This document shows, piece by piece, positions 1-64,000 of a stretch of 64,000 nucleotides of DNA. The stretch is from the NCBI GenBank assembly GCA_034670405.1, contig JAXDDX010000178.1:434001-498000 (forward strand), given 5' to 3'. The notes beneath the pieces were generated by a model, which saw only the letters and a program-made list of their open reading frames with translations, did not search any database and was not told the origin of the DNA. This stretch comes from Hoplostethus atlanticus. Lineage: Eukaryota; Chordata; Actinopteri; Trachichthyiformes; Trachichthyidae. The position numbers and the translations under genes were made by a program. The first letter of the stretch is position 1. Each line of letters opens with the position of its first letter.

Positions 1-49
1 TGTGTCACTGCCTAGTATGAAGGTTTTTCTGTCTGTCCTGTGTGTCCAG

Positions 50-5110
<5,061 letters not shown>

Positions 5111-5822
5111 GCCTTGGCCAGCATATTCCCACCCTCCCCTCCTTCTCCTGCGCTGAGGCCCTGAGGCTGAAGCTGCTGTCTCTGGGGGGGGGGTCCAGGC
5201 ATCGCTACTGACTCCCTCCAGTAGATAGGGCAGTAGATAGAAGCAGCACAGCGGGCCAGATGACCGGTCTCAGCAGCCTCTCCCCCCCCCCCGTTTCTTT
5301 TCGATAAGCTCCGTTTGCGTGGCAAGGGGCGTTCCAGTGTTGCCAAAGCTTCTTTTTTTCTTTGTGCGTGCTTTTATAGAGATACTACAGAAACGGGACC
5401 CCCCGGTCCTTCCTGTCCTCTCTCCCTTCCTCCCTGGTCGGACAGTGGAAACAAATTAAGGGGTGTGTCCCTTCGAGTGACCGGAGGAGGACCCTGAACG
5501 CAGCCTTCCACTGGTTCTTGAGAGAATGGTGCTTCTCAGCAACGTGGATTTTAACAATTACCGTATATCTCCAAACCTACTTCGATGAGCCAGAACAGGG
5601 CAACGCAGACACACACACCTCTCACACACACACACACACACACTTATAAACTAACAAAGCAGTGCATAAAACGATAAAAAGTAATGGCTGAGGTTGGAGC
5701 CATTTTTACGAGGGATCTCACCTTTTAAGGCCAGAGCTGATTTTTGGATATCAGTCTTCTTAATCTGCTACTCCTCAGACCACAGACACTGTAATATTGT
5801 CATTAATGCTCAAAACAATAGA

Positions 5823-5867
<45 letters not shown>

Positions 5868-7860
5868 ACAGACTGTCTGTCTCTACTTTGTTAATAATGT
5901 CCATCTGTGCGTTTGTGTATTTGCCCAGCTACGTCACGTCCGAGCGTGCAGGTGTTTTTGCGTCGAAAAAACTATTTTGTAACATTTGTACAAAGCGTTT
6001 TGTTAAGTTAACCTTGTAAATATAAATATTACGTTATCATATTTGTTTTTACTTTTTTTTTTTTTTCAGTTCTTTTTTTACGGTTTACAAAAGTGCGTAC
6101 AAGTGCACGGTCATTGCTTTCAAGAGGTTACTTGAAATGTTTCCCTTAATATATTCTTTTTTGTTTTTGTTTTTTTGTTTTATATTCAATATATATTATA
6201 TATATTTTGTATGGAAAAAAAATAATAAGTACTTTTATTGTGATTTCACCTCTCGTGGGTGTACCTGTTCAAAGCAGATAAGGTAAAAAAGCTAAACATG
6301 ACTCAGCCTGTTCCTTATTTCCTCATAGATTGCCTTTCTATGCAGAAATCCTTTATCTCATCACATATAGTCTCGTCCAACACCCATTAACAAGATGACC
6401 TTTACCTAGCACAGTGGGAACTATTGCTTTCAACAATATAGCATCATCATGTACATAAAGTTATTACATGTAACAAGATGAGAGAAGAATGTTACCTCAG
6501 TAATTATGACATTAGGGTATAATATAGGCAAGGAAGGAGGCGACTCAGTGCCACACTATCTGACTGAGCGCTGCCTGTACCGATCTTCTCACACCGACAC
6601 CAGAAAAACTAACCTCAAGAGAAAGAACGTGCTGACAGTGTTTAAAAGGATTGTTAATATATTGTGTAGTGTACATAAACCCTGCTACACTCGCAATTCT
6701 GTCGGTTGTGATCTGTTTCCATCGTGCCGCCACTCCCACGTGTTCATCTATCTGCACCTTTTACTACCTTGGCGGTTGGAGTTTTCCATAAGGCCAGGCT
6801 CAAGTGAATCCTGTAGGAATCATGTTATGGTACATTACAGGAAGTTGAACACAAATCCCCACTAACGTGAATCGTTTTTTTTCATCGCTCATCTCGACCG
6901 TGGAGCTAATTTGCCACAGCAAATAACAACACAAGGTGCAGAAGAATCCATCTCTCAAAGTCACGGGAGACTGGCTTGTTGTTCGTCCTCGCCCACCGCG
7001 TGGGTCTGACCAAATAAACCATTGAGAAAAGAAAAACAAAAAACAATTTAAGTTCTAGTCTTGTCTTACCTCAAGATTTGTCCTACAAGTGCCTGATTTC
7101 CGGAATGTGTTTTTTTCTTTTTTGTTCTGCAGTGCCATGGTCAGTTCTCATCTTTCCATTTCCCTTTTGTTGTTTCTGGGTAACATGTCTCGGAAAGCCC
7201 TCCCTCCCCCTCCTTGTGCTCGCTGTTATATCTAAGGCGCTGACCCAAAGATGTGTACATTATATACAAGCGGTCTGTCAGAGAGGCTGTTGAAAGCACA
7301 CTCAAGCCAAGGACATGTCTATGCACTCTCTTTGCCTTTAATACGGGCACTAACAGCTATTACCGACGCTGCTAAGAGGGAAAAGGCATAGTATTCTCTC
7401 AGCTGCTTTTGTTAAGAAACTGAGGTCATCTTTCCTGCCTAGTGATTAACAGTATATGATTATGGTACACCTAGCAAGCCCTACTCTAAGACAGCATTAG
7501 GTCATACCAGACAATGGTAGATCTCCTATGATGAACTGTGCAAATTCAAACTGTTACTCTGCATGCGTCAAAAACTGCCCATGCCTTCATCAAGAGGAAA
7601 AGAGAAACTCAACACTTGTCAGTTGTCTGAAATGTGATTTACCTAATGTTTTGTTATTGTATTTGAATATCTTTTTTGTACATACTGTCTGAATATGTAA
7701 CATATTGTATTGTGTACATTTGGAATTGCTTTGAGTAAAAACTATCTAATATGAAAACGACTGGACTGAAGGTTGTCCAACCTGAAACCATTTCCCTCTT
7801 GGCTGTGTGCTTTAAAGCAAGGTTATATGATGATGTAAATAAACAGAACTATGTTTAAAA
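5111..7860 (+). other. arhgap23: arhgap23 3' untranslated region
   Basis: About 2.7 kb of AT-rich sequence after the stop codon with no supported coding potential. It holds a CA microsatellite (5825-5865) and T-rich runs near 6050-6240. The best polyadenylation signal is AATAAA at 7838-7843, followed by an A run from 7857. Taking the UTR to this site is an inference; earlier signals could also be used. Confidence 0.6.
5825..5865. repeat. AC dinucleotide microsatellite in arhgap23 3'UTR
   Basis: About 20 AC units. A shorter CA run lies upstream near 5610-5642. Confidence 0.95.
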
Positions 7861-8613
7861 AAAAAAGGATGGTTTTGTGTGCGTATGCTTTGGGGTCTGT
7901 GGGAATTTGCAAGACATGACATCGTATTTATCATAGTGCTAATTTGTTTCAAAAAGGTCAGGTAAACATTTTCTATTCCAAAAGCCTCGGTGGATAGTTT
8001 TGATATGAGGTGGAGCCCTAACAATGGAAGATGAGGCTTATGTTTGGCAGTGCAGCAAACTTAAAATGGAAGATGAATAATGCCCTCTAGAGGCTGCAGA
8101 TCAGTAAGGTCTCTCCAGGCGCTCTGGCACAGATTGCCTCTGCACAACTTGATCTTGAAATAACTACTATTGGGGTTTCATCTACTAACCCATTACTTGC
8201 ACAGTAAAATATTTAAGCATTCTTTTAATTTATTAAATATTGCTGAGAACAACCGTATGAAACCGATAATCCTCCCAACTCCCAGCTGAACATTTAGAAA
8301 GAGAATAAATTACAATTGCGTTTCTTCTTACGTCAAAAATTAACTACACTGAAGAGACTGCTTTAAGAGTGGGTTAACCTTCATGAGGAACATCACTATC
8401 ATGGCCCATCCCCCTCTGCCATTAGGGCCAGTCAGTGTATTCTTGCTACTCAGAGCCTACTCTGATGTGTGGCCTTTACAAAAAAAACCTTTGTGAATAT
8501 GTTATTCATTCCCCTGACAAAAGCCCTTCATCCTGTAGCTTTATACTTTACAATATTTCATGCCCAACAGAACAGGCGACATGACACAAGTACTTTAATC
8601 AGAATTTCAAAAT

Positions 8614-8619
8614 TTTATT
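8614..8619 (-). other. hexim1: hexim1 polyadenylation signal (AATAAA)
   Basis: The plus strand reads TTTATT, that is AATAAA on the minus strand, about 480 bp after the hexim1 stop. A second AATAAA lies at 9024-9029, so a short and a longer 3'UTR are both possible. Between this point and the arhgap23 end (about 7.86-8.6 kb) no gene is seen; the two genes converge here. Confidence 0.55.
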
Positions 8620-9099
8620 TGCCCTTTTGTTGAAACACAACTGTTAAAATGTTCACTCAGGAATTTATTATTTATGTCTGCAAAAATGTTTTTGCAAGCT
8701 GGCCCAATTAGCTATACTTTGACAATATAATTTTGGGAAAATGCAACATACGTTTTGTTGATTCAAAAATGGAACAATATATTCATACTTACTAAGTTGA
8801 CCAGGAAAAAACAAAACAAACAAAAAATATTCTCATATCCTCAAATACATTCTCTTTATAAAAAGAATCTTTTTTTAATATTTACATTCCTTCTTGGAAA
8901 TAAAAGTTTGAATAGGACACCCTTACAGTCCAAATAGAAAAAGAAACATATCAAGTATTGCATTGCAATGCAAGGACTGAACAGTCCAGGTGACAAACCA
9001 ATTACAGAAAACTGATGACAATTTTTATTTTAAAAAATCCTGTTAAAGTCCCATGTGTTTACCTATTTCAATGGGTTTTTCCAAATTAATTTTTGTCCC

Positions 9100-10212
9100 T
9101 CAGTTGGTAGCGACCTGGCCCTTCTCCTTGCTCAGCTGGTTCTGCAGACGGAGCTCCGTGTTTTGGGCCCTCAGTCTCTCCAGTTCTGTCTCCATCTCGC
9201 CGAGCCGGACCAGCGGGCTCTCCACGGTCAGACCCCCCGGCTCCACGGCGCGCCTCAGGCGGTTGTTCTCCTCCTCCAACCGGGACATGCACTTCTCCAG
9301 CTCCAGGTACTCCTGGACCAGCTCCTGCTTGGTCATGTTCTGCAGACTCTCGACGTGGTACTTCTCGTAGGTCTCGGAAAAGTCCCTCTGGAGAAACTCC
9401 CCACCTGCATTCCCGGGCCTCCCGATGCCGTCGCTGCCTCCGCCGCTACCATCATCCTCATCATCCTCGTTGTCGTTTATATCTTCCTCGCTGGCAGTGT
9501 CTTCCGTACGGCCACCAAAGCCGATGCCACTGGGTCCGGTGAGCCGTCTGACCCCGGTCTCGGTGTTCAGATCTGGCTCCTCTCTGTCGTGCTCATCCAT
9601 CAGGAACTGGGTGGTGTTGTAGGGGGCTACTGGGAGCCCTTTGGCGAACATCTCCTCTCTCACCCGGGAAGCCCTCGCAGTCTCTCTCTCATCGAGGGCT
9701 TTCTTTTCCTCCCAGGAAAGTTTGAAATAAGGCTTCCAGCGGCGCTTCCTCTTAGACGGCCGACGTCTGTGCTTTTTCTTGCCCTGACGCGCATCGGTGG
9801 CGGTGTCAGAGTCGATGTGCCTGCCGCTCTCCCCTTGCACTTGGCTTAAAGTCTCTTCCAGCGGTCCATCTCCGCTGTTACCGTGTGCCGCAAGATTGCC
9901 TTCCCCTGATGCATCGACAGCAGGCTCCTGGCGAGGCTGAGCTGCAACTGGGCACTTGGGGAGTGAGTTTCCGGATGCTAAGGCAGGGCACACCTCCCTC
10001 TGGCCGCCCTGCATTTGCCATAACTTGTCTGTGTTGATATCCCTTCCACCGTTTTCCGCCTGCTGCTGCTGGTCTCTCTGTCGCCCCCTATCGCCATTCT
10101 CTGGAGCGCCATGGTCGTTGGCTGAGAGATGCTCCTCAACGGCTCCGCTCCCACCTGATGGGGCGGCTGAAGTTTTCAGGTGATGTGTCTGGTCAGTGCT
10201 CGGTTCTGTCAT
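9100..10212 (-). CDS. hexim1: HEXIM1, 7SK snRNP / P-TEFb inhibitor (single exon)
   Basis: Uninterrupted 370-codon frame, as expected for the intronless HEXIM family (human HEXIM1 is 359 residues). Residues 1-140 are a low-complexity N-terminus. The arginine/lysine-rich RNA-binding and nuclear-localisation region is at about 145-160 (KKKHRRRPSKRKRRWKPY), followed by KLSWEEKK. The PYNT motif needed to inhibit CDK9 is at 197-200. Acidic stretches follow at about 209-260, and a C-terminal coiled coil (about 285-360) serves dimerisation and cyclin T binding. In this family the protein binds 7SK RNA, then sequesters P-TEFb and blocks Pol II elongation. The start is the first ATG of the frame, in the context ACCAGGATGA. 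The long plus-strand frame 9055-9849 is its antisense shadow. HEXIM2 is less likely on length, but it is a close paralog. Confidence 0.95.
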   Translation of the reverse strand: MTEPSTDQTHHLKTSAAPSGGSGAVEEHLSANDHGAPENGDRGRQRDQQQQAENGGRDINTDKLWQMQGGQREVCPALASGNSLPKCPVAAQPRQEPAVDASGEGNLAAHGNSGDGPLEETLSQVQGESGRHIDSDTATDARQGKKKHRRRPSKRKRRWKPYFKLSWEEKKALDERETARASRVREEMFAKGLPVAPYNTTQFLMDEHDREEPDLNTETGVRRLTGPSGIGFGGRTEDTASEEDINDNEDDEDDGSGGGSDGIGRPGNAGGEFLQRDFSETYEKYHVESLQNMTKQELVQEYLELEKCMSRLEEENNRLRRAVEPGGLTVESPLVRLGEMETELERLRAQNTELRLQNQLSKEKGQVATN

Positions 10213-10584
10213 CCTGGTGTTGTGTTGACGGGCTGCTTTCCCTTACCACATCTCAGGTGATGCTCCTGCCCAATCCCAGCTTTAAAGTCCTTTAAAACTC
10301 GTTAAACTTAATTTGACAAAAAATATATTGTTTCTTTTCTGTAAGATCAGCCACAATTACTTTCTGAGGAAAGTTGAGTTCAACTTTTAAAAGCGCACTG
10401 TCGCTATTTCTAAAGTAAAGTTCTGAGTAGTAAACACTTGTTACTCCTCAAAGGGTTCGTCAGAGCTACTGTTGCTAACTACCGTTAACTGTTTCGGTGC
10501 TGACGGCGCTGTCGTTCACCCAGAGACAACGTTTCGTCCCTACAACAGCGTCCAGTGTGCTACTCAAGAAGAAGGAGCTCGTGT

Positions 10585-10591
10585 TTATATA
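10585..10591 (-). promoter_or_regulatory. hexim1: hexim1 TATA box
   Basis: The minus strand reads CTATATAAAC, a good TATA box about 370 bp upstream of the hexim1 ATG. Initiation would fall near 10555, giving a 5'UTR of about 340 bases with no need for an intron. A GC box-like GGCGGAG sits just beside it. Confidence 0.6.
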
Positions 10592-10611
10592 GTAGCTCCG
10601 CCTCTTGTGGT

Positions 10612-10619
10612 GCGCATGC
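10612..10619. promoter_or_regulatory. NRF1-like palindrome GCGCATGC upstream of hexim1
   Basis: GCGCATGC matches the core of the nuclear respiratory factor 1 site and lies about 25 bp upstream of the hexim1 TATA box. Functional use is inferred from motif and position only. Confidence 0.35.
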
Positions 10620-10659
10620 CGCTGCATACAACACCAGCTGGGATGTGGGGCGTGTAGTT

Positions 10660-13600
10660 TTAATTTCAATGAAGAACTAGGCATGGCCTCCACGCTAAAC
10701 TACATAGCCCACAAAACAAGGATAACTGACTAACATACAAACCAATCATATGTTAGGACTATAGCCCACCCCTCTCTCTGGTAATTGGACAAGAAGGTAA
10801 CTTTACTGTTGCTACGCTTAAAGTATTTTCTTATTGGTTAGTCCAATAGTCCATCAAACGTACGTAAACCACATGAGGAAAGCAGTCCGGAGCATTTTAA
10901 GGACGCTACTATACACATATTAAGGGGACAAATAAAAAAAGGTACTCAATGAAAATTCACTTAAATTGTTTAAGACGATACTAAATGTCAACTGGAGCCA
11001 ACTGGCTGATTTTCTACTTCAGATTACAGGATTTTATTCTGAATTCATGGCATTACAACCCAACGCCAAACCCAGAACAATCAAAACCCTCCTGCGTTTT
11101 GAACAAAATGAAACACACCTCTCACGGAAAGTAGTCCGTTTTGGCTGCACATATAAGAAAATAAACACATACAGCTCTATATTCGCAGTCAAGTATTCCT
11201 CATCAAATACCCGCACAATATGTGTTGTTTGGGTAAATATCAACCAATTAAATGTGTCATTATGGGTATTTTGTGTCTTATGCGGAGTGATATGTTGTAA
11301 GGCAGGGGGTTGAGGGAACCCTGAACCCAGCGTAAACAAACGACATTTATTGTCAAGCTGCCTGTGCAAGCGCAACTACCAGCCCCTCGTTTAAAAAGGG
11401 TGGGTCAGGCAATCTCACATTTGCTCAATCGTTTTATTATTAGTCGACTGAGTGGTTGTAGCTCAATTCTGAACATTACTGCGCAACCCAGTTTCTGAAA
11501 AATGTACAGTGTTAGCTTTACACTGTTGTGTCGTCTGTTAGGGATAAGCTAGCTAGCTAACGTTAGCCAAACGTTGGTTAGCAAGTAATCTTACGATGGT
11601 GCTAGCCCCAGAACAAACTTATAAATCCTTCAAGTGTAAAAAAAAAAAAATGAAATTGTAAAAACAAACGCATCATAATCGAAATAAAAGTGTGATATTT
11701 GAGAACGCCTTGCATTCAATTCACAACGAGCTGTGACCAAGACCAATCTTAACGTTAGCCGACATAATGTACATGAAGCTAGGCTAGCTAACGCTAACGC
11801 ACATTACGTGATTATGTCCGATACTAACGTTAACACATTGGCATATGAATCCATGTAGCAAGTCATTTTCGAACATTTGCACCAATTTTATTGAATAGCG
11901 TAGATATTAAACACGACAATAAACAAGCTCCCGCCTATAGCTACAAAAACAATATGTTAGTTGCTAGCTAGCTGCTAACCAGGCCGTAGTGTTTATACAG
12001 GGTCAGCCTATTTCCTGGAATGTTATGTTTTACTGGATAGTTGTAAAATTTGTAGTGAATTTAGAAATGTACCATACATACATTATGTTGGCACGCTGTA
12101 CGCAACATCCTATCAAAATATATCTAAATGGATTTTCAGTTTGCATTGCAATTGGGGCATAGAGCGCTCGTGAGCTGTTTTTGTTCTGGGAAATAGACTG
12201 TGGCTGATCTTGCAAGCCATTGCTGTAGCTGTGTATGTTCTCATTAGTTTGTTGATGGTTGGTAAAATATAGTTTGGCTTTGTACAGTAAACTAACAGCC
12301 TAGCCATACATTATCTACAACTATTGTCCGATTGTTTGAAATCAGTTGCTGAAATAAAGAACTGCTGACTGAAAAAAAAGTATAGCAACTCTGTTCCTGA
12401 AACAAATATCTTAACAGTGGTTTGTATTGATTTGTGCCATATCACCTGCTTTGGCTACACATATGCTTGCAGGACTGCTGGCACACTGACTGCCTTCTCT
12501 GCCCTGGTTCTGCTTCATTGTAAAAGCAGAGTTGAAGACCATTCTGTCAAGTGTTAATACACTGACCTTATCTTATCCACTGTGTATGCCTTATCACCAA
12601 TTACACACCAGTCTATAGGTTGCCCTTAGATTGGCAAAGCAATTCTGAAGTGAAGAAATTAGTTATGCAGTCTGTGACCTCTTATGGTGAGCGAATGGTC
12701 CTACACTGCCTGGAAATTTTGGCCACAGTGAGTCTAATGGCTACAAACAACATAGGCTTACTGTTTCCACTAATAGAGGCAGGCAGAGTTAGGCACGGCT
12801 CTGCCAAATAGCAAACTGAGCTTGGAATCCATTGAGGAAGAGGTGACATGTTCCAGTTAATATGAAACCTTATGACCATGGGCAATGGGTAATCATACCA
12901 AGGGTGTTCCCAGACTCTCAAACCAAGGAGCAGTGCAGCTACAGCCCCGTAGCTGTTCCTGCATAGATCACAGCTTGAGAGGATTAGCAGACATGACTTA
13001 ATCTCTCACCCCGTTTAACGTGGTTGTTCCTGCAATTGAGAGGAAATGTAAGATCCACATTGTTATCTAGGCCTACCTCTAGCCCTGAAATTTAAGCAGC
13101 AGAAGACGTCTATCCAAGCACAAGAGGTCTACGATTTCAGATCCGCAATGTCTAGAATTAAGACAACACGTCCAGATTTGTGTTTCTGTGGCACACACTG
13201 TTGTTGTTGTTGTTGTTGTGTGTGTGTGTGTGAAAGAGAGAGGTGGAGAGAGACAGAGTTCATCCACATCAGTTGCAATAAATGCATAAATAAAATGAAT
13301 CACTATAAGACTATGTCAGAATAAGGCCCCCCCCCCCCCCCCCCCCACCCGCCTCTGTGTGTGCACGTCCATGTGAGCTGGAGGGTGGCTGTGGATACAG
13401 GGAAACACATTTTATACCCTTACTGGCAGGATCAGCTCTGTCCCTCTCCAAATCACCTTCCTCACTCAGTTATAACTCCATTATAAAGACTTAATTAAGT
13501 TTCCACCCAGTGGTCCTGGACTGTGGGCACCTATCCATTTACACTACAAAAGATTTAGTTCTAGGCTTTCTCCAATCGAGCACATGAGCAGCATCCAAAA

Positions 13601-14327
13601 CGCCAAATCCAAATCCCTTTTGATTCACGTAGAGGATATGTCTGTAAGTCTCGGTGTCGATGATGAATTTAACGAATTTGACTTGATCAGAGACGCTTCA
13701 AATGATCGAGTAATCTGACGTTATGGAGACGTTGCAGTTACTTTTAATAACCGGCAGGGGTCGCTGCTTTATCATTGATTGGCAAGAAGAATCAGGCAGA
13801 TGTTCCTATTTTTGTGGGCGATAGTGAGGCTTATTGCTGCTTATTATTTTATTGTCTTGGGTCCATCCTTTATATGAAAAAAAAAAACTATTTTATAGTG
13901 GGGATAGTGAAACCTCTGATCAAAGCAGTCATTTTATTGTGTCTTTCATTGTGCAAACTTATTGTGAATGAAAAAATATGCCCCCCCCCCCCCTGCTAAG
14001 TTGCCACACTGGGACTGTGACTCCCACCTTAAGGGCATCAGTTGAGCAAAGTAGTGTGACAGTTGAGCAAGGCAGTGTGAGGCACCGGCCATACCATACA
14101 GCCTTAGTGAGTCCAAATGTGATTGTGTTTATTGTTTTTATCATTGCAACCTAGAGCAAAGAAGGAGCACTGGATGATATATTTTTTAAGTAAAAAGAAA
14201 AAAAGAAAATCTCTTCAGGGGAGCATCCAGGACCAATGTTTTCCCTCTATAAGCTGAGTGCATATGGTGACCTGTGTCTAACTATTCAGCATATTGACCA
14301 AACAATAATTCCTTGTCTCCACTCTGT

Positions 14328-14358
<31 letters not shown>

Positions 14359-14565
14359 CCACTCGTCCACGCGCCCCTGCCACTCGTCGTCTATAGTTTT
14401 GTATCTGTGTTTGTTGGGTGGGAGGGGATGGGGGGTGGAAGAAGATGGGGGGTGGAAGAAGGGGGGTGCGCACAGGCATGGCTGCACCGGGGAGGGACTT
14501 TTACTTGTGGAAAGATAGTAGCTGTTGCGCTCCTCTCCCTCTCTCTCTATCGCTCCATCTTACTC

Positions 14566-14570
<5 letters not shown>
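10660..14570. other. Intergenic region between divergent hexim1 and plcd3
   Basis: No coding exon is supported on either strand; the open frames here are short and match no family I know. Contents: an AT-rich stretch with several GCTAGCTAACG-type motifs (11540-11980), a GTT/GT microsatellite (13199-13231), a 20-base poly-C (13327-13346), two shorter C runs near 13981 and 14330, and a CT-rich tract at 14534-14620 just ahead of plcd3. Confidence 0.6.
13327..13346. repeat. Poly-C tract
   Basis: Twenty consecutive C residues between hexim1 and plcd3. The complementary G run could form a quadruplex, and such a run is also prone to length errors in sequencing. Confidence 0.9.
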
Positions 14571-14600
<30 letters not shown>

Positions 14601-14620
14601 CTCTCCTTTCTCTCTCTCTC
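14569..14620. repeat. CT-rich tract in the plcd3 5' region
   Basis: Imperfect CT repeats 140-190 bp upstream of the plcd3 ATG, within the likely promoter or 5'UTR. No TATA box is evident, so the start site cannot be placed. Confidence 0.7.
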
Positions 14621-14760
14621 CTCGGGGTCCTTCTGGAGCAACGAAAATCATCGCTTGCGGGAGGACACCTGCACCCCTTAAGATTTCGCACCGAGTTAAC
14701 TGGCGGGCATCAGTTTATTAAAGCGGGACACTCACTTCTCCGGCGTCTTCACGCGCTATA

Positions 14761-15705
14761 ATGTTAGGCAAGGGCAGGACACCAGCCACCGGTCCCAGTG
14801 AACAGAGGAAGAAGGTGGCGGAGAGGACGCAGGACCCTCTCAGGAGGCTCGGTAAGGAATCCACCGAAAGAGCGAAAACCTCCAGACTGTCGCCACACGG
14901 CCACTGTGTTATTCGTATAGGGACTAATAGTGTCTGTGGTACTCAGTAGCGAGTTTATAGTGACTACAACCCCCTTTATGGTACTTTTTTCTCCTATGGT
15001 ATCACTGTAATATTCCTATAGGGACTGGAACTGAGTAGTAAGTTTACAGTGGCTTTATCGCACTTTATGGTAATGTTTTTATTTTTTACCCTGTGATTTG
15101 TGTAGTATCCTTCTAAAATGTATTCTAGCATTACTCGAGCTATTTTTCTTCAGGCAAGTTTCTTATTTATTTTTTTTTCACAATATGTTTATTGTCATTT
15201 TCTTATGTTATAACATCACATCAAAGAAGACATACAGTAACAATACAACAGTTTGAGACCAGAAATACGTACATTACACAGACACACACACCCACACACA
15301 AACACATTTAACTTGCACCAATATCGGATAAAATACAAATAAAACGAAATATTTCCCTACATTGTTTATAATTTCCTTTCAGGTAAAGCCTATATTTCCA
15401 TCTTTCATGATATTCATATACGGTTCCCAGAGCTGAACAAAGTCATTCCGCTTGCCCTCAGCAATGTAAGTTAGTCTTTCCAGACCGATACAATCCGAAA
15501 GCTCCCTTATCCACATTCTCAATGATGGCGCGTCCATACTCTTCCAGCATAGTGCAATAGCTCTTCTGGCTTGAAGAAGTCCAAAGGCAAGTTTCTTATT
15601 TATTTATTTATTTCAATTTATTTATTTACTGTTGATAGCCATCACTGGACCCCAGGTCTAGTGATCAAGTAAACTGGAACACAAATGGAACTAACTGGTA
15701 GTAGC

Positions 15706-15736
<31 letters not shown>

Positions 15737-15950
15737 GACAGAAGGTTGAATAGATTGTAATTAGTGGTATTGTTATGCTTCAAATCATTATTTGACGACA
15801 TGTGATGGACTTTTATGAAAGAAAGAGTATTGTGACTGCTTTCTAATAGCTTGCAGTTAATATTGAGTCTATTAAGTATTTGCTAAAAATCTCCATTATT
15901 GTCAGCAGGCAGTGACAGTGCAAGGCAGCTTCAAGCAGAGCTCAAATGGA

Positions 15951-15995
<45 letters not shown>

Positions 15996-18900
15996 CGTAG
16001 AAAAGTGATCATGTGTTTGTGAAGAGTCTAAACGGTTCATTAGTCCACTGGTGTGATTCAGGCTCCTCACCGTCCCAGCCTACTCCCCCTCATCATGACT
16101 CCTTCTGCCCCACCAACCCTCTCAACTCACCACAGCTCGCCTAAAATAGAAAAGCGCTGAGTAGGGTCAGAGCACCTGTCAGGATGCCCTGAAAAGCCCC
16201 TATGTCTGAAAAACTCGACCACTATGTGTTATGCCACCGTGTGTGTGTGTGTGTATCTTTTTCGTGTTCTTCAGCAGGTTTGCAATACTAAGTTGACAGA
16301 TAACGCGACGCAATGTGGTCTGGAGCAGGATTTGAACAGGATTTGCAAAGTTGCTTTCCAAATGTACTCTGGTTGCTGGTTGCTGACATCTGAATTTAGT
16401 TTGCAGCCCAACTATTTTTGCCCCATTTTATTTTGAAGTATCTGTAACGTAACTTGTTATGTTTTTCTGTCCGATACAAATGTTTCCATTCAGATTACTG
16501 CCGTCATGTTCCATGTAATTGGTTAATACTGGCGGTCAGTAGAGTCTACACTTGATTTAATACTGTTTTACAGAACTATGCCTGTTGGAATCCAGATATT
16601 GGGTGTGCTGCCAGGATGGCACTGATAGGGCACTCTATGTTCAACCTCAACACTAAGCAGACGTGTAAGCATCACTGAGTTATGAAATCGCGTCCGTGTC
16701 TGAAAATGTAACGGGTAACTGTCAACGCTATATTTGAGTGTCTCACTAATGCTAAATAACAAAGGCAATTAGGTCAGCTCCCGACCCCGTAGCAACATGT
16801 GCCATCATAAATCAGTAACACAGCCTTCAACCCCACCCCACCCCCCTCCCAGCTCCTGATCCAGACTGACATCAAACTAACACTAGCACGTGGTTTTATC
16901 AGTTACAGGCTGGAGTGCAGTTCAGCGGTGGTACTTGTCATCCAGTGCCATATAGCACTTCCTCACTTGTTTGTCTGATAGACCAGTTCACCCCACATGC
17001 TGCATGCTTTCCCCCTACAGTTGAAATAGCTTGGTAGTGTTGAGACCAGTGGTTCGTCAAACATCGTTTCTCCATGATGGCTGTGTTGTTGCCATAGACC
17101 CCGGGGTCCAGCGGGACTGTGTATTTGATTTCAGAGGGAGTCCAAGGTTGTCGCCGGTGTCATTAACCCTGGAGCTCCATGGAGAACTAGCACCTAGCCT
17201 GTGGATGCCGGGGGAGGGGTTTATGGGTTTGGAGTTATGAGCTCACAGATTGCAACTATGGTTGAGTGTTTGCTCTGAGTAACAGCGGACATATAATGAG
17301 GATAGAAATCTTATTCTTCTCAGCCAGATGCAGTCTTGTATTCTAGGGTTTTAGGCGACCCCACTGACCGCAAGATCGACTCTCATTCTGTGTTTAACGC
17401 CCTACTTGGGTCTCTCTCTCGCCGCAGTCAGTTTTCCTTGGATCATCTCCCAGTCAACTGTGCCTTGATTAATTTATTTTTTCCCTGTAACCCCCGAGGT
17501 TGGGACCTCAGTATTTGCTTTTGAGCCTGATCCTGGCGTGACGCAGACAGAACTGACCTACTTGCCGCGGGGACCTGTCTTATGGGGACAGCGTGATGAT
17601 GAGAGATTTAATTGGCCAGTCCCCCGTATCATATCTGCAACACCCTGACTCTCTATCTTTACACGAGTGTAGAATCAAAGCTATAGCTATTTCTCGTGAC
17701 AGTTGTTATGCTGAGGGAAACCTGAACCGTACCCCATGGGATGCTGGTATGTGGGCCTGTGTGAGGAGGACTCTCATGCAAGCAACAGGCTATTGCAGAT
17801 GGGCCGATGCAGCGGTTTTGTCTCTGATCCTCGTCTCAGCTTGGCGGCGCCCCCGCTGGTCACCGAGCTGATATCTCTCATGGCATTCATTTGAACGTTT
17901 GTTGTTTTCTCACACGGCCCGGTGTTCCTTTCATTTTTCCTTTCAACATTTTTGGTTGAAAGGAATGTTCCCTCCTTCGTGCCATCGCTCCTTCTAATGG
18001 TTTCTCTAATCGTTCCCCACATTGTTGCATTGCTTGCTCTTGCACGCCTCATTGTGGTTGCTAGCCATTCAGCGATGCGGGGCTTTGAGCATCTGATGAC
18101 GTGGATGTCAACAAGATTCTCTGCGGCTCGCTCGCTGCAGGAGAGGATGAAAAGAAAGCAGGATTCAGCTCTCGTTGCCATCCTCCCATTACTTCAGGAC
18201 AGCACTGTGGCTCGCGGAGAGGCCCGCAGAGCGTTTTTCTGGGTGAATTGTGTTGAGCACTTAGAGTCTCCCGGGGCAACCCCCTTTGCAGTCTTTGTGT
18301 CTAGCCGTCTGCATTCGCTCCATCATCGTTCATTTTAATCCACAGCCATTGGGATGGTGCAGGTAAACCGACCCGAACGAGGTCGAGGTTAGGGAGGCGA
18401 TAATAAAAGGTGAAGCGGTGAGTTGGGGCAGAGGCATTCAAGGGCTGTTCGGGCAGCTTAGCGTGGCCAGTGGCCTGCTCTTAATGGGGTCCTTGTGCTC
18501 TGCCTGCAGGAATGCATCGCATGTGGTGAAAAACTGGGTTGTTATGGTGGAGCGGCTGGTAGGGGGACCTCTTTGTGCTTGACCCCGGGACGGGGAGAAA
18601 CACATGACTGCTTCCCAGTTTGTTTCTACTCGGGGGGAGGGGCCGAGAGCAGTTTTGCTGCAGCTCTGGGGGCCTTGTGAGGAGCCATTTGGCACTATTG
18701 GCAGTATGAAGCATTACACTGAGAGGGGGCTCCAACTGGTTTAAGGGAAAGAGGGGAAAGCATGCCAACTGTTTTTGGACCTATCTTTGGAGGTGTGGTT
18801 GAGAGACTCAGGACTGAAGGGTGATTTGTGAGAGAGAGCTTGTTGAGTGAAGCTCAGTGACAGAATCTCCTAGCAGCTCCACAGTGAAGCTGTAGAAACA

Positions 18901-21204
18901 CATAATTTTGTCTAATTGTCTTTTGCCTATGTTGTTCCATATCTCAACAACAGATGGGTAAGGCACATTATGTACAAGTCAGGTAACTTCCAGCAGTCTC
19001 CAGCTGAATGGTAATGTTTGTCCATGGGGTAGACCTCTTCCTGAAACTTGGAGTATGATTGTCATTTCATTTTAAAAATGACCTTTGTGAACATTGTGGT
19101 CTGGTATGTTTAATTTTCATGGAATGATTAACCTTCAATCCTCCATATCTTAATATTTAACCAAAGTAGAATCAATGTGTGCTAATGATAAAGTACATGG
19201 AAAATTTTCAACATAAGTCAATTTGCCCTTTACTTTAGTTTCAGTTTGAAAAAAGAGAAGTTGCTGGTCCACACTATTGGATTCACACTAAGGGCCGTGT
19301 GGTGTTTGAACTGTTGGAACGAGGGTCATGGAAACTGGTGTGTCAACATGATCTATATGTCCCTTTGGTAACTACAACATTGCAGTCCAAAATCATGAGA
19401 GACAGCAGCTCATTTAATCATGATCAGATCAAAACCAGCTCATACTGTAGGTTCAAATGGCCCTATGCTTTTAAATCCAATCTCAGAAAGGAGGATTTCT
19501 TTGGCAAAAATGTGTAAAATACTCCACAACATTTTGTTTACAACTATATGTTCACTGATTCAGATAATTATATATATGTATATAGACATACATATAGATG
19601 TATATAGCATTTAGACCTTTGTATTTTGTATTTTGTACCCTGCCTGTGTATTCTGTACCCTCTGTTTATTGTTGATACTGTTATGCTGCGTAACCCCAGA
19701 ATTTCCCCCTCAATAAAGTATCTATCTATCTATATATATAGACAGACAGACAGACAGACAGCTGGTCCTGTTGCTCATTGAGTTGCTATGGATAAAAGCA
19801 TCTGCTAAATGCCTGTAATGTAATGTAATGTAATGCTCTTCCTCTTGTCACACTTGCCCACAGAGCCCTGCTTGCCTACAGTATTCCTGCTTGTTGTATT
19901 GACGCCCCCAACATTTCCTTATACACAACAAATGATGATACATGCATTAATTCACAGCCCAGGCTCCACTGTTGTTGGGTGGTTGTGTCAAACTCATTTT
20001 CGATTAGATTTCCATCACTAGTAATAGCCAGACTAGTATGAACTGTATGTCCAGGCCGCTTTGCAACTTTCCGTGCTGTAACCATTATAACAGACTCCTT
20101 CTCCACGGTGCCTTGGACTGCTCCTGGCCCACGGGAGCAATAAATCTCAAATTTATCGACGGCTGATTCACATCTCAGCATTCACTTCCTCTCAACCATA
20201 TGAAGTCTAGCTTGGCAGAAGGAAAAAAAAAAAGGAAAACAAGCAGTAGCACGTTTGGTAACTCCTCTGTGTATATCTGTACAATGTAGAACAGTGAGAG
20301 TCCATGACAGCTTCACTCAGCACATTGAAACCTCGTCTCTGTGGTCATTCGCTCTAAGGTTTGTATATGAAACATAGTCTTGCGTTTAGGGTGTAAGCAG
20401 TGCAAGTGTTGACTGTATTTGTGATGCAGGGTTTGCCAAGTACAGTCAGCGAGGTGTGGTTCCAGAGGAGTATTGCTGCTGCTGTGTGAGGGGTTAGTCG
20501 CTCTGAAAAGCAACGCCCACTGCCAAGCTCTCGAAAGAGAAAAAAATACACTGTGATGTTTGGCTAAGTGGTACTACAATAAGGCAGGTGGATCAAAAAA
20601 AAAATAATCACTATAACATAATATTCCTATAGAGACCTTTATGGTATTACTGTAATATTCCTACTGGGGCTTATAGTTTTGCTGTGATATTTATATAGTA
20701 TTTTTCTTAAATAATACTTTTTCATGAGAGGACATCTGATGGTTTACATGTCTATTCTGTGGTATAGACTTCACAGCCATTGTGAAAGTAAGGCTGGGAG
20801 GAACTGCCAGACATGCACAAACACACATTATGAACTTTCTATGAACTTCATAAAAAGTGAGACTCAAAGAAAATGATGTCACGGAAAACTTGTCACCCTG
20901 AATGTGACACACTGACACACACGGACACACACAGTCAGGCCGAATCGCATTGTCTTTGCTTAAACGTCTGTGTGTTTTCTCCAGGGGTGCTAGACAATGA
21001 GGACATACGCGTGATGATGCAGGGCTCCAGCATGGTGAAGGTTCGCTCCCAGAGGTGGCAGAAGAGCCGAGACCTGAGGCTGCTGGAGGACGGGGTCACC
21101 GTGTGGTGCGAATCCACCAAGAGCTCCCGCAAGGCCAAAGCCCAGCAGACATGTAAGTATCCCTGAGGCCTGGAGCCAGGGGGGGGGGGAAGGTGAGCGG
21201 TAAG

Positions 21205-21258
<54 letters not shown>

Positions 21259-22606
21259 ACTATTCACAGGGAGTTCAAGTGGAAACAGAGGAAGGCAGGG
21301 GATGAAGAGGAAAAGGGAGGAGGTTTGTTATGAGGTGGTCACATGAGGCGAACGGCCAATAGGAATGGGTTTTCTATGATGAAAGGTTTTCAGCTGCCAG
21401 AGAGGAAACTGAAACAATATCAGATTAGGGAAAAAGGGTCTCCGCCTGAAGGGAAACATCTGAAGGGGGGTTTCCACTAGCACATGCCCCACTTCGGTCA
21501 GTTCAGGACTCGGCTGTGCTTCAGTGCGCTCATTCAGCCAGCTCGTTGTCCGGACTTGTTTAGGCTTTTATATCTCGGTTGGATCTCACACCCGCCGCTC
21601 TACCTTTGCCTTATTAAAGAGACCGTAGGGCAAAGCGAGGTCTCGTTTCAGGTTCGGACAACTGGCTAATTAATGATCACCGGGAATGTAAAGCAACGCA
21701 AAAAAAATAACAGGTTTCTTTATACATGTAGTGTTTACCTTGCTGAGCTGGTGTGATGGATGGATGAGGAAGGGAAGCTGGTATATGAGCCTGCTATGAT
21801 GCAGAGATCCTATAGGGTTTTGGCTCATTTCATTGTGGGAATGTCATTTTTAATCTTTGAGGTTTGATCTCTCTCACCCTTCCCAAACATACACACCCAC
21901 ACACCCACACACACACCCACACACACACACACACCCACACACACACACACACACACACGGTGAACGCTTCATGGGAAATTGTAAATTCCTTTGTAGTTTG
22001 AGGTTTTGGCTTCTTTTTGTTAGACCAGCTGCTGGTAAACAGTTGTGATCAGACACATGGCCAGCTGACCCAACTGCATGAGCATTCCTCTTCATATAGC
22101 CACAGTTTGTGTCCAATTATCCATGGTCACGCTGCTGCTGTCTTTGATGACATTATTCAGCGAATCGAGTTAAAGGAGTGTGTATGTAGGACATGTAGCC
22201 AGAGGGTAAATAAGAGAGAGAGAGAGAGACTTTATGCCTCACTGGGGTGTTAATGATCTTAATGATGTAAATGCTGGGTAGGTGTTTTGCACTAAGGTTC
22301 ATGTTTTCATGAATGTTTTCATTCTTCCAACTCGGAGAGCGTGCAGTGGTCCTTTAAAACATGTGTCACTCAACCACCTGACAGGATTATTTTAGAATGC
22401 GGTGGAGCTTCGGTTTTCCCTCGTGACGTGTATACTGTTTCCTATGCGTAATTGCTTTCACAATTCTAATTCTATTAACTATGAATCAGACTGTATAGAG
22501 CATTTCAGAACACATAGGCCCTCGTTCCCTCAACAACCCCCATCCTTAAGGTGGGAATGAGATCTGTATGGAGCGCTAAAGATGGTGGTGGTGGGGAAAT
22601 TCACAT

Positions 22607-22655
<49 letters not shown>

Positions 22656-25600
22656 TTTGCTCTTTGTATGCATGACCTTTACCTCTCCCACCTCCACTGT
22701 GCTGGCGTCACTTCAGCAGTGTCTCTCCTCCCGATTATGGAATGCAGTTTGTTCTCCCTCGTGCCACCTCTCACCGCCACTCTGCACACTGTTTGCATGC
22801 AGCCCTGCACAGAGCGAGGGGGCAGGTAGTGGGTTTGTGGGTCAGTGGGTGTTGAAGGCAGTCTTGATTGTGCTGCAGCCGTGCCAGAAATAGAGACAGA
22901 GTGGCGGCGTTTGCAGAGTGTAACCCTCCAAATCACTATGTAGCACCATACAGTGATGCCGACACACAATGCTAGAGCAGGATGACAACTTCAGCAGACA
23001 GACACTGATATCGCCACACCGGCAGGCCACTGAGAACCGTGTGTGTGTGTGTGTGTGTGTGTGTGCCCAGGTTGAAAGCTGTTGCTGGCTCCAGGCGGTC
23101 TTCCAGGTCCAGTGTGATCAGTGGTTGTGGGTAGTTGTGTGGGAGAACTTGGGGCGGTTGAACACCAGACGAGCTGCAGCTTTCTGGACAAGCTCCAGGG
23201 GTCTGATGGCAGACGCCGGGGCACCACACACACACACACACACACATACATGTCACTCTTCCCATGCATATGGGCGGACTAAGAAAAAGGAATGTATCAG
23301 CAATTTTGAAGAGGTGTAAGGCGTGGATGTTTACAACCTCCAAGAGAATGGGGCTATTGTCCGGACAGACACTGCCTAGTGCCCATCTGAGCAAACAGTG
23401 CAAGCAATCGCTCACACAGCGCCGTTCTCTTCAGAGCAGAGACGGACAAACCCCTGTACTCAGTAAAGTTGTTGTGATAGGATCAGCTGGTGCCTTTTCC
23501 TCTATACTTTATTTGGACAGGCTAGTAGTGGGGTTGTATTTTCTGGGCAGCAAGTCAATGAATGTGCGTAGCTCTGCCATGGCATTGGATATAAGAGATT
23601 AAAAAAAGATCATTTAGCCTGTGAGATGACGTGGCTGCAGAGGGAGCATCTCCTGGGATTTAACTGAGGGCCCAGCTTTACACTTGAGTGTCAGTTTGTG
23701 TGCGGTGTGGCTGTTGCAGGTTAAATTTATCCTGCTGGAGAGCATGGTGGACATTCACTGCACTCAGGCCCGTACAGGTCATATTTTATAAGAGCCATGT
23801 TTGTACCCAAGCGTTGCCGTGTCACTCTCCTAGGCAAGATTTATGATTCCCCAAAACACTTCACCCTTGACCTTTAGCTAGTTTACTTCGGCTTCATGTG
23901 CTCCTGTTAGTGTCCAGCTCTGTTTACTCCACAAATCTCCCTCGGTGCTTTTTGTCCCTCTCGTCATTTATACCTCCCCCTCTCCTTTCCCAGTCTCGGT
24001 GACAGGAGGTGGAGTGCGTGCGCGAAGGCTGTCAGTCCGAGGCCCTGCGGAGGCTGTCCGGGTCGGTGCCGGAGAGCCAGTGCTTCACGGTGGTTTTCCG
24101 AGGAGCCAGGAAGAGCCTGGACCTGCTGTGCCCGTGCGAGGATGAAGCCCGGCGCTGGGTCCGCGGGATCCGCACCTTGAAAGAGCGCGTGGCCAACATG
24201 ACCCAGAAGGAGAAGCTGGACCAATATCCCTCCCTGTTTCCACACGCCAGCTCCCACAAAGAATAAATATAGTGCAGCTGAGACACAATTGCTATGGTGA
24301 CTGTCTGAGCATAGCGATGTCACATGTGCATCCCACATCCACGGCATAGCTAAGGTGTGCAGCAATGACTAGCAAAAAAAACACTGTCTAAATATAGTCT
24401 GAATAGCCTTGTCAGTTATAATCCCTCATAGCCACCTGGGTGTCATGGGTGCAGATCGCTCACAGCCCGCGACATGACGATCGTCCTCTGGTTCTCTTTA
24501 TAACTCCCTGATTTTCTGTTGACGCTTTTCTAGTTTTGAGAGCACAGAAAAAAGGGCAAGCCCAGACAGGACAGGTGGCACGGGGCTGCTCCTCTGTGAG
24601 AATAAGGCGTGGGTTTGTCTTCAGGTTGAAGGTTGAGGTTGAGTCTTTTTTTTGCAGTGTATTTTGTGCACACCAAAAGATGAATATTGACTGTTAGCTT
24701 TACTGGCATCCATGCGAAACAATGTCAAGTCAGTGTCATCAACAAAATGCCTCCAGCTGCACGTGGCTAAACATTTGGACTTCATTTTCAGTTACTTCAT
24801 ACAGACGTTGAGCCATCTTCACTGCAAGTAAAACTATTTTGAATTAGTGTGGAATACATCTGATCTAAGTGTATCGCTGCACAGTATCAATTTGTTTAGG
24901 TGTAGTCCGGTTTTATTCCTTAACCCCCTACACTTGGATCCGTGGCTACCTGAGGCGGGCCGATCAGAACCAGGACGGCAAGATGAGCTACGACGAGGTC
25001 AAACGACTGCTGCAGATGATCAACATTGACCTGAGCGAACAGTACGCCCGCTGTCTATTCAAGGTCAGGGTGATGTGTGCGTGTGAAGTCCTTTGTGTGT
25101 GTATCTGCACCACGTACTGTACGTGTTCGTTCACATGAGGAGTGGAGCGGAGAGAGGGAATAGAAGCGTTGAAATGGAGAGTCGCTGATGTTTTTGCTAG
25201 TTAGGGTCGTATCAGTTTACCCAGACAGCCTGCAGTGGAGAGTCTGTGTTCAATTACCAAACCAGTGGCAAGCCAACCGCCAACCCCCCCCTCCAACTCT
25301 CTAGACGTTCCCTCACATCTCCCCCACGACAAATCACAAGCCAGTTATTTCTTTATTGTGGAGGATTACTGCCCGCTATGCCCCTCAGCTCTCCATTACA
25401 GTTTAATTGTTGTTTTCATGCTCCTTCTCCAATACTGCCCCTCCCCAGAGAATAACATAGGGGCATTATGTAAGGATGAATGGCTGGTTTGAGTTATGGG
25501 GGTCCTGCCTCCCACGGGGGAATCTGGAGCGCTCCCAAAACAAAAGCATACCACATTTTGGCGCACGTCCACCCGTCTCTTTGTCTTGTTTGGCTGGTTA

Positions 25601-27317
25601 TTTCTTGCGTTAATCCTTTCTGTTTCTCTTGCTTCCTCTGCATCCCAGAAGTGTGACCGATCGTGCGATGGCCGCCTGGATCACATAGAGATCGAGGAGT
25701 TCTGCAGGGAGCTGCTGCGGCGGCCGGAGCTGGATGCCGTGTTCAGACACTACTCCAGCAATGGCTGTGTGCTCTCCACCGCCGAGCTCCGGGACTTCCT
25801 CGGAGACCAGGGGGAGGACGCCTCGCTGCTTCATGCTCAGACCCTCATACTCACCTATGAGCTCAATGACTGGGGTAGGTCCTTAAAGCTGCTCTAAACA
25901 CCTGGTGTCTGGTAAGTCTTTCCTGGGAAGAATCCTCTGGCACACAAGAAGTGATGCATTTTAAGTTTTGTTAGGAGTAAACAGAGGAAGAACTGGGTAG
26001 TTAGCATGAGCAGCGATAGCCACCGTGGCTGAGCAGATCAAGAAAAGAGCGCCACCTACAGAAACTTCAACAGAAAATCCAAGGAACATGGTTTGATTGA
26101 CAGGTGATCTCTGGGAAGTGCAGTGAGAAACACCACAGCGATGAGCGCTGAGCCCCAAAGATGTCACCAAAATAAAATAAAAAACAAGGAAATCACAGAT
26201 TACCACTTGAGATTGTTTCCTAGACTGTGATTAGTTTAATCCCTGTGATAGGAATGTGTGATTTAGTCTAAACCTTGTCTTGTCTTGTCTTGTCTTGTCT
26301 TGTTTGATGAACATGCATTGTCGTTCACTGCAGCCCAGAAGAACCAGTTCATGACCCAGAACGGTTTCACCATGTACATGCTGTCCCTGGAGAACGATGT
26401 GTTTAACCCCGACCATGCCAGAGTCCACCAAGACATGAGCCGCCCCTTGGCCCACTACTTCATCTCCTCCTCACACAACACCTACCTTACCAAGGACCAA
26501 GTCACCGGCGCCAGCAGCACCGAGCCATACATCAGGTATTCAGACAAGAGACCCTTGAGCCTTTTTTGATAACTACAGAGCATCAGACTGCACATAGAAA
26601 TGTGTAAACGTACTCAAAAGCAGCAACAAAAGGAAAAGTGGATGCAACAAAAAAAGCAAATTGCAACACAAAAATAACTCCTGGAATGCATTGAACATCA
26701 CAGATTGATGATGTTAGTTATGCCGGCTGTCACTCACAGGGCTCTGAATCAGGGGTGCCGATGTGTGGAACTGGACTGCTGGGACGGAGATAAAGGAGAA
26801 CCTGTCATATACCACGGGCACACTCTCACCTCCAAGGTGCCCTTCAAGGAAGTCATTGACACCATCGCCCAGTATGCTTTCAAGGTGACAGAAGCTGGAT
26901 TTGTTAACCTTTTCTGGTATAAATGGCAGTTTTGACACTATATTTTTGTCCTTGCTGCAGCATTAAGGCAGATTCTTGACATCTTGCCTCTGCAGAATTA
27001 CTACCGAAGCCCTTGTGGTTACAGCTGCATTCTTGGCGCTGCAATATCTTGGCTTTGACATAGTATACCAATACAGTGTCAGGTCCTGCGTTTATACATT
27101 GTGGTCCAATTGCACCTTAATGGCTTGATGTAACAGTTTCCCTGTGTTTGTGTCCACAGGCGTCTCCATATCCTCTGATCCTGTCCTTGGAGAACCACTG
27201 TTCTGTGGAGCAGCAGGCCGTCATGGCCAAACACCTCCGCGCCATCCTGGGCAGCAAGCTGCTCACCAAGCCCCTCAGCGACCAGCCCCTGAAAGATCTG
27301 CCTTCTCCTGAGGTAGG

Positions 27318-27350
<33 letters not shown>

Positions 27351-29823
27351 GTTCCCTTTCCCTAGGACGTCTGCCTATCCTGCCTGTGTGGGCGTTAATG
27401 CGACAAAAGCTTCCCTAACAAAGTAATTTGTTCCCGTGGCTCTCCTTGCAGGAGCTGAGGGGCCGTATTCTGGTGAAAGGGAAGAAAGAGATTCCTCACC
27501 TGGGTCAGCTGGGGAAGACCAGCAGCTACGCCAGCTTCTCCTCTAGCTCTGAAGATGAGTTAGCAGGCAGCAATAAGACCACGTCCAAGAAGGACCCCGC
27601 AAAGGTCAGCTCAGGAAGATCTATCGCTACACCGGTGCAATCTGATTGAGAAGCTGTTAAAGAAGTCACTCTAATATATACAAAGAAATAAATAAATAAT
27701 GTTTCATTGACCTGTTTTTGATGTTAAGCGCTGCTTTGCCCTTCCAAGGTGGTCTGTTGTAAACTGAGTCCAGAGCTATCGGAGCTGGTGGTGTACTGCA
27801 GGAGCGTTTCCTTCCGTGGGTTTGAAAACACATCCGGAAAATCACCCACTGAGATGTCCTCCTTCTCTGAGAGCGACGCCCTCAGACACATCAAAGACTC
27901 AGGTACAGCGGCGGCAATAATTCTGCATTCTGACATTATAGAGAGGAAGTCGAAAGATTTTGTAACGTCGCTTTATTGTAACTGGTTCTACAGAAAATAT
28001 AATCATCCTCTGGCGTATTCTAGCATTTGTTTTTCTGTCTTTGCATTCTTGCAGGGAAGCTGTTCGTGAGACACAACAGCAGGCAGCTGAGCCGGATCTA
28101 TCCCTCCGGCCAGCGCCTCCAGTCTTCCAACTATGATCCCCAGGAAATGTGGAATGGTGGCTGCCAGATGGGTTAGTACTCCAGACCAGAAGGTTTCTGA
28201 GATGCTGTTACGATGGCAGCTAATTTGGTCAATACATCTGAAAAACACCATGTAGTCAGTAACTGCCAACAGAATAAGGCCGATAGTAGACAGAGTGAAA
28301 TATTGTACTGACTTTCCCGGAAACCTTGTGTTATGCCAACACACACTGATGTCATTGGCTTTTCCCCCGATTCACTCAATTCATCATTCACTGACGCCGA
28401 AATGTTTACTGTTAGCATGTGGTGCGATTATGTTTGTTGTTGTGTCGCTGCCTCCGCTCTCCAGTGGCCCTGAACTTCCAGACACCCGGGGAGCAGATGG
28501 ACCTGAACCAGGGTCGCTTCCTTCCCAACGGCCGCTGTGGATACGTCCTCAAACCCAGCTTCATGTGCAGCCCCACGTCCAACTTCAACCCAGAGAACAC
28601 GGGAGGAGGCCCCGGCCACATCCCCACCCAGCTCACGATACGAGTGAGTGGTAACTTACTGATGAATTCATGACAATTTTGAGCGATTGACGCACATCTT
28701 TCTTAGATGATACTCATGTTACTGTTGGATTTTGATTGGATATTTTAAGATAATGTCAGTAATTTTCATATGAGAAATTGATATGCAGCAAGACTGACTG
28801 CAGACATTTTGCTTTCAGATAATATCCGCACAGCAGCTGCCAAAAATCAACACAGACAAGGCCAGCTCCATTGTGGACCCGCAAGTGTGGGTGGAAATTC
28901 ATGGGGTGGCCATTGATAATTCCAGAGACAAAACCCACCGCATTGACAACAACGGTAACCATTTCATTACTCACACTGAACCATGAAGCATCAACCCTAA
29001 AGCTTGGATTAGCTGCATTGGATATATGGAAGCTTCCAGTAGGTAGCTAGTACTCCCTTTTTTCATACATGCCTGATTATGATTTACTAGAGAGGAGGAA
29101 CAGAGAGAGGAGAAACAGAGAGCAGATGCCACCCACACGTTTGGACCAAAAAACAACACCAACAATTTCAAAAGGTCCGCCTTACCTTGATCACAGAATT
29201 CATAGTTTACCCACCCCTTTTTTTTACCACTACACCCCTGGTTATGATGGGATGGCATAAGATGCAATGAGGCTTTATAGTCAGAAAATAACATGAATCA
29301 TTTGGATACCTGACTGCACGGTGGAGATCTCTGAGGTGTTTGTGTAAGAGCCGTTTCTGTCCAACGCCATTACTTGTTTGTTTGAATGATCCAGTAGTAG
29401 ATGAGGTGTTGGTTGTTTTTTTTCACAGCTCTCTTGCGCCCTCTACAGGTTTTAACCCACGTTGGGACTGCACTCTGAGCTTCCAGCTGCAGGTCCCCGA
29501 ACTGGCCCTGGTGCGTTTTGTAGTGGAGGACCACGACCACACTGTCAAGAATGACTTTGTGGGCCAGCTCACAATACCGTTCACAAGCCTGCGCATGGGT
29601 AGGCACACCCGCTCTCTAGCTAATAAGTGATAAGTCTTTGTATGTTGTTTGTAATGCCCTGTACTCCTCTTTCTCCCCAGGTTATCGTCACGTCCACTTA
29701 CTGAAGGCAGATGGTTCCAGTCTGTCCCCCGCCACACTCTTTATCCACGTGAAAGTGTCCCGCAAAGGAGTTCCCATCAAAACGGTTTCAGAGCGTGTGG
29801 GCTTGGCCAAGGGCAAGGCATGA
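14761..29823 (+). CDS. plcd3: Phosphoinositide phospholipase C delta-3 (15 coding exons)
   Basis: Exons: 14761-14851, 20985-21152, 23994-24223, 24934-25063, 25649-25874, 26334-26535, 26740-26884, 27160-27312, 27452-27604, 27749-27902, 28055-28171, 28465-28643, 28819-28954, 29449-29598, 29681-29823. About 791 residues, against 789 in human. The enzyme cleaves PIP2 to IP3 and diacylglycerol at membranes, Ca2+ dependently. Order: PH domain (exons 2-3), EF hands (exons 4-5, loop [12 protein letters not shown]), X domain with catalytic His about 329 in [13 protein letters not shown] and the second His in [10 protein letters not shown] about 374, an acidic/Ser linker (exon 9), Y domain ([13 protein letters not shown] to VALNFQTPG) and a C2 domain (exons 13-15). 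Exon 3 carries one extra base relative to the reading frame, so as written the product would be truncated. The exon 3/4 intron is AT-AC. The zebrafish a or b copy was not assigned. Confidence 0.93.
15173..15584 (-). mobile_element. 5'-truncated L1/Tx1-type LINE insertion in plcd3 intron 1
   Basis: A 412-bp insertion flanked by a perfect 21-bp direct repeat (15152-15172 and 15585-15605, beginning AGGCAAGTTTC), the target-site duplication. On the minus strand it ends in AATAAA followed by an A run, abutting the left repeat. Upstream, the minus strand encodes a LINE reverse-transcriptase tail with [27 protein letters not shown] and FVQLWEPYM. All of this fits one target-primed reverse-transcription event. 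The short length and intact duplication suggest a fairly recent insertion. Confidence 0.85.
15953..15993. repeat. GT dinucleotide microsatellite, plcd3 intron 1
   Basis: About 20 GT units. A TTA trinucleotide run lies nearby at about 15706-15736. Apart from the LINE and the repeats listed, the 6.1-kb intron 1 (14852-20984) holds nothing I can identify. Confidence 0.95.
19618..19737 (+). mobile_element. Retroelement 3' tail ending in CAATAAAGTATCTATCT
   Basis: The segment begins with TTGTATTTTG repeats, passes through GATACTGTTATGCTGC and ends CAATAAAGTATCTATCTATC, running into a tetranucleotide array (19735-19760). The same family occurs reversed at 57569-57671, so this is a dispersed repeat. 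Such ends are typical of fish non-LTR retroelements that terminate in short tandem units. The clade is not assigned. Confidence 0.6.
19790..19834 (+). repeat. SINE/LINE-type tail (GGATAAAAGCATCTGCTAAATG)
   Basis: GGATAAAAGCATCTGCTAAA followed by a TAATG array is a very common 3' tail of fish L2/CR1-type LINEs and the SINEs that use them. A second copy lies at 32470-32517. Only the tail is recognised here. Confidence 0.6.
21209..21255. repeat. GT dinucleotide microsatellite, plcd3 intron 2
   Basis: About 23 GT units, starting 57 bp downstream of the exon 2 donor. Other arrays in this intron are CA-rich (21890-21958), TC (22609-22652) and GT (23040-23065). Confidence 0.95.
22609..22652. repeat. 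TC dinucleotide microsatellite, plcd3 intron 2
   Basis: About 21 TC units inside the 2.8-kb intron 2. Confidence 0.95.
23066..23224 (-). mobile_element. LINE reverse-transcriptase fragment, plcd3 intron 2
   Basis: Read on the minus strand, this encodes [20 protein letters not shown], which matches the conserved C-terminal block (LQ-x-AAARL, then F/S-H-x-T-P-L) seen in RTE/L2/CR1-like fish LINEs. The frame decays afterwards. The fragment is bounded by GT and CA microsatellites on both sides. Confidence 0.6.
24224..24933 (+). other. plcd3: U12-type AT-AC intron of plcd3 (intron 3)
   Basis: Exon 3 ends ...CTG GAC CA and exon 4 begins T TGG ATC CGT, giving the family-conserved LDHWI. The intron between them starts ATATCCCT (U12 consensus ATATCCTT) and ends CAC. 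It carries TTCCTTAAC at 24916-24924, a perfect U12 branch-site consensus, about 10 bases before the 3' end, the usual U12 spacing. No GT-AG pair restores this join: there is no AG next to the TGG ATC codons and no GT at the end of exon 3. Confidence 0.85.
26275..26303. repeat. TCTTG pentanucleotide repeat
   Basis: Five to six copies of TCTTG, 30-60 bp upstream of plcd3 exon 6, within or close to the polypyrimidine and branch region. Confidence 0.85.
27319..27348. repeat. CA microsatellite just after plcd3 exon 8
   Basis: About 15 CA units, starting 7 bp after the exon 8 donor site. Confidence 0.9.
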
Positions 29824-31240
29824 CATGCATCTGAAGCCGTCTGGAAAAACTGTCTTTCTGACAACAAAGAGGTTTGACAACAAAAAGGAGCTCTGACTGT
29901 GTGGAGAGACATTGCTGCTGCCTGTCAGTCTCCCAGTCCCAAAACTTCAAGTGTCCAATTTACACCGAGCCCTGTCTGGACGAAGAAAGACGTTGTGTAT
30001 CAGTCAAAGAAGAAGAAGAAGAGCCTTGGCTGTTGGCAAATAAATTGCCTGGGGCTGGTAAAGAATTCCCTGGTAGAATGTGGGAGTTTTTAGTCATTTC
30101 TTGTCAGGGCTGTCTCACCCTCCATTTAAACGGGGGGGTTGGAGTTTAGCGGTTATGGATTGTGTAACACTAACATGGGACTGTCTCCAAAATTGTCGTT
30201 CATCCGTAGGAGGTTATCACAAATCTTTGGGGAGTGAGAATGAAGACGTGTTCTTTCATATATATTTTTTTTAGTTTCAGAAATATTTAACATTTTTATA
30301 CTTCAGTATTGGGTTTTAACTTATAGAATGGTATCAGTATTTCAAAAATAGTTCTTACCTGACTTAAGCTGTGTCAGAAGTGTTATGGCTGGGAGGCCAA
30401 TCGCGTCTATGGACTAGGATGTAAAGGATCTAAAGATGTAAAATGAACATTTACTGTTGCTACAAATGAGTATGTTTCAGTATGGTTGGAGTGTTTGACG
30501 CAGTTTCTATACATGAAGGCTGATCAAATGATTGAATTATCAAAGTGTTTCTGCAATCAATCTAATTTGATACTCTAGATACTTTTCATTTTGAGACAAT
30601 TGGCTTGAACATTTCCACAAAATATGAAAATACTTGAAATAGTTCAACTAACCAATCTTAAATATACATGTTATTAATAGAAACAATGTTTTATTATCCT
30701 CTTTCATTTAAGTATGAAAAAAGACTATGTTGGCGTGCTTTGCCTTGGCATCATTTCACATACGCTAATGTGAACTATTCAGTCAAAGGTTTGTTTGACT
30801 ATTTAATATATTTGCATGAGAGCTACGTGCCTCATTTCTATTGAAAATCCTGAATGTTTTCTGTTTAGTTGCCAATCTGCTACCACTGATATCTTACATT
30901 CACAACTATGAAATGCTGGTTGAACTGTAATAATCTAATCCAGTCAGTATTTTGGATACAATAAGAGTCATTTCAAAGCCTTAAGGAAATCCCTAGATGA
31001 TAAATGGGCGTATTTTTGCTGTAATATTTAATGAAAAGGTATCACATAGTGTTAGCTAGATTACTGTTATTATATTGGATCAGGATAGGTCTCCAGATTC
31101 AAGCACTTAAATCATGGAGTCCCAGTGGAGGAATCCAGTCCTTACCTACGCAGTGTTACTGTTTATGTTATTACTGATTCTTGAGACCTGGGACAAAACG
31201 TGTCCCACAAATAAAAGCTCTGCTTTTGTTGAAAATTGAT
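29824..31240 (+). other. plcd3: plcd3 3' untranslated region
   Basis: No coding potential after the TGA. Candidate polyadenylation signals are AATAAA at 30039-30044 and 31210-31215; the second would give a UTR of about 1.4 kb. From 31240 to the tRNA-like gene at 32197 the sequence is AT-rich with no feature recognised. Confidence 0.5.
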
Positions 31241-32196
31241 GCAATTTGAATGTTAAAACCAATCAGAGGTGGTCATCTGAAGGCCCTTTGCACATATCCA
31301 CTATTCATTTTATAATAGTTTGTATTTTTTGTAAATTATATACGCTTACTGGTTATGCGTTATACTGGTTAAATTATGTACGCTTACACCATGAAGTAAC
31401 CACTAAAAATACACAGTAAGTAAATGTAATTGGATTTAAACGAAAACTAAAAGTAGGTGTATATTATGACATGGAAAATTATCTAACAAGGTGAAAAAGT
31501 CATTTTCACTTTCAAAGTTCATTGTCACTTTAATTATATTGTAGGCCTCTAGATTTGTGTTTGCTTTGTAAATATGGACTTTATCCTCTCAGATATTACG
31601 TTTTAAATCAGACATGACTTTCATACTAATAGTATGCAATTACATAGTAAGGACTGTCATCAAAATCTCATTGGTGGTTAGAATAATTAAATTACCTGTT
31701 GTAACAGCCCTCTGTCAGACAGACTTTTGTTTGGATCTTCAAACTATGTAACTATGGGGCAGAAAGGAAGATTCTGAGGCTCTAAATCTGTTAGTCAAAG
31801 TAATCAAAATAACATGCTTTTTACTGTGTCTGACAGTGTTGACATGAAAAGCATTTTGTAATGATTTTGTGAAAAATGGTAAAATCATTAGGCTGCACCA
31901 AAATATTGCTAGATAGCTGAGAACTTGTTCTATAAACAGATCTGATTACATTTCTTAACATGTACATTTTTGCAGAATTGAGACCTGGTTTGTTCCCTGT
32001 TATGATAATAATAATAATAATCAGTGTTATGTCAATGGCAGTCGGTATTACGTATGTTGTAAAATGTAAGAGAAACTACTGTTTTCATAAAAGCACTAAT
32101 AAAAGCACTAATAACACATTGCTGTGCAAACTTTTCTTTTGCATGTACATATGAAATATAGGAAGACAGAGAGAGAGCAAACTTAAGCAAAGAGAA

Positions 32197-32268
32197 GGGG
32201 GTATAGCTCAGTGGTAGAGCATTTGACTGCAGATCAAGAGGTCCCCAGTTCAAATCTGGGTGCCCCCC
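32197..32268 (+). tRNA. tRNA-Cys (GCA)
   Basis: A 72-nt cloverleaf. The acceptor stem is GGGGGTA with TGCCCCC, the D-stem GCTC/GAGC, the anticodon loop CTGCAGA (GCA anticodon), and the T-arm CCCAG-TTCAAAT-CTGGG. Internal Pol III A and B boxes are intact (TAGCTCAGTGG and GTTCAAATC). It matches vertebrate tRNA-Cys closely. Two oddities: the discriminator base is C rather than the usual U, and no run of four T residues follows within about 50 bp. It could be an active gene or a recent tRNA pseudogene. No similar copy was noticed elsewhere in the window. Confidence 0.85.
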
Positions 32269-32429
32269 TGACTTGGTCCTTCTAAAAAATATTGTTTCTG
32301 ACCCTTTCTCATAGCACTTGTGTATTTATTTTATTCATTTACAATATATAGCTTATTAGACTTTAGCACTGGTTATGCTCTTAGATGCTTGTTTGGGGAG
32401 GAGATGCACTTAAGATTTTTGGTGACTGG

Positions 32430-32517
32430 CATTCAACAATCAGTTGAATGCACTTATTGTAAGTCACTTTGGATAAAAGTATCTGCTAAATGACTGTAAT
32501 GTAATATAAATGTAATG
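32430..32517 (+). repeat. SINE/LINE-type tail between tRNA-Cys and nmt1
   Basis: TGCACTTATTGTAAGTCACT then GGATAAAAGTATCTGCTAAA then TGTAATG-type units: the standard fish L2/CR1 or SINE tail, the same family as 19790-19834. It starts about 160 bp after the tRNA-like gene. Whether the two form one composite SINE cannot be told, because the sequence between is not recognised. Confidence 0.6.
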
Positions 32518-32535
32518 GTATATATGCAGATTTAG

Positions 32536-32642
32536 TTTCCTCTTTACCCTCCGAACAGTTAAACTCATTACAAGCTGATAAGCCGCAGGAGATCCAGAAA
32601 GCCAATGAACTGTTCTCTGTAGGCCAAGGCCCTGCCAAAACC
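32536..32642 (+). pseudogene. Decayed duplicate of nmt1 exon 3 with its splice acceptor
   Basis: Positions 32559-32642 (84 bp) match the first 84 bp of nmt1 exon 3 (35001-35084) at 78 positions. The preceding pyrimidine tract and AG (32536-32558) also resemble the real acceptor. The frame stays open but carries V to L, P to Q, L to P and I to N changes. Similarity stops abruptly at a CA/GA microsatellite, so the last 61 bp of exon 3 and its donor are absent. The copy lies upstream of the nmt1 start codon, so it cannot be a normal alternative exon 3. Confidence 0.88.
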
Positions 32643-32659
32643 CACACACACAAAAACAC

Positions 32660-32825
<166 letters not shown>

Positions 32826-33084
32826 TATATAAACTGTAACCCCAAACTTTAAACTAGTGGGTTGAGAATTTTAAGACTCAAAATTCAAAAATAAAAGATC
32901 ACAGCCAGATTATTTGCACGTATTTATTTTTAACTTTTCTGTTCTTGTAATAGCCTACTTATCTATTAAAAATCTACCATAACGAAAACAGTGAAGACGT
33001 TTCATCACAGCTCTAAGCCAATAGCATTCATGGATGTTTAAAGCTGTCGGGGGCACGCGGTGGCTTCTCACTTCCTGGTTGAAG

Positions 33085-38464
<5,380 letters not shown>

Positions 38465-40130
38465 CATCCCCTATTTGCCCCAAGAAGTGTCGCCAAGAGG
38501 CCAGGAGACAACACCAACGCACTGACCACCTGACTGATGGACTGATTGACTTCCTGCTTCAGGAACGGAAACCCACCGCCCATTTTTACTTTTTTGACCG
38601 TTTGAACATTGACCTGCACTACCGCTGCCAGGCAGGGAGCTGGGAGAGTTGGTTCTTCTTCCCGCTGTTCCTCCTCCCTCCACCACATGGACCTTAAGCC
38701 ATTGTAGTTACCATCCCAGACAGCTGTATTACATCTTCAGGCTGTGTTGATTGAAACCAAACACCCACACAAGAACAGTTTGCACAGATTACTGTATAAC
38801 AGACGCTCACTGTTGGCATAGCCTACAAAACGTACAATACATGTAAATAATATCAACAAACATAACAGCAAATTATGCCCTAACACATACACACTAGAAC
38901 CTAATGTGTTATTTTATTCCTAAATGTTGGAAGTGCTTTTTTGCAATGAAAAAAAAAAGAAATCTGTCATCCTTAAGTTTTAGATAAAAATCAAAATGGT
39001 CAGAAATATTTTAAAAAGATCAAAAAGATGAGGAAATAAATGCCAAACGTGGACACAAGACAAGGGCTTCTGTTAAGATTTTTCTTCTCACGCTTGAACC
39101 TGCAGATTTGCCATCAAACCCTCTTGTGTTAATAGGCATTTTGGAGTCGTTTCAACACCCTGCTGCTTGCTGAAGATGTATATGCCGGAATTGGTGTTCA
39201 TCTTTGGGAATACTACTTCCCATCTGTATTAACTTTCATGACCTACTCTCCAGCTTACTACACTAACAGAAGAAGCCCTGTTCAGAAGAAAATAAAACGC
39301 TGACTGCTAAATGGAGCAGCTCAGTCACAGGAAAAGAATCAGTATGGACTAGGTTGGACTGTTACGGGGAGGTAGAAGGGGTTCTGGTTGGGGTTTGATC
39401 ATGATCGTGAGGAGGGAGTGGATTTGTAATAATACCTCTTGAATATGAAAATAATCAGGGGTTCCAGGACTTTGTGCAGGGCGGGTGGGATTGGGGGAAT
39501 ACCCAATTTAAAAGTGTTTCTTATGTACAATTTTGGTGGGAGATGCAAACCGATGTGAAAACAAAAAAAAAAACATGGGTCTCATGGTGTTATGATGCAG
39601 GAAACGAATGTGAAGTTGCAGGTGAATTTTTTTGAGCAAAAATAAAATATTGAAGTTGCTGTGAGGTTTTTGCATGTTTTTTTTTTTTTTTGTCAAGGGG
39701 GATTCCATGTTCAAGTTGATCATGTTTACACTAAGGATATCCTGCTTGACTGGTCCTGAATCAAACTGAATTAACTTCAAAATCAATAAGTAACTCGCTA
39801 GACTGCAATAAAGCTGTTTTCTAATAGCATGTGAAGTGACACCGTTTTTGGCCATAGTTGGTTTGCTTTTATTTATTTTTATTATTGGTTTGCTATTTTA
39901 CTGTTCTCTCAGCATGGACTTGTTTCCACCAGATTTATTATGTGTTTAACCTTTACCCCACATGGTTTTTGCAGTGCAGTGAATGTGTAAACATGGTATA
40001 ATCTGCTCCATCTCCAGACAAAAATGTGACATGTAGACATTAACTGCAGAAAGGGCCAGCAAGACTGCAAACCTTTTGTCTTTCATTATGACACACAGCA
40101 GGGTCGTGTTTATTTTGTCTAGCGTCGTTT
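38465..40130 (+). other. nmt1 3'UTR and downstream spacer
   Basis: No coding exon is supported. Possible polyadenylation signals lie near 39035, 39290, 39640 and 39805 (AATAAA each), so the transcript end is ambiguous. T and A runs occur near 39560 and 39680. Beyond about 39.85 kb the sequence is unique and AT-rich, with nothing recognised up to the CpG-richer block at 40.13 kb. Confidence 0.5.
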
Positions 40131-40134
40131 TCCC

Positions 40135-40310
40135 AGTGAATTCGGCGTTGATTGGGTGAAACGGCCTGACGCGAGCGAAAGGACGACTGCAATTGGTCAG
40201 TATTCCTGTCTGTCAGGCATGGTGGGCGGCACTTCTACGCAGGCCTCGCTCAAACGCAGAAGTCTGGAAAGCTAGCGAATCGGAGCAGGAAGGACGAAAA
40301 TGGCGGAGAG
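40135..40310 (+). promoter_or_regulatory. retsat: Probable retsat promoter and start region
   Basis: A locally CpG-rich block with two inverted CCAAT boxes (ATTGG in GATTGGGTG and CAATTGGTC), a GGGCGG-type GC box, and AAAATGGCGG at 40297-40306, a YY1-like site typical of TATA-less transcription starts. A short upstream ORF of about 12 codons begins in that motif. It is 1.35 kb before the retsat ATG. A CAG acceptor at 41637-41639, just before the ATG, suggests a 5'UTR intron. Assignment to retsat is inferred from position. Confidence 0.45.
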
Positions 40311-40379
40311 AGGACGCAGTGATTCAATAAATAAATAAATGCGAGACTGATTGTGCTACTGCTGTGTGAATGAAGACAG

Positions 40380-41625
40380 TGACAGCATGGAGAGGAAAGT
40401 AAAGATGTGGGAGCAGTAAAAGTTATCTAGACTATGGAGATGGAAGTTAAAGGGAGCAAAGGAGTGATTAGGGGAGCACCACTCAGGGTAATCAATAAAG
40501 AGTTAAAGTACAGTTTAAAAGCAGGCAACTACTGGCCAGAGAATGAGTATGGGAAGTAATCGTGGAGGAGCACATGGCCTTGAATATGGATCATGTAAGA
40601 TAGCCTACAAAAAGTGAAAGCAGAAAAGGGGATTTCTCATTAGGGCTCAGTTAGGGTGGTCAGGACACAAAATAAATGAGAAGATGAATGTGGACAAGAG
40701 GAAGTTGGTTCCCTTTATTGCAGGGGTAATCAATAGTGCCACTGGTGTAGAGTCCAAAACGCACCAGATCCATTTCATAGTAAAATCAGCATCATCTTGG
40801 CTTAAGTGAATTGACATGGCAAGAAGTGAGGGATGACCTTGAGGTTCAGTCTAGCCAGGAACCATCATCTTTTTGATTTTGATCATGCTAGTACTTTTGC
40901 AATGAAATGCTCAAAATCTCTTAGCAAATGGGCAAGAATTCAAGCAATTAATTGATGGAATAGTGACTAAACCCAATATTTTGTGTCCTAGAGACATGGT
41001 TAAAGCCAGACTTTGTGGTCCAGGGATATATAGTGGTTCACTGAGATAGGAAGGAAGCAGGAGGAGCGGGATCTGCTACGTTTATTAGGGAAGACCCAGA
41101 AGGTTTGATATCGAGGAAGGCAATGGAAAAACAAAAAGCAGACATCTATACCAAATTCAGAAAACTGTTAATACAAGGAGATACATGTGCAAAATTAAGA
41201 GAGAGGAAATGGAAATTAATGTTACATGATTGAGGCTGGGATATTGTTTAATACTGTCAGGAGGAGGAGTCAGTTGAACATGCTGTTATGCACTGTAGGA
41301 GATATAAGAGAGAGAGGGAGGCAGTGCTAGCTGAGCTACAGGAAGCTGGAATTAAGGAGGTCACTTTGAAAAACATTTTGTAATCGACCTGGAATAGAAT
41401 TGCCGCTCAACTCGCTGTCTTTAATTATTTGAGAGGATTAATTGAGGCTCTATTGTATGTGCTTTGGTCCACACTCCGGAGCAATAGGTGGTGGTACTGC
41501 GCCTTAAAGTTGGATGCCAGCCGACTTTTAAAAGCGAAGAAGAAGGGAAAAGAAGGCGAAGAAGAACAAGTAGTCAAGGAGAAGAAGAAAAAGGAGAAGA
41601 AGAAACAGCAGAAGCGCTGAAGTGA
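40380..41625 (+). mobile_element. Degenerate I/Nimb-clade LINE with internal deletion
   Basis: Broken frames on the plus strand resemble fish I-clade LINEs. At about 40890-41010 the start of the ORF2 endonuclease is visible (NAQNLLANGQEFKQLIDG then KPNILC). At about 41255-41345 lies a C-terminal zinc-knuckle-like stretch (EEESVEHAVMHCRRYKRERE). Near 41460-41520 is the 3' end with ACTCCGGAGCAATAGGTGG, leading into an AAGAAG-rich tail. The endonuclease core and the reverse transcriptase are missing and stops interrupt the frame, so the copy is dead. The lysine-rich frame 41429-41620 is its tail, not a gene. Confidence 0.7.
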
Positions 41626-41650
41626 ACACCTGCCTGCAGACACTGTCACA

Positions 41651-44600
41651 ATGTGGATCACCGTGGCTGTCATTTGTGCCGCTTTTGTAATATTTCTACT
41701 GAAATATGTCTTCACCACCCCCGGTCCCAACCCTTTTGAAATCGATACCCGCGAGCCGTTGAAACCAATGGTTATTATCCGGAAAGAGAAAAATAAAGTG
41801 CTGAAGCAGGGTGAGTTGACAGTAGGTCATTATGGACTTTCTTTGGTTAGTAACTGCAATTTCTCCACCAACTGTATCCTCGATAGACCAAATTGTATGG
41901 AATGATATCCACGCCACAACTCGAAAGCTTGAAGCTAAGTTTTGAAACATTGCAGCAATTAATTTGCACTCGTATTTGAATTCCTTTGGTCTTCAGAACA
42001 TTTTACAAACTTGAAATACAAAAATCTGTCTTCGTAATTCCAGATTCTCTCCAAACCAAGTCCACAGTAATAAAAATGAGCAATGACTAAGCAGTGCTCT
42101 ATTACACATTAGTACGCTTTTACACAATCAACTCTGATTTGGTCTGACATGTGACAAGTTCACACCTATTCTCCGAGGGTTGCCAAAGGGCATTCTGGGA
42201 AATGTAGGAAATCAGTGACTAAAGTAGAAATGGACAAGGCAGGTTGAGGGAAAGTGGGTACACCAAAACAAGTAAATTGCAACACTTCACCACAAAATAA
42301 GATGGTGATGATGATGTATAACAATGGAAGAGTATCTGAACTGTAGATTGAGATTTTCTTGTCAAATGAATTTCAGTTTTCATTCAGTATATTACTAGAA
42401 ATAGAGTGTATAGAGACAGACTGCATTGGAATCAAGTGGTGAGATGAAAATGAGTTGAAAGCAATATGCCTTTGTGTAATACTGTATTTTCACTCTAAAA
42501 ATGGCACAATATTCTTATTTTACCATAAAGTTACATAAATACTTATTACCAGCAATTACATCACTTGTTGACTCTAGCATCACACTGGTGATAAATAATA
42601 GAGGTCTGAAACCTCAAATTCAGTGTTGCAATGCCATTGGTGTCATGACCATGCTACTGACCATGTTTTGTTAACACTTCCTCAGGTTTTGTGACCGGTA
42701 AAGTACCTGAAAACCTGGATGCCATTGTCATTGGCAGTGGAATCGGTGGGCTTGGATTAGCCGTGCTGCTGGCCAAGGTTGGGAAGAAAGTCCTGGTACT
42801 GGAGCAGCATGATCGGGCAGGGGGCTGCTGTCACACTTTCACCGAAAAGGGCTTTGAATTTGATGTTGGTAAGAGGATTGGCCCTCCACCTATTTCATGT
42901 ATTATGCCCCCCGTCAGAAACATCTTGCAACTAAAATAAGGAAAATGGTGTTCAAGGCTGGTGCTAGCAGTGTATTTGATCCTGTTGGCTTGGGAGTTTT
43001 GGATTGCATTGCACCTAGAAATATCTTGGTATCCTCGGTATCTTGCTTGACTCCTCCCTCTCATACCATGCACACATAACCAGTCCAAAGTCAAATCCTC
43101 AAACCAGTCCTAGAACCAGTTTTCTCTACAGGAACCAGTCATCTTTCCCTCACTCTGCTTAATACTTATACAATAATGATACATTATGATGATGTAAGAT
43201 ACTGGATTACTTCCCAAAACCACCCATATCAAATTAATTGGTATTTACAACTCTGTTATTTGCTTTGTTATCGCATCTCCTTTAACATGCACCATCACTG
43301 CGATCTTTACTCCCCAAACAGCTTGCCCTCTTTACACGCTAGACATCTAACTCACTGTAATTCATCTCAAAGTCCATCTGAGGCAAAACTCCTCTTCATC
43401 TAAGCTCTCTACTCCAATGTATTCTCTAGCAATCTCATCATTATATTCAGCCCAAAGCTCACACTTCCTTTGGCCGTAACTCCTTCTAGCATGCAGCTGC
43501 CAATGACTGGGGAAAAGAAACTTTAAAGGTGGAGTTTTTATTCCACCCACATCCTTTAGAAACAGCCTGCTTAAAACACTTTGATACCTTTTCTTTGTGA
43601 CTTATGTGACGGGATCTTTATACCTTCAGGTTACACAAGCCCCGTTAGGTTTATAACAGGTCCCTGTAAGGTCACCAGGAGAGACAAACCAGTGTTGGAA
43701 GACAAATCACATTCACTGTCCCAAGGTCATGTAGATAACCGAGGAGACACTCGGTGCTGGGCTGTAGGTCGTCTTTCAGCTGGCATGAAATGATTGAGGC
43801 CTCTACCTGAACTTTGTATGAGCTAGATACAGCATGGCATATATGTACTGCTTTCACCACTACTACTACTACTACTACTAATACATATGTGTACTACCTC
43901 TACTACTATTTCATGTTATACAGTGTATTAAGTCATACAGAGTAAGCAAGATGATGATGATGAACATGAAACCCTGTCCTCATACCGTATGCCGTCCTCC
44001 CACAGGGATCCACTACATTGGCGACCTGCTGGAGCACAAGCCCTTCCGCTGCATGCTGGACCAGATGACCAATGGGCAACTACAGTGGGAGCCCCTGGAG
44101 AATCCCTATGACCAGGTGGTGTTGGGGCCACCTGACAACCGGCGCATCTACCCCATCTACAGTGGCAGGACCCGCTTCCCCGAGGAGCTGAAGAAGCGCT
44201 TCCCCGGAGAGGAGAAGGCCATCGACGAGTACATGAGGCTGGTCAAGGTGGGATCCTTTCCAAGAGAGATTGCAGTGTAATGGTTTATTTGGTGACCCTG
44301 GGATTGTCGGTGTTATTTATTGTGTGTAGTTACTAGGGTTATACTGATTGATAGATCAGGCCGATATTGGACTTTTATTGAATATCAGTTATCGGCCAGT
44401 TAATGTCGTACCTGCCTTCAGCACCCCATATCACTATCATATCGTTACATAAATGTGTGAATGCCTTTTCCTCCCAGTGAACTGGTGCAGAGACGCCTCA
44501 TCAAGTAGATTTATTTTGCTGCTGTTGTTGATATTCCCTGTAGAGGACAAGGGTTGGCACACAGGGTCACACAGTCATCGACAAGCTCTCATTAGTTGAA

Positions 44601-47280
44601 AGATTACATAATGCTACCCAGACTATGTTGCATGTTGCAGACTATCAGTGCACTCAGATCAGGGCAGTTCACCTTTGATAAGGGAGAACACATTTTCTGT
44701 GGTAGACTACATTTCTGAAACTGCAAAAGAAGGAATGCATTTTTTTTGCTGTCCCTTTTGCAATTGTTTTGCATCGGATGTTATGGTTTGGTTTCCTAGG
44801 TTAGGAAAATTCTTTGCACAGCCTCAGAGGTGCAGTGCCTTTGTTGATACTAATCTCTTTGTCAGTCTGTCATATCTAGCATCTCTCATGTCATGTGTGT
44901 GTTTTGTTGTCAGAAAGCCGGACGGGGTATTTGGCTTCTCGCTATGCTGAAGATCTGCCCCGCCCCCCTGGCCAAGTTCCTGGTCTACACTGGCCTGGCC
45001 AATCGTCTCTCTTTCTTCTTCAAAATTGCATCCCGCAGCCTGACGGACGTGGTCAATGAACTGACGGAGAATAAGGACCTCAGGGCTGTCTTCACCTACA
45101 TCTTTGGCACCTATGGTAAGCTGGGCTGCAGCGCCGTTGGTTCAACTGGATTATTTGTGTTGAGTGTGCTGTCCATACGTCTAACTCTCTGGTGATCTGC
45201 AGGTAACATGCCCAAGGATACCAGTTTCTCTATGCACAGTTTGCTGGTCGGTCACTACCTGAACGGTGCCTGGTACCCTAAGGGAGGAGCCAGTGAAATT
45301 GCCTACCACATGATCCCCATCATCGAGAAGGCCGGCGGTGCTGTTCTAGTCCGCGCTCCCGTCAACCGCATCTTGTTCAATGATGCCAAGGAGGCTTATG
45401 GTGAAAATAACTCTCGTGTTAAGATTGGCTCTATTTTTCTGTATACACAGTCAAAGCATGCAGCCACCAAACAAGAGTGGATTCACTGTGCTTGTTTGTT
45501 TTGTTTTTTTCATGGTTTCAGGTGTGAGTGTTATGAAGGGACAGGAGGAAGTCCATATCCATGCCCCTATGGTCATCTCGGACGCCGGCATCTTCAACAC
45601 CTACCAGAAGCTGCTGCCCAAAGAGCTCCAGGCCATGCCAGGTTAGGGAGGATCTGGGACTCAGCAGGGGTTTTGGGGATAGAATGATTCTGATGTTTGT
45701 TGTGAATTACTTCTTTTTTTATGAGTGCAGTGACTTTATAAATTTGTACCATTCAAATTTTGTTTTCATTTCACTTTTTTTTTCTGTGGCCCATTTGTAA
45801 AGTTGTGACACTCCTACCATGCAGCTATCCAGAAGCAGCTGAGCATGATGAAGCACGGTGAAGGCGGCCTGAGTGTTTTCGTGGGTCTGAACGGAACCAA
45901 GGAGGAGCTGGGCCTCAAAGCGGACAACTACTGGATCTTTGCCGAGAACAATTTCGATGAACTGTACGTAGCCTTTACGTCTCCTCTGTTGGTTATGGCC
46001 AACAATAGGCCTGCCAACCAAAGGCTGCTATTTCGTTTGCCGTTCCTTGCAGTTTTTTTTCGGTCTTTCTGAATATCTTCTTATATATATATAGTTCTCT
46101 GTTTCCTAATAGTAATGCCATGATTGAGTCATTTTTTGTCCATATATTTTAATGGACAAACTACGCAATGGGTAGTAAACTCAGAACATATCTGCCTCAA
46201 TTGTTTTGTATCTGAACTTTTGTTTACTCACCCAAATGACTGGTTTTCTTTTACAGGGTGGAAAAGTATGTAAAGGGAGAGAGGGAGGAGTCGGCTAAAA
46301 ATGTACCTCTCCTATTTGTAGCCTCTCCATCAGCGAAAGACCCCACCTGGGAGCAACGGCAACGGTCACCAGGTACAGAAACATGTGACGCAGCCCCCCC
46401 CTACCTACTTTGATGCTCAGTTGATTTATGAGCTTCTTGTGTCTGCAGTATAGTAACAAAAGCCTTGTTGCTCCAGAACAGCGTATTTTCCAACGTTTGC
46501 AGCGCAAATCAACCATCCTCCCTGTCTTTTTTCCATCTTCCCAGGTACATCCACCGTGAGTCTGGTCAGCTTCGCCAAGTACGAGTGGTTTGAGGAGTGG
46601 AAGGATGGCAAAGTGTGTAACCGAGGGCCTGACTACAAAGACCTGAAGCAGACGTTCATCGACTCTATTCTGGAGGTGGTCCTGGATGTGTTCCCCAAGA
46701 TTACCAGGGACAAGGTAAGGACCCCAGCTCTGGATCCGTCCACTGTCTAACATGGCAGATGCAGCTAGGCCTACAGCACCTTGATAGTAGAATTTACTTA
46801 ACACCTTCCTTGACAATTCAGACGTCTCTTTCTGTGTGTGTGTAGATTGAGTTCATTGACGTTGGAACCCCGATCACAAATACACACTACATTGGAGCCC
46901 CCAAAGGCGAGATCTACGGCGCTGACCACGGCATCGCACGGTTCAGTGCTGAACTCAATGCTACTGTGAGACCTGAGACTCCACTGAAAAACCTCTACCT
47001 GACAGGTCAGTCCGTCTATGCAGCGCATTACAATCACAGTAGTAGTGACACATTTCTTGAAGAATAAAAGTCTATCTCACATGACCGACAATGAGTTTTT
47101 ATGCTGTTTGCCACATGTTCTTGAATTCCAGGCCAGGATGTGTTTGTGTGCGGCTTTGCTGGCGCTCTGGCGGGGGCTCTCACCTGCGGCTCGGTCATTC
47201 TCAACCGCAACCTACATCTGGATGCCATTGCCTTGGCCAAGAAAAACAAATGTGTTAATGCCAAAGTGAAGGGGGAGTAA
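41651..47280 (+). CDS. retsat: All-trans-retinol 13,14-reductase (retinol saturase; 11 exons)
   Basis: Exons: 41651-41810, 42686-42868, 44006-44247, 44914-45115, 45203-45400, 45522-45641, 45825-45963, 46257-46372, 46545-46714, 46846-47005, 47132-47280; 612 residues, against 610 in human. RetSat saturates the 13-14 double bond of retinol to give 13,14-dihydroretinol, at the ER membrane. Residues 2-19 form a hydrophobic signal or anchor. The dinucleotide-binding loop GSGIGG is at 70-75 with [14 protein letters not shown] after it. Other family blocks are GIHYIGD (exon 3), [26 protein letters not shown] (exon 5, split here for length), YEWFEEW (exon 9) and [16 protein letters not shown] across exons 10-11. 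The ATG is the first in frame, 11 bases after a good splice acceptor. Fish can carry a second retsat-like paralog; which copy this is was not decided. Confidence 0.93.
43330..43612 (+). mobile_element. Possible LINE 3'-end remnant in retsat intron 2
   Basis: Between retsat exons 2 and 3 a broken plus-strand frame reads TSFGRNSF[13 protein letters not shown] followed by [20 protein letters not shown]. This resembles the C-terminal block of CR1/L2-like LINEs (aromatic-AAP-WN, then PL-x-FK-LLK). Stops and shifts are present. Recognition is by motif pattern only. Confidence 0.4.
44345..44405. repeat. Dispersed-repeat fragment (ATCAGGCCGATATTGGAC)
   Basis: GATCAGGCCGATATTGGAC and ATATCAGTTATCGGCCAG form an imperfect inverted pair resembling a common fish repeat with CGGCCGATAT-type ends. 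Only this short piece is seen, in retsat intron 3. Confidence 0.35.
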
Positions 47281-47802
47281 CAGCTCCTACAGTAGGAAGC
47301 CACACTCTACTAACTGTGCAATTGACCGGTGCAGGGACTTGAACTCAACACAAACCCTGTGTAAGGACGATCAAAGGGTCACAGTGCAAAGTCGGGCCCC
47401 TGGATGGCCTCGGGGCCGCTCGAGTCCAGCTACCCAACCAATGAACTAATGCTGAATTAATGCTCAACTGAAGAGGAAAGTTGAATGTTCCCTACTAGCA
47501 GTGAGCCACATGCATACCTACACTTATCCATGTTTGACCACTTTGGTTTGTAAATTTTATTTAATCATGAGCATTGTAAGACATTAATGATGTCATTGAG
47601 CTTTGAACAGTCATCTTGCACTCATCTCATCCCAAGCTATCATGACCTCAACTGTTTACTACTGAAATGCCTTTGTAAATCATTGACTATGATAGAAATC
47701 GTGTGGAATGTTTTACTCAAACCTGACTATGCCCTTTACTATGCAGTATGCTTGGTTTACCGCTTTACAGAGGTTCGCCCTCTGTTGTAAAAGGGTGCAA
47801 AC

Positions 47803-47808
47803 AATAAA
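47803..47808 (+). other. retsat: retsat polyadenylation signal (AATAAA)
   Basis: The first canonical signal after the retsat stop, giving a 3'UTR of about 540 bases. Confidence 0.65.
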
Positions 47809-48755
47809 ACGTTTGGCATTTGGTGCACTGTCCTATTGTCTATGTACCGTATGGATTTTGAACAATACAACATGTACTCGCCCCGCAGGTCGAAGCTGTT
47901 CCTCGCCACATTCCTTATTACTTATTTTTCAGATGTTATCCTCGGCTGTCAGGCAGTACAGGTTGTTACAGTGGTGGAAAAAAAGACCTGGCCTAACCTG
48001 ACTGGGTGGATGTTTTGAATTTCTTTTATGTAGTTTTGAAAACGCTTTCCTATAAATATTAGAATTATTCTGTCTGTATACACATACACAATCCATTTAT
48101 GTACACACAGTCCAAGACATAGCAAGGCACTCATGGAGGTTTCTGATCCCTAATTTAAAAAAAAAAAAAAATGTATTGCTGCCTTTCAGTGTTCCTAGTC
48201 AACTCCTGCATCCAAGAATGAAATAACAAAATTGACCTGGAACACATTTAGTTTAGTTAGCTTTATTCTGCAGCACCAGAATGAAGAGGAGAAAATGAGT
48301 ATCAGGCATGTAATTGATGTTTTAATTACATTAGCCAAACATGGTTGTACACATTAAATTAACCATCAATTATTGACACGGCTCCCATTCTCTCCTCCAC
48401 CTAAACGTCACACCTCTGCCACTTGGCTGTCATATAACACGGCCTCCCGTGATGAAGTGTTAATTAAAAGGGTGGGTAATCTATGACCTCCAGCCATTAA
48501 TCATAAGGATGACAACCACCAATATACACAAAAATCAATTGGATTTTCAGAGAAGCATTAATTAATGCTTGCTTTTCATTAATATACCCTATTGTCATAA
48601 AAAAATTACATCTGTTTGATACTAATTTACTGTGATGTAAACCCTGGATTTATATCATAAATATTTATGTCAGCCCATAAAGATTAACTGAGTTTAGGTG
48701 GGTTGACCCTGCACTCGGTCAAAAGGATGCAGGTTTTCATTCCAGTTCATTGCTG

Positions 48756-48910
48756 TTTATTGATTACAGCTTAGCATTCAACACTACAGTGCCCTCTAAG
48801 CTCCTCATGAAGCTCAGGGCCTGAATTCCTCCATCACTGGCTCCTGGACGTCTTGATGGGCAGACCTAAAGCAGTGAGAATGGGCAGCAACACCCCCCCC
48901 CTTGAACTGG
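48756..48910 (+). mobile_element. LINE reverse-transcriptase fragment (CR1/Rex1-like)
   Basis: The plus strand reads FIDYSLAFNTTVPSKLLMKL, the motif A region of non-LTR reverse transcriptases (consensus DYSSAFNT-x-x-P-x-KL). Stops follow, then degenerate residues matching the RPQ-V-x-GN segment. It is an isolated fragment between retsat and the cdk gene. The rest of 47.81-49.43 kb is AT-rich with no gene seen. Confidence 0.65.
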
Positions 48911-49438
48911 TCGATTATGTAGTAACCGCGGTATTTCCTACAGGCCATGAAGGCAGCATTTAACACGTGTATAACGAGTGGGCAAAGAAAGATGCAAATT
49001 GTGAGCTTTCTGATTAGTTGGGGACGAAGGGGTGTGATTTTCTCACAATTTACTAATACTTGCTACAAATATGTAGTATCTTTTCCTTGCGGCCAGCAGC
49101 AAGGTCACCAATGTGCAGTCAGTAGTCTGAGGTAAACTAAATATGCTCTAGTAGGTTAACCTTGATTAGACCACTGTGGGATTTGACACTGGTTAGAAAT
49201 ATCAAAACATTGCTTTTACAGTTATGTGCTGTCAAAAGTGCTAATTACTCGCTAGCTAACTCGCTAACGTCAATTACCTAAAGTTACTCGGGCTAGCTGC
49301 TGGAGCAATGATGCTGCACCCGAGGCTCGCCGTTAGCAAGCTTTCTCGTTGACATGCGTCCTATGTATCTGTCATGTGTGTGTCCGACATGTTTTTCCAC
49401 GAATGACCAGGTTAACAAGAACCTGAATTTGGATCGGC

Positions 49439-51593
<2,155 letters not shown>

Positions 51594-51859
51594 AGATTTT
51601 GTCGAAACAAGGAATAGAAAATAGAAAGACTTCAATCCCTTTTGCTTGGGCTTACCCCACCCTAGTGTCCAGGATACTAAAGGGTTTTGTGCCATAAAAG
51701 TCATTGTACATTCTGCTCAGAGCATAGATTGTTTTTTAATAGCTTTTAACATTTGTTCCGCCAGCATCATGAAAATCCTAATCTGGATCTATGTGGAATT
51801 GTGTGGTCAGGTTTGATGGATTATTTTAACACCATTGGAATATCCATAAAACAATAAAG

Positions 51860-53590
51860 AAGGTTTAGCTGGACTCTGAGAACGTGGCTCTTATGGCACA
51901 AAAACCCTTAGTATGTGTTGATGGCAGCCTTTTGTATCAAAACAGAAAAACGGGGGTTGAAGGCTTCCTACCTTAATTGATAGTGTGCAACCGTTGCAAC
52001 TTAGTTAGATGAAGTACTTATTAATAGTAAATAATAAGTGAATGCCATCGAATGCCTGTAATCATCAGAACAGAATAACTAAAAAGTGCATTGTTCCTGG
52101 GTTTGGTTTGCACCATCTGTTTGATCCTAGTGCTTCCAGATCCCACTTTGTACATACAGTAGATCCCGTCAGACCGATGTGATCTGTAAAAGAACATTTC
52201 ATTAGAGTACACGGTGTGAATCAATGCATGCATGCAGTTATCACTTAGGGATGTTGCTGTTGGAAATAGGGTTGCTGCAAACTAATGATAATAACGCTAT
52301 TATGTCCACCTTGTTTTTGTTCCATATCTGCCGTTTGTTCTATACACATCTGTCATACATATTGCTTGATTTTGTTTTCTATTTTCTATGTAGGTCTTTA
52401 TGGTGTCGTCATTGGAAAAGATGACACCTGTATTTTTGTTTGTATTGACTGTTTGTATTAACTTGTGCATGAGTTACATTGTTCATTTAAGAATTTCTAT
52501 AAATATTTCTCTTTGAAACGAGTGTCTGTATTTGAATGCAACACCATTGCTAACATTTTCCCTGTAGTTTAAATTCATGAGGAGTATTTCATCAAGTTAA
52601 CCTCCCTGTTCTACATCTCAGTTTCTCTGTCTTTATTCCAGTGGAAACACCTTAGGTAGGTTGGACGGCTGATTTAGGCCCTGCGACTGAAAGTCAGGAA
52701 GACACGTTCACCCTGTGTGTGTGTGTGTCTATCAAGCTGGGTTTATTACTGTAGAATAGACCTCAATCCCATGTCAAAATATAGAGCACATCACAGGCCT
52801 ACTCTTGGATATGGCACTATAGAGAGGGTATTTTGAGCAAGCTCAGACGTGTTATTTTGAAAGCTTTATCTTTGGCCTTCTCACATCCAGTGGATCAGTC
52901 ATAGCTAGCTCACCCCTGACTAGTTGCCTAATTTGTAGAAGGGCATCTGCTGTGTACTTCCCCTTTCAATGTATTCTGGTCCTGCGCTGGAGTGAACAGT
53001 TAATATTAGTGCTACATAAACAGCAAGAGAAAACCTTTCCTTTGCACAGTATGAACAGAGGGAGGCAGTGTTGAAACACTTGAGAGGAAGACCAATTGCA
53101 CAATTAACAGTATTTCACAGATTTCAAATGATTTATAGCAGTGGCATCCAAATTGGGGCCCAGAGATGTCCAGGGGGTGCCCAACAAAACGAAGAATAAT
53201 TTCATTTCAGTATTATTTCAGTTCCTAGAAGTTAACACAATAAGACAATGAATAAAAAAAAGGTTTATTTTGAGCAAAGGTTTCCCTGACAGTCCTGTCA
53301 TTCTGCACAGCTCAAACAAGCATCTCCTCAGAGAGGGGTCCTAGGGGACTCAGGTGTATCTAATTGTGGTGTGCTTGACATGGAAAAGTATGGGAAACCC
53401 TGACTGTGGGAGGGAGCCGCAGACAGCAGGGGCCGGTGCCACCACCAACTTCAAAAAAATGTTTTTAATCATTGGCATTTACTGATCATCCCCCCCCCCG
53501 TGTGTCCCAGCCTTGCCCCCCCCCCCACCCCGTGAGGAATGCCAAAACAAGGGGAGGAGGGGGGAGAGGCCGGGGGGGGGGGGGGGTATA
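51860..53590. other. Spacer between the cdk gene and svil
   Basis: AT-rich, with no coding exon on either strand. It contains a short GT run near 52710, C-rich runs at 53490-53530 and a 15-base G run at 53572-53586 that borders the presumed svil promoter. Confidence 0.55.
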
Positions 53591-53715
53591 TGGGGTTATA
53601 TTTTTAACGGGGACGGAGGAGCTCTCACCCTACATGGGCTTTGACGCTCTCCGCGGTCGCAGCGGCGCGCTCATGTCCACTTCACCCGGTGCGCTCCGAC
53701 CCTCGCGCAGTGCAT
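53590..53715 (+). promoter_or_regulatory. Putative svil start region and non-coding first exon
   Basis: After a G run the sequence becomes CpG-rich (CTCCGCGGTCGCAGCGGCGC) and ends at a consensus donor, GCAT|GTAAGT, at 53716. A matching acceptor, TTCTATTTAAG, precedes 56364 and would join to the exon carrying the svil ATG at 56638. No other gene here would use this block. No transcript evidence is available, so this is an inference from CpG content and splice signals. Confidence 0.4.
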
Positions 53716-55641
53716 GTAAGTAGACGTGTGTGAAACTTAGATCTGGATGATGATGAACCTTTATTACCGCAAGACATTTCGCATTTCGCAAATATTTAAA
53801 GGAACATTTAATATAATTTTCTGATTAGTGATCGGTTTTGTTATTTTCTAGCTGTCATTGAGTGTAACGAGGCTGAATAGTGCAGGCTGGTTTCAGTTCA
53901 GTTATCGAGTCACTCTGTGCGCCGTTTGAATGAAACGCTTGTCCTAATGTCTAGAAAATGATCCAAAGTCAACGAGATTTTGTCCAGAAATGGTGTCACT
54001 TGGGGGCAATTTTTACAAGAATAATCTTTTAACGCAAGAACCTTAATCTTTACTGACTTGTAATTGGTTTAATCATATACCAGTTATTATTCCCCGATCA
54101 ATTTCATTATTTCACTCGATCCTAATGTATTTGTCCTTAGGATATTCAGAGCTGCACACGTCAGGGCCTTTATTTGTTGTGACTTTTGCCTTGGCAGTGA
54201 ATTCTAGGTAATTTGACTCCGTATCAGTCGCTGAACTTGTGGCTAAATGTTCTTGATTTGATGGAAATTGGACTTGATGGGAGAGGATATGGCTGATTTC
54301 TGTGTTATTATGGCATAAGGCCTGTAGAAATCCATGCTGGATAGATCAGACAGAGGCAAACAGTGCTAGAAGCTACTGATGATGATTATTGTGTCTTACT
54401 GCTGGGCTACACAAGGCTTTCATCTTGAGTTAGGCTATTTAAATCTATCTAGAAAGAAAGGGGGGATATGGAGGAGGAGGGGGGATACAGGGCAGGGAGC
54501 CTAACCAGGACAGGTCAAATTGGGTGGAGGCTAATTCTTGGCCAGCCCTTTAGTTTGACTTGCTCTTGTCATGGAGTGGTTGTCTTATTATGTAACTTCT
54601 AACATGTCTGCACTTCTGATCTCAGGTGAGTCGGTCTAGTGGAGAACCAAACGTTGGGGTATATCTTTTAGCGCTTCATCCTGATAAGTCCATAAAGGTC
54701 TGTTGCTGTGAGGCGTTTAAGGAAGTCAAATTGTATGGCACATTGGATTTTATGACCTCAGCGGGTAATTGCCGTCCTATAAGTGCTGCACAGTGTTTCA
54801 CAGCTTTGCTCCGGGCCTTCGTGTTTGAATATTACAGTGTTATTGAAGTGTACAATAACAGGCCTGAGCTGTCATCTGCAGGCTTTAGTCCAAGCTAGTG
54901 TCAACTATAGTGTCACCGGATTAGGAGCCAATGATCCATGTTGAGCCCCGACGGCAATCTCTCCTCCAATCAACAGTCCTCTAGCGCGTCACGTGACCTT
55001 TGCTCTTTACACAAGCATGGCCACGGTTTCAACTCTAACTTACTGACTTGCCAGATAAAAACAACGTATTCTCTCTCAGTCTGGAGAGGGAGGGTGTCTT
55101 CAGTCCAGTTAACAGACCACGTCCACGCAGACGCACTCACACACACACACCCTTGATCTTGTTGTCTCATAGGGATCACTGCACCAGACAGCTCAAGTCA
55201 TTAAAGCTCTCAGTGTTGTGGCCTGTCCCTGTCATCTACGGCCATTTCGGCACTGCACTCATCAGCTGACAACACAACCGCACTGTCTGCAAGTGTGACC
55301 GCCAGCCCTTTCAATACGAACACACTCCACATGACTGAACCGCTGTTCCCTTTTCAGTTGTTTCTTACACACCGCGGACAAATTTGACATAAATATTTCT
55401 GCATTGTTGCGTTCTTCACTCCAGATTTCTTTCGAACAGTCTAAGAGTGCAACCACCTGTTGAAATGCAAAGTTGCGTCTATTAGTTTGTGCAACTCTAC
55501 TGCCACCAGTAGCATTCATCCCTGCAGCAGCTCCCTCTGTTGAACTAAGTCCACGGCTCATGCCTCTTTGTTCTGGAGGCTCCATTGTTGCTTCCTCTGT
55601 GAGGGGAAAGCACCAGGAATGCTGACACCCACAATTGTTGG

Positions 55642-55642
<1 letters not shown>

Positions 55643-55674
<32 letters not shown>
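55643..55674. repeat. TC dinucleotide microsatellite upstream of svil coding exon 1
   Basis: About 16 TC units in the presumed svil 5' intron (53716-56363). The rest of that stretch holds no recognised feature. Confidence 0.9.
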
Positions 55675-55676
<2 letters not shown>

Positions 55677-56637
55677 ACACACTCACACACACATGTACAC
55701 ACACAAACACACATTTATGTTTGTACACTATTTGCCGATTCATTTCATGGCTACACGCTGTCCTAAAATACAGATCTGGTTATGTCAATATTAATATATG
55801 GTTTCATGGCTTCAGGCCTTGTTAGTGTTGTGTAAACACATCCGGGCGACCATACAGCCAACAGGGACCGTCTTGGTTGTCTGTGTGAACGTTGCCCTGG
55901 GGAGCATTTCATAACTGTTCGGGATAATGTAGAAGTATTCAAGCAAATATCCGAGTTGGCCTGTGTTTTGGATGGACTGGCTTTGCAGCTTGCTGGGTAA
56001 AAGTTGAGCAATACAGCTCTCCTTTCAGCTTAAGCTAAGTTACTTACTGTAGAAGGTATAAGCCCTTACCTGAGGAGACAGGACAGCCTGCAGACTCAGT
56101 GCCATCAAGGCCTGGATCCAGAGTGGAGCTGAGTTGCTGCGGTATTGGGTTTCAATGCAAGGGGAGATTCCTCCATGGCACCGCGTGCTGGAACAGGTCA
56201 TCTTACATGGGCTTCAGCACGAAAGAGGAGAGAGACGTAAATGAAGGATGCACTTGGAGAAAAATGGGGGTTTCTGTAATGTAAGGGATGGATGTCATCG
56301 CGGTGTTTTCTACGACGACTAGAGTTCTGTTAATTGATTTGTCTTTGCTTCCTTCTATTTAAGGAGGAACATCTCACCCACCAAGGCGCTAATTGGTAGG
56401 CAACGTGTGATTAGTGGAGTCTCTCAGGATATCACACCGCTGAAGACTGCATCGAACCCGGTGTCATTTGGAGCCCCGCTGGAACCTGAGAGGTTTACTG
56501 GGAGAAGGCTTTGCTCTCGTTTGTTGTGTCTTAGCTGAAAAGCGGAGAAAGAACAGCCCCCATCTGCTTCCCACTCCTAAATGCCTTGTCATTCTCAGAG
56601 GAGCAGAAAAATTGGTTGAGACCTTCTGAAGGGGGGC

Positions 56638-59600
56638 ATGGACACCATGGAGAACCCGGTCCTGGAGCCCAGGTCAGAGCGGATCGCCCGCTACAAGGCC
56701 GAGAGGAGACGGGAACTGGCGGAGCGCTACGGCAACGTGGAGGAGCTGCCGTCCAAGTGGGGGAGGAGGGACGGGAGGGAGGGCTGCGACCCGGCCTCGC
56801 ACGCTCACAAAGGGACGCTGAACTCAGACGACCCGCCGGCCCTCGTCGAAACGGTCAACGGAAAGACGCGCGGGGTCGCAAACGGCTTCGAGGCGGACGC
56901 TCTCGCAGAGGCCACGTACCTGAGAAGGTGAGTCCTGCCTGGAGTGAATGAGTCATATTGATTGATCGCTTGATGGATTGCATATTGGGACCAAAGCAAA
57001 TCATCATAAAGTGATAGCACTCCTTGTCAGCCTTCTGGTGGTGAGTTTAGACATTGTTGTGATCTAGGGAAGTGTAAGCACGGGGTAGTGTAGGTGGTCC
57101 TGGGACGCCAGAACTTACGGTTGAGCCTTCTTGAGGTGTCGTGGGCCCAATTCAATCAAACATGGGTGAAGGAGGGTGCCCACTTGACAACCCCAACGAC
57201 ATCCCTGCTGTCACCCCTTTTCCCCCCTGGCGCCTACATGGGGTACTCTCCCAAAATAGCACGAGGGATAGCAACATCACATCCTGTGTATCGTTAAATG
57301 CTCATCACCTTTTGTAGCATCGTACCAATGCTTACCGATCACCACTCTTCCAACGCACTTTGCACATTTGTGTGATGTCGTATGTTTTTCTGAGTCGACT
57401 ACAGGATCTTTTGTGCGTAAATTATGCAGGCTATGCTCATGAGCCACGAGGGTTGTTCTCTCCTATTACTGTCGTTTCCTTTGTTTTGAGACCGTAGAGG
57501 AGTAGAACAACTAGCCTGTATGTATGAATAGCTCTCCATCAAACTGGGCTTGTGGTGTATGTATATGTAGATAGATACTTTATTGATCTTTATTGGGGTT
57601 GCAGCAGCATAACAGTATCAAAGAATGCACAAAATACAAAGGCAAGGTACAAAATACAAAATACAAAAAAACAAAACTACTTATAAATCTGCAGAGCGAA
57701 TGAATGGATGGTACATGAATGGTAATGGCTGAATGAATGTGAAAGGGGAGTGAAGTGGCTCAAGTGTCTAAAGTGCAGGGCAATGAATTGAAGTGTGAAA
57801 GGGAATGAACAGCGTATATGTATATGCCTGTTGTATGTAGATCATCACCAGATCTGTCAAATAGTATTTTCAAATAGTATTTGAGTCACAAGTGGCTGTT
57901 TTTTTTTGCCACAGAATGACAATACTGCCAGAACGTTCACAGGAAAATATTTAAAGGAACATTTAATATAATTTTCTGACAACTGAAACTTGAAACTTTT
58001 CTGAACCCGATCCATCTGGCACTCCTAGAAGGTTCCTATAAACAGGAAGACTTACAAATACTATCTGACCCAGGTCTGCTCCTCACCAGCGACCTTTCAG
58101 GAGCACCAGTTTGTTACTGATTTGAACTGAGAGGTCCCAGCAGGGTTAAGACCAGGCTGATTCTCCCAGCTTGACACTCTGACATCATGGGACAGTAGTT
58201 GGCCATCTCTTTACTCTCAGAAAAAAAGCACCTTGAACCTTTTCATGAAAGGTTGTACTTTTTTTCTGAGAGTGTTCCTCACCCCATATTCCCCACTCCT
58301 GCATCCTCACCTACTTCCCCCTCACTCCCGCCCCCCTCCAGGCAGGGTTCCCAGGACTCTGCCAGCATGCTGAGTGGGGGGGAGCCCCCCGTCCCCCATG
58401 GCTCCCCTGGACCCGATGCCCCCCAGCTCCGCACTCGGGTGTCGGTGGGCCAGTTGAGAAGTGCCCTCCTGCAGCAGACCGGGACTGGAGCACAGCCCGA
58501 GAAAGTGTAGGGTCACCTGCATGCGCGTTGTGCCGTGATCCACACTGTCAGACTGTGTGTCTCTGTGGCAACGATTTTATGCCTCAACATCTTTTTCCTT
58601 CCTTTTCCTTCTGCTGTGTCTGTGTGGATAGTAGCCCTGATGCTGGGCGAGCCGCATGCCCTCTCGACCTGGCTGTGAAGCCGGGCTCCGAGGGGGGCCG
58701 GCGACGCACCCGCCGCTACCTCCCCGGCGGGCCAGCCGGGGGGCGCAAGACCGGCGAGCGCTTCAGGACACAGCCGATCACGGTCAATGAGATGCAGGAC
58801 AGCAGCGGGTAGGGGCCAAGCATGGGTCTGCCCTGGGAAGCTGACCCGCCCCGGTCTGGTTATTCCCAAGGCGGGCGTTGTTTGCAGTGTTCCTGTTTCC
58901 TTTGCAGTGTTCTGCCGGCACATTTTTTGAATGATGTGTGATTATAGTAAGATGCATGACAGCGTGAAAGCTTTCCGACCAGGTCACCATGGAGGAGCAT
59001 CTGTTTCAGGCCATGTGGTTTCATATTGAATATATGTTTTAGAGTGTGGTGCCAGGGGTGTCAGTTTACTAAACCTGAAGGAAGTAGTGAAACTAACAAA
59101 CCCTTTTATATCTGGGGAAATTTCTGGGGACAAAGTGCAACAATTGCTGATGACAGACAAGATATTATATGTTTTGATATGTTTTCCATGTAGCTTAGAG
59201 GGAAGATCGATCCTGAATGCTTCCCTGCTTCCCTGGCTAGTGCCGAGTGCCCTACCTAGCCATACACGTGGGTGGTTTGGTTGGGTTTGCATGTGTTTGC
59301 ATTGGTTTGCAGCCCCGGAGGCCTTCATGACCTCCACAGTGTTGCTTTACCGAGCATGTAAATAAATATGTACACAGTATCCCGATAGCATGTCCTGCAT
59401 ACTACAGCACAAAGACATTGCATTGTGAGCTCCGGCAGGAACCAACGGGGGAACGCAAATGAGCGCCGAGATTAAAAACTGTCCACGTCATCTTCCTGCT
59501 TCCTGTCTTCAGATTTTGTTCGGTGACCTGGTGTGTTTTGTCTCCTCTCTCTCTCTCTCTCTCTTCTAGGCTGATCGATGCAGAGGAAGAGGAGAACTCT

Positions 59601-59711
59601 AAAGGTAACGCCCTCTGCCCACCCGGCTCGGATCATTCGGTTTGTTATTGTGTTGAAAACAGTTGACCTATTGTCTGTTGTACTGACCCTGCTGACCCTG
59701 TGTCCAATGAC

Positions 59712-59788
<77 letters not shown>

Positions 59789-62700
59789 GGTCACACTACC
59801 ACAACACATTCGCCATCCCTTCGACGTTTTAAAGATCTGGGTTAAAACTCAATTTCTCAGTTCTTCTCAGAGGCTTTTCTGTCGTCAGTATCTTTACTTG
59901 GTCCTCCATAAACTCTAACCTTTTTTATCACTCATCGAGTAAATCAGAGCTTTTATTTTTAGGCTCACCCTCCAAGCCCACATCAGAGGTTTAAATCTCC
60001 TCGGTGACGATATGTTTATGTATCATAACACCACTCAACCAGACCATAAAAAGATTAGAGCCATTTCCTTACAAAGATCAGCTTACCATAACAGAGACGA
60101 GTTACAGGCCACATGTCAGATATGTTATATACTTTTTTATTATGAACCCAGTTTATAAGAATTCAACACAAGCTTATGATGTATGTTTTTATATAATAGA
60201 CACAATAATGCTATTGGATAAAACCTATCTTGGTATGGCGGAGATAGCCGACTGACTCAAAACGTACCTTGGCAGGGAGTTCTGGTGTTGCCTGGTAAGC
60301 TCAGCGCTGCCAGGTGAGAGATATCGGTCGTGGTGCCATGTGACAGAGTGTGTGTGTGTGTGTGTGTGTGTAGGCCAGGTGCGAGATGGCCCATGACCTC
60401 ACGCGAAGGGATCAGTCTCAGGGATCTGTCTCATTGTGTCCCGATGACTGACGGAAAGCCTCTTTGCTCTATGCTCTAGTTATCTCCAGCCCAGGTTCCT
60501 TAGCCTGCATGCAGCAGGAGTGTTAAGGGATGAAAAGTGCTGTCCAAAGTTGGTTTGTTACAGTATAATCATGGTCCAAAATTGACTTTTTTTAATGAAC
60601 TGGCTGCAGTTGGTAAGTGCATTGGGAGTTTCACCACCAAACATAATTTCATAGCTGCCAAAGTAATTTTTCGAGTTATTGAAGACAAGCTGGCTACGTG
60701 CCAAAATGCCCCTGTTTGTAATTAACGCCTTTCTTTAAGTTTGTCATCATGTGACGTTGCGTTTTTTTTTGTGCCTTATCTCACAGCTGATGTGAAGACA
60801 GACGACAGAGCCAAGATGAGCGTGGCAGCCAAGATGTCTTTGTTTAAAGTAAGTCGATGTTAGCGTCTGCAACGGGGTCAAACGGGGTCATCCTTTTTTC
60901 TATAGCTGGCCGTGACCTGCTTCCATCTCTCTGTTCTGTGCTGTCTGTCTTAATGCCATGATCGTAAAACGTCATCTCCGTGAAGACCCTGGAGACGGAC
61001 CCATGCCTCATGCCTAAGAGTTATTGAGGTTTTATTTTGAAAGTTTTGTATGTGACATGTAAGTTATGACGATGTTAGACCACTGATGAAGTTGTCTCAC
61101 CAGAATCGGTACAGACAGGTGTTAACAGCTACAAACTGAAGCGCCTCTATCTCTAAAGCAATGTCTTAAACAGGATTAAGGTTCTGACGGTCCGGGCTGC
61201 CGATAGGTTGTAGAGAAACATATTAAACTGGTCTGTCACCAGTCGCCCTTACCTCAGCTGCTTACAGTGCATGCATGGTGAGCCAGCGCTGAGCACGCAG
61301 AACAGAACCCGATCACGTTGAGGAATATGAATGGTCAAACAGGTGTTGCCCTCGGACCCACGGTTTAGTTTGGCGGCTCTGTGTATCTGGACGTATTAAA
61401 AGAAAGACTAAATTTATCACCTGCAAAACAGTTTTTTTTTTCAAGTCTGTGTACAGATGACGAAACCGTTACGGGTTTCCTTCCTGTTGGTGTTGAAATG
61501 CAATCTCACCCCCAAAGATGTCCAGCAACAATCAATCAACCCTCACGACAATATTTCACTTCCTCTGCGGTTTTTAGTCACAAAGCATATGTCAAAACCA
61601 GGTGAAAATGTGCCATTCACAAACCATGGCAGCGGTGTTAAAATTAGCCTGCTGGTCTGTGGAGGCAGGCGGGGAGGTAACCGGACCCGGCGGGGCTCTG
61701 GTTACACCGTGACCTGTGGGCCTGGCATTCTATCCCTTCCCCGTCAGTCGCCAAGACACTCCACCTAACAGCTAGCTGCTTTATTCACCAGCTATCTGAC
61801 CCACTTCCCCTCCCTCCATCCACGCGAATAGAACGAGAGACATTAGCAGAGGGGTTTTCACTGCCATTTTTGTGGTCTCTCTTATTACTTATTTAACCGG
61901 TTGAGCCAATCTGCTATTTGACCTGAATGTTGGGCAAAGGCCTTAGTTGAACCAAACGGTCAGAGGTCACATATCAATATTAAGAGTACGAAACCTTAAA
62001 CTTACCTTTTCAGCTATCAATGTTATGAAACACATCCTCAAATTGTGGTTTACACACTTCATGCCATCATACACGCTACAGTCACTCCCACCCCTCTCCC
62101 CTCCTCATGCTGCTTGCATTGTTGCGGTGAGAGGAGTTATCGAGACCCTTTAACGTCTGAGCTGCCGACCTCTCGCTGTCTCCTCTGCAGGAGATGGAGA
62201 AGGCGTCTGCCCCCGAGGCGTCTGCCTTCCTGAAGCCTCGCTCCGGGAGCGTTTGTCTCGAACGCAGGGTGCGCCGCGGCAACGAACATCGCTTCCTCAC
62301 TCAGCCAATCACCACCGAGGAAATGGTGGCCATCAGGTGTGTAGGACGCTAGTGGTCATTTGGCTGAATTCTGAACAGTTTTGCTGTATATGAAACCTAA
62401 AATGTGCATGACAGTACTTGTTGCCTCCAAGAGAGATTCATCCCAGAGGCTATTTTCTTAGCTTGGTTGCAGGGATTCCATCTGGTCTAATTATAACGCA
62501 CAGGAGGACAGGAGTGTAAAACATTGATTTACAGCCATGCACTCAAAAGGTCTCGCATTGTCTTCCAGTCAATCCAAATCAATGCCTGCCAGTCATTCAT
62601 TTTACTGTTTTACTGCGCTGTGTTTCATATCGTATCCACTCACCTCTCCCTTGCAGCGCTCCCCAACAAGCGCCACCAGTTGAGGCCCAGTCTCTGCAGG

Positions 62701-63902
62701 CCGAGCCGGTGGAGGACGATGAGAACTGCAAGCTGAGCATGAGCGAGAAGCTGGCGCTGTTCAACAAGCTGTCCCTGCCAGGGAGCCAGGGGGGCGGCCA
62801 CGCCGATGGCCCCCCAGAGAGACGAAGGCAGAAGGCGGCTCGCTACCGCACGCAGCCCATCACCGTGGAGGAGGTCAGCCTGGTGAGTACTGGAGAGCCA
62901 AAACTCATAAACTCAATATGCTTTACTTAAACACAGCTGAAGTTAAACAAGTGACTTTTAACGGATTATCTTTCACTGTGTCTCTCCCATCTTGCTCTTT
63001 ATCTCTGTTCAGCTCCAGAAAGGCCCCGTACAGCTTCCTGCGTTTTGTCTGTCCCCTCATCTCTCCGACAGGCAGCAGGCCCTGTCTGTCAACCTAAAAC
63101 CCAGCGAGGTACGCCTTGCCCAGCCGAGACCCGACACCGGTCCCGGGCCCGGGGAGCCCGGCCCTACCCAGCAGGGCCTGCAGCGCCCGGACTCAGAGCC
63201 AGGAATCAGAGGAATCCTGAAGAAGAGCCGCTCTGGGGGTCCCGAGTGGAGCAGGATGGACGGCAGCCAGACGGAGGCGCCCGGCAGCCAGGAGCAGAAT
63301 GGTGGCGGCTGGGGAGACGCGGGCATCCAGGAGAAGGCGGAGGAGACGGAAACTTCTCCTGCGCCACAGAGAGAGAGACGTGGGGCGTCGGGGGTGGAAG
63401 GTAGCCAGCTGCCTGCCGCTCCCTGGAGGCAGAGGGGTCGAAGCAGGAGGGAGACCATTGCCTGTACACCAGTAAGACCCCTGTCAGAGCAGGACTCCCC
63501 TCAGGAGGAGAAGCCCCACCAGGCCGAGCCACAGGACCAGCCTGGTTCCTCTGTGGAGCACAGCTCAGACACCTCTGATAGAGACCGGTAAATAACTGGC
63601 CAATATCGGCCAACATGGTGGAACGTTGAACTAGAATACTGTAGTCATGTTGGCCCAAGCAGCTGTGAGTGAAGCAGAGAGACCATCCCGCTCTGGATGG
63701 CAGAGTGTTGTTGCTAATGCCTTGATGTTTCATGCTTGTGCATTATTTTCCCCCGCTGTCTGATCTGTCTAGGTGGCAAGAGGATGAGGAGGAGAGCGGG
63801 AGGAGGATGCAGAGAGAAGCCACACCCAGAGGACGTGTTCAGGTGACTCTGGTAGACGGCAGCGCTACACTGCAGGAGGCAGAAAGCACCCGTGGTAGCA
63901 AG
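56638..63902 (+). CDS. svil: Supervillin, N-terminal region (first nine coding exons; gene continues)
   Basis: Exons: 56638-56927, 58342-58506, 58632-58808, 59570-59604, 60787-60848, 62191-62336, 62657-62882, 63013-63587, 63773-63902; 602 codons in one consistent frame, open at the last donor. Supervillin links F-actin and myosin II to membranes; the gelsolin repeats and headpiece lie in the C-terminal half, beyond this window. Recognition rests on SERIARYKAERRRELAERYG near the N-terminus (supervillin has RIARYKAERRRQLAEKYG) and on RAKMSVAAKMSLF (exon 5). The rest is low-complexity and charged, as expected for this disordered half. A TQPIT motif recurs in exons 3, 6 and 7. Exon 3 could instead start at 58635, using a second TAG. 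The start is the first ATG of the frame. Teleosts have several svil copies; which one this is was not decided. Confidence 0.88.
57569..57671 (-). mobile_element. Second copy of the CAATAAAGTATCTATCT retroelement tail, reversed
   Basis: Read on the minus strand this is TTTGTATTTTGTATTTTGTA, then GATACTGTTATGCTGC, then ATCAATAAAGTATCTATCT, matching 19618-19737 in order and spacing with small differences. It lies in svil intron 1. Confidence 0.7.
58213..58273. mobile_element. Short palindromic MITE-like hairpin
   Basis: The left arm starts ACTCTCAGAAAAAAAG and the right arm ends CTTTTTTTCTGAGAGT, a perfect 16-bp inverted pair. Inside, ACCTTT and AAAGGT also pair around TCATG. ACTCTCAG-A-run ends occur on widespread small fish elements. 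It lies 68 bp upstream of svil exon 2. Confidence 0.6.
59713..59782. repeat. GA dinucleotide microsatellite, svil intron 4
   Basis: About 35 GA units, starting 108 bp after the short exon 4. Confidence 0.95.
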
Positions 63903-64000
63903 GTAAGACCGATAGGAGGCACCATCCGCCTGCTACACTATAGAAGTCAGTACCACCTCACAGACAGATGAATGGGATGCTAATAGCTCATCATAGTTCC

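Follow-up and report, generated by a model that had tools for sequence, protein, structure and literature searches.

A functional U12-type AT-AC intron almost certainly interrupts a fish PLC-delta3-like gene that lies in the window, by which we mean the whole 64 kb stretch of DNA analysed here (Table 1). The first-pass annotation had placed an AT-AC intron with a U12 branch site near its end at 24224-24933, and both coordinates and letters proved right. Exon 3 closes with CTGGACCA, the intron opens at 24224 with ATATCCCT, carries TTCCTTAAC and ends in CCCCTACAC at 24933, and the next exon starts with TTGGATCC; in codons, AAG CTG GAC CA is followed by ATATCCCT...TTCCTTAACCCCCTACAC and then by T TGG ATC CGT. 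The joined product reads KLDHWIRGYL, so that the LDHWI expected by the annotation is indeed restored, and the protein runs gap-free over the join against rat PLC-delta1 (1djg, which has LQHWI; E 1.5e-71). Retention of the intron would add 14 codons past GAC, and then a stop.

Table 1. Features of the PLC-delta3-like gene around the AT-AC intron (window coordinates)
Feature	Position	Strand	Basis or remark
Upstream coding exon (exon 3), ending in K-L-D plus CA of the His codon	23994..24223	+	near its start, one base more than in homologues
Predicted U12-type AT-AC intron of the PLC-delta3-like gene, 710 bp, phase 2	24224..24933	+	protein join; best of 103 joins; same-codon U12-type donor in 8 paralogues
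5' splice site ATATCCCT, 7/8 against RTATCCTT	24224..24231	+	consensus (A/G)UAUCCUUU, from a passage of PMC8199999
Branch site TTCCTTAAC, exact 9/9 match to the U12-type motif TTCCTTRAY	24916..24924	+	likely branch A 24923 (or 24922), 10 (11) nt from the intron end
3' splice site CAC	24931..24933	+	
Downstream coding exon, starting T/TGG ATC CGT (T completes the His codon; Trp-Ile-Arg belong to the first EF-hand)	24934..25063	+	
Further modelled PLC-delta exons, encoding EF-hand, X, Y and C2, up to the stop	25649..29823	+	introns between them GT-AG

Splicing signals and host gene

The donor has C at +7 where the consensus has T, its sole mismatch to RTATCCTT. Being one base off, it does not deserve the word "textbook", which the annotation had used of the signals and which applies to the branch site only. 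In what we take to be the standard register, this C costs one pair with U11 and with U6atac. Typical U12 AT-AC introns have T at this position; they share with the window intron the 5' splice site, the branch motif, the short distance from branch to end and a phase other than 0, and no other difference was seen. Passages of two papers put the distance between the U12 branch A and the 3' splice site at 10-20 nt (PMC8199999), with an optimum of 11-13 nt (PMC3584512), and the distance found here (10 nt from A24923, 11 nt from A24922) lies at the lower edge of the published range. In the 19-base stretch that precedes the final three bases, 15 are pyrimidines, against 12-19 of 19 in the GT-AG introns of this gene, so the lack of a distinct polypyrimidine tract that marks U12-type introns is not evident here.

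The RNAs that such an intron calls upon have matches in the same genome, all above the Rfam cut-offs: U6atac at 130.5 bits, U12 at 122.6, U11 at 112.7 and U4atac at 94.6 (a second one at 87.0). The U6atac includes the 25-base target of a published morpholino against U6atac, while a second match (L008, 68.2 bits, also over the cut-off) differs by one base on the coding strand within this conserved 25-base stretch and is perhaps a pseudogene. The U12 gene, on the minus strand of L009, holds GTAAGGAA, the complement of TTCCTTAAC with one A bulged, and the U11 gene starts with AAAAAGGGCTT. On the mechanism outlined in a passage of PMC3584512, U11 would recognise the donor ATATCCCT and U12 the branch site TTCCTTAAC, after which the U4atac/U6atac.U5 particle would join and U6atac would replace U11 at the donor. 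The exons would then be joined as CA/T TGG (His-Trp), at the boundary between the PH and EF-hand regions. From these letters we infer that the transcript is spliced by the AT-AC pair and relies on the minor spliceosome.

By its PH, EF-hand, X, Y and C2 domains and its similarity to PLC-delta1, the host gene is a PLC-delta. Pfam finds PI-PLC-X, PI-PLC-Y, EF-hand_like and C2 in the product, and the PH region upstream matches PLC-delta1 (1mai) with E 2.1e-26, the query carrying an X where the frame breaks, as described below. The model, which starts after the first coding exon, has 13 introns, 12 of them GT-AG and one AT-AC (24224-24933). An EF-hand region tree of nine rows, built without the third eta-like gene, groups the window gene with a close copy on C105 (100/99), apart from the delta1-like genes; its orthology to PLCD3 is putative. 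Its surroundings include a HEXIM gene at 9103-10242 on the minus strand (a single uninterrupted reading frame; Pfam HEXIM, E 1.2e-61), which we take to be a neighbour of PLCD3. Rfam at gathering thresholds returned nothing in the window beyond one tRNA and one UnaL2 element: a tRNA-Cys-like unit at 32197-32268 is followed by a UnaL2 LINE 3' element at 32445-32499, and 32197-32499 as a whole is a probable SINE of tRNA origin with a LINE tail. In intron 1, an ordinary one, the donor (21153-21164) reads GTAAGTATCCCT, so that a U12-like GTATCCCT lies four bases into a U2 donor of good quality.

Competing joins and competing readings

Enumeration of the in-frame, stop-free joins with donors at 24150-24419 and acceptors at 24700-25059 gave 103 candidates: 25 AT-AC, 22 AT-AG, 41 GC-AG and 15 GT-AG. 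The AT-AC pair 24224/24933 scored highest, at 140, and the runner-up, at 127, uses the same donor with an AC within the branch motif as acceptor. Joins of the other types were set aside, the best scoring 112 (AT-AG), 109 (GC-AG) and 94 (GT-AG). Within the gene itself the AT-AC intron is alone among the 13 modelled introns in having a donor match of at least 7/8 (the others reach at most 6/8) and alone in having a 9/9 branch motif (at most 7/9 in the others).

How much of this could chance supply? The motif TTCCTTAAC occurs once in the window (0.61 expected) and RTATCCYT eight times (6.45 expected); observed and expected are close, so neither is unusual by count. What is significant is their placement, since the junction is set independently by protein homology. 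Under Markov simulation, an intron start at AT has a donor match of at least 7/8 in 0.46% of cases and an end at AC has an exact branch motif 8-20 nt upstream in 0.0065%, so that the chance product for both at one junction is ~3e-7; the joint event occurred in 0 of 200,000 simulations. The real window, read on both strands, has 8287 AT positions, of which 40 reach 7/8 or more against ATATCCTT; of its 7729 AC positions, 3 are preceded by a 9/9 branch motif whose A lies 8-20 nt upstream, a count in which neighbouring AC ends may share one motif.

These results bear on the other ways in which the junction could be read. A nearby GT-AG or GC-AG pair might be the one used and the AT-AC match a coincidence, and the 15 GT-AG and 41 GC-AG joins that are open and in frame make this formally available. 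However, even the best of them (94 and 109 against 140) drop or gain residues at a conserved helix, none of the 15 GT-AG joins scores as well, in line with the annotation, which had seen no GT-AG alternative that restores LDHWI, and paralogues have U12 donors at exactly this codon; we regard this reading as extremely unlikely. The major (U2-type) spliceosome could instead remove the AT-AC intron, as it does some AT-AC introns according to a passage of PMC6717393. The pyrimidine-rich 3' end would suit such a route. Against it stand a donor, ATATCCCT, unlike the U1 consensus as we take it to be, an exact U12 branch motif 10 nt from the end, and perfect GTATCCTT or ATATCCTT donors in seven of the eight paralogues, which together leave U2-type removal very unlikely.

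The copy might also be a pseudogene, or damaged, with an intron that is no longer productively spliced. This reading draws on the start of exon 3 (23994-24014), where 15 bases precede GTGGAG against 14 in PLC-delta1 and the C105 copy: the extra base breaks the frame, so the gene as it stands in the assembly would not yield a full-length protein. Yet from 24009 to the stop at 29823 the model reads through 700 aa without interruption, and the C105 copy apparently has one surplus base of its own in exon 3 (L006 ~150-165), in the same TGACAGG context. The recurrence suggests an assembly error, perhaps through a sequencing error that systematically affects this context (n=2); an assembly error seems likelier than a pseudogene, and the reading as a dead or damaged copy we consider quite improbable. 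A functional U12-type AT-AC intron thus remains by far the preferred reading.

The same codon across PLC genes

Paralogues were sought in the window's own genome (632.8 Mb) among the delta, eta-like and gamma-like PLC families, and the best candidates were scored, so the numbers of PLC genes are to be read as "at least". Exon 4 as query brought up one other close copy, on C105 (85% identity), and rat PLC-delta1 a further four delta genes, on C92, C60, C34 and C81. Ten further PLC stretches were fetched, of which five first gave a junction (two eta-like, three gamma-like). A third eta-like gene was taken in after the U12 pattern had already been seen; its first 9.7 kb held no junction, which lay in 20 kb more upstream. 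Elsewhere, viral contigs gave pattern matches with no relative confirmed, and bacterial genome contigs gave four loci with 34-35% identity over 54-59 residues; neither set yielded a eukaryotic relative.

All nine delta and eta-like junctions scored (six and three) have a U12-type donor, matching at 7-8 of 8, at the same codon and phase: the codon before the conserved Trp, phase 2. The annotation had proposed plcd1, plcd3 and plcd4 as the places to look for this intron, and in this genome the search bore it out in 6/6 delta genes found, with 3/3 eta-like genes besides. The branch match is 9/9 in three of the nine introns, 8/9 in one and 6-7/9 in five. Both plcd3-like genes are AT-AC: the window gene, on C178, is ATATCCCT-AC with a 9/9 branch, and the C105 copy has donor ATATCCTC, end CAC and a 9/9 branch, TTCCTTGAC, at 16 nt. 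Four genes are GTATCCTT-AG, namely C81 and C92, presumably delta4-like (branch 7/9 and 6/9), and the delta1-like C34 and C60 (branch 7/9 and 6/9), which are 64% and 58% identical to rat delta1 over exon 4. The genes that we take to be eta-like include L059 and L060, both ATATCCTT-AC (branch 9/9 and 7/9). In the third, L058 (C312; L067 8622-9293), donor ATATCCTT and branch CTCCTTAAC (8/9) accompany an end that reads AT at that codon, which implies either an AT-AT intron or a miscalled base. The introns of the two plcd3-like genes have no alignable body, with matches of only 9-17 bases that look like chance (E at least 1.3); selection has therefore probably preserved their ends.

At the aligned codon and phase (the phase read by eye), the gamma-like genes L057, L061 and L062 have GT-AG introns of U2 type, with donors GTAAAC, GTGTGT and GTACGC. 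In the PLC genes on C78 and C96 (L023, L024) the whole region is one open frame and hence without an intron there, and in L063 the matching stretch appears to continue in one exon, with no scorable junction. The unclassified PLC gene L055 (C1) gave no exon-4 match in 19.7 kb, and L056 and L064 no scorable junction in the stretches fetched.

Age of the intron and its place in the family

Judged by its recurrence at one codon in every delta and eta-like gene scored, the U12-type intron is inherited, and U12-type introns at the same codon of related genes are what is expected of an old, conserved minor intron. Such conservation has been described in a passage of PMC2831892, according to which 156 of 180 clusters keep their U12 introns in every one of the eight vertebrate lineages, and at least 90% of the comparisons of human with other vertebrates find such introns conserved. 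Could a single ancestral intron account for the gamma-like genes too? We lean towards the view that one ancient intron before the Trp of EF-hand 1 predates the split of delta, eta and perhaps gamma PLC, and that it now persists in one genome in three states, U12 AT-AC (delta3, eta), U12 GT-AG (delta1, delta4) and U2 GT-AG (gamma-like), with AT-AT in one eta-like copy. The EF-hand tree puts delta3 beside delta1 (90/89, not starred) and does not orient the switch between AT-AC and GT-AG, two subtype changes being needed. Subtype switches and rare non-canonical ends of U12 introns are on record in a passage of PMC3584512, and passages of this and two other papers (PMC2831892, PMC7367187) describe switching of subtype or class among orthologous introns. 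The PLC members likewise divide into AT-AC, U12 GT-AG and, in the gamma-like genes, U2-type; the published switching, however, is between orthologues, and here it is between paralogues. If one ancient intron does underlie them, they would form a paralogue series for the conversion of intron class and subtype within a single genome.

The annotation had called AT-AC introns rare, and for the intron class this stands. AT-AC introns make up ~24% of minor introns in mouse and ~22% in human (from a passage of PMC6717393). In this gene family such an intron is not unexpected, since minor introns occur in 60% of phospholipase C genes according to a passage of Baumgartner et al. 2019 (PMC6865273). As PLC genes are already published as rich in minor introns, the window intron is a new, conserved example of a type already known, and it agrees with these published accounts. 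That passage treats the same family without positions or subtypes, which are mapped here in nine paralogues of one genome. Our literature search found no paper joining "minor intron" with PLCD3 or "minor spliceosome" with PLCD1, and no PLC terms in the text of PMC13216214 and PMC12332006; supplements, which lay outside the search, may well tabulate the intron.

The understanding of splicing itself is unchanged. For annotators, the practical consequence is that AT-AC should be allowed at this PLC junction, where standard gene finders may, as the annotation expected, miss exon 3 or exon 4, and for the study of U12 subtype switching the genome offers a small paralogue set. For the family, the intron would place the PLC-delta genes found here among the genes that need the minor spliceosome.
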